A stretch of DNA of 64,000 nt from Candidatus Eremiobacteraceae bacterium. Its GTDB lineage: Bacteria; Vulcanimicrobiota; Vulcanimicrobiia; Eremiobacterales; Eremiobacteraceae. Every line of letters begins with the position of its first letter. Position 1 is the first letter of the stretch. The notes under the pieces are model-generated. The model did no database searches and had not been told where the DNA came from. It saw only the letters and a program-made list of their open reading frames with translations. Below, piece after piece: positions 1-64,000 of this stretch. Where the stretch lies: NCBI GenBank assembly GCA_036511855.1, contig DATCBN010000017.1, forward strand, positions 1 to 64,000. The letters run 5' to 3'. Made by a program: the position numbers and the translations under genes.

Positions 1-749
1 CTGCCGTAACCATTGCCGCCGAACGGCGACTGGTTGTAGCCGCCGATGGATGGCTGACCGAATCCGCCTTGGAAGCCTCCCTGAAATCCGCCCTGGCCGA
101 ACCCGCCTTGACCGAAGCCGCCTTGAGAGACGCCGTTCTGACCGAAGCCGCCCTCTTGGACGCCGACGTTGCTCGGCTGCGGATTGAACACCGACGACGG
201 CGCCACTTGCCCGCTGGCGTTCGTCAAAATGCCGACGACTTCGGAGACGTCTGCATAACGCAACCGAATCATCTTTGTGACTTGCACGTTCGAACTCGGC
301 GCCGGTGTCGGGCGCGAGTACGATGACTGCGGACTGCCGAACTGCGGCTGCTGGCCCGGCGCCGGCGGCACGTCGACCACGTAGACGCCGCCGGGCGATG
401 TGGAGATCAGCGGATGCACGGGCGACGTGAGCGCGAACGTGATGGTCAACGTGGTGCCGAATTGCTGCAGTGCGACCGTCTGCACGTTCCCTACATTCAC
501 CGACTCGAGCGTGGGCACGTTTGGCGACGCGCTGGCGCCCGTTATCTGTAATATGTAGTTCGTGGTGGCCGCCACCGTGCTCGGACGCATGGCGACCTGG
601 CCGTTGAACTGCAAGAGCACCCGCGTGTGCCCGTTCGGCAGTTGCTGCGATTGGATTCCGACCAGCACCGGTGCCGCGGCGAGCGCAGGACCGGCCAAGG
701 CGACGATCAGCACGCTCAACGCGGTGATGATCGATCGCACGCTATTCAT
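1..749 (-). CDS. AMIN-domain secretin-like protein, 3' end outside the window
   Basis: Reading frame open from ATG at 749 to the window edge, so only about 249 N-terminal residues are seen. It starts with a signal peptide (MNSVRSIITALSVLIVALAG, then PALAAAP), followed by an AMIN-like beta domain at about residues 30-130 (hydrophobic strands such as TRVLLQF, VQTVALQQF, VYVVDVPPAP). A linker leads to KMIRLRYADVSEVVGIL, which resembles the N0/N1 (STN-like) repeats of PilQ/GspD secretins, then a low-complexity Gly-Phe-Gln tract (GGFGQ units). AMIN plus secretin repeats suggest an outer-membrane or cell-wall-bound secretin-type protein. The ATG overlaps the FtsW stop as ATGA, so the two are probably translationally coupled. 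The pore domain, if present, lies beyond the edge. Confidence 0.6.
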   Translation of the reverse strand, partial: MNSVRSIITALSVLIVALAGPALAAAPVLVGIQSQQLPNGHTRVLLQFNGQVAMRPSTVAATTNYILQITGASASPNVPTLESVNVGNVQTVALQQFGTTLTITFALTSPVHPLISTSPGGVYVVDVPPAPGQQPQFGSPQSSYSRPTPAPSSNVQVTKMIRLRYADVSEVVGILTNASGQVAPSSVFNPQPSNVGVQEGGFGQNGVSQGGFGQGGFGQGGFQGGFQGGFGQPSIGGYNQSPFGGNGYG

Positions 750-2044
750 GGGTTTGGCTTCGCGGTTGAGAGGCCCGTGCCTGCCCTACGCGCATCGTCG
801 GATGAATGGACGCTGAACAAGCGTAGCAAGCCAATCATCACGATGTTGGCCACCATGCTAGAGCCGCCATATGAGACGAAGGGCAGCGTGATACCGGTGA
901 GCGGCACGAGGCCTACGACACCGCCTACGATAACAAATACCTGAATTCCCAGGATTGCCGCGAATCCCGTCGCTAGCAATCCTGTGAATCGGTCGTCTGC
1001 GAAAAACGCGATGCGTAGACCGCGCATGACGAGCGAGAGATATAGCGCTAGGAGCGCGAATCCGCCAAGCAAGCCGAATTCCTCAGCCCAGGCCGCGTAT
1101 ACATAATCGGTGGCCGCGTCCGGAATGAAACCGGGCTGCCCCAAATGATAACCTGTTCCAAGCAGTCCGCCTGCAGCCAACGAAAAGAACCCTTGCTCGG
1201 GTTGGTAACCACGTCCGAGCGGATCGCTCCATGGATCGAGCCATCCTTCAACGCGCGCGCCGACATACGAGTAGTGCGCGGCGACGAACCACGCGCCGGC
1301 CGCGAAGATCATCGCGAACAGGAAAACGAGATCTGCGCGCCGCGACGCCGCGTAGAGCATGATGAGAAAAATGCCGAGGAAGAGCGCCGCCATCCCCACG
1401 TCGCGCTGAAACGCAAGACTGACGATCGAGATGCCCCAACCGAGCACGAGCGGGCCGAGCAGCCGCGCATTCTCTCTGAGATGGGTGAGCGGCGTGGCTG
1501 CGATCGCAAGGCCGTTCTCGGCGAGATACGCCGCCATGAAGAACACCATGAACAGCTTCGCGATTTCGACTGGCTGCGCGTTGAACCGTCCGATGCTGAA
1601 CCACAATCGGGCCCCGTTGACCTCATGGCCGAAAAACCGCAGCAAGACGAACAGCAACAGCGACGCCGCCACCCACGGATAGACGACGGCCGCGAGGCGG
1701 CGATAGCGCGCGAAGAGCGGACGGCAGACCAGCACGACCGCGATTCCCAGCAACATCCATTGCGCTTGATGGCCCGCAAGGTCCGCGTCGAGACGCGCGA
1801 CGACGAGCAATCCGACGCAGCACAACGCCGCCACCAACGGCAGCAGGGCCGGATCGCCGTCCGGTTCAGTCATGCCCCAAATCAAGAAGCCCGCACCGAC
1901 GAGCGGGATGGGCCACCAAGCGATCGGGCCGTCAAGCGGGAGCAAAACGATGAGAGCAATGGCGCATCCGGCCACCACCACGAAGAGCGGCGCGTCGCTT
2001 CGCCTGAACCGAAGTGAGTTTATCGCAGCGAGTGCTCGCGCCAC
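746..2044 (-). CDS. ftsW: FtsW/RodA/SpoVE-family peptidoglycan glycosyltransferase
   Basis: SEDS-family integral membrane protein that polymerises lipid II into glycan strands. About 432 residues with roughly ten hydrophobic segments. Family landmarks: QPVEIAKLF (compare QPSEFAKL), DVGMAALFLGIF (compare DLGTA), GLLGTGYHLGQPGFIPDAAT followed by a WAEEFGLLG segment (compare LPEPHTD...AEELG), and near the C terminus LTGITLPFVSYGGSSM. The frame is open far upstream over the PP2C gene; GTG at 2044 overlaps the PP2C stop by 25 nt, and another GTG just before the first membrane segment is possible, so the start is uncertain. It follows FHA and PP2C genes as in the actinobacterial fha-pstP-rodA row. 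FtsW and RodA cannot be told apart from sequence alone. Confidence 0.9.
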   Translation of the reverse strand: MARALAAINSLRFRRSDAPLFVVVAGCAIALIVLLPLDGPIAWWPIPLVGAGFLIWGMTEPDGDPALLPLVAALCCVGLLVVARLDADLAGHQAQWMLLGIAVVLVCRPLFARYRRLAAVVYPWVAASLLLFVLLRFFGHEVNGARLWFSIGRFNAQPVEIAKLFMVFFMAAYLAENGLAIAATPLTHLRENARLLGPLVLGWGISIVSLAFQRDVGMAALFLGIFLIMLYAASRRADLVFLFAMIFAAGAWFVAAHYSYVGARVEGWLDPWSDPLGRGYQPEQGFFSLAAGGLLGTGYHLGQPGFIPDAATDYVYAAWAEEFGLLGGFALLALYLSLVMRGLRIAFFADDRFTGLLATGFAAILGIQVFVIVGGVVGLVPLTGITLPFVSYGGSSMVANIVMIGLLRLFSVHSSDDARRAGTGLSTAKPNP

Positions 2045-3129
2045 TGATTGACGATGGAATACGCTTCGTCGACGGAGCTCACCGGCAGACCAGCGCCGAT
2101 CTCGCTGCGTGCCGACGCGCTCAACGTTGAAGCTTGAATGCCGAGATGGCCGCGCTCGACATGGAGCGGCACGCCAAGCACCGATATCGGAAGCCCGCCG
2201 TACAGCGTGACCGAGCCGCCTTGATCGACGCCGAGGTAGAGGTGGCTGTCGGATTCGCGCACGGCGACGGCGGCGAGCGTGGCCACCCAAAATAGGCCGA
2301 ACGCGAGGAACAGCGCGGCGATTTGCATGCGCGAATTGCGCCGCAATCCGACTTTATCTTTTTGCGTGCCGTGCTCGGTGGCGTCGCGCACGAACACGAC
2401 GGTGGCGTTGTCGGAACTCCCAAGCGCGCGCGCACCGCCGACGATGCGCTCGGCGATCAAATTCGGCCGGTCGTTAGCGCTCACGTAGGTGTGGAGATCG
2501 TTTCGCGCGACGCCCCGGCAAGCACCGTCGGTGCAGAGCAGCAAGGCGTCGTGTGGGAAGAGCGTGTAGTGCGTTATTTTTGGCGGCGTGTTCACGGCCG
2601 GCTCGAGGCCGAGCGCGCGCGTGAGAAGCGGCGGCGCAATGCTGAGACGATCCGCCCCCTGACCCGTTCCGCTGGGGACAAAGTCGGTGACGATCGATTC
2701 GTCAGTGGTGAGCTGCACGAGTTCGCCGCGCCGCATGAGGTAGGCGCGCGAATCTCCGATGTGGGCGACGAACGCTTCGTCGCTGACGATCAACACGAGG
2801 CTGCAGGTGCACCCCGAGCCGACATAATCGTCGCTGCCTCCGCTTATGCGAAGCAGGCGATCGTTGGCGTCGGCGAACGCGCCGACGAGAAGCTCGCGCA
2901 AGTCGTTGCGAGTGAGGCTGCGCGACGGAACCGTCGCTCGGCGCAGCTCGCGCCTAACATGATCTCGTACGGAGTCGATGACGACCGTGGCCGCGGACAT
3001 GCCCTGTGGACGTCCGAATCCGTCGGCAACCGCGAGTAACGTGACGTTCTTGTGCAGCTGTTCCGCGCACCAAGCATCATCGTTTAACCGCTGGGCTGTA
3101 CCGACGTCGGTGGTCACCGCGACTTCCAT
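2020..3129 (-). CDS. pstP: PP2C-type Ser/Thr protein phosphatase with C-terminal membrane anchor (PstP-like)
   Basis: Metal-dependent phosphatase that reverses Ser/Thr kinase signalling. 369 residues from ATG 3129, 25 nt after the FHA stop; the longer frame upstream only shadows the FHA gene. PP2C motifs in order: TDVGTAQRLNDDAW (compare the usual sDvG...NeDa), AVADGFGRPQGM (Asp of the DGxGG motif present, glycines varied), HIGDSRAYLMRRGE, LLCTDGACRG, and SDNATVVFVRD, the C-terminal DNaT motif. After about residue 250 come a membrane segment (ALFLAFGLFWVATLAAVAV) and an extracytoplasmic tail of about 95 residues, the layout of mycobacterial PstP. Neighbours imply a role in cell-wall growth control. 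No partner Ser/Thr kinase gene is in the window. Confidence 0.88.
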   Translation of the reverse strand: MEVAVTTDVGTAQRLNDDAWCAEQLHKNVTLLAVADGFGRPQGMSAATVVIDSVRDHVRRELRRATVPSRSLTRNDLRELLVGAFADANDRLLRISGGSDDYVGSGCTCSLVLIVSDEAFVAHIGDSRAYLMRRGELVQLTTDESIVTDFVPSGTGQGADRLSIAPPLLTRALGLEPAVNTPPKITHYTLFPHDALLLCTDGACRGVARNDLHTYVSANDRPNLIAERIVGGARALGSSDNATVVFVRDATEHGTQKDKVGLRRNSRMQIAALFLAFGLFWVATLAAVAVRESDSHLYLGVDQGGSVTLYGGLPISVLGVPLHVERGHLGIQASTLSASARSEIGAGLPVSSVDEAYSIVNQWREHSLR

Positions 3130-3154
3130 CCGAGCCGACGACCTTTCGAAAAGG

Positions 3155-3604
3155 CTAGTGATGCGCGCGCCCCGATCGCGCGATTCCTTGGAACACAATT
3201 TGGTTGGTTCCGAGGCCAATCCTGTCGCCGCGCCGGAGCGCAGTAGGTGTTTCGATTCGTTCGCCGTTGACGAAGGTCCCATTTGTGGACGCCAGGTCTT
3301 CGATGCTGGCGATGGTGCCATCGCAATGCAGGCGTGCATGCCACTTGCTTACGGCAGCGTCGTCGAAGGGAACAACGCAATCACGAGCTCGACCCAACAG
3401 TGCGCCGTTCTCAACATCGACCCGCTGCACGGGTTGACCTGGTCTGCGGACTTCGATGCGGGCGACGAGGCGACCGACGCTTTCTTCAGGATCGCGAGGC
3501 GTCCGGCGGCGATGCCGGCCGTCTCCAAACGCCCACAGCGCGACAGCCGCGATCGCCACCGTCACAGCGAGCGACACCCAACGGATGACCAGCGGATCGG
3601 TCAT
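3155..3604 (-). CDS. Membrane-anchored FHA-domain protein
   Basis: 149 residues: one N-terminal membrane segment (VIRWVSLAVTVAIAAVALWA), a short basic linker, then a forkhead-associated domain at about residues 60-140 that binds phosphothreonine. Key FHA positions are present: LLGRARDC (GR motif), VSKWHARL (S..H motif), STNGTFVNGERI (NGT motif) and GDRIGLG. The ATG overlaps the rsmB stop by 4 nt, and the PP2C gene follows. This resembles FhaB/FipA of Actinobacteria, which sits beside PstP and RodA and recruits phosphorylated cell-division proteins. Cytoplasmic orientation of the FHA domain is inferred. Confidence 0.88.
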   Translation of the reverse strand: MTDPLVIRWVSLAVTVAIAAVALWAFGDGRHRRRTPRDPEESVGRLVARIEVRRPGQPVQRVDVENGALLGRARDCVVPFDDAAVSKWHARLHCDGTIASIEDLASTNGTFVNGERIETPTALRRGDRIGLGTNQIVFQGIARSGRAHH

Positions 3605-4887
3605 GCCGGCCGACGTTCAAGCCGGGCGTAGAAAAATCCGTCGGCGCCGTCAATGCCCGGAACGATCTGCAGATACGGCCCTCGCATCCGAATTTCAGAG
3701 CCGGTTCCTTCCGGGGATTCCCGAGCGAGGGTGATCGGGACTGCTTGCCACTCCCGGTTCGAAACGAGAAACGCGTCGACCGTCTCTTCATCTTCTTTCT
3801 CATGCGTCGAGCACGTCGCGTAGACCAGCGTGCCTCCTGGTTTCACCTTGGCCGCCGTGCTTGCGAGGATCGCTCGCTGAACAGGCGAGAATCTTGCCGG
3901 ATCATCCGGCCGCTTTCGCCAGCGAGCATCGGCGCGCCGCCCGAGCACACCCAACCCGGAGCACGGCGCATCCACGAGCGCACGGTCGGCGCCGTCGGGC
4001 ACCGAATCAGGCAATGCCGTGCGAGCGTCCGCGCGCACCACGGTGTTGCTGGATTGGCGCGCGCCGTCTCGGCGCAAGACGGCAAGCTTCGAATCGTCAT
4101 CGTCCACCGACACCACGCGTCCGCGGCCGCCGAGGCGTCCGTTGATCATGCCCGTCTTGACGCCCCTTCCTGCGCAGATATCGAGGATCGTTTCGCCCGG
4201 CTGCGGGTCGAGAAGGTGCACCGCCAACTGACTCTCTTCGCTCTGGACCGTATATGCGCGAGCGGCGTCGGTGAGGGAATCGACGATCGCGGTTTCCGGC
4301 ACGCCGTATTGGCCGGGTTTCGCGCCGGGCGGCGGGCTCTGACCCGCGCTCATCCGCACCGCGCGCCGCGGCGCACCGTTGAGTCCTTCGGCGGCACGCA
4401 GCGCGTCGTCGAATCCGAAGCGGGCGATGAAGTGAGCGGCGATCCAATCGGGAAGCGATGCGTAGATGCCGAGCGCGCTCGCGGGATCGTCAGCGGATGG
4501 CCGCGGCGGCTTGAGCCGCTCGATCGCGATCTTTCGCAACGCAGCATTGGCGAGCCCGGCCGTACCCGCGTGGCCGTGCGATCTCGCGAGCTTCACGCTC
4601 TCGTCCACCGCGCCGTGCGCGGGCACGCGGTCGAGATACAGCAATTGATACGCGCCGAGCAGCAGAACCCAGCGCAGCGGCGGGTCCAGGCTTTCGAGCG
4701 GCCGGCGAAGCGCGGTCTGCACCGACCACGCGAGTGCACGCTGCATCTTGAGGGTGCCGTAAGCGAGTTCGGTGGCGAACGCGGCGTCGCGCGGAGCGAG
4801 CTTTGCGACTTTTAGTTCGGCGTCGAGGTCGCCGGTTGAATCGCCGCCCCGCAAGAGCGAACGCAATGCGGCGTCACGTGCGGTCAC
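3601..4887 (-). CDS. rsmB: 16S rRNA (cytosine-967 C5) methyltransferase RsmB
   Basis: SAM-dependent RNA m5C methyltransferase. 428 residues: N-terminal NusB-like RNA-binding domain (about 5-130, with AFATELAYGTLK and the NAALRKI segment) and a Rossmann methyltransferase domain (about 160-425). SAM-binding motif DICAGRGVKTG, acidic motif II VVSVDDDD. Both catalytic cysteines are visible: VDAPCSGLGVLG (motif IV) and YATCSTHEKEDEE (motif VI). GTG start at 4887 overlaps the fmt stop by 4 nt, and its own stop overlaps the FHA start by 4 nt, so translation is coupled along the row. The def-fmt-rsmB order is widely conserved. Confidence 0.95.
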   Translation of the reverse strand: MTARDAALRSLLRGGDSTGDLDAELKVAKLAPRDAAFATELAYGTLKMQRALAWSVQTALRRPLESLDPPLRWVLLLGAYQLLYLDRVPAHGAVDESVKLARSHGHAGTAGLANAALRKIAIERLKPPRPSADDPASALGIYASLPDWIAAHFIARFGFDDALRAAEGLNGAPRRAVRMSAGQSPPPGAKPGQYGVPETAIVDSLTDAARAYTVQSEESQLAVHLLDPQPGETILDICAGRGVKTGMINGRLGGRGRVVSVDDDDSKLAVLRRDGARQSSNTVVRADARTALPDSVPDGADRALVDAPCSGLGVLGRRADARWRKRPDDPARFSPVQRAILASTAAKVKPGGTLVYATCSTHEKEDEETVDAFLVSNREWQAVPITLARESPEGTGSEIRMRGPYLQIVPGIDGADGFFYARLERRPA

Positions 4888-5798
4888 ACGCGAAGCCCGC
4901 GCGCGAACTCTCGGCCGCTCATCTGGCGTTTGCCTTCGGGAATGACGGTTGTCAACCGCAGCGCGCCGTCTACCGTGGCGACGATCGGCTCACCGTCCGC
5001 GGTCATGCTCAAAGTGCCGGGCGGTCCTGTGGGCGGGCGGCTTTCGGAACATGCGGCAAGGATTTTCAGCCGCCTCCCTTCGTGCGAGATCCACGCGCCT
5101 GGTTTGGGAGAAAACGCCCGCACGCGATCGGCGAGCTCTTGCGACCGCTCCGTGAATCGAAGCTCGAGGTCCGGCTTTGAGATCGGCCGCGTGTACGTCG
5201 CTTGTGATTCATCTTGCGGCATGCGCACAAGTTCGCCGCGATGAAGTAGATCGAGTGCGGCGAGCAGCGCTCGCGCGCCGATCTCCGACAGACGGTCGTG
5301 CAGCGCCCCGTAATTCTCGTCGGGCTCGATGTCCGTCGCGGCTTGCAGCGCGATGTCGCCGGCGTCCATGCGCGCCGCCATCCACATGATCGTGACCGCG
5401 GTGGTCGCGTCGCCTGCGAGCAATGCCGCCTGGATCGGCGTCGCACCCCGGTACTTCGGCAGCGCGCTTGGATGCACGTTGAGCGCCGGCATCGCTGGAT
5501 TCGTGACGAGCGCGGCGGGAAGGATCTTCCCGTACGACGCGCACACGAGCGCGTCTGCCTGAAGTGCGATCACGCGTCTCACGAAGTCACCGTCCAGTTT
5601 CACCGGCGTTTCAACCGCGAGCCCGATTTCGCACGCTGCATCTTTGACCGGCGATGGCGACATGGACAATCCGCGACCCGATGGTTTGTCGGGTTGCGTG
5701 ACCGCAAGGACGACGTCGTGCTCATCTGCGAGTGCGCGCAGAATCGGCACGCCAAAGGCCGACGTGCCGAAGAAAATGACGCGAAGTGCCTTTGCCAC
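4884..5798 (-). CDS. fmt: Methionyl-tRNA formyltransferase
   Basis: Formylates the initiator Met-tRNA using 10-formyl-tetrahydrofolate. 304 residues, usual length for the family. N-terminal formyltransferase domain with FFGTSAFGVPILRAL, then VTQPDKPSGRG, the folate/formyl active-site region LNVHPSALPKYRGATPIQ (Asn-x-His-x-Ser plus RGA) and TIMWMAARMDAGDIAL, containing the catalytic Asp. C-terminal OB-like domain from about residue 210. It lies one base after def and overlaps rsmB by 4 nt. It works with the adjacent deformylase: one adds and the other removes the N-formyl group. Confidence 0.96.
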   Translation of the reverse strand: MAKALRVIFFGTSAFGVPILRALADEHDVVLAVTQPDKPSGRGLSMSPSPVKDAACEIGLAVETPVKLDGDFVRRVIALQADALVCASYGKILPAALVTNPAMPALNVHPSALPKYRGATPIQAALLAGDATTAVTIMWMAARMDAGDIALQAATDIEPDENYGALHDRLSEIGARALLAALDLLHRGELVRMPQDESQATYTRPISKPDLELRFTERSQELADRVRAFSPKPGAWISHEGRRLKILAACSESRPPTGPPGTLSMTADGEPIVATVDGALRLTTVIPEGKRQMSGREFARGLRV

Positions 5799-5799
5799 T

Positions 5800-6321
5800 T
5801 TAGGCCTGTAGTTCGTGACTGGCCTCGGCCTCCGCCTGAATTTCGACTGGAACGGCCTCGCGGATGTCGGTGGCTTTGTCGATGATCAAGATCCCGTCGA
5901 GGTGATCGACTTCGTGCTGAAAACATCGGGCGAGCATGCCCTCAGTCTCGAGACGCATTTTCTTGCCGTGACGATCGAGGCCGGTCACCGTGCATTTCTC
6001 CGCTCGCGTGACGTCGCCGATCTTTCCCGGTATGGATAAGCAGCCTTCGGTGGCCACGGATTCGCCTTCGAAATCGGAAAGCACGGGGTTGATGATCGCG
6101 AACGGCCCCTCGTCTTCGCCGACATGGACGACGATGATGCGTTTGGCGATGCCGACTTGCGGTGCGGCAAGACCGATTCCGGGCGCCTCGTACATGGTTT
6201 CGAACATGTCATCGATCAGTTGCTGGGTGAGCGGCATCTTCAATTCGAGCTCGCTGACCTTCTTCGACACTTTGCGAAGGATCGGATCGGGCTCGATGAC
6301 GATGCGGCGTTTGTAGGCCAT
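5800..6321 (-). CDS. def: Peptide deformylase
   Basis: Metallohydrolase that removes the formyl group from nascent proteins. 173 residues. All three deformylase motifs are present: GIGLAAPQVG (motif I), EGCLSIPG (motif II, with the metal-ligand Cys) and QHEVDHLDG (motif III, HExxH with two metal-ligand His). ATG at 6321 lies 20 nt after the hslU stop, with a GGAGAGCAATG-like ribosome site; fmt begins directly after its stop. Sequence is full length with no odd features. Confidence 0.97.
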   Translation of the reverse strand: MAYKRRIVIEPDPILRKVSKKVSELELKMPLTQQLIDDMFETMYEAPGIGLAAPQVGIAKRIIVVHVGEDEGPFAIINPVLSDFEGESVATEGCLSIPGKIGDVTRAEKCTVTGLDRHGKKMRLETEGMLARCFQHEVDHLDGILIIDKATDIREAVPVEIQAEAEASHELQA

Positions 6322-6341
6322 TGCTCTCCGTTGTGCCGGGA

Positions 6342-7751
6342 TTACAGTATATACTGCGACAAATCGTGGTCTTTGACGATGTCCGCGAGACGCTCCTCCA
6401 CGTATGCGCGGTCGACGACCACATCGCCGGCGCGCTCGGGCGCCTCGAACGATACGCCTTCCAGCACCCGCTCCAACATCGTGTGGAGGCGGCGCGCGCC
6501 GATGTTCTCGGTGCGCTCGTTGACGAGCGTCGCGAGTTCGGCGATGGCGTCGATGCCGTCATCCGGAAATGACAGCGTCACGCCGTCGGTGGCCAAGAGC
6601 TGGCGGTATTGCTCGATCAGCGCGTTCTTGGGCTGCGTGAGAATGGTTTTGAAGTCGTCCTTGGTGAGGCTGTCCAACTCGACGCGGATTGGGAAACGAC
6701 CCTGCAGTTCTGGGATGAGGTCGCTCGGCTTACTGACGTGAAACGCCCCGGCTCCGATGAACAACACGTGATCCGTCTTCACCGGACCGTGTTTGGTGAT
6801 GACGGTCGATCCCTCCACTATAGGAAGTATATCGCGCTGGACGCCCTCCCGGGAGACGTCGGGTCCTCGCGAACCATCGCCGCCACCAGCGATCTTGTCC
6901 ATCTCGTCTACGAAGATGATGCCGTTCTCTTCCGCGCGCCGCACGGCTTCTCGCTTGAGCACCTCGGTATCGACGAGTTTCGCCGCTTCTTCTTGGGTGA
7001 AAACGCGGCGCGCGTCGGCGACGGTGACCCGCCGCTTGGTCCGCTTCTTCGGCAAGATCGATCCGAGAATATCGCCCATGTTGCTTCCCATCTCGTCCAT
7101 CTGCGCGCCGCCGAACGCACCGACGATCTGAGGCGTTTCTTCCGTTTCGATTTCAATCATCCGGACGTCGTAAAATCCCGAACGAAGTTCGTCTTTGGTC
7201 TGGCGGCGTTTAGCTTCGATGTCCTCCGAGCGCGGCGGGGCCGGCGCGTCCGCGGCCGCGCTCTGCTGCGGGCCGCCGAGCATAGCGTACAGACCCGTCA
7301 AGGGATTAGCCGCGGCGGAATGTGCCTTCGTGGAGGGCTCGAGGATGTCCACAAGACGCTCGAGCGCTAGTTCTTCTGCTGCATCGCCGGTTTCAGCGAT
7401 GCGTTCGGCTCGCACCATGCGGATGGCGGCCTCGACCAGATCGCGGACCATCGATTCCACATCGCGCCCGACGTAGCCGACCTCTGTATACTTCGTAGCC
7501 TCGACTTTTACGAACGGTGCACTGACGAGCACCGCAAGCCGGCGCGCGATCTCGGTCTTGCCGACGCCGGTGGGACCGATCATCAATATGTTCTTCGGAA
7601 TGACTTCGTCGCGCATCTCGCCCTGCAGGCGTTCGCGGCGGTACCGGTTGCGCAACGCGACTGCCACTGCGCGCTTGGCTTGAGCCTGGCCCACGATGTA
7701 ACGGTCGAGTTCGGCGACAATGCGCGCTGGTGTGAGGTCTTGCGGATGCAT
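6342..7751 (-). CDS. hslU: ATP-dependent protease ATPase subunit HslU
   Basis: AAA+ unfoldase that feeds substrates to the HslV peptidase. ATG at 7751 ([20 protein letters not shown]) gives 469 residues, matching the family start; a longer in-frame extension is rejected because it crosses the upstream stop. Walker [10 protein letters not shown], Walker [12 protein letters not shown], sensor region GRFPIRVEL, and the C-terminal DHDLSQYIL tail that docks into HslV. The variable I domain holds a Pro/Ala-rich insert (about residues 155-190). Unusually, its partner hslV is about 5 kb away at 12717-13244 instead of immediately upstream. A GyrI-like gene ends 5 nt before the start. Confidence 0.97.
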
Positions 7752-7756
7752 GTCTA

Positions 7757-8221
7757 TTACTGCGCGAGAGGCATGACGACTTCCGTCCGGTACTCGTGCG
7801 GACCGGCGACTTCCGTCGGATCGTTCAGATAGATCTCCCAATTCGGCCCGGCTTGGCGCTTGCCGTTCTTGGCGGCCCAATCGGCGAGCGCCGCGCCAGC
7901 GTCGGGCAAGCGTTCGTACGGTCCGATGTGCACGGTCGAAGCTACCGGCCCCGCAGGGAGTTCTCCGGCGATGACTCGCTCGCTGCCATCCGCCGCGTTT
8001 GCGATTGGCATCCCGGCTTCGAGGTCGATATTCGCACCGTCGATCTTATGATACCGCGTATATGGCATGCCGGCCGGCTGGATGCCGTGCTCGCGCAGAT
8101 GGCCGCCGACGGCCGAGAGAAATTCGCCGATCGATTGCGCGATTTGTGGAATGGTCGTCGCGCCGCGAACAAAGAGCGTAGGTTGTGCGGCGACAGTCTT
8201 CGTTGCGATTTCGTAGGCCAT
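7757..8221 (-). CDS. GyrI-like (SOUL/AraC effector-binding type) small-molecule binding protein
   Basis: 154 residues from ATG 8221 ([14 protein letters not shown]). The fold is suggested by [20 protein letters not shown] at the N terminus, [19 protein letters not shown], and the C-terminal pattern [12 protein letters not shown]...LADWAAKNG followed by EIYLNDPTE. This is the bipartite pattern of the GyrI-like/effector-binding domain, which binds hydrophobic or amphipathic small molecules and can inhibit gyrase or act with MerR/AraC regulators. No DNA-binding domain is attached. The reading frame extends upstream, but that part is R1 repeat sequence. Position just upstream of hslU suggests co-transcription. 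Ligand unknown. Confidence 0.75.
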
Positions 8222-8270
8222 GGCCCAGCTATTCTGGGCGTCGGTTGCCTCACCCCGCCACGTGGGGGCT

Positions 8271-8354
8271 GTACTAGGGCAAGCCTCGCATGCCCAGTTC
8301 TGCAGGAGGGTGAGCAACGCTCACCCATGGGCAAGCGATGATTGCCCTCCTACA
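8271..8354. repeat. R1 hairpin repeat cluster (three arms)
   Basis: Three R1 arms between the GyrI-like gene and the secreted-protein gene. GTACTA-headed arm 8271-8295 has a damaged stem. Arm 8302-8326 carries the covariant stem GGGTGAGC-AAC-GCTCACCC. The reverse arm 8329-8354 ends in TCCTAC and has one mismatch. The two left arms point right and the third points left. May act as a transcription terminator for the upstream minus-strand gene. Confidence 0.85.
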
Positions 8355-8369
8355 TAATCGGAATTGGGT

Positions 8370-9149
8370 TTACTCTTGGTCCGAGCCCGGCATGTCGACG
8401 CGCCACATCTTGGCCGGGTCGGTCTCGAACGGATAGATGTGAACCATCCAGTTGAACAATACCGGTTGGAACCGTCCGTTCGCGGCGTCGCACGCGGTCA
8501 GCGTGTTGATCGATCCGAGCAATCCGAATTGCGCGCCCGCGCCCAGATATTGCGATTTGCTTGTTCCGGGCGGTCCCCAGCAGATATTGACGTGCTGATG
8601 CCAACGCGCGATGCTCAGCGGTAAGCGCGCGTCGAGTTGATCCGGCGTTGCCGATCTCGGCGCGGTGTACATCGCGCCCATGAGCTTGTATCCGTCGCCG
8701 TCCTTTTCGTAGAGAAGCGATGTCGGGCGGGTAGCGTCGAAACCGCGCTCGGCCGCCATGGCGTTGCTTCTGTTCGTGAAATGGTAGCGAGGCTGTTTGA
8801 CCTTCGCCAAGAATTGCACGTAGCCGTCGGCTTCGGCGACGCGGTAGTCCTGGTACTTGGCAAGCGTCGTGCGAAGTGTGGCCACCACCGCGTTTGCGCG
8901 CGCCTGATCGCCGGACTGCATAGGCCGCGTCGGCGACAGTTTCATATGCGGTCCCATCGACATGTCGGATGATTCGGCGGCCGTTTGCGGCATCGTCATC
9001 GAACCGCTCATCGCGACCTGATGCTTCGACATATCGCACGAATCGCCGCAGCTGACGGGCGTGACTGCCGCATGCGAAGACGCCTTGACGGCCCCGAACA
9101 GGCACAGCGCGGCAGCGAGCACCGCGATGGAGACGACGACTCGTTTCAT
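8370..9149 (-). CDS. Secreted Met/His-rich protein of unknown function
   Basis: 259 residues from ATG 9149, preceded by GGAGAAAG at good spacing. Signal peptide MKRVVVSIAVLAAALCLFGA, then a Cys-pair (CGDSCDM) and a Met/His-rich stretch (MSKHQVAMSGSMTMP and MSMGPHMKLSP) of the sort seen in periplasmic copper-binding proteins. The C-terminal part has conserved-looking aromatic and His motifs: RYHFTNRSNAM, RWHQHVNIC and WMVHIYPFE. I do not recognise a named domain. It stands alone between R1 repeats and the divergent transhydrogenase operon. Metal binding is an inference from composition only. Confidence 0.7.
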   Translation of the reverse strand: MKRVVVSIAVLAAALCLFGAVKASSHAAVTPVSCGDSCDMSKHQVAMSGSMTMPQTAAESSDMSMGPHMKLSPTRPMQSGDQARANAVVATLRTTLAKYQDYRVAEADGYVQFLAKVKQPRYHFTNRSNAMAAERGFDATRPTSLLYEKDGDGYKLMGAMYTAPRSATPDQLDARLPLSIARWHQHVNICWGPPGTSKSQYLGAGAQFGLLGSINTLTACDAANGRFQPVLFNWMVHIYPFETDPAKMWRVDMPGSDQE

Positions 9150-9312
9150 GACTTTCTCCGTTTCCTACCTTATCTTTATATTATACGGCCTTAAGTGCGC
9201 GCGCAATGAAAGGCCGATGACAATCGGATGAGAGGGATGAGAACTCTCTGAAGAAGATTTCTTGCCAATCGGCAGAATACGACGCCCGTCCGACACTAGA
9301 GGAGGGCGCTCA

Positions 9313-10446
9313 TTGAACGTTGCCGTGCCGAAGGAATCCGCCCCTGGGGAATGTCGCGTAGCGGTGACCCCGGATATAGCGGGCCGGCTTGTGAAGTCCG
9401 GGCTGCAGGTCAGCGTCGAATCGGGAGCCGGCGCCGCGGCCGGTTTTCTAGATGACGCCTACCGGAATGAGGGCGCGACCATCGCTCCCGATGCGGCCAC
9501 GCTATATGGCGGCGGCGATTTTGTCTTAAAGGTGCAGCGACCCAACGCTTCAGAGATCGCAGGTCTTCGCAAAGGCAGCGCGCTCATCGCGTTTCTTCAG
9601 CCGCTGATGTATCCAGCCGACGCATCCGCGCTGGCAAAACAGGGCGTGACTTCGTTCAGCATGGATGCCATACCGAGAATCAGCCGCGCACAGAGCATGG
9701 ACGCGCTCTCGTCGCAATCCACCGTCGCCGGATATAAGTCGGTGCTTTTGGCGGCCAACGCACTGCCGAAGTTTTTCCCGATGCTCATGACCGCGGCAGG
9801 CATGATCCGGCCCGCGCGCGTGCTCGTGCTCGGCGCCGGCGTCGCCGGCCTTCAAGCAATCGCGACCGCACACCGGCTTGGAGCAGTCGTCACCGGATTC
9901 GATCTGCGCGCGGCCACGAAAGAACAAGTTGAAAGCCTAGGCGCATCTTTCATCTCGCCGCCGATCACCGGGGAAGGATCCGGCGGATACGCGCGCGAGC
10001 TTACGGCTGACGAACAAGCCGCCAATCGCGAAGCGTTAGGAAAGGCCGTTGCGGACTCGGACGTCGTCATCACCACAGCGCTCGTGCCAGGGCGCAAGGC
10101 GCCGCTCCTCATCACCGACGCGATGGTGAAAGCCATGCGCCCGGGTTCGGTGGTGGTGGATCTCGCCGCTGAGGCTGGCGGAAATTGCGAATGCACCAAG
10201 CCCGGTGAGAATATCGACGCGCACGATGTCCACATCCTCGGGCCGTTCAACGTACCATCGTCCATGCCGCAGCACGCAAGCCAGCTCTATGCGAAAAACG
10301 TCAATGCGCTCTTCACGCATCTGGTGAAGGACGGCGCGCTCAATGTGGACATGAGCGATGAAATCACAAAAGGCGTGTGCATCACACGCGACGGCGCGAT
10401 CGTGAACGAGGCCGTGGCAAAACTCGCGACCGGAGGAGCGGCATGA
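9313..10446 (+). CDS. pntA: NAD(P) transhydrogenase alpha subunit, part 1 (PntAA)
   Basis: NAD(H)-binding domain I of the proton-translocating transhydrogenase. 377 residues from TTG 9313, which has a GGAGGG ribosome site at 9300-9305; an ATG 51 nt upstream adds residues not typical of the family. The protein begins NVAVPKESAPGECRVAVTPD, the alanine dehydrogenase/PNT N-terminal signature, and has the Rossmann motif VLGAGVAGLQAIATAHRLGA followed by FDLRAAT. The mobile loop and AEAGGNCE segment are present. It lacks the membrane part, which is encoded by the next gene as in Rhodospirillum-type enzymes. ATGA overlap with pntAB. Confidence 0.95.
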   Translation: MNVAVPKESAPGECRVAVTPDIAGRLVKSGLQVSVESGAGAAAGFLDDAYRNEGATIAPDAATLYGGGDFVLKVQRPNASEIAGLRKGSALIAFLQPLMYPADASALAKQGVTSFSMDAIPRISRAQSMDALSSQSTVAGYKSVLLAANALPKFFPMLMTAAGMIRPARVLVLGAGVAGLQAIATAHRLGAVVTGFDLRAATKEQVESLGASFISPPITGEGSGGYARELTADEQAANREALGKAVADSDVVITTALVPGRKAPLLITDAMVKAMRPGSVVVDLAAEAGGNCECTKPGENIDAHDVHILGPFNVPSSMPQHASQLYAKNVNALFTHLVKDGALNVDMSDEITKGVCITRDGAIVNEAVAKLATGGAA

Positions 10447-10742
10447 CCGAAACGCTACTGTTCGAACTCACCGTTCTCGTTCTCGCGGTCTTCGTCGGCT
10501 TCGAGGTCATCTCGAAAGTGCCGTCGATGCTGCACACGCCGCTCATGTCGGCCACGAACGCTGTTCACGGCATCGTCGTCGTCGGTGCGATGCTGGTGGC
10601 CGGCGCCGCAATCGGAGGGACGACAGGCACCGTCATCGGCGCGGCCGCGATGGTGCTGGCGGCTATTAACGTGGTGGGCGGATTCACCGTCACCGGCCGG
10701 ATGCTGCAGATGTTCAAAGCGAAACCGGGGCCGAAGCAATGA
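10443..10742 (+). CDS. pntAB: NAD(P) transhydrogenase alpha subunit, part 2 (PntAB), membrane domain
   Basis: 99 residues from ATG 10443, overlapping the pntAA stop by 4 nt. It encodes three to four membrane helices (LLFELTVLVLAVFVGFEVI, GIVVVGAMLVAGAAIGG, GAAAMVLAAINVVGGF) and ends with TGRMLQMFKAKPG, the conserved C terminus of this subunit. It forms part of domain II, the proton channel. Its stop overlaps the pntB start by 4 nt, so the three subunits are translated as a coupled set. Confidence 0.95.
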   Translation: MTETLLFELTVLVLAVFVGFEVISKVPSMLHTPLMSATNAVHGIVVVGAMLVAGAAIGGTTGTVIGAAAMVLAAINVVGGFTVTGRMLQMFKAKPGPKQ

Positions 10743-12139
10743 GCGCGCTGGACACGTCGCTCGCGCTGGCTTACCTCGTCACCGGCATTCTCTTCATCAT
10801 TGGTCTGAAGTTCTTAAGCTCGCCTGCCAATGCAAAGCGCGGCAACACGCTTGCCGCGATCGGCATGGTCATCGCGGTGGCGGCCACCTGCCTCGATCAG
10901 CATATCGTCACGTGGCCCATCCTCATCGCCGGCGGCGTTGTCGGCGCGGCCATCGGCTACTTCACGGCGCGCGCGGTCAAGATGACGGCCATGCCGCAGA
11001 TGGTCGCGCTGTTCAACGGCGCGGGCGGCGGGGCGGCGGCGCTCGTCGCCGGCGGCGAGTTCCTCAAGTTATCAGAGTACGGAAGCGCATCGGCCGCCGA
11101 CATGGTGCCGGTCGTGCTGAGCCTCATCATCGGCTCCATCTCGTTCGCTGGCAGCCTGATCGCGTTTGCAAAACTACAAGAACTGATGCCGGGACGCCCC
11201 ATTACCTATCCGGGGCAGCAGATCGTCAACGCGCTCATCGCGCTGTCGGTGGTCGGTCTTGCGGTTTGGCTCTCGATGGGCAACCTCGATCCGGCGTTCT
11301 TCATCGGATTGGTGGTCGCGGCCGCGCTGCTCGGCATACTCGTGGTGCTGCCCATCGGCGGCGCCGACATGCCGGTCGTCATCTCGTTGCTCAACTCGTT
11401 CACCGGCGTTGCCGTCGCCATCACCGGCTTCGTTCTGTCGAACACCGTCCTGATCATCAGCGGTACCCTGGTCGGCGCATCCGGAACGCTGCTCACCATG
11501 CTCATGGCCAAAGCCATGAACCGCTCCATCGGGAACGTACTTTTCGGCGCGTTCGGCAGCGTTGCAGCGGTCGACGCAGGAGCGCCTGGCACCGCGGCAA
11601 GCGCGTCCAACGTCCGGTCCGCGTCGGTCGAAGACGTCGCCACCCTTCTCGCGTATGCGCGGAGCGTCATCATCGTGCCGGGCTACGGAATGGCGGTTGC
11701 GCAGGCGCAGCACGCCGTGCGCGAACTCTCGGCCAACCTTGAAAAGCGCGGCGTGGACGTGAAGTTCGCCATCCATCCGGTCGCGGGGCGCATGCCCGGC
11801 CACATGAATGTTTTGCTCGCCGAGGCGAACGTGCCGTACTCGCAGTTGCACGAGATGGATGAGATCAATCCGCAGTTCGAACACGCCGACGTCGCGCTGA
11901 TCATCGGCGCCAACGACGTCACCAATCCGGCGGCGCGCAACGTGACGACGAGCCCAATCTATGGCATGCCGATCCTCGACGTCGACAAGGCGCAAAACAT
12001 CGTGGTTCTCAAGCGGTCCATGAACCCCGGCTTCGCGGGCATCGACAATCCGCTGTACGAGAATCCGAAGTGCATGATGCTGTTCGGCGATGCGAAGGCC
12101 ACCGTGAGCGCGCTAGCGGCGGCGGTGCCGACCGCGTAG
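10739..12139 (+). CDS. pntB: NAD(P) transhydrogenase beta subunit PntB
   Basis: 466 residues. The N-terminal two thirds are about eight membrane helices (domain II); the C-terminal third (from about residue 290) is the NADP(H)-binding domain III, with VIIVPGYGMAVAQAQHAV (GxGxxA/G nucleotide motif), HPVAGRMPGHMNVLLAEA and GANDVTNPAA, then MPILDVDKA. The enzyme couples proton flow to hydride transfer from NADH to NADP+, supplying NADPH. Third gene of the pnt operon; an inverted repeat follows the stop. Confidence 0.97.
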   Translation: MSALDTSLALAYLVTGILFIIGLKFLSSPANAKRGNTLAAIGMVIAVAATCLDQHIVTWPILIAGGVVGAAIGYFTARAVKMTAMPQMVALFNGAGGGAAALVAGGEFLKLSEYGSASAADMVPVVLSLIIGSISFAGSLIAFAKLQELMPGRPITYPGQQIVNALIALSVVGLAVWLSMGNLDPAFFIGLVVAAALLGILVVLPIGGADMPVVISLLNSFTGVAVAITGFVLSNTVLIISGTLVGASGTLLTMLMAKAMNRSIGNVLFGAFGSVAAVDAGAPGTAASASNVRSASVEDVATLLAYARSVIIVPGYGMAVAQAQHAVRELSANLEKRGVDVKFAIHPVAGRMPGHMNVLLAEANVPYSQLHEMDEINPQFEHADVALIIGANDVTNPAARNVTTSPIYGMPILDVDKAQNIVVLKRSMNPGFAGIDNPLYENPKCMMLFGDAKATVSALAAAVPTA

Positions 12140-12144
12140 CCCGA

Positions 12145-12187
12145 TGTAGGAGCCGACCTTTATGGTCGGCTCTGCTTGCCCTAGTAC
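12145..12187. repeat. R2 hairpin repeat plus R1 half-arm, probable pntB terminator
   Basis: GTAGG head at 12146 followed by the perfect stem GAGCCGACC-TTTAT-GGTCGGCTC (12150-12172), then a half R1 arm (GCTTGCCCTAGTAC, 12174-12187). It sits between the convergent pntB and GNAT genes, where a bidirectional terminator is expected. The stem resembles the element at 49337-49364. Confidence 0.7.
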
Positions 12188-12226
12188 GGATACCCGTCTA
12201 CGAGACTATCACGCTCGGGCGCGGAT

Positions 12227-12712
12227 TCACGATTCAAACCACGCGCCGCGCGAATCTTCGCCGGCCTTCTTCAAACCGAGCTTTTTTGCAAGCGCGATCG
12301 ATGCGGCGTTAGCTGGTTCGATCGTGGCGCGAATCGTTCGTGCGGCGTAATGTTCTTTGATGTGACTGACGACTGCGCGACACGCTTCCACCGCGTAGCC
12401 ATGTCGCTGGTGCTCCGGGAACACCAGATACGCAAGGTCGGCGCGTCCGTCAGCGTGCACGGTCGCCTGGAACCATCCTACATAGTCGGCGCCGCGCAGT
12501 TTTGCGACCCAATTCAGCCACGCTTGGGCCCCGTCAGGCGATCTGCGCGGCTCCCATCGCCGGTACTGCTCTTCGAGAATGTCGACCGATTTGGGCGGCT
12601 CCGAGTCGAGAAATTCGTACAACGTCGCATCGCGCAAGCGGGGAAATAATTCCGGCGCGTGCGCCGGGACCAGCGGTTCGAGATCGAGCCGCTCGGTTTG
12701 AAGCGCGATCAA
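12227..12712 (-). CDS. GNAT-family N-acetyltransferase (RimJ/RimL type)
   Basis: About 161 residues. It begins IALQTERLDLEPLVPAHAPE, the usual RimJ/RimL-type opening, and carries the acetyl-CoA binding region VFPEHQRHGYAVEACRAVVSH (a variant of the R/Q-x-x-G-x-G/A loop) and ASIALAKKLGLKKAG near the C terminus. No ATG is available; TTG at 12712, 5 nt after the hslV stop, is the most plausible start. Substrate unknown: amino group of a protein or small molecule. Likely co-transcribed with hslV. Confidence 0.8.
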   Translation of the reverse strand: MIALQTERLDLEPLVPAHAPELFPRLRDATLYEFLDSEPPKSVDILEEQYRRWEPRRSPDGAQAWLNWVAKLRGADYVGWFQATVHADGRADLAYLVFPEHQRHGYAVEACRAVVSHIKEHYAARTIRATIEPANAASIALAKKLGLKKAGEDSRGAWFES

Positions 12713-12716
12713 TCCG

Positions 12717-13244
12717 CTACAGTGTCTCGACCGAGATGTCGGAGTTCGTGTAGATGCAGATGCGCGCTGCGATCTCAAGCGCCTCCCGAGCGATCTGTTC
12801 CGCAGAGAGCGCGCTATTGCGCACGAGGGCCTGTGCGGCCGCTTGCGCATACGGTCCACCGCTGCCGATAGCCGCGACGTCGTCGTCCGGCTCGACCACA
12901 TCGCCCGTACCCGACAAGACGTACAAGTGCGCTGTGTCGCCGACGATGAGCAATGCCTCGAGCCGGCGCAAGAATCGGTCGGTGCGCCAATCCTTCGCGA
13001 GTTCAACCGCCGCGCGTGAGACGTTGCCGTGGAATTCGGAGAGCTTGGCCTCGAACTTCTCGAGGAGCGTGATGCCGTCGGCCGCCGATCCGGCAAACCC
13101 GGCGAGCACCTTGCCGTCGCCAAGGCGGCGGATCTTGCGCGCCTTATGCTTCATGATGGTGTTGCCGAACGTGACCTGACCGTCGCCGGCGATCGCAAGC
13201 TTGCCATCGCGTCTGACGGCGCATATCGTTGTTGATCGATTCAT
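12717..13244 (-). CDS. hslV: ATP-dependent protease peptidase subunit HslV
   Basis: Threonine peptidase of the HslUV proteasome-like complex. 175 residues from ATG 13244 ([12 protein letters not shown]). The catalytic Thr is near the N terminus, so a short propeptide of about four residues would be removed. Family signatures: [21 protein letters not shown], split here as [11 protein letters not shown] and [44 protein letters not shown]; and the C-terminal [11 protein letters not shown]. An in-frame start at 13265 exists but would lie in an R1 arm. trmFO lies upstream; hslU is displaced to 6342-7751. Confidence 0.96.
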
Positions 13245-13258
13245 GCGGTGCACATTAC

Positions 13259-13343
13259 GGGGCAAGCGTTGCTTGCCCTAGTACAAACGGAGAAAAAAAC
13301 GGGGCAAGCGATGCTTGCCCTAGTACGGGCTTGCCCTCCTACA
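13259..13343. repeat. R1 hairpin repeat cluster between trmFO and hslV
   Basis: Two full reverse-orientation arms (13259-13284 with loop GTT, and 13301-13326 with loop GAT) and a half arm 13327-13343 ending in CCTCCTACA. The TAG stop codon of trmFO (13339-13341) lies inside the terminal TCCTAC of the half arm, so the repeat forms the 3' end of that gene. The leftmost arm ends 15 nt before the hslV start. Confidence 0.9.
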
Positions 13344-14697
13344 CAGGTACGGCGGCGAGGCGTTCGGCGGCGAGCGCGGCAGCCATCGCGTCGATGATGG
13401 TCAGCGCGCGCTCCGCCATCGCATGACGGCGTGCGCGCTTGTCGCGCACTGGCGTGTCCAGCGCCGCGACGTATGCGAACGTCACGTTCTGCGGCTGAAA
13501 GTCGTGCGAGGTGCCGTCGGACAGATACGCCAGCAACGCGCCGTGCGCGGTTTCCGGCGGCGGCGCGAACGTTTCCGCCGATCCGCGCAGCCGCCTTACC
13601 GCGTTCACCGCGGCCATGATACCTGTGGCCCCCGCTTCGACGTAGCCTTCGCAACCACTCACTTGCCCTGCCAAGAAGAGATTCGGCGCGCGCCGCAGCG
13701 ACAGATCGGGCGCGAGCACACGCGGCGCGTCGACAAATGTGTTGCGGTGCATCACGCCAAGGCGCATCCACTCCGCCTGCGCCAACCCCGGCAACTTCCC
13801 GAACGCCGCCTTTTGCGCCGGCCACGAGAGCCGGGTTTGAAATCCCACGAGGTTGTATGCGGTGCCGGCAGCGTTCTCGCGGCGCAATTGCACCACGGCA
13901 TACGGGCGCCGGCCGGTGCGAGGATCGATCAGGCCGACGGGCTTGAGCGGACCGAACCGCAAGGTGTCTTCACCGCGGCGCGCCATCTCTTCGACCGGAA
14001 GGCACGCTTCGAAGAACGGCACTTTGCCCGACGCGGCGTCGGTCTCGAATCCGTGCGGCTCGTGCTTCTCCGCAGCGACGAGATCGTTCACGAGCGTGAC
14101 GTATTGATCGCGGTCGAGCGGGATGTTGAGATAGTCGGCGCCGCCCCCTTTATCGTAGCGGGAAGCTTCATAGACTTGGGTCATGTCGATGGTATCGGCC
14201 GCGACGATCGGCGACGCGGCGTCATAGTAGTGCAACTGTTCCGCGCCGCATACATCGGCCAACGATTTTGCAAGCGCCTCGGACGCGAGCGGTCCGCACG
14301 CCACGAGCGTCAACTCGTCAGGATCGAGCGACGTCACCTCTTCGCGTCGAACCTCGATGCGCGATTGACCGGCAATCCGCGCTTCCACGTGCGCGGAGAA
14401 TGCGTCGCGGTCCACGGCCAGCGCGCCGCCCGCCGGCACGGCCGACGCGCGAGCCGCTTCGACGACAAGCGAGCCGAACCGAGACATCTCTTCTTTTAGT
14501 AGTCCGACGGCATTCTCGACGGCCGATGCTCGAAGGCTGTTGGAGCAGACGAGTTCGGCAAGCGCCGCCGTCTTGTGCGCGCCGGTCTGTTTGACCGGCC
14601 GCATCTCGTACAGCGTCACGGGCACACCGAGCGCCGCTGCCTGCCATGCGGCTTCGCTGCCGGCAAGTCCGCCGCCGACGATCTTGAGGCGGCGCAC
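13339..14697 (-). CDS. trmFO: Methylenetetrahydrofolate-tRNA-(uracil-54 C5)-methyltransferase TrmFO
   Basis: FAD/folate-dependent enzyme making m5U54 (ribothymidine) in the tRNA T-loop. 452 residues. N-terminal FAD site VGGGLAGSEAAWQAA, then YEMRPVKQTGAHKT and ELVCSNSLRASAVENAVGLL, all diagnostic for TrmFO/Gid proteins. C-terminal signatures GQVSGCEGYVEAGATGIMA and FQPQNVTFAY. It starts 3 nt after the topA stop. The order topA-trmFO-hslV is the Firmicutes-style arrangement, though xerC is absent here. The stop codon is supplied by an R1 repeat. Confidence 0.96.
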   Translation of the reverse strand: MRRLKIVGGGLAGSEAAWQAAALGVPVTLYEMRPVKQTGAHKTAALAELVCSNSLRASAVENAVGLLKEEMSRFGSLVVEAARASAVPAGGALAVDRDAFSAHVEARIAGQSRIEVRREEVTSLDPDELTLVACGPLASEALAKSLADVCGAEQLHYYDAASPIVAADTIDMTQVYEASRYDKGGGADYLNIPLDRDQYVTLVNDLVAAEKHEPHGFETDAASGKVPFFEACLPVEEMARRGEDTLRFGPLKPVGLIDPRTGRRPYAVVQLRRENAAGTAYNLVGFQTRLSWPAQKAAFGKLPGLAQAEWMRLGVMHRNTFVDAPRVLAPDLSLRRAPNLFLAGQVSGCEGYVEAGATGIMAAVNAVRRLRGSAETFAPPPETAHGALLAYLSDGTSHDFQPQNVTFAYVAALDTPVRDKRARRHAMAERALTIIDAMAAALAAERLAAVPV

Positions 14698-14700
14698 CGC

Positions 14701-16866
14701 CTAGGCCGACTGCTGTTCCGGCGGCTCGGTCCAACCCGTCTCGTGATCGGCGGCGGCGCTGCATACCACGCGGCTGCCTTTGCGATTGGTCTTGCGCACC
14801 AGCACCGCATTGCATTGCGCGCACGCCGATTCCGGAATGGGCGGGTCCCATAAGACGAAGTCGCACTTCGCCGGCGTGTTGAAATTCTCACAGCCGAAGA
14901 ATAGTTTACCACTCTTGCGGCCGCGCTTTTCGACGATGCGGCCACCGTCGCGAGGACAACGCGCGCCCGTGTCCTTTATGATCTGTTTGGTGGTCTGGCA
15001 ATCGGGATAGCCCGAACACCCTAAGAACTTGCCGAACCGGCTCATCTTGTATTTCATCGGGCGCCCGCACGTCGGACAGATCTCGTCGGTGAACTCTTCC
15101 TCAAGTTCGACGCGCTCGGCTTCCTCAGCCTTGACCAATTGCGCGGCGAACGGTTGCCAGAACTCTTTTAGCACCTCCACCCAATCCACGTGCGCGTCCT
15201 CAACTCGGTCGAGCTTGGCTTCCATCTCCGATGTGAACGTCTCGTTGACGATCAGCGGGAACCACTTCTGGATGAAATCGACAACGGTGTAACCGATCTC
15301 TTCGGGGTGAAAGCGCCGTTCGTGCAAGCGCGCATAGCCGCGGGCTTGTATCGTTTCGACGATCGTGGCGTACGTGCTCGGCCGGCCGATGCCTTTCTCT
15401 TCAAGCGTTTTGACGAGGCTGGCTTCCGTGAAGCGCGGCGGCGGCTGGGTCTCGTGCTCGACCGGCTCGACCTCGCGCAGGTCGAGGGTGCGTCCTTCTT
15501 CGACCGCCGGCAGATGCTTGCGGCGATCGTCGTCTTCTTCCGCATCCTCATCGCGCGATTCTTCGTACAGTTTCGTGTAGCCCGCGAACTTGAGCACGCT
15601 GCCGCTTGCCCGCAATTGGCAACCGTCTGCTTCGATTTCGATCGTGGTCTGGTCGTAGACAGCGGGCGACATCTGGCTCGCGACGAACCGCTCCCAGATC
15701 ATGCGATAGACCTTGAGTTGCGGAGCATCGAGAAACGGTTTTAGCGCATCGGGCGTGCGGCGGACGTCGGTCGGGCGGATGGCTTCGTGCGCATCCTGTG
15801 CGTCCTCGGACACTTTGTATTGCTTGCCGCTGTGAAAGGCGTCGCCGTAGGCGCCGATGATGAATTCGCGCGCCATGGCCTGCGCATCGTCGGAAAGGCG
15901 CGTTGAGTCGGTGCGCATGTACGTGATGAGGCCGGTCGTGCCTTCTTCGCCGATGTCGACCCCTTCGTACAGGCCTTGGGCGATCTGCATGGCCTTTCGC
16001 ACGCGCATCTTCAGCCGGCGTGACGCTTCTTGCTGCATCGTGCTCGTGGTGAACGGCGCGCGCGGAAAATCGCGGCGCTCGGCCTGCTTGACCGAAGCAA
16101 CCTTGAATGCGGCGGTGCGTAAGCGCGCCTGTAAAACTTTCGCGCCCGCTTCGTCGGTGACGTATGTGCTCTTGCCGCCGACAGCCGCGGCTGCATCGCC
16201 GACCAGCCCCGTTCGCGCGCCATCGACGGAGACGAGTTCGGCAGGCAAGATGTGCTCCGCGTTGTGATGGCCGTGCGGCCAGAGCTTGACGCCGATGGTC
16301 CAGTACTTGTGACGGGTGAACGCGTCGATCTCGCGCTCGCGCTCGACGATCATCTTCATCGCGACCGACTGCACGCGCCCCGCCGAAAGTCCGCCGCGGA
16401 TCTTCACCCACAGCAATGGCGATATCTTATATCCCACGAGACGATCGAGGATGCGCCTCGCCTGCTGCGCGTCCACGCGATCCTTATCGATGGCGCGCGG
16501 ATGCTTGAGCGCCTTTTCGACTTCCTTTTTGGTGATCTCGTGGAGTTCGATGCGCAACGGATCGGGCAGCTTGAGCAGCTCCGCGAGGTGCCAAGCGATG
16601 GCTTCGCCCTCTCGATCCGGGTCGGGAGCCAAATAGACGTGCGATGCCTTCTTAACCGCCGACCGCAGCTCTTTGATGACGGGGCCCTTGCCCTTGATCG
16701 TGATGTAGGACGGCGCAAAGCTGTTGTCCACGTCGACTCCGAGCCGGCTCTTGGGGAGATCGCGCACGTGGCCAACTGATGGAAGCACTTGGTAGCGTGA
16801 GCCCAAAAACTTCTTGAGCGTTCTTGCTTTAGCGGGCGATTCCACGATGATGAGTGATTTGGTCAA
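14701..16866 (-). CDS. topA: DNA topoisomerase I (type IA)
   Basis: Relaxes negative supercoils. 721 residues from TTG 16866, preceded by GGAAAGG; the frame upstream has an ATG that would add 11 residues. N-terminal Toprim domain (LIIVESPAKARTLKKFLG; LAPDPDREGEAIAWHLAE with the DxDxE metal motif), then the active-site tyrosine in GLITYMRTDSTRLS (about residue 320). The C terminus carries three zinc-finger-like repeats: CPTCGRPMKYK..., CPRDGGRIVEKRG... and CAQCNAVLVRK..., the last with an incomplete second Cys pair. A strong promoter lies 60-88 nt upstream. First gene of the topA-trmFO-hslV row. Confidence 0.97.
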   Translation of the reverse strand: MTKSLIIVESPAKARTLKKFLGSRYQVLPSVGHVRDLPKSRLGVDVDNSFAPSYITIKGKGPVIKELRSAVKKASHVYLAPDPDREGEAIAWHLAELLKLPDPLRIELHEITKKEVEKALKHPRAIDKDRVDAQQARRILDRLVGYKISPLLWVKIRGGLSAGRVQSVAMKMIVEREREIDAFTRHKYWTIGVKLWPHGHHNAEHILPAELVSVDGARTGLVGDAAAAVGGKSTYVTDEAGAKVLQARLRTAAFKVASVKQAERRDFPRAPFTTSTMQQEASRRLKMRVRKAMQIAQGLYEGVDIGEEGTTGLITYMRTDSTRLSDDAQAMAREFIIGAYGDAFHSGKQYKVSEDAQDAHEAIRPTDVRRTPDALKPFLDAPQLKVYRMIWERFVASQMSPAVYDQTTIEIEADGCQLRASGSVLKFAGYTKLYEESRDEDAEEDDDRRKHLPAVEEGRTLDLREVEPVEHETQPPPRFTEASLVKTLEEKGIGRPSTYATIVETIQARGYARLHERRFHPEEIGYTVVDFIQKWFPLIVNETFTSEMEAKLDRVEDAHVDWVEVLKEFWQPFAAQLVKAEEAERVELEEEFTDEICPTCGRPMKYKMSRFGKFLGCSGYPDCQTTKQIIKDTGARCPRDGGRIVEKRGRKSGKLFFGCENFNTPAKCDFVLWDPPIPESACAQCNAVLVRKTNRKGSRVVCSAAADHETGWTEPPEQQSA

Positions 16867-16925
16867 TGAGGCCTTTCCGGGAGGGCCGCAATGGGACAAC
16901 TGCGGCCGCCGTTCAAACGCCCCCT

Positions 16926-16954
16926 ACTATACACTAGGCCGTCAAGGGTGTCAA
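16926..16954 (-). promoter_or_regulatory. Sigma-70-type promoter for topA
   Basis: On the minus strand, TTGACA (16954-16949), a 17-nt spacer and TATAGT (16931-16926): a near-consensus vegetative promoter at ideal spacing, about 60 nt upstream of the topA start. The only other gene near it runs away on the same strand, so topA is the obvious target. Confidence 0.75.
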
Positions 16955-17002
16955 AAGCGGGACAAATGGACGAGGGCGGGGCGGACGCAGCTCCGGCTCG
17001 GC

Positions 17003-17431
17003 TTACCTGAGCGAAAGCGCCGCGTTCACAAGCGCCGGAACGTCGATAAGGTCCAGGCTGGACAGCTTTACGTTCACGCCTGAAGCCGCCCAAGTCAGGT
17101 GCCCTTCTTGCCGGAAGTACGGTCCGGTGCGCGTGTACGTGGCCGGGAACCCGTTCACGAAAAGCGCGTCCGGACCGAACGATTGCACCGAAGGCCCGTT
17201 GTCGGCTTGCGCGGACTCTTCGATGTTCAGCGTCTCCTCGCTCATCCTGTAGACGAGCCGCAAATCGGTGGGGTTTCCTTGCGCGTCTTTGGCCAGCACA
17301 GTGACTTGCTGCAGTTTCGCCGAGTCCGGCATGACGTAGATATGGAAGGCCGCGGCGTTCTGCAACGCGGCGAGCTGGGTGTCGGGCGACCCCGACGCGA
17401 GAAGTGCGGCTGCAATGAGGGCGAAAATCAT
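17003..17431 (-). CDS. Small exported DUF4367-like protein
   Basis: 142 residues from ATG 17431, with AGGGA ribosome site 5 nt upstream and only 7 nt after the oppF stop, so it is the last gene of the opp row. Short signal peptide (MIFALIAAALLASGSP). The body has the pattern VMPDSAKLQQVTVL, LRLVYRMSEETLNIEESAQ, VNGFPATYTRTG, GHLTWAASGVNVKLSS and a C-terminal LVNAAL helix. This resembles the DUF4367 fold found in anti-sigma and lipoprotein contexts, where a strand of Y/W-rich residues precedes a closing helix. Function unknown; assignment to DUF4367 is tentative. Confidence 0.6.
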   Translation of the reverse strand: MIFALIAAALLASGSPDTQLAALQNAAAFHIYVMPDSAKLQQVTVLAKDAQGNPTDLRLVYRMSEETLNIEESAQADNGPSVQSFGPDALFVNGFPATYTRTGPYFRQEGHLTWAASGVNVKLSSLDLIDVPALVNAALSLR

Positions 17432-17438
17432 AGCGTCC

Positions 17439-18510
17439 CTACGCGACCGGCGCGATGCGCGCCAACGTGGTTGGCCGAATCTGCGGCTGATCGCCCTTGA
17501 GCTCTTCGACTTTGTGGCAAGCCACCCAATGGCCGCCGTAATCGGTGAACTGCGGGATTTCGGTGACGCAGCGGTCGAACGCGATCGGGCATCGCGTGTG
17601 GAAGCGGCAACCGCTCGGCGGATTGACCGGCGAGGGGATATCGCCTTCCAGAATGATGCGCTCGCGCCGCGCCTCGATGCGCGGATCCGGAATGGGAATC
17701 GCCGAGAGTAGCGATTGCGTGTACGGATGAAGCGGCCGCTCGTACAGTTCGTCGCGATCGGCAAGCTCCATGAGCTTGCCCACATACATGACGGCGACAC
17801 GATCGGAGATGTGGCGCACCACCGAAAGGTCGTGCGCTATGAACAAGTAGGTGAGCCCGAGGCGATCCTGCAGATCTTGGAGCAGGTTCACGACTTGCGC
17901 TTGGATCGATACGTCGAGCGCGGACACCGGTTCGTCGGCCACGATGAACTTCGGGTTGACCGCAAGCGCCCTGGCGACGCCGATGCGCTGGCGTTGTCCG
18001 CCGGAAAATTCGTGCGGGTAACGGTTGGCGTGATACGGTGCGAGGCCCACCGTGCGCAGCAATTCGTTCACGCGATTGTCGACATCTTTGCCAAACGCGA
18101 GCTTGTGGATCTGGAGTGGTTCGGCGACGATGTCACCCACGGTCATCCGCGGATTGAGGCTTGCGTACGGATCTTGAAAGATGATCTGCATCTCGCGGCG
18201 CAATTCGCGCATGGCCGAGCGCTTGAGCGATGTGACGTCGATGCTGCCGCCTTCGAAGTAGACTTGGCCTTTGGTGGGCTCGACCAGCCGCAAGATGCAT
18301 CGTCCGACGGTGGTCTTGCCGGAGCCGGACTCGCCTACCAGGCCAAGCGTCTCGCCGCGTTTGATGTCGAACGTGACGCCGTCCACCGCTTTGACGTCCG
18401 CGACGTGGCGCGAGAACACGCCCGCCATGATGGGGAAATATTTCTCGAGGCCGCGCACGGCGACGAGCGTGTCGGGCGACACGCCGACTGCGGTCGGGGC
18501 GACGATGGTT

Positions 18511-18521
<11 letters not shown>
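17439..18521 (-). CDS. oppF: Oligopeptide ABC transporter ATP-binding protein OppF/DppF
   Basis: 360 residues from ATG 18521, overlapping oppD by 11 nt. Walker [16 protein letters not shown]-loop [22 protein letters not shown] signature [17 protein letters not shown], Walker [17 protein letters not shown]-loop FIAHDLS. The C-terminal oligopeptide-transporter extension has [17 protein letters not shown], with the Cys residues that can bind an iron-sulfur cluster in this subfamily. Pairs with OppD to power peptide (or nickel/peptide-like) uptake. Confidence 0.95.
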
Positions 18522-19566
<1,045 letters not shown>

Positions 19567-19597
19567 CAGACTAGGACGATGCTCCTAAGAACGGACA

Positions 19598-19617
19598 GGT
19601 CGCGCTCGAGCGCGACC
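19598..19617. repeat. Perfect 20-bp palindrome between oppC and oppD
   Basis: GGTCGCGCTCGAGCGCGACC reads the same on both strands. It lies in the only sizeable gap (88 nt) inside the opp operon, 31 nt before the oppD start. In mRNA it can form a GC-rich hairpin, a common device for uneven expression or mRNA stability within ABC-transporter operons. A protein-binding site is the alternative. Confidence 0.6.
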
Positions 19618-19654
19618 CTGCGCACCAATTTTTCACGCGGCACGCGCGTATTTC

Positions 19655-20575
19655 CTATCCACCGCGGCCTCGCGTCTTCGGATCGAGCGCGTCGCGGAGA
19701 CCTTCGCCGACGAAGTTGAACGCCACGACGGTCAACACGATGAGCAAGCCCGGGATGACGATGAGCCACGGAGCGGCGAGGGTTTCCGGATCCAGCGCCT
19801 TCTGAAGACTGTTGCCCCAACTCGGAGTGGGAATCTGCACGCCCAGCCCGAGGTAAGAGAGACCCGCTTCGGTCAGGATATTGTCGCCGATCGCGAGCGT
19901 GGCCGCAACGATGACCGGCGCGAGCGCGTTGGGCAGCAGATGACGCCATATGATGCGGCCGTCCTCGGCGCCCATAGCGCGAGCGGCCGCGACGAATTCG
20001 CGTTCGCGCAAGCTGAGGATCTGCCCGCGCACTAAACGTGAGACTCCCATCCACGAGAGCATGCCGATCACGAGCATGATGATGACGATGCTGAAGTTGT
20101 TCGTGACGGCTTCCACGGTTAAGATGAGGAAAAATGTGGGGAACGAAAGCATCATGTCGACGAAGCGCATCATCGACGCGTCGACCCAGCCGCCGTAAAA
20201 CGCCGAGATCGCGCCGTAGATCGTGCCGAATGTGATCGCCACCAGCATTGCGGAGAACCCGACTTCGAGCGAGACGCGAGCGCCGAACAACATGCGGGTG
20301 AAGTAGTCGCGGCCGTCCACATCGGTGCCGAAGAGATGGAGCCACGAGGGCTGTTGCGGAGTGCCCACTATGGTCATGTCCAAAGCGTTCGGATCGTAGC
20401 TGCTCAGGTGGTTGGCAAACACTGCGCACACGACGATGAGGCTAACCATCGCAAGGCCGACCAACGCCAACTTATTGCGAGCAAAACGACGCCATACGTC
20501 TGCGGTCATAGAGACGTGAGGCGGCATCTCCTGGTCGAGCGCTTCGAGCGAGCGAACCGGTTGCGTCGTCGCCAT
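19655..20575 (-). CDS. oppC: Oligopeptide ABC transporter permease OppC/DppC
   Basis: 306 residues with about six membrane helices. N-terminal OppC-type extension (DVWRRFARNKLALVGLAMVS), then HLFGTDVDGRDYFTRMLFGA, the DppC/OppC signature, and the EAA loop REFVAAARAMGAEDGRIIWR followed by HLLPNALAPVIV. C-terminal PTPSWGNSLQKA and FNFVGEGLRDALDPK, conserved in the family. Forms the heterodimeric channel with OppB. Start 3 nt after the oppB stop. Confidence 0.95.
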   Translation of the reverse strand: MATTQPVRSLEALDQEMPPHVSMTADVWRRFARNKLALVGLAMVSLIVVCAVFANHLSSYDPNALDMTIVGTPQQPSWLHLFGTDVDGRDYFTRMLFGARVSLEVGFSAMLVAITFGTIYGAISAFYGGWVDASMMRFVDMMLSFPTFFLILTVEAVTNNFSIVIIMLVIGMLSWMGVSRLVRGQILSLREREFVAAARAMGAEDGRIIWRHLLPNALAPVIVAATLAIGDNILTEAGLSYLGLGVQIPTPSWGNSLQKALDPETLAAPWLIVIPGLLIVLTVVAFNFVGEGLRDALDPKTRGRGG

Positions 20576-20578
20576 CGA

Positions 20579-21541
20579 TCAGTCGTACCGGATGCGTGGA
20601 TCGGCGGCTGCGTAGCCGATATCCGCGAGCAGATTGCCGAGCACGACGAGCGACGCCGAGAACAGCGTGATCCCCATGACCGTCGGATAATCGCGCTCGA
20701 AGATCGCGTTGAGGCCGAGATATCCCATGCCCGGTATCGAGAAGACGATCTCGGTGAAATACGCGCCGGTCAACAGCGCGGGCAGATAAAGCCCCACAAG
20801 CGTGATCACCGGCAACAATGCATTGCGCAGCGCGTGCTTATAGATGACCGTTCTTGGCGATAGCCCTTTCGCAGCCGCGGTCCGGATGTAATCTTCATCG
20901 AGCACGTCCAGCATCGAGGCGCGCTGGTAGCGCATCCATGAAGCGAGGCTCACGAACGTAAGCGTGGCGACGGGCAACACGAGATGGTGTATGCGATCGG
21001 CGAGATTGAAGCCGCTGGAGTCGATCTCGCTTAGACCCGATGATGGGAACCAGTGCAGCCGCACGGCGAATATCTCAAGGAGCACAATGCCCAACCAAAA
21101 CGTGGGCATGCCGTAGCCGATGAACGAGATCGCCGTCGTGAGATAATCCATGAACGAGTTCTTGTGCGTCGCCGCATAGATCGCCGCCGGAATCGCGATC
21201 AAGAGCGTGCACACGAACGAGAGGCTGATGAGCTGCAGCGTGGTGGGGAGTTTTTCCAAGATCTTGGTCATCACGGGCCGGCCGTCGATGAACGAAAAGC
21301 CGAGGCTTTGATTGAACACGAGATTATGCAGCCAGTAGAAATACTGCACGAACCAAGGTTTGTCCAGACCGAGCTGCTGCTTGATGAGCGCGACATCCAC
21401 CGGCGACATCGGCCGCGCTGAGTGCAGAAAAATGGAGCCTGTGCCGCCCGGCGCCAGCGCCATTATCGCGTACGAAATAATCGAGATTCCGAGCATCAGC
21501 GGAATCAGGCCGAGAAGGCGCCGGCCGAGGTAGTTGCTCAC
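20579..21541 (-). CDS. oppB: Oligopeptide ABC transporter permease OppB/DppB
   Basis: 320 residues from GTG 21541, 10 nt after oppA. N terminus YLGRRLLGLIPLMLGISII is typical of OppB. Other landmarks: GLDKPWFVQYFYWLHN, the DYIRTAAAKGLSPRTVIYKH EAA loop, and ALRNALLPVITLVGLYLPAL, then TEIVFSIPGMGYLG. About six membrane helices. Partner of OppC. Confidence 0.95.
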   Translation of the reverse strand: MSNYLGRRLLGLIPLMLGISIISYAIMALAPGGTGSIFLHSARPMSPVDVALIKQQLGLDKPWFVQYFYWLHNLVFNQSLGFSFIDGRPVMTKILEKLPTTLQLISLSFVCTLLIAIPAAIYAATHKNSFMDYLTTAISFIGYGMPTFWLGIVLLEIFAVRLHWFPSSGLSEIDSSGFNLADRIHHLVLPVATLTFVSLASWMRYQRASMLDVLDEDYIRTAAAKGLSPRTVIYKHALRNALLPVITLVGLYLPALLTGAYFTEIVFSIPGMGYLGLNAIFERDYPTVMGITLFSASLVVLGNLLADIGYAAADPRIRYD

Positions 21542-21551
21542 GACGCTGCTG

Positions 21552-23201
21552 CTACTGGGCCACCCACCACTTCGGAAGACTTAGCATCGTGTACTGGAAT
21601 CCAGGCCCCGCTTGCGCCGGATCGACGCCCTTGATGCGCGCATTCACCACGTTGCGATAGTATGGCGAGATCGACCACAGATACGGAACATCCTCGATCG
21701 CAAGATCCTGTACCTTGAAGTAGATGTCGCGCCGCTTGTTTTGGTTTGGCTCGATCTTTGCCGCGTCGAGCAGAGCATCCATCTTCGGGTTGCAGTAATG
21801 GGCGTAGTTGAGGCCGCCCGGCGGGAAGAACTTGCATCCCAAGATCTGAGACGGCTCCGGATCGGTGCTCAAACTTTCACCGCCCACGCCGACTTGGAAC
21901 TTTCCTGACGCTTCATTTTGATAGAAGACGTTGACCTCGGATTGCTTCGCAGTAGCGTTGATGCCGACCGACTTCAGATTGGCCTGGACGAACTCGAAAT
22001 CTTTGGCGCCGACGGCGTTGCCGGAGATGATGTCGACGGTGAGCGCGAGCTCCGTACCGTTCTTACTACGGTAGCCGTCCGGGCCCATCTTCCATCCGGC
22101 CGCGTCCAGAATCTGGCGGGCTTTTACCGGGTCGTACGGATACGCGGTTCTCGCGGCGGGGCTTACCGCCCACTGCGCAAGCGAGAACGGGCTGAACACC
22201 GGGATGTCTTCGTTATGGAAGAGCTTTTCGGCCTCGGTCTTGCGATCCCAAGCGTACATCATGGCCTTGCGCACGTTTATGTCGCCCATTATCGGATCGG
22301 TGAGGTTCGGTATCCACCAATCGAAGTTGTTGGAGAACGTGTGGATGTGCGTGAACCGGTTATCATCTTTCAGGGAGAGCCACTGCACGGAAGTGAGCTG
22401 ATACGGCATGTCCACTTCGCCGTTTTGCAGCGCGATCAGCTGCGCCTGTTCGTCTTGATACTCCTTGATGTACACTTCGTCGATGTACGGACGCCCATGC
22501 CACCACGTCTTGTTGCTTTCGAGCGTCATGTGGTCGTCGGATTTCCATTCGGAGACGATGTACGGACCCGAGCCCACGAACGACTTCGAGATGTCCAGAT
22601 GGCGCATGGATGCGTGCGACATCTTCCCGTATATGTGCACCGGGAGCGGCGCGTGGGGCACGCTTGCGAGGACATTTGCCAAAAACGCGGCGTCCGGCGC
22701 CTTCAACGTATAGACAACGGTCCACTTGTCAGGCGCTGTGAGGCTTGCGATCTCATCGTAGTCGGATTTGTATGGCGCTTGGGTTGCGGGATCCGACTCC
22801 AATTGATATTCGTACATGACGTCGGCGCTTGTGAGCGGCTGGCCGTCGCTCCACGTGGCGTTGTGGCGCAGGTGAAACGTGTAGGTCTTGCCGTCGTTCG
22901 AAAGCTCGTATTTTTCAGCAAGCCACGGCACGACTTCCATCTGAGGATTCACGTTGACCAAGGTATCGTAGGCCAAAACGAGATCGTTTTGCGATCCTTC
23001 CACGTTTGCGTAGATGGAAAGCAGCGTATCGGCCGCCGCGTCCGACCCGATCTTCAGCGTGCCGCCATAGTGCGGCGTGCCGGCCGCGGCGCCGCCGCTC
23101 GATTCGGGCGCGACGGCGGTGGACGTGTTTGTGCCGCCCGAACACCCTGCAAGAAGACATGCGCTCACCATTAGCGCGGTGAAGTGCGGAAGATGGCGCA
23201 T
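21552..23201 (-). CDS. oppA: Peptide ABC transporter substrate-binding lipoprotein (SBP family 5)
   Basis: 549 residues from ATG 23201. Lipoprotein signal peptide ends in the lipobox LLAGC (Cys about residue 20), then a Ser/Thr/Gly linker. Family 5 signatures include YGGTLKIGSDAAADTL near the start, YTFHLRHNATWSDGQPLTSADV and PYDPVKARQILDAAGW. It delivers peptides (or similar solutes) to the OppBC permease. First gene of the transporter proper; secG lies 23 nt upstream, possibly in the same transcript. The exact ligand cannot be read from sequence. Confidence 0.95.
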   Translation of the reverse strand: MRHLPHFTALMVSACLLAGCSGGTNTSTAVAPESSGGAAAGTPHYGGTLKIGSDAAADTLLSIYANVEGSQNDLVLAYDTLVNVNPQMEVVPWLAEKYELSNDGKTYTFHLRHNATWSDGQPLTSADVMYEYQLESDPATQAPYKSDYDEIASLTAPDKWTVVYTLKAPDAAFLANVLASVPHAPLPVHIYGKMSHASMRHLDISKSFVGSGPYIVSEWKSDDHMTLESNKTWWHGRPYIDEVYIKEYQDEQAQLIALQNGEVDMPYQLTSVQWLSLKDDNRFTHIHTFSNNFDWWIPNLTDPIMGDINVRKAMMYAWDRKTEAEKLFHNEDIPVFSPFSLAQWAVSPAARTAYPYDPVKARQILDAAGWKMGPDGYRSKNGTELALTVDIISGNAVGAKDFEFVQANLKSVGINATAKQSEVNVFYQNEASGKFQVGVGGESLSTDPEPSQILGCKFFPPGGLNYAHYCNPKMDALLDAAKIEPNQNKRRDIYFKVQDLAIEDVPYLWSISPYYRNVVNARIKGVDPAQAGPGFQYTMLSLPKWWVAQ

Positions 23202-23224
23202 GGCGTCCCCCGTAAAGTCTAAAG

Positions 23225-23593
23225 CTATCTGGTGATAAAGAAGAATGCGATGGCGAGTATGACAAATGCCCCGGCGAACGTGTTGGTGACGCGGCCGAGC
23301 TGTTGTTCGAGCCCGAGTCTGCCGTGATACGCCGATTCCATGCGCCCACCGATGCTGCCCGACAGTCCTTCGGTTTTCGTGGTCTGTGTGGACATGAGAC
23401 CTATCAACCCGACAGCCGCGACGATGAACAGCGACTGCACGAGCCAAAGGACCAGCGGATGCTGCATGCCCCACGTCTGCGGCGGGCCGAACAGGTTTGC
23501 CGGCGTCGCAAACGGCGCCGGGGTGGCGATGAGTGGCTTAGCTGTGGCGACGGCGGCCGCGGCAAGCGCGAAAAGTAAGGAGAACAAGGGCAA
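23225..23593 (-). CDS. secG: Preprotein translocase subunit SecG-like protein
   Basis: 122 residues, longer than usual SecG because of an N-terminal hydrophobic stretch of about 45 residues that looks like a signal peptide. The core matches SecG layout: a first membrane helix (LVQSLFIVAAVGLIGLM), a polar Gly-rich loop (TEGLSGSIGGRMESAYHG), the RVTNTFAGAF turn (compare LTRmTavlA), then the second helix FVILAIAFFFITR. SecG stimulates SecYEG protein export. The loop is less Gly/Ser-rich than usual, so assignment is good but not certain. A later Met (about residue 44) is another possible start. Confidence 0.65.
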   Translation of the reverse strand: MPLFSLLFALAAAAVATAKPLIATPAPFATPANLFGPPQTWGMQHPLVLWLVQSLFIVAAVGLIGLMSTQTTKTEGLSGSIGGRMESAYHGRLGLEQQLGRVTNTFAGAFVILAIAFFFITR

Positions 23594-23668
23594 TCGACTC
23601 CGTGACTGACGGTCGGCTTGGTGTATGTGCGAACGGCCGATTTGATTCGGGCGAATCGCCCCGAAACC

Positions 23669-24472
23669 CTACGCCAGAGCGGTCTCCAGCCGGCGGAGAA
23701 AGCCGATGATATGGTCTTGGAATTGCAGCAAACGCTCGCCGACCGTTATCAGATGGTCGGAGCCCTCGAGCACTTCTATATGCGAATCCGTCGAACCGAC
23801 GTGATCGCGGATAAAGACGGCGTTTCCGAACGGGGCGGTGGGATCGCCCTTCGAATGGATGATCAAGAGCGGCGCGCGAACCTGTTCGAGTTCATTTTTC
23901 ACCGTCTGCAGCACTTCGAGCACTGCCGGTGCGGCGTTGAACGGCACGGTCTTGTAGCCGACGACGTTGCCCTGCCATGCCGCGAAATTCGCCGGCACGT
24001 GCATGTCGGGCATCCACTGACTGAGCATCGGGAGAGCGCCCGCAACGAGAGGATCCAAGAACACCGGCGTTGATAGGCAGACGATGCCGCTGACATCGTG
24101 TTTTGTGTTGAGATGCAAGCTCAGCAGGCCACCCAACGAGAGTCCGGCCAGATAGACGCGCGAAAACCGGCTGCGCGCCTCGGCAAACGAACTCTCCGCC
24201 ATCTCGAAGTAGTCAGCGGCGGTCGTCCGCGCGAGATCTGAAGCGGTGGTCGCGTGGCCGGGCAAAACAGGACCGAGCGAGGGGAAGCCGTTCTCGTAGA
24301 GCATCTTGCCGAGATTGCGCACTTCGTACGGGCTACCAGTGAAGCCGTGCAACAACAGCACGCCCGGTCCACCGGCGTCGCCGAATGAAAATGGTTCGCC
24401 GCCTGCGAGGTATTTCACGAATGCAGGGCGCTCACGATGCCCGCGCCAATGGATGATTGATGCGAGAGCCAA
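23669..24472 (-). CDS. Alpha/beta-hydrolase, carboxylesterase / monoacylglycerol lipase type
   Basis: 267 residues. Oxyanion-hole motif LLLHGFTGSPYE at about residue 40, lid region PVLPGHATTASDL, nucleophile elbow AGLSLGGLLS (Ser), Asp in IIHSKGDPTAPF and catalytic His in EGSDHLITVGERL: a full triad in the order of Est30/EstD-like carboxylesterases. No signal peptide, so cytoplasmic. It lies upstream of secG and opp on the same strand, with a 75-nt gap. Likely substrates are short acyl esters or monoglycerides. Confidence 0.9.
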   Translation of the reverse strand: MALASIIHWRGHRERPAFVKYLAGGEPFSFGDAGGPGVLLLHGFTGSPYEVRNLGKMLYENGFPSLGPVLPGHATTASDLARTTAADYFEMAESSFAEARSRFSRVYLAGLSLGGLLSLHLNTKHDVSGIVCLSTPVFLDPLVAGALPMLSQWMPDMHVPANFAAWQGNVVGYKTVPFNAAPAVLEVLQTVKNELEQVRAPLLIIHSKGDPTAPFGNAVFIRDHVGSTDSHIEVLEGSDHLITVGERLLQFQDHIIGFLRRLETALA

Positions 24473-25116
24473 CGTCCGCGCACGAAGGCGCTACTTCGCC
24501 GTCCAACATCCTGCTCATTCGAGAGCATCGTGCGGCGATGGAATTTGCGAAAGCGCTTTCCACCATTTTCAATCCGTTCTTGTCCGCGACCGCGCTGTTC
24601 GTCATCGTTGCGCACGCCTTCTCGCGATCCACGGTGGAGTTCTGGAAGCTGTCCGCAGAAGGCCTCTTCTTCTTCACCATCGCCCCGCTCGCGTGCTTGC
24701 TCTACCTCTACGTCACCGGTCGCATCTCCGACTTCGACATGTCCGACAGGCCGGAGCGCGAGCGCGTGTTCGCCACGTTCGTCGTCATCTATTTCGTGGC
24801 GGCGATGACGCTGACCATCAATCACGCGCCGGTCCAATTCATCGCGATCACGTGGGGATACTGGGGCACCGCCGTGTTGACCATGATCATCACGCGCTGG
24901 TGGAAGATCAGCACGCACGCATTTGGGATCGCGGGTCCATTCGCCGTGATGTTCTTGCTTTTCCAATGGCAACCGCTGCCGTACGCCATCGTCGTGCCGC
25001 TCGTCTGCTGGGCGCGGGTCTACCTTCGCAGCCATACGCTTGCCCAAGTCATCACCGGCGCCGCCGTCGCGGTGCTTTCTACGGTGATTTTCTTCAAACT
25101 GTTTCATCTAGCCTGA
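24460..25116 (+). CDS. PAP2-like integral membrane protein
   Basis: About 218 residues from ATG 24460; another ATG at 24538 gives a shorter 192-residue protein starting right before the first helix. Around six membrane segments (e.g. FNPFLSATALFVIVAHAF, LFFFTIAPLACLLYLYV, AVLTMIITRWW). The C-terminal motif RVYLRSHTLAQVITGAA resembles the His-containing third motif of PAP2 phosphatases, while the earlier KxxxRP motif appears only as DMSDRPERER. It may act on polyprenyl or lipid phosphates, which would fit the neighbouring cell-wall genes. Convergent with murI, overlapping its 3' end by 23 nt. Confidence 0.65.
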   Translation: MREPTSAHEGATSPSNILLIREHRAAMEFAKALSTIFNPFLSATALFVIVAHAFSRSTVEFWKLSAEGLFFFTIAPLACLLYLYVTGRISDFDMSDRPERERVFATFVVIYFVAAMTLTINHAPVQFIAITWGYWGTAVLTMIITRWWKISTHAFGIAGPFAVMFLLFQWQPLPYAIVVPLVCWARVYLRSHTLAQVITGAAVAVLSTVIFFKLFHLA

Positions 25117-25900
25117 GCGCCACGTGTTTCAGGAAATCGATGCGGATGCCGCTGAGACTTTGTGCGTGGGCGGCGAATTCGTCCTTGTCGCCGCTCACCT
25201 CGAACGATATCGTTCCCGGACTTGCGTCGAGTCCGATTATCATCTGAGCGACCGCCGACGCGCACGCCGCTCCCGGGTCGACGAGTGCGACTCGCTCGCC
25301 CAAGGCGGACATAAACCAGGCTAACAGGTGCGGAAAATGCGTGCAACCGAGGATGACGGTATCGCAGGCCGCTCTGACGATAGGACCCGAGACCGAGGCG
25401 ACCGCGTCGCGCGCGCGCGCGCTGGCCCAGCCGCCCGATTCGACGATGGGCACGAGCGATGGGGCGGCGACCGACGTCACCTGCGCATCGGATCGAAACT
25501 TCAGAATCTCGCGCTCGAAGATTCCGCTTTTCACCGTGCCGTGCGTTGCGACGACGCCGATGCTGCCGTTCGACGAGGCTTCGACCGCCGCAGCAGCGCC
25601 GTAGCCGACCACGCCGACGATTGGCACGGGTGATGCCGGCCAGCCTTCGGCGTCGAATGCAGCGCACGTCGTACCGGATGCGACGATGATCACCGATGGG
25701 TCGTGCACGAGCAACCGGTCGACGCAAGCACTACCAAGGCGTGCGACGTCGGCCAATTCCCGTCCGCCGTACGGCACGTGCGCGGTGTCAGCGAAGTAGA
25801 CGATATCGGTGTCGGACGTCAGCGCGCGAAGCGCCGAAAGCACGGTAAGCCCGCCGAGCCCGGAATCCAGCATTGCGACTCGGCGACGCGGGGAACCCAT
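25094..25900 (-). CDS. murI: Glutamate racemase, first catalytic Cys replaced
   Basis: 268 residues. Opens with AMLDSGLGGLTVLSAL (family DSGvGGLtv, with the acid that assists proton transfer), YFADTAHVPYGGRE, and the second half has VILGCTHFPHLL with the second catalytic Cys. The first catalytic motif is usually ACNTAS; here it reads VASGTTCAAF, so the Cys-Asn pair is Ser-Gly and a Cys occurs four residues later. The enzyme normally makes D-glutamate for peptidoglycan, and its place after the amidase and GerMN genes agrees. Activity with the changed motif is uncertain. Confidence 0.85.
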   Translation of the reverse strand: MGSPRRRVAMLDSGLGGLTVLSALRALTSDTDIVYFADTAHVPYGGRELADVARLGSACVDRLLVHDPSVIIVASGTTCAAFDAEGWPASPVPIVGVVGYGAAAAVEASSNGSIGVVATHGTVKSGIFEREILKFRSDAQVTSVAAPSLVPIVESGGWASARARDAVASVSGPIVRAACDTVILGCTHFPHLLAWFMSALGERVALVDPGAACASAVAQMIIGLDASPGTISFEVSGDKDEFAAHAQSLSGIRIDFLKHVALRLDETV

Positions 25901-25912
25901 GCAATCGTCCTG

Positions 25913-28108
25913 TCAGGGTGAAGGGCCGGGTGTTGGCGGTGACGCCTTTGGGCCCCCTGTGAAATCCATTATACCTTTGACTATTCCTGCCGCGATGCGG
26001 TCGAGGAACGCGGGTTGCTGCAGCATCGCACCGTCGTGCGAGTTGCTCAAGTACGCCGTTTCGACGAGCACCGCCGGCATCTGCGTATGCTTGATCACAT
26101 AGAAGTCTTCTCGTTTGACGCCCGCGTCTAGGATGCCGTCAGCCGTCACGGTCTCATTCTCAACCGCCTGCGCGAAGAGTTTATCCGCGGGCCTCCAGTA
26201 GTATGTGGTTGTTCCGTTTGGCGCAGTAGATACCGACGAGTTGATATGAATGCTGACGAAAGCGGTGGCGCCCGCCGCATTCGCGACGTCGCAGCGGGCT
26301 TGCAGTTCTTGGCGGTCGATGCCGTTGGGATCGCCGACTTCGTAGTCGCCGTCGCGCGTCATGACGACTCGCCAGCCTAGCGCCTTCAATCGGCTTTGCA
26401 CGATCTTGGAAATCGTAAGGGTGAGATTTTTTTCGGTCAACCCGAGATCTGGATTGAGCGCGCCTGGATCGTTGCCGCCGTGGCCGGGATCGATGACGAT
26501 CAAGTCTCCGTGAGTTGGCGCGGCGGGCTGCGGTGTCATGGAAGTCCCCGGAGACGGTTGAACCGCGACGGCGGCCGTGAGAAAACCGGTTCCGGCCATC
26601 GCTGCGTCGGGCGGCGGAGGCGCCGTCTCGATCTCGATACCGAGCTGATTCGTCGTGCCGGCGATCTGGCCCACGCGGATGTCTGTGCTGCGCGAGGGCG
26701 TTATCGATACGCGCACGACTTTATCCGGTGTGATAAAGTGTTGACTGACTTTCACCGAGTTGATGAAGTCGAGCTTCGAATCTATATCTTGTGCGGGGCC
26801 GACGAGGACTGCGTGATCGATGTCGAGCCAAAAGCGGTTGTCGGGATCGCCCAGCCGGTGCCATTCGAAGCTCACCGGACCGTCGAAGGTCAATGTTATG
26901 CGAGTTCCGGTGGGCACCTGAGCGACCGAGACGTCGGTGATTTTTTGATCGACGAATGGCCCGGCTGAAACCGATGGCGATGGTTCCGGCATCGGCTGCG
27001 CGGTGGCGACCGCGGCGCCTGACGACGTGTCCACAGGTTCCGGCAACGCGACCGGAGACGTCAGCGGTGACGGAGATATCGTTGACAACGGTTGAGCATG
27101 ATCGGCTGCTGGTATCGTCGTCGCCGTCACGCCGATATTGCCCACCATCGTCACGGCGTTGGGCGTGGCGGCCGGCGCGTTCGTGCGCAACGCCGCCTCG
27201 CCTCGCGCAACGACCAGGTCCATGCTCACGCTATCAGCGGAGCGATGCGCGGCGAACTTCGCTTTGCCGTCGAACGCGAGCGATAAAGTGGTCGTCGGGT
27301 AGCCGGGCGGTCCGCTTTCTGAAATCGTGGCGCCTAAGACAACCGCATCGTGTACGCCGAGGTTACGCGAAAGATCGGTGCCAAAGCCTGGGAACGACAA
27401 TGTAAGCGTGCGTGCCGCTGTTTGCGCCGCGTACGCGCTCCTCCAGGCGATATGCGCCGAGCCTTGGACGTGAACGATGGTGCGCGCGCCGTCGCGATGG
27501 GCGGTCACAGACTGGATCTGTGGCACGAACACATAGCCGCCGTGGAAACCGCGCACGCCGAGGCCAAGCGCTCGCGCGAGCGGCAGCAACGGCAAAAACA
27601 GATCGCCGTTGCTCGTGAACGGTGCGAACGGAATTGCGGTCGCCGAGCCGTTGACGGACACTGCGTTGCTGCCGACCGTGAAGGTGATCAGTTGGCCGTC
27701 TGCGCGCGTGATCGCGACAAATCGCGTGCCCGGCTGCCAGGCCATGCGCGCAGATACCGCGTCGAGCATGGCGCGCAGACCGGAGTCGTGCGGGGTGACG
27801 ACCGGATCGCCAAACGCAATGCTCAAGTGATCGAACGCGATCTGGCGGCCGGCGACCCACACTTGCGCCTGGCTTGCGCTCACCGTCGCAGCCGTCGCCG
27901 GCGCTGCCAACATCGCAAGTACGAGCGCGATCTGTAGTAGGGCAGTGCGAATTAGGGCAGTGCGAATTAGGGCAGTGCGAATTAGGGCAGTCTGTACTAG
28001 GGCAAGCATCGCTTGCCCCGTCGTTCTTTGTACTAGGGCAAGCATCGCTTGCCCCTTCGTTTGTAGGAGGGCAAGCATCGCTTGCCCACGCCACTGAGTT
28101 GCCCTCAC
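25913..28108 (-). CDS. amiC: N-acetylmuramoyl-L-alanine amidase with AMIN domain and repeat-derived signal region
   Basis: Zn-dependent cell-wall hydrolase. 731 residues from GTG 28108, overlapping the GerMN stop by 4 nt. Residues 1 to about 65 come from R1 repeats (GQAMLALLQ, GQAMLALVQ twice, then ALIRT three times) and run into a signal-peptide core ALVLAMLAAPATAA. Then: stalk-like beta region (about 75-190), AMIN-like beta segments (about 190-300 and 395-500), Pro/Thr-rich linkers, and Amidase_3 (about 535-715) with VIDPGHGGNDPGAL, GLTEKNLTL, VSIHINSS and VETAYLSN, covering the Zn ligands and catalytic Glu. In-frame ATGs at 28078, 28045 and 28009 are other starts. Cleaves stem peptides from MurNAc during division. 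Confidence 0.9.
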   Translation of the reverse strand: MRATQWRGQAMLALLQTKGQAMLALVQRTTGQAMLALVQTALIRTALIRTALIRTALLQIALVLAMLAAPATAATVSASQAQVWVAGRQIAFDHLSIAFGDPVVTPHDSGLRAMLDAVSARMAWQPGTRFVAITRADGQLITFTVGSNAVSVNGSATAIPFAPFTSNGDLFLPLLPLARALGLGVRGFHGGYVFVPQIQSVTAHRDGARTIVHVQGSAHIAWRSAYAAQTAARTLTLSFPGFGTDLSRNLGVHDAVVLGATISESGPPGYPTTTLSLAFDGKAKFAAHRSADSVSMDLVVARGEAALRTNAPAATPNAVTMVGNIGVTATTIPAADHAQPLSTISPSPLTSPVALPEPVDTSSGAAVATAQPMPEPSPSVSAGPFVDQKITDVSVAQVPTGTRITLTFDGPVSFEWHRLGDPDNRFWLDIDHAVLVGPAQDIDSKLDFINSVKVSQHFITPDKVVRVSITPSRSTDIRVGQIAGTTNQLGIEIETAPPPPDAAMAGTGFLTAAVAVQPSPGTSMTPQPAAPTHGDLIVIDPGHGGNDPGALNPDLGLTEKNLTLTISKIVQSRLKALGWRVVMTRDGDYEVGDPNGIDRQELQARCDVANAAGATAFVSIHINSSVSTAPNGTTTYYWRPADKLFAQAVENETVTADGILDAGVKREDFYVIKHTQMPAVLVETAYLSNSHDGAMLQQPAFLDRIAAGIVKGIMDFTGGPKASPPTPGPSP
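27938..28087. repeat. R1 hairpin arms plus 15-bp tandem repeat, inside the amidase 5' end
   Basis: Three forward R1 arms (27994-28019, 28030-28055, 28063-28087) followed leftwards by three exact 15-bp units TAGGGCAGTGCGAAT (27938-27982) and one diverged unit (27983-27997). The 15-bp unit resembles a shortened R1 arm (TAGGGCA shared). All spacings keep the amidase frame, so the cluster is translated. Confidence 0.9.
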
Positions 28109-28632
28109 TGAGCAAATGTCTCCCGCGTGAGTGGCTCGTCAAGCTCCAGATGCCCGCCGGGCAGCGCCGCCTCGATGTGACCGTTTAAGCTGACTTGCAC
28201 CGCGTTAACGCCCGGCAATTCGGTGAGCGTGTACGTCAGCGACTTGAAAAGGCCGGCCTCATCGCCCGCGCCGCCGGCGTAATGCTTGGCGATCGTCCCC
28301 GTCAGATCAACATCAATCGTGGCCTCGTGCTGAATCGCGACGGCCCGGGTATCCGCCGGAAAAACGAGCAGTGCGGTTGTGGGCTCAGGCGGTCCGGATA
28401 TCAGCTGCGAGACGACATACTGCGCGAGCGCTGTGCCGGCGAGACCGCTCGCGGCTGTATAGTGCATCGCGACGAGCGAGTCGCTGCCTGCCTTACAATA
28501 GTATACTGTTATCTGGTGTTGCGCCGGCTGCGACTGGCCGCTGCCGGTCGATTGCCCCCGGTGACCGCAACCTGAGAGCATGGAAAGCGCGGTGCATATC
28601 GCCATCGCGCGCAATAGACGACCCGACATCAT
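28105..28632 (-). CDS. GerMN-domain lipoprotein
   Basis: About 175 residues from the first of two adjacent ATGs (28632), with GGAGGG 13 nt upstream. Lipobox LSGC near residue 20. The GerMN pattern follows: QITVYYCKAG, TALAQYVVSQLISGPPEP, LLVFPADTRAVAIQ, ATIDVDLTGTIAKHY, and LTYTLTELPGVNAVQVSLNG. GerMN proteins are envelope lipoproteins linked to spore germination in Firmicutes and to cell-wall enzymes elsewhere; here it is translationally coupled to an amidase. A perfect 16-bp palindrome sits just upstream. Confidence 0.82.
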   Translation of the reverse strand: MMSGRLLRAMAICTALSMLSGCGHRGQSTGSGQSQPAQHQITVYYCKAGSDSLVAMHYTAASGLAGTALAQYVVSQLISGPPEPTTALLVFPADTRAVAIQHEATIDVDLTGTIAKHYAGGAGDEAGLFKSLTYTLTELPGVNAVQVSLNGHIEAALPGGHLELDEPLTRETFAQ

Positions 28633-28656
28633 GTCGATGAGATGACCCTCCTTGCC

Positions 28657-28672
28657 AAACAAACGTTTGTTT
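28657..28672. promoter_or_regulatory. Perfect 16-bp palindrome upstream of the GerMN-amidase-murI operon
   Basis: AAACAAACGTTTGTTT is a perfect inverted repeat 24 nt upstream of the GerMN start and directly before its ribosome site. Its AT-rich, symmetric form is typical of TetR- or LacI-type operators. The window holds no regulator known to bind it. Confidence 0.5.
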
Positions 28673-28833
28673 TCGCGTTGGCATTTCAAGTCCTGTCCCG
28701 GACTAGGGTGGCATGCGATGAAGCGCAGACCAATCCGCGGTGCACTTTCGAGTTTCTATCGTGCGGCGGAATTTCAACGGCCGCGCGCCCGTCCACTCCG
28801 CGCGAGCATCAGACTTTTGCCAAGATATGATGG

Positions 28834-29136
28834 CTAGACTTGCCCTCCGCGCGACCTCGCTTCGCGTAATTCTGGTTCGATCGGCCACTCCGAAAACGCG
28901 AAATAGCACACGACGAAAAGATTCGCCAGCGGAATCAGCATGAGCAGACTTCCTGCTCCCGGGAATCCCGCTTTTTCCGCGATCCTCCAATTAATGACAA
29001 GACTCAAGATGAGCAGCACGATGCAAAATACTATCCAGAACAATCCGAATGCGGCGAAGGCGCCGGCCATTGCGCGTGCTTGCGCATCGTCACTGGCATT
29101 GGCGAACATCAGGACAGGTAGTGGGCTTGAAAACAT
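28834..29136 (-). CDS. Small two-helix membrane protein (DUF5684-like)
   Basis: 100 residues from ATG 29136, preceded by an AGAGG ribosome site. Two or three hydrophobic segments (FGLFWIVFCIVLLILSLVI; SLLMLIPLANLFVVCYFAF) separated by NWRIAEKAGFPGAGS. The WRIxEKAGxPG...LIPxxN pattern is characteristic of small membrane proteins annotated DUF5684 or signal-peptidase-associated. Charged C-terminal tail. Function unknown. It stands alone, upstream and divergent from the DHFR-like gene. Confidence 0.72.
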   Translation of the reverse strand: MFSSPLPVLMFANASDDAQARAMAGAFAAFGLFWIVFCIVLLILSLVINWRIAEKAGFPGAGSLLMLIPLANLFVVCYFAFSEWPIEPELREARSRGGQV

Positions 29137-29207
29137 GCCGTACCTCTTTCGGGAGATTCTGCCGGAAATACCGTCTTCTTGCTTATCGGCGCATTACTTC
29201 AGAAGCT

Positions 29208-29236
29208 TTGACACCCGCCAAGTAATGGTTTAAACC
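29208..29236 (+). promoter_or_regulatory. Possible promoter of the DHFR-like gene
   Basis: TTGACA (29208-29213), 17-nt spacer, then TAAACC (29231-29236), about 18 nt before the start codon. The -35 is consensus; the -10 is weak, so this is tentative. Confidence 0.35.
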
Positions 29237-29254
29237 GCGTTGAAGGTGATGCGC

Positions 29255-29794
29255 ATGCGGAAGATCATCGAGTCCACCTTAGTATCGCTCGACGGCGTCA
29301 TTGAAGACCCGGCGATCTGGGCCGGGGATTACTTAGACGACGCTTTCCAAAAGGGTGCTCTGGAGCGGCTGATAGATACCGACGCGATGTTGATGGGGCG
29401 ACGGACTTACCAGCTGCTCGCTAGGGATTGGGCCGCTCAAAGCGGCGATTTTGCCGACAGGATCAACGGAATCCGAAAATATGTCTTCTCGTCGACGATG
29501 GGAAAAGCAGATTGGAATAATTCGATCATCATAAAGAGCGACGCGGTGGATGAGGTGCGCAAGCTCAAGCAGCAGGCCGGGCCAGACCTCGCCGTATATG
29601 GCCATGGTCGTTTCGCACAGGCGCTACTGGAATGCGGCTTGCTCGACGAAATGCGGCTGTCGGTCTTTCCGCTCATTGTGGGCAACGGACAGTTGCTCTT
29701 CTGCGAAGGCAAAAGGACACCGCTTCAGTTGATTGACGCGCAGAGCTTACCGACCGGTGTCGTCGTCGTGCGCTATAAGCCCGAAACAAATTAA
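29255..29794 (+). CDS. Dihydrofolate reductase-family (RibD C-terminal type) protein
   Basis: 179 residues from ATG 29255, with AAGGTG six bases upstream; two other starts lie 6 and 15 nt earlier. Family pattern: KIIESTLVSLDGVIEDP at the N terminus, AMLMGRRTYQLLA, KYVFSSTMGKADWNN, DLAVYGHGRFAQALLE and LLDEMRLSVFPLIVGNGQLL, matching YyaP/YwjB-like RibD-C proteins. These bind NADPH; their substrates are mostly unknown and they are not usually the main DHFR. Stand-alone gene. Confidence 0.88.
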   Translation: MRKIIESTLVSLDGVIEDPAIWAGDYLDDAFQKGALERLIDTDAMLMGRRTYQLLARDWAAQSGDFADRINGIRKYVFSSTMGKADWNNSIIIKSDAVDEVRKLKQQAGPDLAVYGHGRFAQALLECGLLDEMRLSVFPLIVGNGQLLFCEGKRTPLQLIDAQSLPTGVVVVRYKPETN

Positions 29795-29864
29795 GCAATG
29801 GCAGCCCGCTCCGCAGCGGGGCTCCTGCGGTTCGCTTATCCGAATATCGACTTGACGCGCGTGA

Positions 29865-30017
29865 TTGACGACAATCCGCGCACTAGGGGAATCCGTAGAT
29901 CACTTCATGCGAACGATGACTCATCGCGGCTATTCGCAAGATGAGATATTGAGCGTGCTGGTCACACCGCCGAAGTTAAAGTTCGTTCGGACCTCAGGCA
30001 ACTTATTGAGTTGCTAG
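29865..30017 (+). pseudogene. Short ORF, possible remnant of a toxin-like (DUF4258-type) domain
   Basis: A 50-codon open stretch (ATG possible at 29907, 36 residues) reads DHFMRTMTHRGYSQDEILSVL, which weakly resembles the His-x-x-R...RG(I/Y)S-x-x-(E/D)(I/V)...VL pattern of DUF4258-type C-terminal domains. There is no clear ribosome site, the frame before it is broken, and the end overlaps a lipoprotein gene on the other strand. Best regarded as debris in the gap after the DHFR-like gene. Low certainty. Confidence 0.2.
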
Positions 30018-30392
30018 GTAGGCCTTCGATGCGAGCGAGTTCGCGTCGGTAACCGTTACGATTACGCTGGCGCACGGGCCGGCCGTTCTGGTCACGGTGA
30101 ATTGACTCGTCGAACTTCCGACCGGCGAGACACTTATGCACTGCGTGCCCTGGGTTACTGTCGCCGAGAAACCGCCCGAATAGCGCAACTCGGATGCGGT
30201 CAGCGTCGTCGTCGGATCGGAGAGGGTCAATACTATCGGAGACTGTGGCGACGACCCGGGGGTCAGGACGAGGAGATGTTTTGCGGGCCCAATGATCGGT
30301 GGGCCATAGAAGGCGGGCGCGCAACCACAAAGCAAGGTGGCGATTCCCACTGACAGCGCAATAGTCTTGACGTACTCCGTCTTTCGATCCAC
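30003..30392 (-). CDS. Small lipoprotein of unknown function
   Basis: 129 residues. N terminus MDRKTEYVKTIALSVGIATL followed by the lipobox LLCGC. The remaining 105 residues are beta-rich, with repeated Thr/Ser/Val strands (LVLTPGSSPQSPIVLTLSDP, FSATVTQGTQCISVSPVGS, CASVIVTVTDANS), suggesting a single Ig-like (Big/BACON-like) domain exposed at the surface. Two Cys residues could form a disulfide. No named family recognised. Located in the gene-decay zone near tmRNA. Confidence 0.55.
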   Translation of the reverse strand: MDRKTEYVKTIALSVGIATLLCGCAPAFYGPPIIGPAKHLLVLTPGSSPQSPIVLTLSDPTTTLTASELRYSGGFSATVTQGTQCISVSPVGSSTSQFTVTRTAGPCASVIVTVTDANSLASKAYLATQ

Positions 30393-30558
30393 CGCAATCG
30401 TTCCTTCCTTTGTCTTGCGACGGTACGACTAAGCCTCAAGTAGGTTCTAGAGCGATTCGTCGATCAATTAGTCCAAGCCTATTCAGAAGTCCAGCTCACC
30501 TTCCTTAGCATTCGATTTGCGCGCAAAGGTTCACCGCCTGAGCGTCAAAGTGAGGCTG

Positions 30559-31530
30559 ATGATCCGAGCGAGCGCACTATCGATGTTCGCTATTGTCTGA
30601 GCCGGTGCCGCGCTTGCAGCCTGCGGGGCGTCTGGTCTCGGGCCGGGCATTCCATCGCCGAAGGTCGTGACACTCTACGCTCTTGGCGCAGATACCGGAC
30701 CCACCGGCATTGTCGATGGACCTGACGGCGCGATTTGGTTCACCGATTTTGATGCGAATTCGATAGGCCGCATCACGAGCGGAGGCACGATCACCAATTA
30801 TGCGCTCTCGACAGGCGCCGCGCCATCGGCCCTCGTCAGCGACGGCAACGACGCACTGTGGTTCACCGAATATGGCGCCGGTAAGATCGGGCGCATCGCG
30901 ACGAACGGAACGCTAACGGAGCATCCGTTACCAAGTTCCTCGAGCCAACCCAACGCGATCGTGGCGGGACCGGATGGGGCGTTTTGGTTCACCGAGCAGC
31001 GCGGCCAGGCGATCGGGCGAATGACGACAGGCGGCGCACTGACGGAATATCCGCTCAATCCCAACAGTAATGCCGGCCCGATCACCGTAGGACCTGACGG
31101 CGCGCTGTGGTTCTGCGAAATAGGCTCAAACCAAATCGGACGCATCACGATGACCGGCACGATAACGAAATTTGCGGTTCCGACGGCGTCCAGTTTTCCG
31201 TGGGGTATCGCATCCGGATCGGACGGCGTGCTCTGGTTCGCCGAGCACAATTTCTCGAAAATCGGACGCATCACGGTCGATGGAAGCGTAACGGAATTTC
31301 CGCTGCCATCGGGCATCACGCTTCCGGAGGCGATGATGGCCCGAGGAGGATTGATTTGGTTTCTCTATGATGGCGGAATCGGGCGCATTCAGCCCGACGG
31401 ACATGTTACTTCTTCCGCCGTCGCTTCCGTCGACACGAATTCGCTGAACGCCATCGCTCAAGGTCCCGGTGGTGCGACGTGGTTCACCGAACGCCTGAGC
31501 AACGCCATCGGGCGCATCTCGCTTCCGTAG
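30559..31530 (+). pseudogene. Virginiamycin B lyase-like beta-propeller lipoprotein with in-frame TGA
   Basis: ATG 30559 begins MIRASALSMFAIV, then TGA at 30598-30600, then in the same frame AGAALAACGASG, completing a lipoprotein signal peptide with lipobox LAAC. The frame continues unbroken to 31530. The body (from GTG 30667 alone, 287 residues) is seven or so copies of a propeller blade, GPDGA(I/L)WFTE...IGRIT..G..TE, as in streptogramin B lyase (Vgb)-like proteins. Without readthrough the product would lack export and lipidation. Reads as a nonsense mutation (TGG or CGA to TGA possible), sequencing error or recoding. Many such propellers in soil bacteria are not true antibiotic lyases. Confidence 0.7.
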
Positions 31531-31701
31531 CCGAGTATCGGGATAAACTTCACCAAGAAAAGCCGTTGAGTCGACGTCTATAAGACGTATTGCCGTCCCA
31601 CACATTGTAAGGGGCGGCAAGACGCCTTCGCACGCTGGGGGCACGCCAGGGTCGTAAGATAGCCCTAACCGCCGGCGGGTCCTGCGGCAAGGAGCAAACA
31701 A

Positions 31702-32260
31702 ATGCAGAATCTTACGAGCAGCCGTGCGATCGTTGTGGTTACCATCGCATCTCTCGGAGCCGGAATCTTCTTTATCCAGCCCGTGCGCGCCGCCATCGAT
31801 GCAGCGATGAGCTGCTCATTGACGACTGCGTGTCTGCAGTGGACGAACAGCTCGAACGGCAACGCGATACGCGGCACCTCCGACGGCGGAAATGCGTTCA
31901 GCCTTAGCTGAGTACGCGCCGCGCGAAACCGTGCCGACGATGGAGGACCTCGGAGAAGGGCAATTGACAAGGGGCCGCGCTGTCGTCACGCTCGAGACGA
32001 GATTCGCAAGCGCAATCGACCAGCATGCTAACTACCTGGTTTTCCTCACGCCCGAGGGCGATTGTCGCGGCCTGTACGTCGCACAAAAAACTGGGTCCGC
32101 CTTCACCGTGCAAGAGTTGCAAGGTGGACAATCGACGCTCCAATTCGATTATCGGATCGTCGCGAAGCCATACCGCGATGACGCGTCTCGCCTGCCGATG
32201 ACTGACGTGCGTCCGTCGACACTCCCGCGGCATCGACGCACCGGGGATGGTAAGATTTAG
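31702..32260 (+). pseudogene. Surface repeat protein reduced to its two ends (internal deletion and frameshift)
   Basis: The first frame (31702-31911) has a strong AAGGAG site (31689-31694), a signal peptide (IVVVTIASLGAGIFF) and CLQWTNSSNGNAIRGTSDGG, like the start of a Gly/Asn repeat protein, then stops. A second frame (31892-32260) carries what looks like the C-terminal domain of such proteins: EYAPRETVPTMEDLGEGQLT, NYLVFLTPEGDCRGLYVAQK, DYRIVAKPYRDDASRLPM. The frames differ by one position at about 31890-31911, so the long repeat middle is missing and the ends are out of register. Reading it as one broken gene is an inference from family memory. Confidence 0.55.
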
Positions 32261-32285
32261 TGACGCTTATGGAATGCTGGGTTCA

Positions 32286-32639
32286 TGGTGGAGGCGACCG
32301 GAGTTGAACCGGTGTCCGAGAAGACCCCCACGAAGGCATCTACAAGCTTAGCTCAGGCTTTGATCTCGCGGCTCCGTACGCTCCCGAGCGAGCTTACCGA
32401 AACCGCCAACCCCGATTTGAGTTCCCGCGCTCGTCGTGGTCCCCGAGCGAAGTAGCCGTCTTGTTTGACATCCGCGGGCCCGTGCCGGCGCCGTTGCCCC
32501 CCGGACGTAGTAGCCTAAGTTAGGCTGCTAGTGCGTATTCGCTGTTCGCGTTTATACGTTTTCCGATCGTTTAAGGAGGGCTCGGAACTCCGCTTGCTTC
32601 CTTCGCCTGGGCACAGCCCGTCGAGACCGTGACGCCCCC
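32286..32639 (-). ncRNA. ssrA: Transfer-messenger RNA (tmRNA)
   Basis: 354 nt. The 5' end GGGGGCG (32639-32633) pairs with CGCCTCC near the 3' end to form the acceptor stem, followed by an encoded ACCA tail (32289-32286). The T arm ACCGG-TTCAACT-CCGGT is intact, and GTCTCGACGGG after the 5' stem is the usual tmRNA sequence. The tag frame (32549-32520) codes ANSEYALAA and ends TAA; the resume codon is GCG. It rescues stalled ribosomes together with SmpB, which is not in the window. Confidence 0.95.
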
Positions 32640-32649
32640 ATGCAAGGCC

Positions 32650-32655
32650 ATTATA
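32650..32655 (-). promoter_or_regulatory. ssrA: Extended -10 promoter for tmRNA
   Basis: Minus-strand TGG-TATAAT: a consensus -10 with the TGn extension, ending 10 nt before the 5' end of tmRNA. No good -35 is seen, as often for extended -10 promoters. It lies just beyond the stop codon of the upstream HAF-repeat gene. Confidence 0.7.
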
Positions 32656-32663
32656 CCATGACT

Positions 32664-33779
32664 TCACTGCCAAATGAAGCCGTGCCATAGGCCCCCGCCG
32701 GTTTCGGTGAAGCTCCCAACGATTCGGCCAAGGTGATCAATTCCTGCTGGGGTGGTCGACTGGGCGCCCGGAACCGAAATGCTCGTCAGGCCACCGTGTG
32801 GACCACGCAGAAATCCAAGCGCGGGCGCAAAGAGTCCGCTATTCCCGCTCCATCCGGTTACTTGACCCCGGTCGTTGATCTTCGCCGGGAAAGTATAGGC
32901 GGCATTCGGGATGGTGAAAATCTTGAGACGCCCGTCTGAGCTTCGCACAAAGCCATCCGTGCCCGCCGGAGTTGCCTCTAAGCCAAAGAACCCGGTGATC
33001 AGGCCACTGGAATTGATGGATATCGGATCGATAGCACCACTATCGGCCCATGTCATCGGTATATCGAATGCTTTTATGGTACCGTCAGAAAAGCGCTCAT
33101 AGCCATGCTGCCCGCTTGCGTCGAAGAAGCTCCCCGTCACGTCGCCGTGACTATTGATGCCATACGCGTCAGTGCCGGAATTCGGCTGCGTGCCGGCACC
33201 CGGGGCATCAAAAACTGCTATAGAACCGTCGCGAAGTCGAACAAAGCCGTGATAGACCGCATTCGAGTCGGCAAAGTAACCAGCAACATCGCCGCCGTCA
33301 TTGATGTCGAAGACTCGGGTGTACGAGGCGCCTGGTGGGCTGAAAATCGTATACGCGCCGTCCGGTGCCCGCACAAACCCTTGATCGCCTGAATATCCGG
33401 CGATTTCGCCGGCGCTGTTCATTGCCGTGACGAATGTTTGAGACAGTCCCGGTGGGTTGATAACTGTAACGTCGCCGTTTTGTGCGCGTAAAAAGCCCTG
33501 GTTGCCGCCGGGATTGCCGGCGAAGGTGCCCGCCACGTCGCCCGCGTCGTCAATAGCGTATGGGAAAGTCCCCAGGGTGGCACCTGGAACATCGAATGCC
33601 GTGTAGGAATGTCCATCGCGCCAAACGATCGTTTCCTTCGCGATGAGTGAGGATCGCTGACCATGCGGCATCGCAGGAACAAAGCCACCGCTATCGGTGG
33701 CTCGCGGCACGGCCGAGCAAGACACGCTCAAAAGAGCGACACAGACACCGGCTGATGTCAGTCGTATGAAGTCGTGCAA
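32664..33779 (-). CDS. HAF-repeat extracellular lipoprotein
   Basis: 371 residues. Signal peptide with lipobox-like LLSVSC near residue 21. The rest is about seven repeats of 40-50 residues of the form ...FDVPGA..T.P.AIDDAGDVAG.F.....GF.R..DG. Examples: AINDGGDVAG-like INDGGDVAGYF, INSHGDVTGSF, INSSGLITGFFG, INDRGQVTGWSG. This is the HAF (probable extracellular repeat) family, found in many soil bacteria and presumably surface-exposed, of unknown role. Followed directly by the tmRNA promoter. Confidence 0.85.
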   Translation of the reverse strand: MHDFIRLTSAGVCVALLSVSCSAVPRATDSGGFVPAMPHGQRSSLIAKETIVWRDGHSYTAFDVPGATLGTFPYAIDDAGDVAGTFAGNPGGNQGFLRAQNGDVTVINPPGLSQTFVTAMNSAGEIAGYSGDQGFVRAPDGAYTIFSPPGASYTRVFDINDGGDVAGYFADSNAVYHGFVRLRDGSIAVFDAPGAGTQPNSGTDAYGINSHGDVTGSFFDASGQHGYERFSDGTIKAFDIPMTWADSGAIDPISINSSGLITGFFGLEATPAGTDGFVRSSDGRLKIFTIPNAAYTFPAKINDRGQVTGWSGNSGLFAPALGFLRGPHGGLTSISVPGAQSTTPAGIDHLGRIVGSFTETGGGLWHGFIWQ

Positions 33780-33836
33780 AGTATGCCGTCCCTACTTCTG
33801 CGCCGAGCGTACTCGCGCTCGACGATCAGAACGGAA

Positions 33837-34202
33837 CTACTTCGCCCGACGGTCCTCCTTGTCATCGTGGAATATCAGCGACACGACCCACGAGATGATC
33901 GACACGACGATGGCGCCCCAAAACGCCGGCCAGAATCCCGGCACGTTGAAGCCCGGAACGAAATTCAACACCCAATAGAAGATCGCGCCATTGATGATCA
34001 GCGTGAACAGCCCGAGCGTGAGGATGACGAGCGGACAACTGAGCACGACGAGGATCGGTTTTATGATCGCGTTCGCGATGCCCAGCACGAGCCCGCCGAC
34101 AAGGAGCGCAACCCAACCGTCGGCGTGGATGCCTTGGAAGTGGAAATACGATATCACGCCGAGCGCGATCGCATTCACCACAACGCGTACGATGAAGTTC
34201 AT
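33837..34202 (-). CDS. Phage-holin-4-superfamily membrane protein (YvlD-like)
   Basis: 121 residues with four membrane helices (IVRVVVNAIALGVISYF, GWVALLVGGLVLGIANAII, CPLVILTLGLFTLIINGAI, FWPAFWGAIVVSIISWVVSL). The NAIIKPILVVLSCPLVILTLG segment is the hallmark of the family annotated phage holin 4-2 / YvlD. These chromosomal genes are not phage holins in the strict sense. The start overlaps the uvrC stop by 4 nt, so it is co-translated with uvrC. A charged C-terminal tail (DDKEDRRAK) faces the cytoplasm. Confidence 0.85.
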   Translation of the reverse strand: MNFIVRVVVNAIALGVISYFHFQGIHADGWVALLVGGLVLGIANAIIKPILVVLSCPLVILTLGLFTLIINGAIFYWVLNFVPGFNVPGFWPAFWGAIVVSIISWVVSLIFHDDKEDRRAK

Positions 34203-36064
34203 TCGACGTTCAACGCCTCCTTGATCCTGGTGGCGAGCGCGGGGGTGACGCCGCGGACTGCGGCGAGCTGCGCTTCCGTCGCGCGCCGCACGCCCGATGC
34301 GGAACCGAATTCCCGCAGCAATGCCTTCTTGCGCGCCGCGCCGACGCCGGGCACGGCGTCGAGCGGCGATGCGGTCTGCCGCTTGCCGCGCAGGGTACGA
34401 TGATACGTCACCGCAAAGCGATGGGCCTCGTCGCGTATGCGTTGCACCAAGTGCATCGCGGGGGAATTGCGGGCGAGCAGCACCGGCTCCGCCTCGCCGG
34501 GCACATACAGCTCTTCGAATTGTTTGGCTAGCGCAGCCGCCGGCAGCGCGACGAGATCGAGATCGCGCAGCGAATCGAGCGCCGCGCCCAGCTGCCCACG
34601 GCCGCCGTCGATCAACAGCAGATCGGGCCGTTTGCCGAACTTCTTCTCTTTGCTGGATACCTTCCCCAACCCGGTGCCGGCGCTCAGATAGCGAAGCCGA
34701 CGGCGCAGCATCTGCCCCATGTTGGCGAAATCGTCATTGCGTTCGGCCCCCTGGATCTTGAAGCGGCGATAATCGGCCTTGCGCGGGCGGCCGTCCTCGA
34801 ACACGACCATCGAGCCGACCACGTCCGTGCCCTGGACGTGCGAGATATCATAGCACTCTATGCGCCGCGGCGGCCCCGGAAGGTCGAGCGCGGACGCGAG
34901 CTCTGCCAGCGCCGCGACGGCGCGTTCATCGGCGACGGCGGTCTTCGTGAGGTAGTCGGCGAGATGCTGTTCGGCGTTTCGTCGAACCTTGCGTAGATAT
35001 TCGGCGCGCGGGCCGCGCTCCGGCGCGAGGATGCGCACGCGATTTCCGCGCTTGCCCGATAGGGCCCGCTCGATCACCTGGACTCCCGGGATGCGCGCCT
35101 CGAGCATGATCTCTTTGGGGACCCTCGGCGCTCGCGCGTAGAACTGCTGCACGAACTCGGCAAGAACTTCCTCAGGGGCGCGCCCCTCCGTGCCTTCGAC
35201 GATGAATCGCTCTTGGCCCACGAGCAGCCCCGCGCGAACGAAAAACACCTCCATGCACGAAACGCCTTGCCCGTGCGCGCCGCCCACGATATCCATGTCG
35301 ATGCGGCTGCGCCAGACCACTTCTTGGCGCGTCATGACGCGCTTGATCAAGGCGATCCGATCGCGAAGCCGCGCTGCCTGCTCGTACTGAAGATCCTCGG
35401 CGGCCTGTTCCATCTCGCGTTCGAGCCGCCCGACCAGAACCTCGTAGCGTCCTTCCAAGAAGAGCGCGACGTCTGCGACGAGCGCATCGTATTCTTCTTT
35501 GCTCTGCAAAAACGCGCACGGCGCCATGCAGCGCTTGATGTGATATTGGAGGCACGGACGACGGTAGGTGACGCCGATCTCGCCGGTGCAGGTCCGAAGC
35601 GGAAACGCGCGCCGGATGATCTCGATGAGCTCGCGAAGCGCGGCGGCATCGGTGTACGGTCCGAAGTACCGGCCGCCGTCTTCGATGAGCTTGCGCGTGA
35701 AGATGACGCGCGGGAAGGTCTCGCCGAGCGTCAACTTGAGGAACGGATACGATTTGTCGTCCTTGAGCCGGACGTTGAATGGCGGCCGGTGCTGCTTGAT
35801 AAGATTGCACTCCAGCAGCAGCGCCTCGGTTTCGTTGGCGACGATGATCGTGCGGATGTCCGCGACCTGTTCGACCATCGCGTCGATGCGCGCATGCCGC
35901 ACTCGGCCCGGCTGGAAATACGACCGCACGCGCGATCGTAGTTCCACCGCCTTGCCGACATACAACACAGCGCCGGCGGCGTCGAGCATCTGATAGACGC
36001 CCGGCTCGGCCGGCAGCCGGTCGAGCGCGTCGCGCACAAGTTGAGGCAATCGTTCTGAAGTCAT
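34199..36064 (-). CDS. uvrC: Excinuclease ABC subunit C
   Basis: Makes both incisions in nucleotide excision repair. 621 residues. N-terminal GIY-YIG nuclease (EPGVYQMLDAAGAVLYVGKA), conserved Cys-bearing RPCLQYHIKRCMAPCA, UVR/UvrB-binding helix (LEREMEQAAEDLQYEQAARL), RNase H-like 5' nuclease domain (RIECYDISHVQGTDVVGSMV; LLLIDGGRGQLGAA) and a C-terminal helix-hairpin-helix pair (LDAVPGVGAARKKALL; AVRGVTPALATRIK). Complete and typical. Overlaps the holin-like gene by 4 nt. Confidence 0.97.
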   Translation of the reverse strand: MTSERLPQLVRDALDRLPAEPGVYQMLDAAGAVLYVGKAVELRSRVRSYFQPGRVRHARIDAMVEQVADIRTIIVANETEALLLECNLIKQHRPPFNVRLKDDKSYPFLKLTLGETFPRVIFTRKLIEDGGRYFGPYTDAAALRELIEIIRRAFPLRTCTGEIGVTYRRPCLQYHIKRCMAPCAFLQSKEEYDALVADVALFLEGRYEVLVGRLEREMEQAAEDLQYEQAARLRDRIALIKRVMTRQEVVWRSRIDMDIVGGAHGQGVSCMEVFFVRAGLLVGQERFIVEGTEGRAPEEVLAEFVQQFYARAPRVPKEIMLEARIPGVQVIERALSGKRGNRVRILAPERGPRAEYLRKVRRNAEQHLADYLTKTAVADERAVAALAELASALDLPGPPRRIECYDISHVQGTDVVGSMVVFEDGRPRKADYRRFKIQGAERNDDFANMGQMLRRRLRYLSAGTGLGKVSSKEKKFGKRPDLLLIDGGRGQLGAALDSLRDLDLVALPAAALAKQFEELYVPGEAEPVLLARNSPAMHLVQRIRDEAHRFAVTYHRTLRGKRQTASPLDAVPGVGAARKKALLREFGSASGVRRATEAQLAAVRGVTPALATRIKEALNVE

Positions 36065-36113
36065 GGCGTCAGGTATTATTTCGCGGCTGCGCGGCGGCGC
36101 CCTCGGGGGAACC

Positions 36114-36746
36114 TTAGCCCTTCGCCGCCGCTGCGCGCTGGGCGCGTCCGCGCAAGTGGGACCAAATCCACACGCCGATCCCGATCACGACGAGCACCAG
36201 CAGCAGGATCGCGAAGCGGCCGAAGATTCTATCGAGCGAATCCCAGTTGCGGCCCAGCGCAAGCCCGGCATAGGCGAAGCCCGTGCACCAGATCGTCGAT
36301 GCGAGGAGCGTGAACGCGAGAAATCTTCCGAACGGCATGCGCACGACCCCGGCCGGCAAAGACGCAACGGCACGAACGCCCGGCAGCAGCTTGCACGCGA
36401 ACACGGCGCGCGCACCGAATCGTACGATCCAATCGTGAGCGTGGGCCAACTCGCGCTCGCGCACGAAGACCAGCTTGCCGAACCGCTCGACGAGCGGTCG
36501 TCCACCGTAGTAGCCGATGATATACGCAATCACCGCTCCGATCGTGTCGCCGGCCGTGCCGCACACGATGACGGGGACGAACTCGAGCTCATGCGTATAG
36601 GCGAGGTAACCGCCGAACGACATCATCACTTCGCTTGGCAACGGCACGCCGATGGCCTGCAGCGTCATGCCGAGCGTGATCCCGTAGTAACCGGAGTGAC
36701 GGATGAGGTCGAGCACCCATTGCGTGGCCGCGTGGAAGATGTGCAT
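36114..36746 (-). CDS. DedA-family membrane protein
   Basis: 210 residues. DedA signatures: SEVMMSFGGYLA, the conserved GDTIGAVIAYIIGYYGG segment, and FGARAVFACKLLPGVRAVASLPAGVVRM (the F/R-x-x-P-x-x-R motif), then FTLLASTIWCTGFAYAGLALG. DedA proteins are undecaprenyl-phosphate and phospholipid flippases or proton-coupled transporters in the inner membrane. The C-terminal basic tail is typical. It begins right at the end of the ClpN gene (TAG-ATG), so the two are one transcription unit. Confidence 0.9.
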   Translation of the reverse strand: MHIFHAATQWVLDLIRHSGYYGITLGMTLQAIGVPLPSEVMMSFGGYLAYTHELEFVPVIVCGTAGDTIGAVIAYIIGYYGGRPLVERFGKLVFVRERELAHAHDWIVRFGARAVFACKLLPGVRAVASLPAGVVRMPFGRFLAFTLLASTIWCTGFAYAGLALGRNWDSLDRIFGRFAILLLVLVVIGIGVWIWSHLRGRAQRAAAAKG

Positions 36747-37145
36747 CTAACCTACGCTCTCCGGCCTACGCAGGGCCGCGAGCACTCTCGCCGCGACGCC
36801 GCCGCCGTCCGCCACGATGGCATCGATGATGTCGCTCGGCTGCACGTCTTCCGGTCGCCCCGCCTTCGAACAGGCTGCGTCGAGAACTCGCCGGACGCGC
36901 GGCGTGATGAGGATTCCATCCCAAGGGTGATCGGCCGTCTCATCCATTGCGTCGCGCAGCGCGCGTTTCACGTCGTATGCGTCGAAGTGGGCCTCTCGGA
37001 AATATCGCGCGACGTCTGCGGGCGGATCGATGGCCATGGCGAGCAGCAGATGCTCGGTGCCCAAAAAATAATGATTCGCGTTTCGGCACTCTTGTTCGGC
37101 GAGTTTGATCACGGCGCGTGCCGAAGAACCGTATTGGGAAAACAT
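36747..37145 (-). CDS. Stand-alone Clp N-terminal-domain protein
   Basis: 132 residues holding only the double Clp repeat (ClpN): FSQYGSSARAVIKLAEQECR, NHYFLGTEHLLLAM for the first repeat and ITPRVRRVLDAACSKAGR, QPSDIIDAIVAD for the second. This is the substrate- and adaptor-binding domain of ClpA/ClpC, without any AAA+ module. Such free-standing ClpN proteins (ClpS-like or MarR-associated) may compete for Clp adaptors. The stop is adjacent to the DedA start. Confidence 0.85.
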   Translation of the reverse strand: MFSQYGSSARAVIKLAEQECRNANHYFLGTEHLLLAMAIDPPADVARYFREAHFDAYDVKRALRDAMDETADHPWDGILITPRVRRVLDAACSKAGRPEDVQPSDIIDAIVADGGGVAARVLAALRRPESVG

Positions 37146-37170
37146 CGAAGCCCTTTTGAGCTATTCGGCA

Positions 37171-37245
37171 TCGGGGCGACAGGATTTGAACCTGCGGACC
37201 TCTCGATCCCGAACCGAGCGCTCTACCAAGCTGAGCTACGCCCCG
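37171..37245 (-). tRNA. tRNA-Pro (anticodon CGG)
   Basis: 75 nt. Acceptor stem CGGGGCG/CGCCCCG with discriminator A; D arm GCTCAGCTTGGTAGAGC; anticodon stem-loop CTCGG-TTCGGGA-TCGAG giving CGG; T arm with GGTTCAAATCC. CCA is not encoded. It stands between the ClpN gene and the divergent TrkA pair. Confidence 0.95.
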
Positions 37246-37393
37246 ACCGGTGCCGACCGGCTTTCGTTCGAGTGCTATCCGGCGGCTTCCTTGCATTGCA
37301 CCGCGATGGCCGGGGGATTCGCGCGCATGTCCCCGAACATCGGCTCTGATGTTTCGCGCGAAGTCAATTCGAAATGCTCAGGACCGATAGTCC

Positions 37394-38059
37394 ATGCGTT
37401 ACCTCATAGTCGGGTGCGGCCGCGTCGGCTCGACGCTGGCAAAGCGTCTCGCGCGCGCCGGTCATGCCGTCTCGGTCGTCGACGAAAATTCCACGGCGTT
37501 CCGCCGTCTCGGCCGTGATTTCCCCGGCAGCCTCGTGCTGGGTACGGGTATCGACGTCGACGTCCTCAAACGTGCCGGCGCAGATAGGGCGGACGGATTC
37601 GCCGCGGTGACGCAAGGCGATAATCGCAATATCATGGCGGCCCTCATCGCACAGCAGCATTTCAAGATCAATCACGTCGTGGCGCGCATCTACGATCCGG
37701 AACGGTCGTCGATGTACCGCGACTTCGGGATTTCCACGATTTGTCCGACCACGGTGGGCGCGCGCCTTATGGCCGACGCTCTCGAAGAGCACGCGTTCCG
37801 CGTGCTGCCGTACGAACGGCCCGATGTCGAGATCATCGAATTCGTCGTGGGCGACGCGGCGCACGGGAAACTCGTCTCCGATCTCGCCGTCAGCGGCAAG
37901 ACCCAGGTGTGCATCGTCATCCGGCGAGATGGGGCGTCGCGGATTCCCACTCCGGAAATGCGGCTCGAAGCCGGCGACCGCGTGGTCGCTTCGGTGCAGC
38001 CGGACTATTTGGACGAGTACCGCAAGATGATCGAAGCCACATTGGCCAAGGCAGGCTAA
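37394..38059 (+). CDS. trkA: TrkA/KtrA-family potassium channel regulatory protein (first of pair)
   Basis: 221 residues. RCK/TrkA-N domain with NAD(H)-binding motif IVGCGRVGSTLAKRLARAGH and acidic VVDEN, GTGIDVDVLKRAGADRADGF, then KINHVVARIYDP. TrkA-C domain from about residue 140 (VEIIEFVVGDAAHGKLVSDL, IPTPEMRLEAGDRVVASVQP). It gates K+ uptake channels (Trk/Ktr) in response to NADH or nucleotides. No channel subunit is nearby. The second TrkA starts directly at its stop codon. Confidence 0.9.
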   Translation: MRYLIVGCGRVGSTLAKRLARAGHAVSVVDENSTAFRRLGRDFPGSLVLGTGIDVDVLKRAGADRADGFAAVTQGDNRNIMAALIAQQHFKINHVVARIYDPERSSMYRDFGISTICPTTVGARLMADALEEHAFRVLPYERPDVEIIEFVVGDAAHGKLVSDLAVSGKTQVCIVIRRDGASRIPTPEMRLEAGDRVVASVQPDYLDEYRKMIEATLAKAG

Positions 38060-38719
38060 GTGTTCATCATCGTGGTCGGAGGCGGCAAGCTCGGAACCTA
38101 TCTGGCAAAAGCGCTGCTCGAACAACAGCACGAAGTGATCGTCATCGAAAAGGACGAGCGCAAGGCCCAGCGCCTCTCGCAGTTCTTGGAGCGCGAGATC
38201 GCGCATTTCGGCGATGGCTGCGATCCGCTTGTGCTCGAAGAAGCCGGCGTGAACCGCGCCGACGTCGTCATCGCCGATACGGGCGACGATGAGGACAATC
38301 TCGTCATCTGTCTCGTGACCAAGAGAAAATTCCATAAGCCGCGCACCATCGCGCGCGTCAACAATCCGAAGAACAAACAGATATTTGAAGAGCTCGGTAT
38401 CGACTCGGTCATTTCCGGTACCGAAGTCGTCATGAAGATCGTCCAGCAGGAAGTCAACGTGCGCGACGTATCGCCCTTGATGACGTTCAAGGGCGGCAAT
38501 TTGGAGCTCGTGCGTTTGTCGATCCCCGCCACGTCGCCGGCCGGCGACAAGCGGCTCTCGCAACTGCAATTGCCAAAGCATGCGGTCATCGTGGCGGTCG
38601 AGCGCGCCGGCGATGTCCTCGTTCCCGACGGCGACACCGAAGTGCGATCGGGCGACACGATGCTTATCGTCACGCAGCCCGGCGCCGCGCAGGAGCTCAA
38701 GGCGCAGCTCGTCGGTTGA
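38060..38719 (+). CDS. trkA: TrkA/KtrA-family potassium channel regulatory protein (second of pair)
   Basis: 219 residues from GTG 38060, immediately after the first TrkA. TrkA-N motif IVVGGGKLGTYLAKALLEQQ and VIEKDERKAQRL, GDGCDPLVLEEAGVNRADVV, RARVN-like IARVNNPKNKQIFEELG; TrkA-C from about residue 140 (LELVRLSIPATSPAGDKRLS, VPDGDTEVRSGDTMLIVTQP). The two proteins are related but diverged and may form the hetero-assembly that classical four-domain TrkA provides in one chain. A dense R1 cluster follows its stop. Confidence 0.9.
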   Translation: MFIIVVGGGKLGTYLAKALLEQQHEVIVIEKDERKAQRLSQFLEREIAHFGDGCDPLVLEEAGVNRADVVIADTGDDEDNLVICLVTKRKFHKPRTIARVNNPKNKQIFEELGIDSVISGTEVVMKIVQQEVNVRDVSPLMTFKGGNLELVRLSIPATSPAGDKRLSQLQLPKHAVIVAVERAGDVLVPDGDTEVRSGDTMLIVTQPGAAQELKAQLVG

Positions 38720-38733
38720 TAAATTCCTTTTAT

Positions 38734-38884
38734 GTAGGAGGGCAAGCATCGCTTGCCCCGTCTCTTTTGTAGGAGGGTGAGCAACGCTCGCCCTTTTTGT
38801 TTTGGGCAAGCGATGCTTGCCCTAGTACGCGCGTAGAAAAAAGGGGGCAAGCGATGCTTGCCCTAGTACACTCGCCCTCCTACA
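38734..38884. repeat. R1 hairpin repeat cluster, five arms, between convergent genes
   Basis: Forward arms 38734-38759 and 38769-38793 (the second with stem GGGTGAGC/GCTCGCCC, a T-G wobble intermediate), then reverse arms 38804-38828 and 38844-38869 with TAGTAC ends, and a half arm to 38884 ending CTCCTACA. Forward arms left, reverse arms right, spaced by T-rich and A-rich linkers. It lies between the convergent TrkA pair and the metalloprotease gene, where a two-way terminator is needed. Confidence 0.92.
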
Positions 38885-38904
38885 TTTTGGTCAGTTTCAG
38901 GTGT

Positions 38905-41499
38905 TTATTTCGCTGGGACGGTCACCTGCGCGTTGAGCGCTTGATTCACGCGAGTGAGCAGCAGCGCAAGATGCGCCCGGCTCTCCTCATCCATCGAAGA
39001 TGAGGATCGCACGCCGCGCAATGTGGACCCGAGGTCGACAAGCTTTGCGCGCGCGAGCGCCTGCGCGCCCGCAGGCGTTCCCGCGGTTGGCGCGATCGCC
39101 ATGTGAATCAGCATGCCTGTGTACGACGCTTGGAGATTGCGCCGGACCGGCGGCAATGCTCCAACACCCTTAGCGCTAAGATCGCCGAACACAGAGCGCT
39201 GGGCCCAGTCGAACAGATCCGCGGTGTCCATCGTCTGACCGGGAGCCGCTTTCGACGGCAGTGCCTCGAGACGTTGCAGCATCGCGGGTTGGAACAACTG
39301 CGCCAGAATCCGATTCTGCAAGCCGCCGGCGACTTGGATGACGGCGATGTCGTGACGTGGCGTGGGATCGTAGGCCCACTGCGCGCCCGAGAACGGCGAC
39401 CACTCGGCGTACGTCAAGCTGTTCAACGTGCGCGCCGAGAAGTTCCATGCTGCGTCCGAGAATGCGTAGCGGTCGAGCTGCGCCCATGCGCGGCGCTCCT
39501 GCGCGATCGGCACCGGCGACAGCGGCGTGCCCGCGCCGGGATCGCCCGCGTGCGCGCGAGACAGGTATTCCCCGCCTATGAAGTGCGTCGCGATCGTCGC
39601 GTCGTAGTCGTATAAGCCGAGCACGTCGCCGAACGAATCGCGCGCGGCTTGGTACGGCTGACCCGAGCGCGGGAAGCGCCGGTCGATCGATGTCATCAAC
39701 AAATGCGCGAGCGACAGTTGACCATCGGTCCAACCCAACGTGTCGTTCGTGAGGTCGAAGTGGCTGACGCGCGGGTCGACCGCATGCGCGTCGCCGTACG
39801 AGACGTCTTCATCGGATGCAAAGCGGTAGAGCGGATTGGACCACGCACTTGCCCAGCTGTGCAGTGTCGGCAACTCGGCTTCGGGCGTGGTCGCCGCGAT
39901 TTGGCCGTAGCCGTAGTGGATGGCGTAGTAGTCGTACGAGCCGAGCACCTTTTGGTAATATTCTCCTTGCGGCGTTCCGTTAGGCCATAAGTTGAGCGGT
40001 GCATACTCCATGACGGAGGTCGCAACGCCGTTGCGCGCGGTGAATGCTTCGTCTTGCAGTTGTTTGGCGGTGTACGCTTCCGATCCGATGAAGTTGTGCT
40101 GCAGCCCCATGTCGTGGCCCGACTCGTGCAGCGCGATCGACTTCAAGAAATCGTAGTCGAACTGGTTCTGTCCGTAGCGGGCCGTCCGGCCGAGCATGGC
40201 GAGAGCGACGCGACCGTAAGCCGCCTCCATGCTCATGCCCGCGCCGTATTCAGCCTCCTCGCGCGTGAATGCGCTGCCGGAACCGTTGGGATGCGTCGGG
40301 TCGGTGAAATCACGCCAAAACTGGTGATTGGCGAGCATGAGGTCGGCATCGAACAGGACGCCCGAGTGGAATTCTTCGCCCGTGCGCGGATCGATCATCA
40401 ATTGCGCTTCGGCAAAGCCGCCGCCGTTGGACTCGGTGAGCCAGCGCAACACGTTGTAGCGCACGTCGTCGGGATCCCATGACGGGTCGTTCGGCTGGTC
40501 CAAGACCTGAATCGCATCGAGGATGCCGACTTTGGCAAACGCTTTGTTCCATTCCATAACGCCATCGCGCAGCGCCGAGCGATATTCCAACGGAACGGTG
40601 TTGCTTATATAGAACACCATCGGATTGGTGGCCTTCGATGGATGCGCCGGGTCTTGCGGCTTGAAATTCCAGCGGACGATGTAGTGCGTTTGGCGTGTGT
40701 CAACGCGATCGCCGGCGAAGTTCAAGAACGGCGCGTCGAAATATCCGACCCGATCGTCTGCAAGCCGCGGCATGTAGCCGTCGTTCGGCAATGCGACTAA
40801 GTTATAGTCGACCTTAATGGCCAAGCTGCGCGGATCGGGCACGTTGTCCACCACGTCGGGCGTGTCGGTGACCCAGTTCTGGATGACCTCGATGAGCACG
40901 TTATTAGGAAATGCCTTCGTCGGGCCGAACGCCGAGCTGTCGCCGTCCAGGCGGTACGAATCTTCCGGGGTTGTGCCGAGCGTGGCCTTGAGCGTGTCGT
41001 TCAAATCGATCACATCGCCGAGAAACGCGCTTGCGTCGATCACGATGTCACCGCTCACATCGTCTTGCGCGACAACTTTCGCCACGCCGACGTTGGACGC
41101 GGCAACTGTCGCTTGGATTGCGTTCTCCGCCGGACTTCCGGGCTGCGCCAAAAAATTCGTGTTCGGCCACGTGATGAAGACCTTGTCGTCGACGCGGCTG
41201 AATCGGATCAGTCGGGCCGGAGCGTAATCGAACGAGCCCGGGTAGAGGCCGAATCCACCGAGGCCGTTGACCGGCACGGCGCTTTGGATGAAGTCGGTGT
41301 CCAATTGGCTCTTGTGGAGTTGGAGATAGATTTTTCCGGACTTGCGCAACACCGTGAACAATCCGGTTTGGGATTGCGCGCCGTCCACGAATTTCGCCAA
41401 CGGCGCCGGGGCCGAATCATCGCCGTCAGCGCGCGCGATCGCCGGCGAAGAAGCACACGCGAAAAATACCGCGCACAATAAAAAGATATAACGCCGCAT
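38905..41499 (-). CDS. Secreted zinc-dependent metalloprotease (DUF5117/DUF4953 type)
   Basis: 864 residues from ATG 41499; a TTG 12 nt upstream is also possible. Signal peptide MRRYIFLLCAVFFACA. N-terminal DUF5117-type region (FTVLRKSGKIYLQLHKSQLD; FITWPN) and a central metzincin-like catalytic domain with ALHESGHDMGLQHNFIGS at about residue 455, giving the HExxHxxGxxH zinc site. The partner TSVMEYAPLNLWP is the Met-turn-like segment. C-terminal all-helical DUF4953-like region of about 350 residues. These large periplasmic proteases are common in Bacteroidetes and soil bacteria. The gene faces the TrkA pair. Confidence 0.9.
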   Translation of the reverse strand: MRRYIFLLCAVFFACASSPAIARADGDDSAPAPLAKFVDGAQSQTGLFTVLRKSGKIYLQLHKSQLDTDFIQSAVPVNGLGGFGLYPGSFDYAPARLIRFSRVDDKVFITWPNTNFLAQPGSPAENAIQATVAASNVGVAKVVAQDDVSGDIVIDASAFLGDVIDLNDTLKATLGTTPEDSYRLDGDSSAFGPTKAFPNNVLIEVIQNWVTDTPDVVDNVPDPRSLAIKVDYNLVALPNDGYMPRLADDRVGYFDAPFLNFAGDRVDTRQTHYIVRWNFKPQDPAHPSKATNPMVFYISNTVPLEYRSALRDGVMEWNKAFAKVGILDAIQVLDQPNDPSWDPDDVRYNVLRWLTESNGGGFAEAQLMIDPRTGEEFHSGVLFDADLMLANHQFWRDFTDPTHPNGSGSAFTREEAEYGAGMSMEAAYGRVALAMLGRTARYGQNQFDYDFLKSIALHESGHDMGLQHNFIGSEAYTAKQLQDEAFTARNGVATSVMEYAPLNLWPNGTPQGEYYQKVLGSYDYYAIHYGYGQIAATTPEAELPTLHSWASAWSNPLYRFASDEDVSYGDAHAVDPRVSHFDLTNDTLGWTDGQLSLAHLLMTSIDRRFPRSGQPYQAARDSFGDVLGLYDYDATIATHFIGGEYLSRAHAGDPGAGTPLSPVPIAQERRAWAQLDRYAFSDAAWNFSARTLNSLTYAEWSPFSGAQWAYDPTPRHDIAVIQVAGGLQNRILAQLFQPAMLQRLEALPSKAAPGQTMDTADLFDWAQRSVFGDLSAKGVGALPPVRRNLQASYTGMLIHMAIAPTAGTPAGAQALARAKLVDLGSTLRGVRSSSSMDEESRAHLALLLTRVNQALNAQVTVPAK

Positions 41500-41603
41500 G
41501 AACTCTTTCAAACCTCCGAAGTCCGCGCGGGAGACCGACGTCCGCCGCGTTGATGAGTAGAATGGCTCGGCGCAAACGTTTCTTTGCGACGCCGTACGTA
41601 TTC

Positions 41604-42854
41604 CTATCCGAATCCGCGCGTGAAGTTACCGACACGCACGTTTGGGAATTCAGACGCGAGTCGCGTGAGCCACGCAGCCATACCGAGTGTAGGCTGCGCG
41701 GGCCTGCCGACCGCCGCGAAATACTCTGCCGGATCCACGTTTAGCGTCCGTGTCTGAACCATGCTTATAGAATAGGCATCCAGCAGTCGCTCGAAACTTT
41801 TCATTTCCTCTGCTTCGTCGGTGACGCCGGGATGTGTGAGCAGATTGAGCGACACCGAAATGCCGGCCTCGCTTGCGACCTGAAGGCTTTTGCAGACCTC
41901 GTCAAAGCCGTAGCCGCGCGGACGGTAGTATGCCGAATACGCCGCCGGACGCGCAGAATTCAGACTTACGCGCACCGATTGCAGGCCCGCCTCGATGAGC
42001 GAAGCGAGCGCTCGGGGCGAGCTTGCGTTCGTATTGCAGTGTACGATGCCGGCGCTTGTCCGCGCGCGGATCTCGCGAATGGCGCTAGCGATGCGCGGCG
42101 CAGCGAGAAGCGGTTCGCCTTCGCAGCCTTGGCCGAACGACACGATGTCGCCGCCCCCGTCGAGATGCGCGACGGCAAGCGCCACGATCTCGTCGCTCGA
42201 CGGCGCGATGCGCACGCGTTCCTGCGCGGCGGCGAACCCCGATTCGGGATCTTGCGCCGAGATGCACCCGATGCAGCGCGCGTTGCATGCGGGCGACACC
42301 GGGATGGCAGCCTCGCCCGAACGTAAGAACGAGTTCTGTGCTGTGAAGCAACCGTACTCGGTGGCGCAGCGGACGAGCTGGCGCACGAGCGCCGTTTCGC
42401 CGAACTCCGCGACGCGAGCCGCGATGCCGGCTCGGACGTGTTCTTCGCCGTGCTTCGCGGCGCTCCAAGATTCGAGCGAGTCGGTCGGCAGGGCCGCCGC
42501 GACGATGCCGGTTCCGTCCCACGCAGCCGCGGTGTATCCATATAAAGGCAACGCCGGCGCGCCGGGCCGGCTCTCGTACGCGGGCAGCGACGCGCGCGTG
42601 TATCCGAGCGGCAAGGCGACCGCCATCGCATCGACCGGAACGCCGTCGAGATCGTCGAGCGTCGTTCGACGATCACCGTCGAAGACCACCGCGCTGCGGC
42701 CGGGCAGCGTGAGCAAGAGCGCGCCCTCGGGCAGAGGTATGAAATCGGCCGGTTTCGCGCGGCGCACCCAGCCGTCGTCGACGGCGGCCGAATAGCCGGG
42801 CACGTCGAGCAGCGCTCCGTCCGGGCGCGCAACCAACGGTGAGGGAACCTTCAC
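41604..42854 (-). CDS. Radical SAM protein with an uncharacterised N-terminal domain
   Basis: 416 residues from GTG 42854, overlapping the dapF stop by one base (TAGTG). The first about 165 residues form an unknown beta-rich domain (DGALLDVPGYSAAV; FIPLPEGALLLTLPGRSAV). The radical SAM core follows, with PACNARCIGCISAQ (CxxxCxxC for the 4Fe-4S cluster), GGDIVSFGQGCEGEPLL (GGE-like region), HCNTNASSP and VRVSLNSARPAAYSAYYRP. The substrate is unknown. Its coupling to dapF suggests linkage with lysine/DAP metabolism or simply shared transcription. Confidence 0.85.
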   Translation of the reverse strand: MKVPSPLVARPDGALLDVPGYSAAVDDGWVRRAKPADFIPLPEGALLLTLPGRSAVVFDGDRRTTLDDLDGVPVDAMAVALPLGYTRASLPAYESRPGAPALPLYGYTAAAWDGTGIVAAALPTDSLESWSAAKHGEEHVRAGIAARVAEFGETALVRQLVRCATEYGCFTAQNSFLRSGEAAIPVSPACNARCIGCISAQDPESGFAAAQERVRIAPSSDEIVALAVAHLDGGGDIVSFGQGCEGEPLLAAPRIASAIREIRARTSAGIVHCNTNASSPRALASLIEAGLQSVRVSLNSARPAAYSAYYRPRGYGFDEVCKSLQVASEAGISVSLNLLTHPGVTDEAEEMKSFERLLDAYSISMVQTRTLNVDPAEYFAAVGRPAQPTLGMAAWLTRLASEFPNVRVGNFTRGFG

Positions 42855-43747
42855 TATGCGTTTGCCGGAGCGTGCGCGCCGGTGAGAATTTCGTCCGGCA
42901 CGCTTATCTCCGCGAAAAACACGATTTCTGCCGGTCCGGCCATCTCCACGCTCGCGCCGGGACCAGGCCACTCGATGCTCACCGACCCTCCCGGCATGTG
43001 CACGTCGAGCGGCGACGTCGCTCGGCCGGTAAGTATCGCCGAGACGCCGACGGCGCATGCCCCGGAACCGCAAGCTTGTGTTTCGCCGACACCGCGCTCG
43101 AGCACGCGCATGTTCAAGCTGCCGCCCGAGACGTGCGCGATCTCGAAGTTCGCGCCGTTGGGAAAGAGATCGAGCGCCGCGAGCGACGCCGCATGCGCCG
43201 CAATATCCGCGCGTTCGACCGGCGTGTCTAAGAATGTGACGCAATGCGGGTTGCCCATCGAGACCGCGCATATGCGCACCGGGGCCCACCCCGGCACCTC
43301 GACCAACTCATCAATAGCGCGGGCATCGGGATCTCCGCGCATGGGGATTTCAGCTTTGGCAAAGCGCGGCACGCCCATATCGACGGCTACGACGTCGGCG
43401 CCGTCGCGCACGGCGCGTCGCACGCGGACCAGTCCGCTTGCCGTTTGCACGGTGATCGCGCTCGGCGAACCCGCGCGCGTGTGTTCGAGGTAGCGCGCGA
43501 TGCATCGGATGCCGTTGCCGCACATCTCCGCTTCGGTTCCGTCCGCGTTGAAGATGCGCATGCCGATGCCGGCTTCGCCGCTGGTGGGCGCCTCGAGAAC
43601 GAGCAGCCCGTCTGCGCCTATGCCGAATCGGCGCTCGCACCAAAGCCGCGCGAGCGCGGCGAACGGCAAGTGCTCGCCCGCGCTATTGTCGAGCAGCACG
43701 AAATCGTTGCCCGTGCCTTGCACCTTGGCGACGGAAAACTTGCGCAT
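42854..43747 (-). CDS. dapF: Diaminopimelate epimerase
   Basis: Converts LL- to meso-diaminopimelate for lysine and peptidoglycan. 297 residues from ATG 43747. N terminus FSVAKVQGTGNDFVLLDN; both catalytic Cys present in CGNGIRCIARYL and GSGACAVGVSAIL; RFGIGADGLLVLE and SMGNPHCVTFLD are further family signatures. Upstream residues in the same frame lie over the hfq gene and are not coding. Implies DAP-type peptidoglycan. Confidence 0.96.
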   Translation of the reverse strand: MRKFSVAKVQGTGNDFVLLDNSAGEHLPFAALARLWCERRFGIGADGLLVLEAPTSGEAGIGMRIFNADGTEAEMCGNGIRCIARYLEHTRAGSPSAITVQTASGLVRVRRAVRDGADVVAVDMGVPRFAKAEIPMRGDPDARAIDELVEVPGWAPVRICAVSMGNPHCVTFLDTPVERADIAAHAASLAALDLFPNGANFEIAHVSGGSLNMRVLERGVGETQACGSGACAVGVSAILTGRATSPLDVHMPGGSVSIEWPGPGASVEMAGPAEIVFFAEISVPDEILTGAHAPANA

Positions 43748-43763
43748 GACGTGGGCGCGCGGA

Positions 43764-44117
43764 CTAGTTTTGCGCGGCGCTAGCCGACGTTTCAGGTTGC
43801 GAGCGGCTTTGGTCGGCCGATGGCGGGCGCGCCCCGTCGGCCGGCGACGCATCTGCCAGCCGCGGCTGGTGCGCGGCTAGCTCCGAACCGGTGAATTGAA
43901 CCGGCGATTGCGGCGAAACGGTGGAGACGGCGTGCTTATAGACCAAATGCGGCTTGTTATCATATTCGAGGATGATCGTGAAGTTGTCAAAACCGCGGAC
44001 ATGACCGCGCAATTGGAATCCGTTGCGCAAGTAGATCGTCACGAGCGCGTTTTCTCTTTTTATCGCAAGCAAGTACGCATCTTGCAATGGCAGATTCGGT
44101 TTCACGGCCGTCTCCAT
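43764..44117 (-). CDS. hfq: RNA chaperone Hfq
   Basis: 117 residues from ATG 44117 (a second ATG at 44153 adds 12). Sm-fold: LQDAYLLAIKRENALVTIYL, NGFQLRGHVRGFDNFTIILE (Sm1) and HLVYKHAVSTVSP (Sm2, compare YKHAIST). A disordered Gln/Ser/Ala-rich C-terminal tail of about 45 residues follows. Hfq brings small RNAs to mRNAs. The miaA-hfq order is ancestral in many bacteria and kept here. Confidence 0.95.
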   Translation of the reverse strand: METAVKPNLPLQDAYLLAIKRENALVTIYLRNGFQLRGHVRGFDNFTIILEYDNKPHLVYKHAVSTVSPQSPVQFTGSELAAHQPRLADASPADGARPPSADQSRSQPETSASAAQN

Positions 44118-44162
44118 GAACGAGAAATCCCTCAGGGAGTGAGGTATGGTCATTTTTTTAGT

Positions 44163-45113
44163 TCACGTCCTGGCAGCGATTTCCCTTGCCGCAGCCGTAA
44201 CCGCGCGCGAGGCGGCCGTGCGGTCGCCGGCTTCGATGATGCGCGCGGTCCGCAATCTGCGAAACCACGTGTCCTGGCGCGCAGCATATTGCGACGTGCG
44301 AAGCGTGCAGCGCGAGATCGCCTCCCCGCGCGTCGCCGTTCCGTCGGCGATCGCGAGCGCTTCCGCATAACCGATGCCCGTCAAGGCAGGCGCTGCCGGC
44401 CAGCGCGCGCGTATGGATTGCGCTTCGTCTTCAAGCCCTGCGGCGAACATCGCGCCGACGCGCGCCGCGATGCGAAGGCGAAGTTCTGCGCGCGCCACGT
44501 TCATCACAAATACCCTTAAGTGAATTTCCGGAGCGGGAACGCGCGGCTCGCTCGGCGCTGACGCACATTCGATCCCTTCTTCCCTTTTCGCAAGCGCAGC
44601 CTCAAGCGCGCGTATGGTGCGATAGCGGTCGCCGGCGGGCACCCGCTGTGCCGCAATCGGGTCCAGCGCGCCCAGCCACTCTCGCAGCGCCTCATGAGAA
44701 TGAAGTTGAACTTCGCGGCGAACTCGTGTGCGAAGCTCATCGCTGCCCGCCGGACGATCGATCGGCATCGTGCCGGCGAGCGCCTCGATGTAGAGCCCGG
44801 TGCCACCGACAAGGACCGCAAGGCGTCCGCGCGCCGCGATCTCTGCAATCGCGATGCGAGCGTCGGTGACGAATCGCGCGGCGCTGTACCGGACTGCCGG
44901 TGAGACGATGCCGTATAAATGATGCGGCACGCGCGCCATTGCGCCGGCAGACGGCCAACCGGTACCGATCGGCATGCCTTCGTAGATCTGGCGCGAATCC
45001 GCGTTGACGATCTCACCGCCGACGTCTTCGGCGGCCGCAAGCGCCGCATCCGATTTTCCTGACGACGTGGGACCGCAGACGCACAGCGCTTCGATGGTCG
45101 ATTTAGCGCTCAC
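44163..45113 (-). CDS. miaA: tRNA dimethylallyltransferase
   Basis: 316 residues from GTG 45113, whose GTGA overlaps the mutL stop. P-loop CGPTSSGKSDAALAAA, NADSRQIYEGMPIGTG (DSxQxY region), HHLYGIVSP and LVGGTGLYIEAL are diagnostic. It adds the dimethylallyl group to A37 of tRNAs reading UNN codons. MiaB, which methylthiolates the same base, is encoded at 53524-54846, so the pathway is complete in this window. Followed by hfq. Confidence 0.95.
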   Translation of the reverse strand: MSAKSTIEALCVCGPTSSGKSDAALAAAEDVGGEIVNADSRQIYEGMPIGTGWPSAGAMARVPHHLYGIVSPAVRYSAARFVTDARIAIAEIAARGRLAVLVGGTGLYIEALAGTMPIDRPAGSDELRTRVRREVQLHSHEALREWLGALDPIAAQRVPAGDRYRTIRALEAALAKREEGIECASAPSEPRVPAPEIHLRVFVMNVARAELRLRIAARVGAMFAAGLEDEAQSIRARWPAAPALTGIGYAEALAIADGTATRGEAISRCTLRTSQYAARQDTWFRRLRTARIIEAGDRTAASRAVTAAAREIAART

Positions 45114-46828
45114 GCGCGCCTGAAGGCCTTTGCAAGCGTCGCTGCGTCGAGGCGAAGCATCGTCGGCCGTCCGTGCGGACAAGTGTGTGGGTCGCTGCAC
45201 AAACGCAGCCGTTCCACGAGCGCGACCTGCTCTTGCAGCGCCAGCGGTTCGTGAGCGCGCACCACCGAGTGGCACGCGATCGTCGCAAGCAGCCGCGTTC
45301 GATGAGCCGGACCTTCACGTGGCGCATTGTCGGCGGCAAGATCGTCGAGCACGCCCGCCAGATCGAAGCGCCGCTTCTCGTATCCCGCCGGCAGCGACCT
45401 GATGCGAAATGCGTTGTCGCCGAATTGCTCGACGTCGACGCCGGCCGCCATCAACTCGTCTTGATGTTCGTGCAACGCCGCAGCCCGATCCGGATCGAGT
45501 TCGACGACCGTTGCGAAAAGGAGCGGGACGCCGGCATCGGCGGTGCCGGCACCGGCGAGCAGCGCTTCGTATGCAATGCGCTCGTGTGCGGCGTGCTGGT
45601 CGACGAGCATGAGGTTCGCGCCGTCGCTGCAGGCGATGTACGTCTGATCGATCTGGCCGAACACGCGAAGACGTCCCGGCGGCGATTCGAGCGCCGGACT
45701 CGCGTCAAATCGCGACGCTTCGACTGTTGTCGGCAAGAGAAAGCCGTCGCTCGATTCGTCCGCGGCACCCGCTTCCTCGAGCCCGAGTGCGGAAAGGATC
45801 GGCGACGGCGCCGCGCGTGACGGCTCGATGATGCGCAGCGATCGTGCGACCGCGGCGCGAACGGCATCGAAAACGGCGGCGCTGAAGCGAAAACGGACTT
45901 CTGCTTTTGTCGGGTGGACATTGACGTCGACATCTTCGGGTGGCAAGTCGACGCGGATGACGCCGTATGGGTACCGGCCGGTCATGCCAAATGACCCGTT
46001 CGCGGCAAGCCACGCAGCACCAAGCGCGCTCGATCGAACGAGCCGGCCGTTTACGAAAAAGATCTGATGGTTGCGGTGCGGCCGGTCGCGGCCTGGCGCG
46101 CTGATATAGCCGGTGATTTTTTCGCGCGCATGCCCCGAGTCGCCATCGATCGCGACGAGTGCGCCGCGTGCATCGCGGCCGAACACCGATTCCAACCGGT
46201 CGACCGGATCGGCGACAGCGGGAAGCGCCCAGACGTCTCGGTCGTCGTGGCGCAAATGAAACCCCACGGCCGGCCATCCCAGCGACAACTGACTCAAGTA
46301 TGCGGCCACGCGTGCGAATTCAGCGCGCGGGCTCTTGAGAAATTCGCGTCGAGCCGGCGTGAGCGCGAAGAGATCCCGCACGGTGACTTTGGTTCCGAGG
46401 GGCGCCGCGACCGCTGACGGTGCGGTCGTCGTCGTTCCGGTCGCTTCGACGCGCGCTCCCACCTCATCGCCGCGCCGTCTCGATACGATCTCCAGCCGGC
46501 CGGCGGCGGCGATGCTCGCGAGGCCTTCGCCGCGGAAACCGAGCGTGCGGACCGCGAAGAGATCGTCTGCTATAGTTAGTTTGCTGGTCGCGTGGCGCAT
46601 GAGCGCGAGCACGAGCTCGTCGGCTCCCATGCCGCGGCCGTCATCGCTGACTGAGATCGCGGTGCGGCCTCCGTCGATCAATTCCACGCTTACGACGCTC
46701 GCGCCGGCGTCAAGGCTGTTCTCCACGAGCTCCTTGACGACTGAAACCGGCCGTTCGATGACTTCGCCGGCGGCGATTTGCGCAATCGTTGCTTCGTCGA
46801 GCAGCCGAATCGGGTCGAAAACTTGCAT
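45110..46828 (-). CDS. mutL: DNA mismatch repair protein MutL
   Basis: 572 residues. GHKL ATPase: IAAGEVIERPVSVVKELVEN (ATP motif with Glu and Asn), DDGRGMG, ATSKLTIADDLF, LGFRGEGLASIA. The C-terminal domain carries DQHAAHERIAYE, the DQHAxxExxxxE endonuclease motif, so this MutL nicks DNA itself, as in bacteria lacking MutH. MutS is at 51023-53527. Fused row mutL-miaA-hfq-dapF. Confidence 0.96.
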   Translation of the reverse strand: MQVFDPIRLLDEATIAQIAAGEVIERPVSVVKELVENSLDAGASVVSVELIDGGRTAISVSDDGRGMGADELVLALMRHATSKLTIADDLFAVRTLGFRGEGLASIAAAGRLEIVSRRRGDEVGARVEATGTTTTAPSAVAAPLGTKVTVRDLFALTPARREFLKSPRAEFARVAAYLSQLSLGWPAVGFHLRHDDRDVWALPAVADPVDRLESVFGRDARGALVAIDGDSGHAREKITGYISAPGRDRPHRNHQIFFVNGRLVRSSALGAAWLAANGSFGMTGRYPYGVIRVDLPPEDVDVNVHPTKAEVRFRFSAAVFDAVRAAVARSLRIIEPSRAAPSPILSALGLEEAGAADESSDGFLLPTTVEASRFDASPALESPPGRLRVFGQIDQTYIACSDGANLMLVDQHAAHERIAYEALLAGAGTADAGVPLLFATVVELDPDRAAALHEHQDELMAAGVDVEQFGDNAFRIRSLPAGYEKRRFDLAGVLDDLAADNAPREGPAHRTRLLATIACHSVVRAHEPLALQEQVALVERLRLCSDPHTCPHGRPTMLRLDAATLAKAFRRA

Positions 46829-46885
46829 CGGTCGTCGATTTGGCGCGAAACGCCCGAAAATCCCCTCCTACGGGACAATTCTCTC

Positions 46886-46913
46886 TTGACGGGCGAAACA
46901 GTTATGCTATTAT
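46886..46913 (+). promoter_or_regulatory. Strong sigma-70 promoter of the microprotein-GntR-ABC operon
   Basis: TTGACG (46886-46891), 16-nt spacer, TATTAT (46908-46913) with a TGn extension (TGC); an overlapping TATACT lies three bases on. It is about 55 nt upstream of the microprotein start and among the best promoters in the window. The segment to 46954 is AT-rich unlike its surroundings. Confidence 0.7.
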
Positions 46914-46968
46914 ACTAATACCACAGTACGACAGCACATTAGTGCGTCGGTTCGAAGGAGAAAAGAAA

Positions 46969-47085
46969 ATGATCCGCGTGTTCACACAAAATCCCCAAGA
47001 TCGCGAAAACCAGGTCACCTCGCTCATCGGTTTGCCGACAACCATTGCTGGCAGCATGTTCGCCGGCTGGGGCCCGAAGCTGTAA
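46969..47085 (+). CDS. 38-residue microprotein, first gene of the GntR-ABC operon
   Basis: ATG 46969, with GAAGGAG ending 8 bases upstream, the best ribosome site in the region, behind a strong promoter. The peptide begins MIRVFTQNPQ, continues DRENQVTSLIGLPTTIAG and ends SMFAGWGPKL. No signal peptide or Cys residues; moderately polar first half, hydrophobic second half. It stops 6 nt before the GntR gene, which has no ribosome site of its own, so GntR translation may depend on it. It could be a regulatory leader peptide, a peptide substrate of the transporter or a small structural partner. No family recognised. Confidence 0.6.
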   Translation: MIRVFTQNPQDRENQVTSLIGLPTTIAGSMFAGWGPKL

Positions 47086-47091
47086 CCTGAC

Positions 47092-47505
47092 ATGAGCGCG
47101 ATCTTCACAGTCGATCCCCATTCGGGGGTCCCCATCTACCTCCAGCTCATCGCCGTCGTAAAGCGGTCGGTGGCGCTCGGGGTGCTGGTGCCCGGCGAGC
47201 AGTTGCCGACCGTGAAGCAACTCGCCACAACCTTGACGGTCAACGCGAATACCGTCGCCCGTTCGTACCGGGAACTCGAGCGCGATGGCGTGATCGAGAC
47301 GAGCCCGGGCCGCGGATCGTTCGTGCGCGGAAACGGCTCACAAGTCGCTTCCACCAAAGCCGCCACCGACAGTGCGGCTGCGGCGATCGACGGCGCCGTG
47401 CGCGAGGCGAAATCCATGGGGCTCGATCGCGCGGGCGTCACACAACTAGTCGAACAAGTCCTCGAGCGCTGGTATCCGGCGATCGACGGGCGGGAGGCAT
47501 CATGA
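47092..47505 (+). CDS. GntR-family transcriptional regulator, YtrA type
   Basis: 137 residues. FTVDPHSGVPIYLQLIAVVK is the typical opening; winged helix PGEQLPTVKQLATTLTVNAN, TVARSYRELERDGVIETSPG, RGSFV. Only a short C-terminal helical part (about 50 residues) follows, as in YtrA-subfamily repressors, which sit in operons with ABC transporters and control them. The stop overlaps the ATPase start by 4 nt. Autoregulation at the promoter upstream is likely. Confidence 0.93.
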   Translation: MSAIFTVDPHSGVPIYLQLIAVVKRSVALGVLVPGEQLPTVKQLATTLTVNANTVARSYRELERDGVIETSPGRGSFVRGNGSQVASTKAATDSAAAAIDGAVREAKSMGLDRAGVTQLVEQVLERWYPAIDGREAS

Positions 47506-48425
47506 CGGAACCAATAGCGATTGCCGTCGACGGGCTGAGCAAGCGTTTCGGCGACGTCACCGCACTCGATAATTTCTCGATAGCAGTCCCGAAGGGATCC
47601 ATCTTCGGCGTGCTCGGCACCAACGGCGCCGGCAAGACCACGGCGTTCAAATGTATGTTGGGACTGGCGCGAGCCGACGCGGGTACCACGCTTTTCGAAG
47701 GCTCGCCGCTCACCCCGGCATTGTTCGAACGCATGACGTACGTGCACGAACGGCCGGCGCTCTACAGCGACCCGCGCGTCTCCGATCATCTCGAATGGAC
47801 GCGACGCACGTATGCTCGATACGATGCCCCGCGCGCCGCAAAGCTGCTCGACCTCTTCGGTCTCACGCCCAAGAAGCGCGTGAAGACCCTTTCGAAAGGC
47901 CAGCAGTCGGCCCTCGCTTTGACCCTCGCGTTTGTCACGCGGCCCGACATCTTGATCCTCGACGAACCTGCAAGCGGGCTCGATCCCGTGAACCAACGTA
48001 ATGTGCTCGATTTGCTGATCGGCGAGGCCGCCGGCGGCGCAACCATCGTTTTCTCCTCGCACGCAATCGGGCAGGTGGAACGGGCGGCAGACCGCGTCGC
48101 AATCCTGCACCGCGGCAAGAAGATGCTCGACGGCGAAGTCGATCTTCTCAAGGCCGATGAGAAAGTGGTCGAGGCGACCTTTGAAAACGACGCTCCTTCC
48201 GTAAACGGCCTGGCGAGGGATCCGTCGGTGCGCCGCATCGTGCGCGCCGGCCGGCTGCTGCGCGCGTTCGTACGCGGGAACAGCGACGAGGTCGCAAGAC
48301 ACATCGCGGCGCTCGAGCCCAAGAGCTTGCGTGTGCTCGACCAAAATTTGGAAGATATCTTCTTGAACGCCGTCGCTGCGAGCGACGGCGAAACCGCCGC
48401 CGCCGCGGCCGACTTGGAGAGCTAA
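47502..48425 (+). CDS. ABC transporter ATP-binding protein (drug/peptide export type)
   Basis: 307 residues. Walker A GVLGTNGAGKTTAFKCML, short Q-loop region, signature KTLSKGQQSALALTLAF (variant LSKGQ), Walker B ILILDEPASGLDPVN, H-loop VFSSHAIGQVERAADR. The C-terminal about 90 residues match the DUF4162-like tail of such ATPases. It starts with ATGA overlap from the regulator and is followed after one base by the permease. YtrB/CcmA-like exporter or cell-envelope stress transporter. Confidence 0.93.
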   Translation: MTEPIAIAVDGLSKRFGDVTALDNFSIAVPKGSIFGVLGTNGAGKTTAFKCMLGLARADAGTTLFEGSPLTPALFERMTYVHERPALYSDPRVSDHLEWTRRTYARYDAPRAAKLLDLFGLTPKKRVKTLSKGQQSALALTLAFVTRPDILILDEPASGLDPVNQRNVLDLLIGEAAGGATIVFSSHAIGQVERAADRVAILHRGKKMLDGEVDLLKADEKVVEATFENDAPSVNGLARDPSVRRIVRAGRLLRAFVRGNSDEVARHIAALEPKSLRVLDQNLEDIFLNAVAASDGETAAAAADLES

Positions 48426-48426
48426 G

Positions 48427-49185
48427 ATGTACTACATGGAGTTTCTATTAGTTCGCAAGATTTTATATTGGCTGTGTGGATTGCTGGCGGTTGCGATAGC
48501 GATCGTGTCGTGGGCCGTAGCGAGCAACGCCCACAGTATCTCGTCTCATCCCCACGGCGTCGTGCCGTTTGCCGCACTCTTGGCGGGCGCCACATTTGTC
48601 TCGGCGATCATCGCGATGATCTTCGGCTGTGCGCTCGCGCGGCAAAACGCAGGACATCTGCCGCTCGTGTGGACTAGACCGGTCTCGCGCGACAGATTCG
48701 CCCTTTCACTCACCATCGTGCACTTAGCCGGCATCGCGGCTGCATTCGTGCTTACGTTAGCAGCCACACTCGGCGTGTTCGCTATGTTCGGTGCGCTCGA
48801 TTTGATCACGATGGCCGGCGAGCTACCGGTCACTCCTGAAGGCGTGGCGCGCATGCTGCTCTTTCCGCTCGCATGGTACGGACTCGTTCTGGCGCTCACC
48901 TCAAGCTTGAGAGCCGGCGCGGGCTTCATCCCATTCGGTGCATGGATCTTAGGCTCGCTGCTCGTCGCCCTGGACGCGAGCCACCTATTCAGCGGCGCTT
49001 CCGCGGTCGTCATCAACGTCATAGACCATGTGAATCCGCTCTATTACTTCAGCATGCACTTCGACCAATCCGGAAGCAATGAATCTATGGTATCAAACGT
49101 AGGCGTTGCGATCGTCGGCCTCGCCGCCATCGCCGTCGCCGGCTACGTCGCCGCTCTCGCCCAGTGGCGCCGACTGGAGGCATGA
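48427..49185 (+). CDS. ABC transporter permease (ABC-2/YtrC-like)
   Basis: 252 residues with six or so membrane helices, including ILYWLCGLLAVAIAIVSWAV, FAALLAGATFVSAIIAMIFG, LAGIAAAFVLTLAATLGVFA and a C-terminal VGLAAIAVAGYVAALAQW. The SFH-rich DHVNPLYYFSMHFDQ loop is extracytoplasmic. No duplicated domain, so it works as a dimer with the adjacent ATPase. Its TGA overlaps the start of a second microprotein. Confidence 0.82.
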   Translation: MYYMEFLLVRKILYWLCGLLAVAIAIVSWAVASNAHSISSHPHGVVPFAALLAGATFVSAIIAMIFGCALARQNAGHLPLVWTRPVSRDRFALSLTIVHLAGIAAAFVLTLAATLGVFAMFGALDLITMAGELPVTPEGVARMLLFPLAWYGLVLALTSSLRAGAGFIPFGAWILGSLLVALDASHLFSGASAVVINVIDHVNPLYYFSMHFDQSGSNESMVSNVGVAIVGLAAIAVAGYVAALAQWRRLEA

Positions 49186-49283
49186 TCATGGAGCAGCTGG
49201 GACTTCATTTCGTCATCACGATCGGGCCGTATCGCGTGCGCTGGGGAATCAGCGTCGACGAAGGCAACACGCCGTCGTCCTGA
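49182..49283 (+). CDS. 31-33-residue microprotein, last gene of the GntR-ABC operon
   Basis: ATG 49182 overlaps the permease stop as ATGA; a second ATG at 49188 has a perfect GGAGG seven bases ahead and gives 31 residues, so 49188 is the likelier start. The peptide reads MEQLGLHFVITIGPYRVRWG then ISVDEGNTPSS: an amphipathic strand-like segment with a Trp-Gly pair, as in the first microprotein (AGWGPKL). The stop is five bases before an R1 cluster. No family recognised; the ribosome site argues that it is translated. Confidence 0.55.
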   Translation: MIMEQLGLHFVITIGPYRVRWGISVDEGNTPSS

Positions 49284-49287
49284 TCCT

Positions 49288-49411
49288 GTAGGAGGGCAAG
49301 CCGTACTAGGGCAAGCATCGCTTGCCCTTTTGGGTTGTAGGGGCCGGCTCTTGTGGTCGGCCCCGCTTTCCCATCGCAAAAAAAATGGGCAAGCGATGCT
49401 TGCCCTAGTAC
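49288..49411. repeat. R1/R2 hairpin cluster ending the GntR-ABC operon
   Basis: Partial forward arm 49288-49300, full forward arm 49303-49327, an R2 element 49337-49364 (GTAGG head, stem GGGGCCGGC/GTCGGCCCC with one G-T pair), the linker CATCGCAAAAAAAATG, and a full reverse arm 49387-49411. It lies between the convergent microprotein and GGDEF genes. Confidence 0.9.
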
Positions 49412-49432
49412 GATGAATGATTTTATCGAATA

Positions 49433-51007
49433 TTAGTCTTGGCGGCCGTAGAGTTCGGCGCCGAATGTAGGCTGGGCCGGTTGGGCGCGACCCGCAAGCT
49501 TGACATTGTTGCGGCCATCCTGTTTTGCTGCGTACAACGCGACATCGGCTGCCTTGACGAGAGCCGTCTTCTCGGTCACATCTTGCGGATAGCCGGCGAC
49601 TCCGATAGAAACGGTGATATTGACCAGCTTCTGCTCGAGCGCGAACATCTTCTCTTCGACCGCTTGGCGGATCCGGCCGGCCACCATCGCCGCCTCGGCT
49701 TTGATGGTCTCCGGCATCACGATCGTGAACTCGTCCCCGCCGTAGCGGCAGCAGATGTCCACGCGGCGCGCGTGCTGGCGCAGCACTTCGCCAAGTTGGC
49801 GGAGCAGCTCGTCGCCCTGCGGATGTCCGTACGTATCGTTGATGCGCTTGAAAAAATCGACGTCGATGATGAGCAGCGACAGCGACTGACGTGCGGTCTG
49901 CGCCTTGCGGAACTCTCCCTCGAGCCGTTCTTGATACGCGCGGTTGGTCAGCAATCCCGTCATCGAGTCGGTCTCTGCAAGCTCAACGGTCTTGCTATGC
50001 AAGAGCGCGTTTTGGATGCCGACCGAAGCCAGCCGGATGAGCCGGTCCACGAGGCGCTGCTGTTCGAACGTGAACGCGTTGGGGCGGTTGTCGGTGAAGA
50101 CGACGCAGCCGATGGTCTGCGTCTCGCTCAAGATCGGGACCACCATGCAGCCGTGGGCGGCTTTCGGTTTGGGCAGACCGCTTTCGCGCGGCTCCCGTTG
50201 GAGATCGGCCACGAGCAGCGGCCGTTGTTCCATCGCTGAATATCCGACGATGCCCTCGCCGAACCGTAATTTCGACCCGCGATAGAAATCGGCGTGCGGT
50301 CCCGCGAGTGCCTCCGCGCGTAAGATGTCTTCCTTCGTCTCGGCATCGAAAGACGCGATATACACCACGACGTTTTGCCACGGCACCGATTCTTGGAACT
50401 GCTTGAGCATGTTGACGAGCTGCGCGAGCACTTCTGGCAGCGCGAGCTTCGTGCCGAGATCGGAGCCGGCCTCAAGCACGCGGTTGATGGCGCGGATCTG
50501 ACGTTCGGAGCGGCGTCTTGCGACAAGGCCGTACGCGGCGGCTCCATAGGCGACGGCGCCGAAGGTGAGCGCCAGACCGATCTGTGAAGCGAGCTCGGCG
50601 GCTGGGTGCGAGAGGCCATCCGCCAACCCATACGCGACGGCGGATGCGATGAGCGCCGCAATCGCATTGATCATCGGTGCTGCCGCTGCGTCGAGCGCGG
50701 CGATCAAAACGAGGGCGCTGAAGCCGGAATACCAGCCTACCGCGGAAGCGGCGCCGATGTCGAGCAGGATGACCGCCGCGAAACGGATGCGCGAGAGAAC
50801 TCCCGCAGTGTCGGCGATCTCGCTGCCGGCGGGCAACGAAAGCAGCGTTGCCGCAATGCCATAGACGAGCAAAAACACCCACGCGAGGTCGGGCAGCGGC
50901 GTCGAGATCGGCAACAGGAGCGCTTGGACGATTGCAAGCCAGCGCACTCCCGCAAGCGCGAGCGGATAGGTGATGAATCGCTGGAATTTTTGCTTCTCGT
51001 CCGCCAC
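49433..51007 (-). CDS. Membrane GAF-GGDEF diguanylate cyclase
   Basis: 524 residues. N-terminal five or six membrane helices (about 15-165), a GAF domain at about 190-340 (EGIVGYSAMEQRPLLVADLQ; CMVVPILSETQTIGCVVFTD), and a GGDEF domain at about 350-510 with TDSMTGLLTNRAYQERL, DVDFFKRINDTYGHPQGDEL and the catalytic RYGGDEFTIV. The inhibitory RxxD site (RRVD) is five residues before GGDEF. It should make c-di-GMP from GTP under control of a GAF ligand. It follows mutS by 15 nt. Confidence 0.95.
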   Translation of the reverse strand: MADEKQKFQRFITYPLALAGVRWLAIVQALLLPISTPLPDLAWVFLLVYGIAATLLSLPAGSEIADTAGVLSRIRFAAVILLDIGAASAVGWYSGFSALVLIAALDAAAAPMINAIAALIASAVAYGLADGLSHPAAELASQIGLALTFGAVAYGAAAYGLVARRRSERQIRAINRVLEAGSDLGTKLALPEVLAQLVNMLKQFQESVPWQNVVVYIASFDAETKEDILRAEALAGPHADFYRGSKLRFGEGIVGYSAMEQRPLLVADLQREPRESGLPKPKAAHGCMVVPILSETQTIGCVVFTDNRPNAFTFEQQRLVDRLIRLASVGIQNALLHSKTVELAETDSMTGLLTNRAYQERLEGEFRKAQTARQSLSLLIIDVDFFKRINDTYGHPQGDELLRQLGEVLRQHARRVDICCRYGGDEFTIVMPETIKAEAAMVAGRIRQAVEEKMFALEQKLVNITVSIGVAGYPQDVTEKTALVKAADVALYAAKQDGRNNVKLAGRAQPAQPTFGAELYGRQD

Positions 51008-51022
51008 GGTCTCAAATCCGAA

Positions 51023-53527
51023 TCAGGTGATGTCCAAACGGAGCTGCGCCCTCCCCGAGTCCACCGCTCGCGTGACGCGCGGGGAAGCCGCCGGAGGCGC
51101 AGGCCTACTCTCTAAGGCATCGGCTAGTTCGCGTGCGCGTCGCACGACCTCCTCAGGCAGCCCTGCCATGTTCGCCACAGCGATTCCATAGGACCGGCTG
51201 CTGGCGCCGTGAAGGACCCTGTGGGAGAAGACTGGCCCGCCGCGGCCCTCGGCCACTAAAACGTGGAGATTCTCCACAAGCGGATACGCGGCGGCTAGAC
51301 CAACCAGTTCGTGGAAGTGTGTTGCGAATAACACCATTGGCATCGCGTCGCCCAAACCCAGCAAATACTCACCGATCGACTGGGCAATGGCAAGTCCGTC
51401 GGTGGTGCCGGTGCCGCGCCCGACCTCATCGATCAGCAGCAGACTCCGTGGCGTGCACCGTCGCAGGATCACCGCCATTTCTGCCATCTCGACGTAGAAC
51501 GTCGATCTTCCTGAGGCGATGTCATCGCCGGCGCCGATGCGCGTGAACAGCCGGTCGACGATGCCGAGCCGGGCCACCGTCGCCGGCACGAACGATCCGG
51601 CTTGAGCCAATATCGAGAGCAGCGCGGTCTGACGGAGGTAGGTCGATTTTCCACCCATGTTCGGTCCGGTTATGAAGAGGAAACGCTTGTTCTCGTCCAT
51701 GCGGCAATCGTTCGGCACGAAATCAACGCCGCCGACGGCCTCGACGATGGGGTGGCGGCCGCCCTCGACTTCATAGACGCGCTCGTCCATCATTTCCGGC
51801 CGCACGTAGCGGCGCTCTCCGGCGACTTGAGCGAGCGAACAGTGGACATCGAGTTGCGCGATCGCCCGGGCGGCCTCCAAGAGCGCGCCGGCACACGAGT
51901 CGATGCGCGCGAGCACCGCGTCGAATTCCTCGCGCTCGAGCGCGACCTGGCGTGATTTGGCGCCGAGGATGTCGGCTTCCAGCGCTTTGAGCTCAGGGTC
52001 GGTGAAACGCTCCGCATTGACGAGACTTTGCCGCCGTTGGAAATGCGCGGGAATGCGCTCCGAGTGCAGGCGTGACACTTCGTAGTAGTAGCCGAACGCT
52101 TGCGTGTATTTGATCTTAAGCGACTTGATGCCGGCCTGCACTCGCGCCCGTTCCTCAAGCGCGAGGATGTGATCGCGGCTCCGCGTTCGCAGTTCCACGG
52201 TCTCACGCAGACTAGCGTTGTGATCCGGCCGGATCACGCCGCCGTCAACGATCGTCGGCGGCACATCCTCGACGAGCGCGACGCTTAGAAATTCTGCAAG
52301 CGTCGCCGGTGCGCCACCGGCTGAGATCAGTTCCGAGAAGGCCCGAATGCGATCGTCTCGCTCGGACGCCAAGACTTCGATCAAACCGCCCATCGCGACG
52401 ACCGAAGCCCGCAACGCGCTCGCGTCGCGCGGCCCGGCACGTCGCGCGCGCACTTTCTGTACTATCCGCTCGACATCGCCGATGCTCGCGAGCTTGTGCT
52501 GCAGCTCCAGCCGCGTGGAGACGCGAGCGGCGAGCGCTTCCACCCGATCGTGACGGGCGCGGATCTCTGCGATATCCACCGACGGTGCGCACAACCGGCG
52601 GGAGAGAAGACGCGAGCCCATCGCGGTCTTGGTGCGCGCGAGCACACCGAGCAACGACGCCTTTGCGTTATCGCCCGATGCTGCGACGATATCGAGATGG
52701 CGCCGCGTCGACGGGTCGAGCACGAGTGTTCCAATGGCCGAAGATGCGCGCGCTCCGACGCTTTCGGCGATGGCGTCGCCGTCGAGGTGCAGCCTGTTCA
52801 GGTAACGGCGCAAGAGGTCGAGCGCTGCCGCCGCGGCGGGCCGCTCGTCGAGTGAAAATGCCTTAATCGACTGCGCGTGTCTGTCTGCGAGAGACTGCGC
52901 TGCCTGCGATTCTGCAGCTTCGCCGAATGCGGCGACCCTGCAATTCGGCCCGACGAGAGGCGTCACGTTCAGCGCCTCGCGATCGTCGGCGACGACGACT
53001 TCGCTCGGCGCGATGCGGCCAAGTTCGGCTGCGAGTCCGTCGTCGTCGTCCACGACGGTCAGCGCCGCCGTCGCGGTGGACACGTCCGCGTAGGCGATCG
53101 CGGTCATCCCGCCGGCGCGCGAGACCGCGCACAGATAGTTCTCCTGTTCGGCGGCGAGGAATTGATCTTCCAGCACGGTGCCGGGCGTCAAGACGCGGAC
53201 GATCTCGCGGCGCACGAGCGTCTTGCCGTCCGGCGCTTCCATCTGTTCGGCGATCGCGACGACGCGTCGTTGCCGCATGAGACGGGCTAGGTAGGAGTCG
53301 ACGCTGTGATACGGCACGCCGGCCATCGCGACGCGCCCGGCCTTGCCCGCTTCTTTGGACGTGCAGATGATGTGCAGCGATCGCGCGAGGTCTTCGGCGT
53401 CGTCGCCGTACGCTTCGTAGAAATCGCCGACACGAGCTAAGAGCAGCGCCTCGGGATATTGATCTTTGAGCGCGAGGTACTGCGCGATGAGCGGCGAGGC
53501 CGCGAACTCGCGCAACGACGAGGTCAC
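51023..53527 (-). CDS. mutS: DNA mismatch repair protein MutS
   Basis: 834 residues from GTG 53527, whose GTGA overlaps the miaB stop; upstream in-frame residues lie over miaB. Mismatch-binding Phe-x-Glu appears in VGDFYEAYGDDAEDLARSL. Clamp, lever and ATPase domains follow: Walker A FITGPNMGGKSTYLRQTALL, Walker B RSLLLIDEVGRGTGTTDGLA, and the TATHFHE-like FATHFHELVGLAAAYP. The C-terminal helix-turn-helix has VANMAGLPEEVVRRARELAD. Works with MutL. Confidence 0.96.
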   Translation of the reverse strand: MTSSLREFAASPLIAQYLALKDQYPEALLLARVGDFYEAYGDDAEDLARSLHIICTSKEAGKAGRVAMAGVPYHSVDSYLARLMRQRRVVAIAEQMEAPDGKTLVRREIVRVLTPGTVLEDQFLAAEQENYLCAVSRAGGMTAIAYADVSTATAALTVVDDDDGLAAELGRIAPSEVVVADDREALNVTPLVGPNCRVAAFGEAAESQAAQSLADRHAQSIKAFSLDERPAAAAALDLLRRYLNRLHLDGDAIAESVGARASSAIGTLVLDPSTRRHLDIVAASGDNAKASLLGVLARTKTAMGSRLLSRRLCAPSVDIAEIRARHDRVEALAARVSTRLELQHKLASIGDVERIVQKVRARRAGPRDASALRASVVAMGGLIEVLASERDDRIRAFSELISAGGAPATLAEFLSVALVEDVPPTIVDGGVIRPDHNASLRETVELRTRSRDHILALEERARVQAGIKSLKIKYTQAFGYYYEVSRLHSERIPAHFQRRQSLVNAERFTDPELKALEADILGAKSRQVALEREEFDAVLARIDSCAGALLEAARAIAQLDVHCSLAQVAGERRYVRPEMMDERVYEVEGGRHPIVEAVGGVDFVPNDCRMDENKRFLFITGPNMGGKSTYLRQTALLSILAQAGSFVPATVARLGIVDRLFTRIGAGDDIASGRSTFYVEMAEMAVILRRCTPRSLLLIDEVGRGTGTTDGLAIAQSIGEYLLGLGDAMPMVLFATHFHELVGLAAAYPLVENLHVLVAEGRGGPVFSHRVLHGASSRSYGIAVANMAGLPEEVVRRARELADALESRPAPPAASPRVTRAVDSGRAQLRLDIT

Positions 53528-54846
53528 ACCGCCGTACCCGCTAGACCCCACTGGAACGCTTGATCGACGGCGACGTCGACGAACGCGCGGCCCTCGGTTC
53601 TCGCGTCGCGCGGCCAGATCACCGTCGCATTGTGGCCGCTCTTGCCGGCCATGCGAGTCGGATCTTTCTTCGACGGCCCTTGCGTCAGCACGCGCACCGT
53701 TTCGCCGAGAAACGATTCGTTGAACTTGCGCATCATCTCGTTTTGCGCCGTGTTGACCCTCTGCAGACGACGGATCTTCTCATCCGCGGGGACTTGCGGC
53801 GTCATGGTCGCGGCCGGCGTGCCCGCGCGCGGCGAGTACGCGAAGATGAACGCATATTCGAAAGTTCCACGATTCACGAGGTCGAGCGTGCACTGGAAAT
53901 CTTCTTCAGTCTCGGTTGGGTAGCCGACGATGAGATCGGTGGTCAGCGCCCAGCGCGGCAGCTTCTCGCGGAAGTATGCGATCTTTTCGAGATACTCTTC
54001 GATCGTGTAAAGTCTTGCCATCGCCTTGAGCACGCTGTTGCTCGCGCTTTGCACCGGAAGATGCAATCGTGGTGCGACGTTCGGCAGTTGCGCGAGCGCG
54101 TCGACGACGTCCGGCCCGAAATCTTTGGGATGCGAGGTGAGAAAGGTGAGCCGCTCCAGCCCTTCGATGCGGCCGATGCGCATGAGGAGGCGAGAAAAAT
54201 CCAGACCGCTCGCTTCATGGTAGTACGAATTCACGTTTTGGCCGAGCAAGGTGATCTCTTTGGCGCCGCAGCGGATCTCGCGCCGCACCTGGCTCTCGAT
54301 CTCATCGGGATCGAGACTTTCGAGCGGACCGCGGGTGTACGGCACGATGCAATACGTGCAGAACTTCTCGCAGCCGCGTGTGATATTGACGAGCGCTCGG
54401 AAATGCGCGTACTGGGCCGGCCCATCCAGACCCGGATCGTCTTCGGCGGACGGCATGGTGAAAGTTGTGTCGGGCGGAGGCGAGTCGCTCGGGACGCCCC
54501 ACTCGGTGAGCAACTGTTTGAAGCGATTGTATTCGCGCGGACCGAGGAGCGCGTCGATCCACGGCGCCTTGGTGCGCATGATTGCGCGGTCTTTTTCTGC
54601 TAAACAGCCGGCCACGAGCACTTTTGTGTCGGGGTGTTCGTCCTTGAACGGCTTCAGTTGCCCGAGGCGGCCGTAGACCCGCGTTTCCGCCTTTTCGCGG
54701 ATCGCGCACGTATTGAGGATGATGATATCAGCCTGCGCCGGGTCGTTGGTGAACGTGCAGCCCATCGTCCAAGCCTGGTGCGCGAGGCCGTTCGAGTCGG
54801 CCGCGTTCATCTGACAACCGAACGTCTGAAGGTATATTGAAGCCAT
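53524..54846 (-). CDS. miaB: tRNA-2-methylthio-N6-dimethylallyladenosine synthase
   Basis: 440 residues. UPF0004 domain with IYLQTFGCQMNAADSNGL and IILNTCAIREKAETRVYGRL, then radical SAM CEKFCTYCIVPYTRG (CxxxCxxC) and a C-terminal TRAM domain (about 375-440). It adds the methylthio group to i6A37 made by MiaA (44163-45113). The stop overlaps the mutS start. Confidence 0.96.
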   Translation of the reverse strand: MASIYLQTFGCQMNAADSNGLAHQAWTMGCTFTNDPAQADIIILNTCAIREKAETRVYGRLGQLKPFKDEHPDTKVLVAGCLAEKDRAIMRTKAPWIDALLGPREYNRFKQLLTEWGVPSDSPPPDTTFTMPSAEDDPGLDGPAQYAHFRALVNITRGCEKFCTYCIVPYTRGPLESLDPDEIESQVRREIRCGAKEITLLGQNVNSYYHEASGLDFSRLLMRIGRIEGLERLTFLTSHPKDFGPDVVDALAQLPNVAPRLHLPVQSASNSVLKAMARLYTIEEYLEKIAYFREKLPRWALTTDLIVGYPTETEEDFQCTLDLVNRGTFEYAFIFAYSPRAGTPAATMTPQVPADEKIRRLQRVNTAQNEMMRKFNESFLGETVRVLTQGPSKKDPTRMAGKSGHNATVIWPRDARTEGRAFVDVAVDQAFQWGLAGTAV

Positions 54847-54903
54847 GGCGAAGCGTGTTCCCGATGTCGCGGACCGTTTCCGGCATAGCCGATATACCTA
54901 AGG

Positions 54904-56013
54904 ATGAAGGACCGGCTTGTTTACGTCGACGGACTACGGGCAATTGCGGTGCTCGGCGTCGTCTTGAGCCACGCCGCGAAATACTCCATGTCGTTCATAA
55001 ACGGAGGCGCCCCATATCATGCGATGTACGAAGGTGCACATGGTGTCGACCTCTTCTTCGTCATTTCGGGATTCTGCCTGAGCTTCCCGACGCTTGCCGC
55101 GATCCGAAAGGGTGTCGGACGACCTTTTGACGTTGCCGGATTCTTCGCCCGTCGGATCGTGCGCATCGTGCCGCCCTACTGGATCGCGTTTGTCATTGTC
55201 CTCGCTGGATCCATCGGATTCGTCGCCGCTGGCTACGCGCTTCCGTGGCCGACCGTCATCATGCCGCCAACGGTGGCGAACGGTTTGATGCAACTCGCGT
55301 TCCTCACGCCCGGGAACAACCTCGTCGGATCATTTTGGACCCTCGCGGTTGAGTTCCGTTGGTATTTGGCCTTCCCGCTAATATTGTGGATTTGGATCCG
55401 ATCGCCGGCAGTGTTCGCAGCCGTTGGGGCCGCCGCGTTGGTGCTCTATGCGACCCATGAGACAAGGATCGTCGATCTTGCGACGCTGCCGGCATTCATG
55501 CTGGGCATCGTCGCCGCCGACATGACCATCCGGCGTCATCGGATTTGCGCGTGGGCCGTCGTCCTTTGCGTCCCCGCGCTTCTCGCTGCGCTTTGGCTCG
55601 AACCGAAGGGGCACTTGAATTTCGCCTATCAAGATCAAATCTGGTGGCAAGCGCCGTTCTTTTTTCTGATTCTCGCGGCCGGCGCGAATAAGCCGCTGCA
55701 GGCCATCCTCGAATTCAAACCGCTTGTTTTCATAGGCGTCGCCTCGTACAGCATCTACCTGCTGCACGATCCATTAATGGCACTTTACGGGGAATACGGT
55801 GGCACGAACCCGTTTGCATGCGCGCTTATCGGCGTACTTTCCGGCGTGCTATTTTGGTGGTATTGCGAGCGACCGTTCGTCTCTGCGCCGCTTAAGGGTA
55901 CTCTCGTTTCGCAAATCACGGACATATTCCATGCCGTACGGCGTCTGCTTCGAATTCCCGGCACGATTCCGTCTCCCGCTCCTGCGGCAGCGCCGCTTTC
56001 GTCCAAGCTCTAG
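54904..56013 (+). CDS. Acyltransferase-3 family membrane protein (OafA/YrhL type)
   Basis: 369 residues with about ten membrane helices. Signature LVYVDGLRAIAVLGVVLSHA (R/K-x-x-D-G-x-R-x-x-A...H), HGVDLFFVISGFCLSFP, FFARRIVRIVPPYWIAF and SFWTLAVEFRWYLAFPL; C-terminal YSIYLLHDP. No SGNH domain. Such enzymes O-acylate sugars of surface polysaccharides, peptidoglycan or antibiotics. TATACC ends six bases before the ATG, so the mRNA may be leaderless. Divergent from miaB. Confidence 0.9.
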   Translation: MKDRLVYVDGLRAIAVLGVVLSHAAKYSMSFINGGAPYHAMYEGAHGVDLFFVISGFCLSFPTLAAIRKGVGRPFDVAGFFARRIVRIVPPYWIAFVIVLAGSIGFVAAGYALPWPTVIMPPTVANGLMQLAFLTPGNNLVGSFWTLAVEFRWYLAFPLILWIWIRSPAVFAAVGAAALVLYATHETRIVDLATLPAFMLGIVAADMTIRRHRICAWAVVLCVPALLAALWLEPKGHLNFAYQDQIWWQAPFFFLILAAGANKPLQAILEFKPLVFIGVASYSIYLLHDPLMALYGEYGGTNPFACALIGVLSGVLFWWYCERPFVSAPLKGTLVSQITDIFHAVRRLLRIPGTIPSPAPAAAPLSSKL

Positions 56014-56819
56014 TGGGCGGGCGCGAGGCGCTGAAGCAACGATAGGGGGAGATAGACCTTTCCGCCGACCATCGCCGGTGCGATGGTGAACGTCGCCGCT
56101 TTGCCGTTGAGGGTGTAATCGCGCGACCCCACCGCACACTGCAGTTCGATGCCGCGGCCGTGGATCGCGATCACGTCGCCGGAGATCGCCACGTTCGCTC
56201 CTGGCAGATATGACGCGAGTGACGCGAGGACGTCATCGGTCGCGCCTGAGTTGCCCGATCCGCTTAGGGCCGCCGCGACCGAGATCACGCTCAACGTGTC
56301 GGGAAAGACATCGACGACGCGGGTGATGCGTCCTGGCGACTTGCCGGTGACGGTCACGATATGAAAGCCGCCTTGCACCGACTTCGCTTCGAGCGGCAGC
56401 GAGCCGGCTCGTGCACCGTCGATGAACACGTTGTCGCCTGCGGTCCCTCGCACGCTCAAAAAACCCGGCGACTTCGATGCGTCGGATTGGCCGGGACTCG
56501 GGCCGATTCGCTGCAGCACGAGGCTTATAGGCGTGGTCTGGCCCACGTTCACATCGACTCCGGCGGTCTGGACGTTCCATCCCGCGCGTGAGACGGTGAG
56601 CGAGTGATGCCCCGGCAGCAAGTCGTCGACAAATGCAGGCGTCCGCCCTAGATAGTTGCCGTCCATCCATACTTCCGCACCCGAGGGCAGCGACGTGACG
56701 TACGCACCCCCATGCGGCGCCAACGTGGCGGCCGGCGTCGGACGCGGATCGGCTCGGCCGATGGCGGAACCGGTCAAGACCGTACAGGCGCAGACCAACG
56801 CGCAAGCTATTTGTCGCAC
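56010..56819 (-). CDS. Exported PEGA-domain protein
   Basis: 269 residues with signal peptide (IACALVCACTVLTGSAIGRA). Two PEGA domains: AYVTSLPSGAEVWMDGNYLG with FVDDLLPGHHSLTVSRAGW, and GFLSVRGTAGDNVFIDGARA with SVQGGFHIVTVTG. The C-terminal about 90 residues resemble a stalk/copper amine oxidase-like domain (LPGANVAISGDVIAIHGRG; APAMVGGKVYLPLSLLQRL). PEGA domains are surface modules often linked to S-layer or kinase signalling proteins. Convergent with the acyltransferase by a 4-nt overlap. Confidence 0.85.
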   Translation of the reverse strand: MRQIACALVCACTVLTGSAIGRADPRPTPAATLAPHGGAYVTSLPSGAEVWMDGNYLGRTPAFVDDLLPGHHSLTVSRAGWNVQTAGVDVNVGQTTPISLVLQRIGPSPGQSDASKSPGFLSVRGTAGDNVFIDGARAGSLPLEAKSVQGGFHIVTVTGKSPGRITRVVDVFPDTLSVISVAAALSGSGNSGATDDVLASLASYLPGANVAISGDVIAIHGRGIELQCAVGSRDYTLNGKAATFTIAPAMVGGKVYLPLSLLQRLAPAH

Positions 56820-56912
56820 GTGCGTTTTTTCGCAACGCCGTGGCTATCGCCCTGGGCAAACACACGCTGCAACCGAGGCCGAGCGCGGTCGCGCGGCGAA
56901 GCATGACCGCCC

Positions 56913-58301
56913 TTGAGTACCTCGCCGATCGTCGCCCTCGTTGGGCGCCCCAACGTGGGTAAATCCGCGTTGTTCAATCGATTGCTCGGTCGCCGCCTCG
57001 CCATCGTCGAGGAAACCCCCGGCGTGACCCGCGATCGCCTCTACGCGCCCGTGGAGTGGCTTGGGCGGCGATTCACGGTCGTCGATACCGGCGGGATCGA
57101 TACCGGCGACGTCGACGACATCATGGAGCAGACGCGGGCGCAAGCAGAGCTGGCCATCCGCGAAGCCGATGTCGTGATCTTCGTGGTGGACGCGCAAACC
57201 GGCGTGGTCAGCGGCGACGACGACGTCGCCGGCTTGCTCCGGCCGCAGCGCGAAAAGGTGCTCCTCGTCGCGAACAAGGTTGAATCCCCTAATTCGAGCG
57301 CCAATATCTACGAGTTTTGTTCGCTAGGCTTCGATGTGCCGATGGCCGTATCGGCGGTCCACGGCTTGCAAAGCGGCGATCTGCTCGACGCCATCGTGGC
57401 AATGCTGCCCCAAGACAAGACGGGCGACGACGAAGACGACGGCGCCGTTCGTCTCGCGATCATCGGTCAGCCCAATGTCGGCAAGTCATCGCTGGTCAAC
57501 GCGCTCGTCGGCCACAAGCGGGCCATCGTCTCCGCGACGCCCGGCACGACCCGTGACGCCACCGACACCGAGACGGAACGCGACGGCCGACGGTTCGTGA
57601 TCATCGATACGGCCGGCATTCGCCGCCACGTCAATCAGGGGCCGGCACTCGACTATTACAGCAGCCTGCGGTCCGTGACGGCTATCGGCCGCTGCGACGT
57701 CGCTCTCCTGATGATCGACGCGCAAGTGGGCGCCACGGCGCAGGACCGCCGGATAGCCGGCCTCGCCACCGAAGAGGGCAAGGCGCTCGCGATCATGGTC
57801 AACAAGTGGGACTTGGTCGACGCGGCTGCCTTTGACCGCGCTGAAGTGGAAGGAGCGCTGCGGGCGGATTTCTCGTTCGCGCCGTATGCTGCGCTGCTCT
57901 TCGGCTCTGCGCTCACGAAAAAGGGCGTCCACAAGATTTGGGAGACCGTCGCGGCCTGCGCAGACGAGCGCCGCAAACGGGTGCCGACCTCTCGCCTCAA
58001 TCACGTCATCCGCGATGCTTTCCGGACGCATCCGCCGGCGTTGTTCAAAGGCAACGCCATGAAGTGCTACTACGTCACGCAAGCGGGTACCGCACCGCCC
58101 GAGTTCGTCTTCTTCGTCAACGATCCGCGGTTGCTGCACTTCTCCTATCAGCGCTACCTCGAGAATACCATTCGTGAAGCTTTCGGATTCATGGGAACGC
58201 CGATCAAGATGGAGTTCCGGCCGCGAGTCCAACAGGATGCCGCGACTCACGAAGATATGATTCTTTCCACCGGCGCAGGTGCGGCGGAGGAAAAGGTATG
58301 A
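56913..58301 (+). CDS. der: Ribosome-biogenesis GTPase Der (EngA)
   Basis: 462 residues from TTG 56913; no in-frame ATG is well placed. Tandem GTPase domains: VALVGRPNVGKSALFNRL, VVDTGGID, ANKVESPN; and IIGQPNVGKSSLVNALVG, IIDTAGIRRHVNQG, VNKWDLVDA. C-terminal KH-like domain (FKGNAMKCYYVTQAGTAPPE, FVFFVNDPRLLHFSYQRYLE). Needed for 50S assembly. Its ATGA overlaps plsY; der-plsY is a frequent pair. Confidence 0.96.
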   Translation: MSTSPIVALVGRPNVGKSALFNRLLGRRLAIVEETPGVTRDRLYAPVEWLGRRFTVVDTGGIDTGDVDDIMEQTRAQAELAIREADVVIFVVDAQTGVVSGDDDVAGLLRPQREKVLLVANKVESPNSSANIYEFCSLGFDVPMAVSAVHGLQSGDLLDAIVAMLPQDKTGDDEDDGAVRLAIIGQPNVGKSSLVNALVGHKRAIVSATPGTTRDATDTETERDGRRFVIIDTAGIRRHVNQGPALDYYSSLRSVTAIGRCDVALLMIDAQVGATAQDRRIAGLATEEGKALAIMVNKWDLVDAAAFDRAEVEGALRADFSFAPYAALLFGSALTKKGVHKIWETVAACADERRKRVPTSRLNHVIRDAFRTHPPALFKGNAMKCYYVTQAGTAPPEFVFFVNDPRLLHFSYQRYLENTIREAFGFMGTPIKMEFRPRVQQDAATHEDMILSTGAGAAEEKV

Positions 58302-58897
58302 CCGCAACGGCGGTTGCGCTGCTTTTGGGTGCCTATTTGGTCGGCTCGATCCCGTTTGGCATCTTGGTGGGGCGCGGGCTATTCGGCGTCGATCCGCGAG
58401 AAGTCGGCAGCGGCAACATCGGCACCGTTAATTCTATGCGCGCCCTCGGGAAGTTTGGCGGAGCCCTCGTCCTCATCGGGGACGTCATAAAAGGAATCGC
58501 GCCGACGCTCGTGGCCGGCGCGATCCTTCACCTCGATGCGTGGCTTGTCGCCGCCACCGGTCTTGCGACCATCGCCGGTCACAATTGGTCGGTTTTTCTG
58601 CGGTTCGGTGGCGGAAAAGGCGTGGCGACGGGCTTGGGCGTAGTCGGGGTGCTGGCCTGGCAGGCGGCGCTTGCTTTTGCGGTGGTGTGGCTCGCCACCG
58701 TCCTGATCACCCGCTATGCTTCTCTCGCGTCGATCCTCGGCAGCGCCGCAGTCCCGCTGGCATTCGTCGCGGTAAAGTCCCCTGTCGCGTATGTCGTGTT
58801 CGGCGTTGTGGCGCTCGTCTTCGTGATGTGGCGGCACGCCACCAATATACAGCGATTGTTCGCCGGTACTGAGTTGAAGCTCGGACAAAGATCTTAG
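58298..58897 (+). CDS. plsY: Acyl-phosphate:glycerol-3-phosphate acyltransferase
   Basis: 199 residues. Motifs YLVGSIPFGILVGR, GSGNIGTVNSMRALGK (family SGNiGatN; the third position is Thr), DVIKGIAPTL, IAGHNWSVFLRFGGGKGVAT, and a C-terminal WRHATNIQRLFAGTELKLG. Catalyses the first acylation of glycerol-3-phosphate with acyl-phosphate in phospholipid synthesis. About six membrane helices. An R1 arm follows its stop. Confidence 0.95.
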   Translation: MTATAVALLLGAYLVGSIPFGILVGRGLFGVDPREVGSGNIGTVNSMRALGKFGGALVLIGDVIKGIAPTLVAGAILHLDAWLVAATGLATIAGHNWSVFLRFGGGKGVATGLGVVGVLAWQAALAFAVVWLATVLITRYASLASILGSAAVPLAFVAVKSPVAYVVFGVVALVFVMWRHATNIQRLFAGTELKLGQRS

Positions 58898-58902
58898 ACC
58901 CT

Positions 58903-58927
58903 GTACGAGGGCGAGCAATGCTTGCCC
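58903..58927. repeat. Single R1 arm between plsY and efp
   Basis: GTACGA head, stem GGGCGAGC-AAT-GCTTGCCC with one G-T wobble. It ends three bases before the AAGGAG ribosome site of efp, so a folded hairpin would sit directly against that site in the mRNA. Confidence 0.85.
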
Positions 58928-58939
58928 AAAAGGAGCACA

Positions 58940-59500
58940 ATGATCTCGACCAACGATTTTCGCACCGGCGTCACGATTTTATTCGACAATAATCTGTGGA
59001 CCGTCGTCGATTTCCAACACGTCAAGCCTGGAAAAGGTTCGGCGTTCGTGCGCACACGGCTCAAGAACGTGTTGCGCGGCAACGTTCTCGAGAAGACGTT
59101 TCGAGCGGGCGAGATGCTGGAACGCGCCATCATCGAGACGCGCGACATGCAATATCTCTATGGCGCCGGCGACGACTATCATTTCATGGATCAGTCGAAC
59201 TACGAACAGATCTCGTTGACCCACGACGTGCTCGGCGAAAACACCGACCTGCTCAAAGAGGGCATGGTCATCACGGTGCAGTTTCACGACGGCCGCGTGA
59301 TCACGGGCGCTCTGCCCAATCATATCGAACTGCTCGTCGCTGAAACCGATCCGGGATTCCGAGGCGATACGGCGACAAACGTGGGGAAGCCGGCCAAGCT
59401 CGAGACCGGTGCGTCGATCCAAGTGCCGCTCTTCATCAATCCGGGCGATAAAATCCGCATCGACACCCGCGACCGCAAATACATCGCGCGCATCCAATAA
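58940..59500 (+). CDS. efp: Elongation factor P
   Basis: 186 residues from ATG 58940, with AAGGAG four bases ahead; an upstream ATG (58922) would lie in the R1 arm. Domain I HVKPGKGSAFVRTRLKNV carries the tip Lys of PGKG that is post-translationally modified in many bacteria. The OB domains follow (VLEKTFRAGEMLE; YLYGAGDDYHFMDQSNYEQI; PGFRGDTATNVGKPAKLETG). It relieves ribosome stalling at polyproline. No modifying enzyme is nearby. Confidence 0.97.
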   Translation: MISTNDFRTGVTILFDNNLWTVVDFQHVKPGKGSAFVRTRLKNVLRGNVLEKTFRAGEMLERAIIETRDMQYLYGAGDDYHFMDQSNYEQISLTHDVLGENTDLLKEGMVITVQFHDGRVITGALPNHIELLVAETDPGFRGDTATNVGKPAKLETGASIQVPLFINPGDKIRIDTRDRKYIARIQ

Positions 59501-59516
59501 CCACGTTGGTTCTATC

Positions 59517-59627
59517 GTACGAGGGCAATCCGTACTAGGGCAAGCATCGCTTGCCCCGTTCTTTGGTAGGAGGGCAAGCATCGCTTGCCCATCGCAAAAA
59601 ATGGGTGAGCGATGCTCACCCTCCTAC
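59517..59627. repeat. R1 hairpin repeat cluster between efp and the ornithine cyclodeaminase gene
   Basis: Partial forward arm 59517-59528, full forward arms 59532-59557 (GTACTA head) and 59566-59590 (GTAGGA head), linker ATCGCAAAAAATG, and a reverse arm 59603-59627 with the covariant stem GGGTGAGC-GAT-GCTCACCC. The genes on either side converge. Confidence 0.92.
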
Positions 59628-59643
59628 ATTTCGCAATCCCCTA

Positions 59644-60615
59644 TTACAGGTTCACTTCCGTGCCGCCGCCGCGAGACTTCACACGTTCGTACACGAACTC
59701 GGCGCAGGCGAGATCTTCGATTGCGACGCCAAGCGATTCGAAAAGCGTGATCTCACCGGCGCTGCTTCTGCCCGCCACTTTGCCGGCTAGGATGTCGCCG
59801 AGAAGGGCGATGTCCGGCCGCGGATCAAGCGCGCCATCGCGGATCGCCAGCACGATGTCGCCGGCTTCCGTCATCGCCCCCTCGAGAGAATCGCAGACGA
59901 TGCGCGACCGGCCGACGAGCGCAGACGTGAGTTCCCGCGCGCGCGGAGTACATGCGCCGACGGCGTTGATATGTATTCCCGGCGCCACGTGCTGCACGTC
60001 GAGGATTGGGTCGGCTGAGGCTGTCACCGTGCAGACCACGTCCACGCCGCGGCATGCGTCTTCGACCGACGCGACGGCCTTAATGGTGATTCCGCCGCCG
60101 GAATCATGCGCCGCAAGTTCAGATGCCTTGCTCTCATCACGGCCCCACACACGTATGGACTCGACCGACTTGAGCGTGCACATCGCTTCGATGTGCGCTC
60201 GCGCCTGCACACCCGTGCCCAAGATCGCGACCGCGGAAAATCCGGAACGCGCAAGCGCGTGGGACGCGATCGCCGACGCGGCGGCGGTGCGGATTTCAGT
60301 TATGTAACGGCCGTCCAACAAAGCCAGCGGCTCGCCCGTCTCACTCGAGAAGAGTGCGATCACGGCATTGTGCGTGTGCTTGCCTAACGCCGAGTTCTTG
60401 GGAAATACCGTGACCAGTTTCGCGCCCAACGCCGGCTTTTCGCCGCGCACCGATCCGGGCATTGCGCCGAGCAGCCCCTCGTCGCCCCACGCAACCGAAC
60501 GCAACGGGAACGCTGCCCGTCCATTTGCATGCTCGACGAACGCGCTCTGCACGACTTCAATCGCGTCGCGCATAGAGAGCGTTGCGGCGACGTCGAATTC
60601 CGAAAGTATCAGCAC
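59644..60615 (-). CDS. Ornithine cyclodeaminase / mu-crystallin family protein
   Basis: 323 residues. Begins LILSEFDVAATLSMRDAIEV; substrate Lys region ALGAKLVTVFPKNSALGKHT; Rossmann motif VAILGTGVQARAHIEAMCTL, with RVWGRDESKASELA; VCTVTASADPIL and GIHINAVGACTPRARELTS; C-terminal EITLFESLGVAIEDLACAEF. The family includes ornithine cyclodeaminase, alanine dehydrogenase and ketimine reductase; which reaction occurs here cannot be decided. Confidence 0.92.
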   Translation of the reverse strand: MLILSEFDVAATLSMRDAIEVVQSAFVEHANGRAAFPLRSVAWGDEGLLGAMPGSVRGEKPALGAKLVTVFPKNSALGKHTHNAVIALFSSETGEPLALLDGRYITEIRTAAASAIASHALARSGFSAVAILGTGVQARAHIEAMCTLKSVESIRVWGRDESKASELAAHDSGGGITIKAVASVEDACRGVDVVCTVTASADPILDVQHVAPGIHINAVGACTPRARELTSALVGRSRIVCDSLEGAMTEAGDIVLAIRDGALDPRPDIALLGDILAGKVAGRSSAGEITLFESLGVAIEDLACAEFVYERVKSRGGGTEVNL

Positions 60616-60666
60616 GCAGACCTAACACCCGGGAAGACTTGCCAGCGCGACCCGCGCGCCGAGCCG

Positions 60667-60786
60667 TTAAGAATCGGTCCGCTTTTGGTCGCGCTTTGCT
60701 AGGGTTTCAACGACCGTGGCGACGGTCTGAAGGGCCAATGCGCCTACGATCGTCGCTCCGATGATCAACGCGATTACAAGATCCAT
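60667..60786 (-). CDS. 39-residue single-helix membrane microprotein
   Basis: ATG 60786 behind GGGGTG (5-7 bases upstream). The peptide has one membrane helix (MDLVIALIIGATIVGALALQ), a short bridge TVATVVETL and a charged tail AKRDQKRTDS. Good coding features for its size and its own ribosome site. It stands alone between the ornithine cyclodeaminase and AIM24 genes. No family recognised; a membrane regulator or small toxin-like peptide cannot be told apart. Confidence 0.5.
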   Translation of the reverse strand: MDLVIALIIGATIVGALALQTVATVVETLAKRDQKRTDS

Positions 60787-60883
60787 TGCGTCACCCCTTT
60801 GTCGAACGGTTCACGTTACATAACTACCGGACCGTGGGCGAAAAGGTTTCGGCCGGCTGGACGGCCGGCCGTTCGTAGGCCGA

Positions 60884-61651
60884 CTACTGATTGAAGAGAT
60901 TCTTCAGGACCTGGCCGGCCACCGCACCGCCGACCGCCCCGCCTGCGACGGTGTTTCCCGTCATCTCGTGCCCGAGATACGGGGCGATCGCATGTGCGAG
61001 CCCGCTGATCGTGAGCGACTGCAGCCAGATCTTCCCTGGGCCGGTGAGTTTCGCCAAGAACAATCCCTGATTGCCGAACAAGACGTTCGCGATGCCGGGC
61101 ACCATTTGGATGTCGAAGTTCACGTTTTCTTCGAACATGCCCACGTGGCCGGGATGCACGAGCAGGCCTTGCCCGGCGGCCAAGTCGTACGTCACGACCT
61201 CGCCGTCGAGCTCTACCCACGCCTGAGCGGTGCCGCCGATCTTCTGCAAGACGAGCCCACTGCCGCCGAAGACTCCCGCGCCGAGCGACCGCTGGAACCC
61301 GATGGTAAGTTCGACGCCGGGCGTGCCGCACAAAAATCCGTGCCGGTGGATCATGTAGCCTTTGCCGGGCGTCACGTCGACCGCCATGATCTGGCCCGGA
61401 AGCTTGGTGGCGAACGCGACCATGCCGGGCGAATCCTGAGCGGTGTATTCCGTCATGAACAGCCCGCCGCCGCTCGCGGCGCGCATGATGGCTCCGAAAA
61501 GGCCTTTGGCGCCAGCGCCGGCGGTGGAGGTCTTCAATTGGACGTTGCCTGAGATCCACGACAGTTCGCCGGGTTCGGCTATGATCGTCTCGCCGGGCTG
61601 CAGCATCATCTCGAGCACGGGCATGGTTGTGCCGAGGATCTTGTGGTCCAT
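60884..61651 (-). CDS. AIM24-family (TIGR00266) protein
   Basis: 255 residues from ATG 61651 with GGAGAAG five bases ahead. Beta-helix-like pattern MLQPGETIIAEPGELSWISG, then GGGLFMTEYTAQDSPG, LCGTPGVELTIGFQRSLGAG, GLLVHPGHVGMFEENVNFDI and GPGKIWLQSLTISGLA. C-terminal Gly-rich GGAVGGAVAGQVL helix. This family is widespread and uncharacterised in bacteria; the yeast relative is mitochondrial AIM24. Follows the GIY-YIG gene by 8 nt on the same strand. Confidence 0.92.
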   Translation of the reverse strand: MDHKILGTTMPVLEMMLQPGETIIAEPGELSWISGNVQLKTSTAGAGAKGLFGAIMRAASGGGLFMTEYTAQDSPGMVAFATKLPGQIMAVDVTPGKGYMIHRHGFLCGTPGVELTIGFQRSLGAGVFGGSGLVLQKIGGTAQAWVELDGEVVTYDLAAGQGLLVHPGHVGMFEENVNFDIQMVPGIANVLFGNQGLFLAKLTGPGKIWLQSLTISGLAHAIAPYLGHEMTGNTVAGGAVGGAVAGQVLKNLFNQ

Positions 61652-61659
61652 TTCTTCTC

Positions 61660-61941
61660 CTAATGCCGGGTTTTCAGGCTTCGATGAGACGCCTGCCATC
61701 GCCGTGCTAGCGTTCGCTTGTAGGCGTGGGTCCGCCCCTTTAGCGCACATTCATACTTCAACGCCGCGCTCTTGGTTGCAAAGCGTCTGACGTAGGCGAG
61801 CACGACCGGGAGTTTGCCTCGCAATATTTTAGCACCGCGGCCGGCGTTGTGGACGGCTAATCGCGCCGCGGGGTCCGCGGCATACCCGCAATAATATGCG
61901 CCGTCGCGGGTCAGTGCCAGATATACATGGTGCCGGCCCAT
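61660..61941 (-). CDS. Small GIY-YIG domain protein (UPF0213/YhbQ type)
   Basis: 93 residues. HHVYLALTRDGAYYCGYAAD gives the GIY-YIG core in variant form (VYL...YCG), with Arg in RLAVHNAGRG and the LRGKLPVVLAYVRRFATKSA segment, then KYECALKGRTHAYKRTLA containing the metal-binding Glu. Full length for single-domain UPF0213 proteins, whose DNA or RNA targets are unclear. Overlaps none; AIM24 follows it. Confidence 0.88.
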   Translation of the reverse strand: MGRHHVYLALTRDGAYYCGYAADPAARLAVHNAGRGAKILRGKLPVVLAYVRRFATKSAALKYECALKGRTHAYKRTLARRWQASHRSLKTRH

Positions 61942-61961
61942 CGCAAAGCTGAAGCGGCGCC

Positions 61962-62528
61962 CTAAAGCCGGCCGGTCCAGCGGGCGAACGCATCGTTGGG
62001 CACGCCAAGCGCGTCCAGCGCCTTGCCAACCGAATGATTGACGATATCGTCGACGGATTGCGGACGGCTGTAGAAGCCTGGAATTGGGGGAACGATCGAC
62101 GCCCCGATGGATGCCAGCCGCGCGAGCGTGCGCAAGTGGCCGAGGTGAAGCGGCGTTTCGCGCACCATCAGCACGAGCGGCCGGCGCTCTTTCAACATGA
62201 CGTCCGCCGCGCGAACCAGCAAGTTGTCGTTAAGCGAATACGCGATGGCCGCGGCGGTCTTCACCGAACACGGCGCCACGATCATCCCGTCGGTCCGAAA
62301 CGATCCGCTTGAGATGGCTGCTGCGAGGTTCGCCGGGTCGTGCACGACGTTTGCGAGCTTCTCGACTTGCGCCGGCTTGAAATCCGTCTCAAGTTCCATG
62401 GTGCGCGCCGCCGAGCGCGACATCACGAGATGAATCTCCGCGCCGGGCAGGGTGGCCAAGATCTCAAGCGCGCGAACGCCGTACACGGATCCGCTCGCGC
62501 CGGTGATGCCGACGACGTAGCGTTTCAC
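61962..62528 (-). CDS. ubiX: UbiX-family flavin prenyltransferase
   Basis: 188 residues from GTG 62528, four bases after the SprT-like stop; residues further upstream overlap that gene. Signatures VVGITGASGSVYGVRALEIL, RSAARTMELET, FRTDGMIVAPCSVKTAAAIA, and LKERRPLVLMVRETPLH. It makes prenylated FMN for UbiD-type decarboxylases; no UbiD is in the window. Confidence 0.94.
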   Translation of the reverse strand: MKRYVVGITGASGSVYGVRALEILATLPGAEIHLVMSRSAARTMELETDFKPAQVEKLANVVHDPANLAAAISSGSFRTDGMIVAPCSVKTAAAIAYSLNDNLLVRAADVMLKERRPLVLMVRETPLHLGHLRTLARLASIGASIVPPIPGFYSRPQSVDDIVNHSVGKALDALGVPNDAFARWTGRL

Positions 62529-62532
62529 GTCG

Positions 62533-63039
62533 TCAGGCCTCACGGATCCGCATTCGGAAGCGGTGATCGTAGCGGGCCGGCGCACAACGGGCACACGATA
62601 CCGGCACGGCCGGACGCCGCCGCCGCACGAACTCCACGCCGCACGACGGACACGCGAGCACGTAGCGGCGGCTGCTCCGGCGGATCGGAATCGGCATGCT
62701 ATGGTAGATGCTGCTGAGCCCGACGTCGCGCATCTTGCGCTTGAAGTGCGCCCCGTGGCCGCTCGGCAATCCGCGCTTATGCAGCCACGCGTGCACCATT
62801 TCGTGCAGCATGGTGTTCTCGAGGTGATCGGGATAGGCCGACAACAATGGCTCCGACAACTCGATGACCGCCGGTTTGTAGACGATGCGTCCGGCGACGG
62901 ACGTCATGCGCGGATTATAGCGGATGTGATAGGCCGGCAACTCCGCGCAGAAGTGTGACGCATTGAGCCGGGCGAAAAGCAACTGCAACTCAGGCAAAGC
63001 GGGCAACGCCGCCTCGGCGGCCAGCGCGATGTTCCTCAC
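62533..63039 (-). CDS. SprT-like zinc metalloprotease-like protein
   Basis: 168 residues from GTG 63039; other starts upstream would overlap the divergent dppA promoter region. ENTMLHEMVHAWLHKRG carries HExxH, and GHGAHFKRKM supplies the third His, as in SprT/Spartan. C-terminal zinc ribbon CPSCGVEF...CARC. SprT proteins are thought to process DNA-protein crosslinks or damaged proteins. The gene is translationally close to ubiX. Confidence 0.85.
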   Translation of the reverse strand: MRNIALAAEAALPALPELQLLFARLNASHFCAELPAYHIRYNPRMTSVAGRIVYKPAVIELSEPLLSAYPDHLENTMLHEMVHAWLHKRGLPSGHGAHFKRKMRDVGLSSIYHSMPIPIRRSSRRYVLACPSCGVEFVRRRRPAVPVSCARCAPARYDHRFRMRIREA

Positions 63040-63120
63040 GTATGCGCGCTTTTCGCATGACGACGCACGTTCCCTCGCGCCGTGCAAGGTGCGAGGACAC
63101 GAACGCACAAGTTACAGAGC

Positions 63121-63951
63121 ATGAAGCTTTACATCAGCGCAGACATGGAAGGTGTCGCTGGAATCACCGCCGAGGAACAGACAAATCCGGTCGGACAACC
63201 CGAGTACGCATACTCGTGCACGCTTATGACGGGCGAAGTGCGAGCCGCGTGCGAAGGCGCGGCCGCCGCGGGCGCCACAGCCATCATCGTCAACGATTCA
63301 CACTGGAACATGCGGAACATCATCCACGAGGAACTGCCGCCCGACGTCATCCTCATCCGCGGCGCGATGAAGCCGTTGTCGATGAATCAAGGCCTCGACC
63401 CCACATTTGACGCCGCCGCGTTTGTCGGCTATCATGCCCCGGGCGGCACTCAGGATGCCGTGCTCGATCATACGTACACCGATGCCACGTTGTACGAAGT
63501 GCGAGTCAACGGACTCAAGTGCAGCGAGGCTCGCCTTAACGCCGCGGTCGCCGGGGCGTTTGGCGTGCCCGTCGTTTTTCTGTCCGGCGATCAGCATGCG
63601 TGCGCGGACGCACGTGAATTTCTCCCGTGGGCGGAGACGGTCGAGGTGAAGCGGGCCATCGGGCGCTACGCCGCTGCATCGCTTTCGCCGGCGCAATCGC
63701 GCGAAGCCATCAAAGCGGGGATCGCGCGCGGCATTCGCGATGCTGGCGCGCGCGGCGCGAAGGCGTACGCATTCGAGCCTCCGATAGCGCTCGAGGTCAC
63801 ATTTACGTACACTTCGAAATGCGACATCGCGGCCCTCATGCCGGGCTGTGACCGGATCGGTCCTCGCACCCTACGCTTCGTCCATAGCGACTACATGACC
63901 GTATTCCGGGCCTTCCGCGCGCTGATGTGCTTGGGCGGCTCGGTGTCCTAG
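63121..63951 (+). CDS. dppA: D-aminopeptidase DppA (M55 family)
   Basis: 276 residues from ATG 63121. Zn site: YISADMEGVAGI (Asp8, Glu10), VNDSHWNMRN (His), GYHAPGG (His) and a later Glu in VRVNGLKCSEARLNAA. Further match LDHTYTDATLYEVRVNG and LSGDQHACADA. These decameric enzymes cleave D-Ala-containing peptides, which suits recycling of cell-wall peptides taken in by the Opp system. The gene ends 49 nt before the window edge; that tail shows nothing clear. Confidence 0.93.
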   Translation: MKLYISADMEGVAGITAEEQTNPVGQPEYAYSCTLMTGEVRAACEGAAAAGATAIIVNDSHWNMRNIIHEELPPDVILIRGAMKPLSMNQGLDPTFDAAAFVGYHAPGGTQDAVLDHTYTDATLYEVRVNGLKCSEARLNAAVAGAFGVPVVFLSGDQHACADAREFLPWAETVEVKRAIGRYAAASLSPAQSREAIKAGIARGIRDAGARGAKAYAFEPPIALEVTFTYTSKCDIAALMPGCDRIGPRTLRFVHSDYMTVFRAFRALMCLGGSVS

Positions 63952-64000
63952 CGCACATCGCGGGCCAGGCGCTGAAAGCGTGTAACGACTGGGCCGTCAA

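Follow-up and report, generated by a model that had tools for sequence, protein, structure and literature searches.

An amidase gene with a repeat array at its 5′ end

The window is the whole stretch of 64,000 nucleotides analysed from a Candidatus Eremiobacteraceae bacterium (contig DATCBN010000017.1, positions 1 to 64,000). On its minus strand a reading frame of 731 amino acids runs from GTG 28108 to a stop at 25913, and a glutamate racemase-like frame, so judged from its sequence, follows it (25094-25900 of the window). The larger frame matches Amidase_3 (PF01520, E 1e-47) and AMIN (PF11741, E 1.5e-4), and its zinc-site residues H543, E559, H621 and E683 are invariant in a four-sequence alignment, leaving the catalytic domain intact. 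Judged by these domains and zinc residues, the gene is an AMIN/Amidase_3 cell-wall amidase. Its GTG overlaps the TGA of the upstream GerMN gene as GTGA, and the frame continues without a break through a repeat array, as an earlier sequence-only reading had described. The gene order GerMN-amidase-murI suggests a cell-wall gene cluster. The features of the locus are:

28105..28689, minus strand: GerMN (PF10646) lipoprotein-like gene, 5′ of the amidase; its own start is provisional
25913..28108, minus strand: gene for a secreted N-acetylmuramoyl-L-alanine amidase with Cu_amine_oxidN1, AMIN and Amidase_3 domains; GTG start
28088..28108, minus strand: putative remnant of the old n-region, MRATQWR, placed by orthologue comparison
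27932..28087: insert, a composite REP cluster of 156 nt = 52 codons (residues 8-59), delimited by frame arithmetic and orthologues
28063..28087, plus strand: R1/REP copy with GTAGGA head; its reverse reading codes GQAMLALL; ATG at 28078
28030..28054, plus strand: R1/REP copy, head GTACTA; carries ATG 28045, which of the three has the strongest SD-like match upstream
27994..28018, plus strand: R1/REP copy with GTACTA head; ATG at 28009
27931..27990, plus strand: four 15-bp half-REP units, TCTGTAGTAGGGCAG followed by TGCGAATTAGGGCAG three times
27887..27931, minus strand: putative h- and c-region of the old signal peptide, IALVLAMLAAPATAA, with probable cleavage between ATA and A

R1 is GGGCAAGCATCGCTTGCCC. 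Three exact copies lie at 28000-28018, 28036-28054 and 28069-28087, spaced by 36 and 33 nt, and the whole window holds 28 matches at up to three mismatches, where 0.10 are expected by chance. Each copy contributes one in-frame ATG (residues 11, 22 and 34), and translation of the array yields GQAMLALLQ once, GQAMLALVQ twice and ALIRT three times, all in agreement with the earlier reading; the half-REP units, with a period of 15, are read on the coding strand as three ALIRT repeats plus ALLQ. Tandem Repeats Finder reports 3.6 exact copies of a 15-bp unit at 27938-27991. The tandem array that had been counted as four 15-bp units is present, but it consists of three exact units between two diverged ones and not of four equal units. 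Each half-REP unit ends with the REP-head core TAGGGCA plus G, and TGCGAATTAGGGCAG is itself a half-copy of the R1 head, TCTGTACTAGGGCA, which the earlier reading had not recognised. Because the 15-bp unit aligns with the REP head, both repeats belong to one composite REP cluster. An independent 15-bp minisatellite was rejected on this alignment and on the finding that half-REP tandems precede full REPs at many other sites of the genome sample described below, most commonly with a spacing of 14 nt. Part of the hydrophobic core is encoded by GTACGAGCGCGATC (27919-27932). This segment stands exactly in the 15-nt register and agrees with a half-REP in 12 of 14 bases (background per position 3e-5), so that some of the core is possibly an older REP remnant or layer.

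R1 repeats and their RAYT genes

R1 occurs in 343 exact copies in the 3.07 Mb genome, a metagenome assembly of 112 contigs in which repeat copy number may be wrong; the reversed-pattern control gave 0. Its range is one genus, with 20 and 34 copies in two congeners and 0 in 58 other relatives. REP sites were surveyed in a sample of 1.04 Mb (34% of the genome), where in 205 of 217 copies a GTAN tag precedes the 8-bp arm at a distance of two bases. The tag stands where GTAG REPs carry theirs, with a last base that is mostly C: GTAC in 138, GTAG in 54 and another GTAN (GTAT or GTAA) in 13 of the 217 copies. The hairpin is predicted at -13.1 kcal/mol, and the dispersed, high-copy palindrome has the size and copy number of a REP. 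Two genes of the RAYT type (REP-associated tyrosine transposase; PF01797), on contigs C4 and C109, are both flanked by R1. The C4 copy matches NF047646 with E 4e-17, below the curated cut-off of that family, and appears frameshifted in this assembly; in the C109 copy the HUH motif (HVH) and the tyrosine region YYITQNPVRA are intact. From its copy number, its GTAC/GTAG tag, its placement and the two R1-flanked RAYT genes, we infer that R1 is a genuine REP element with its own RAYT.

Clusters of the 1.04-Mb sample contain, mixed with R1, two other REP subfamilies that share its head: GGGTGAGC at 52 sites and GGGCGAGC at 16. They are found at 8277-8347, 38740-38863 and 59538-59590 of the window and elsewhere. 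Contig C6 opens (L103:1-76, G000:C6 start) with the same AIAAALTAVSWSILAQPVLGQASLA as the C4 permease described below and diverges from it at R1; the assembly is probably broken or chimeric at this repeat.

Placement of REP clusters and in-frame copies in other genes

Genes were called on the 1.04 Mb with a simple codon-usage caller. R1 clusters are mostly intergenic and strongly avoid genes, with 8 of 119 inside called genes in sequence that is 89% coding (binomial 2e-94, clusters treated as independent), and REP clusters are enriched between convergent genes (50 of 105, compared with 150 of 928 gene neighbours; odds 4.7, p 3e-12). One of the 8 intragenic clusters, located at the end of a contig, was disregarded, and the amidase array is outside the 8 because the caller set the amidase start after the array.

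Seven further genes in this 34% of the genome carry in-frame R1-type REPs, which together with the amidase makes at least eight, and the label 'non-coding' that the earlier reading had given to the repeat was too strict. The seven genes are:

L042:3885-5129 (G000:C4:123924-125126): ArsP_1-like permease, nine R1 copies at 42-nt steps in one loop
L045:397-4965, minus strand: NrdJ, a B12-dependent ribonucleotide reductase; it contains an intein and two REPs in frame, which read VLGHASLA and VLGQASLA
L102:9897-10706: ComEA-like protein, six in-frame REPs between membrane anchor and SLBB-like domain
L104:9076-10719 and L104:4994-5986: iPGM and WhiA, respectively, about 3 kb apart, three in-frame REPs each, near the N-terminus
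L103:15017-17086, minus strand: unnamed 690-aa protein, 15-bp units (AGVPS/TGVLS) and the GGGCGAGC REP in frame
L114:10002-11375: TilS, an in-frame inverted REP pair of variants

Orthologues were compared for five of the seven genes (permease, NrdJ, iPGM, WhiA and ComEA), and the REP-coded peptide is missing from the orthologues in all five, with the limit that for the iPGM N-terminus the alignment past the conserved domain is not meaningful; there, as in the amidase, an array at the N-terminus also makes the start less certain. The permease loop has about 122 residues and the corresponding loop of five relatives 7-15; the NrdJ REPs sit in the linker that precedes the C-terminal Cys motif, and at the REP position of ComEA the orthologues carry an unrelated linker that is shorter, about 30 residues. 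A second iPGM homologue, 58% identical, is encoded on contig C31. With its 15-bp units and REP, the unnamed 690-aa protein is a parallel to the amidase.

In six arrays including that of the amidase, all REP spacings (20 of 20) are multiples of three, partly by construction for arrays that were found as open frames; intergenic spacings fall into all three classes. The frame that gives VLGQASLA is used by five of the eight in-frame clusters (p 0.03 if four open frames are equal), and the amidase array is the sole one of the eight to be read in the other direction, the one that gives ATG. In a congener, a called frame of 814 aa contains a lone in-frame REP, VVGQASLAQ (G001 L151:3179-3203), and in-frame REPs may extend beyond this species.

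Orthologue comparison of the signal peptide

The amidase start overlaps the GerMN stop as NTGA, with ATG or GTG, in 10 of 11 testable family orthologues. Relatives thus begin upstream at this stop-overlapping codon. A shared start at a Met beyond the repeats, which the earlier reading had named as the finding that would refute it, was not seen. An inner Met (27911-27913) was also rejected as the true start, since it leaves MLAAPATAATV with no charged n-region and the orthologues start upstream. The signal peptides of the family orthologues are short and plain (roughly 25-30 aa), and the 52-codon insert is absent from every one seen. A frame open merely by chance was likewise rejected via this comparison. 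Joining the flanks of the insert places MRATQWR directly before IALVLAMLAAPATAA and restores a plain leader that resembles those of the relatives, with an n-region of +3 and a core KD of 2.51 (orthologue core range 2.0-2.9). Insertion at the border between n-region and core of an old signal peptide is the simplest reading, and the signal, originally about 21 residues long, would thereby have reached about 73.

A normal signal-peptide core had been noted after the repeats, and it is present: the most hydrophobic run, LLQIALVLAML, spans the boundary at which the insert ends, lies mostly beyond the repeats and is followed by ATA-A. Mean hydropathy is about 0.2-1.5 in the R1-coded stretches versus 2.7 in the core. 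Because the strongest core is mostly downstream and R1-coded hydropathy is low, the repeat appears to have extended the n-region and not to have supplied the leader. These comparisons support the proposal that the coding region of a secreted amidase gene contains a mobile repeat at its 5′ end. Its further step, that the repeat was taken up as start codons and hydrophobic leader, holds to the extent that the REP ATGs are possible starts, but the conserved start lies upstream and most of the core beyond the repeats.

Discussion

In the proposed course of events the RAYT-family element R1 first inserted into the Sec signal peptide of the amidase, at the junction of its charged n-region with its hydrophobic core, probably driven by RAYT and, among the species seen, in this one only. 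The array would then have grown on the spot as whole REPs were duplicated in tandem, in steps of 33-36 nt, and half-REPs in steps of 15 nt, with only frame-keeping changes surviving and the start staying at the GTG coupled to the GerMN stop. The product would be a signal peptide of ~73 residues, of which the first ~59 form a long, positively charged n-region. At cleavage, presumably between ATA and A, the extra peptide would leave with the signal peptide, and for this reason the insertion would have been tolerated and nearly neutral. We regard this scenario of insertion, frame-keeping growth, GTG start and tolerated, cleaved leader as likely.

Which codon starts translation is the point at which an alternative has to be weighed. 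Initiation at GTG 28108 via coupling to the GerMN stop is most likely from the sequence, and internal initiation at REP ATGs in addition to it is possible. If the REP cluster were instead largely 5′ UTR, translation from REP ATG 28045 or 28009 would give a 41-52-residue leader whose start codon, n-region and weakly hydrophobic stretches would all come from the repeat. Every R1 does hold an in-frame ATG, a charged n-region and the same core follow from any of the three, and the SD-like GAAGGGGC 5 nt upstream of ATG 28045 (-7.3 kcal/mol) nearly equals the SD-like GCGGGAGA of the upstream GTG (-7.4 kcal/mol); many N-terminal REPs, moreover, may be extragenic, with translation beginning downstream, as Di Nocera et al. 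caution (2013, PMC3733652). However, a GC-rich hairpin (8-9 bp, -13 to -16 kcal/mol) has the R1 ATGs in its 3-nt loop and the first base of its stem, and its arm also covers most SD-like bases. RNA folding pairs the GTG globally as well, and long-range and local folds disagree on it. The path from the GTG is wholly open, which downstream initiation would not need, and the coupled start upstream of the repeats is the one conserved in the orthologues. We consider translation from a REP ATG in place of the GTG unlikely.

The repeat-lengthened leader could also have been selected, for example because it slows or re-routes export of a potentially lytic amidase or because a 15-bp slippage array adjusts export. 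Perfect 15-bp tandem units slip readily, and the export of some autotransporters is slowed by extended n-regions. Steps of 15 bp, however, keep the frame and offer no simple off-switch; an insert restricted to one species, together with similar inserts at permissive sites of unrelated proteins, argues for tolerance rather than function, and a selected leader seems highly unlikely. Improbable, too, is a bolder scenario in which the R1 family is protein-compatible and spreads as tandem peptide modules in a preferred frame, with the REP starts of the amidase leader tuning export.

Intragenic REPs have been described before. According to Di Nocera et al. (2013, PMC3733652), GTAG and CGTC repeats lie inside genes of several bacteria, including Opitutus terrae and Thauera; the grouped inserts of Thauera and R. 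conorii encode 43-82 aa. With the GTAG REPs of that study R1 shares the short GTA(G/C)-tagged palindrome in high copy, the flanking of RAYT genes, a mostly intergenic placement enriched between convergent genes, and occasional grouping in frame in unrelated genes, N-termini included. Unlike them, R1 most commonly carries the tag GTAC and not GTAG, its amidase insert includes half-REP 15-bp tandem units, and its permease array codes a longer peptide, of about 122 aa. The amidase differs from the described cases in its split signal peptide and in an upstream start backed by orthologues. In the literature searched we found no earlier report of intragenic REPs in Eremiobacterota.

Rickettsia palindromic elements (RPEs) are the classic in-frame case. 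PMC10969869, after Ogata et al. (2000, 2002), summarizes them as selfish palindromes that sit in frame in numerous unrelated protein genes, and to the extent of that summary R1 resembles them in its in-frame copies in unrelated genes at permissive sites. R1 differs from RPEs in its units of about 25 bp, in its arrays, in having a cognate RAYT and in mostly avoiding genes, and its heads are GTAC/GTAG, whereas R. conorii RPE repeats bear CGTC (PMC3733652). A narrow literature search yielded no paper on RPEs inside signal peptides. With the REPIN/RAYT system, in the outline given in PMC3116915, R1 has in common a RAYT gene flanked by its own REPs and the presence of inverted REP pairs; set against that outline, same-orientation tandem neighbours of R1 are commoner than inverted pairs (75 and 20 in the 1.04-Mb sample), and R1 is not purely extragenic.

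In the amidase a mobile palindrome has found its way into an export signal that is predicted to be translated, and the case is a clean one: the original signal peptide can be recovered on paper. For annotation, a REP at the N-terminus of a predicted protein need not imply a miscalled start. The genome, with REP arrays in at least eight genes of the sampled third, among them those for NrdJ, phosphoglycerate mutase, WhiA and TilS, offers material from an uncultured phylum, beyond Rickettsia, on how selfish repeats turn into protein sequence.
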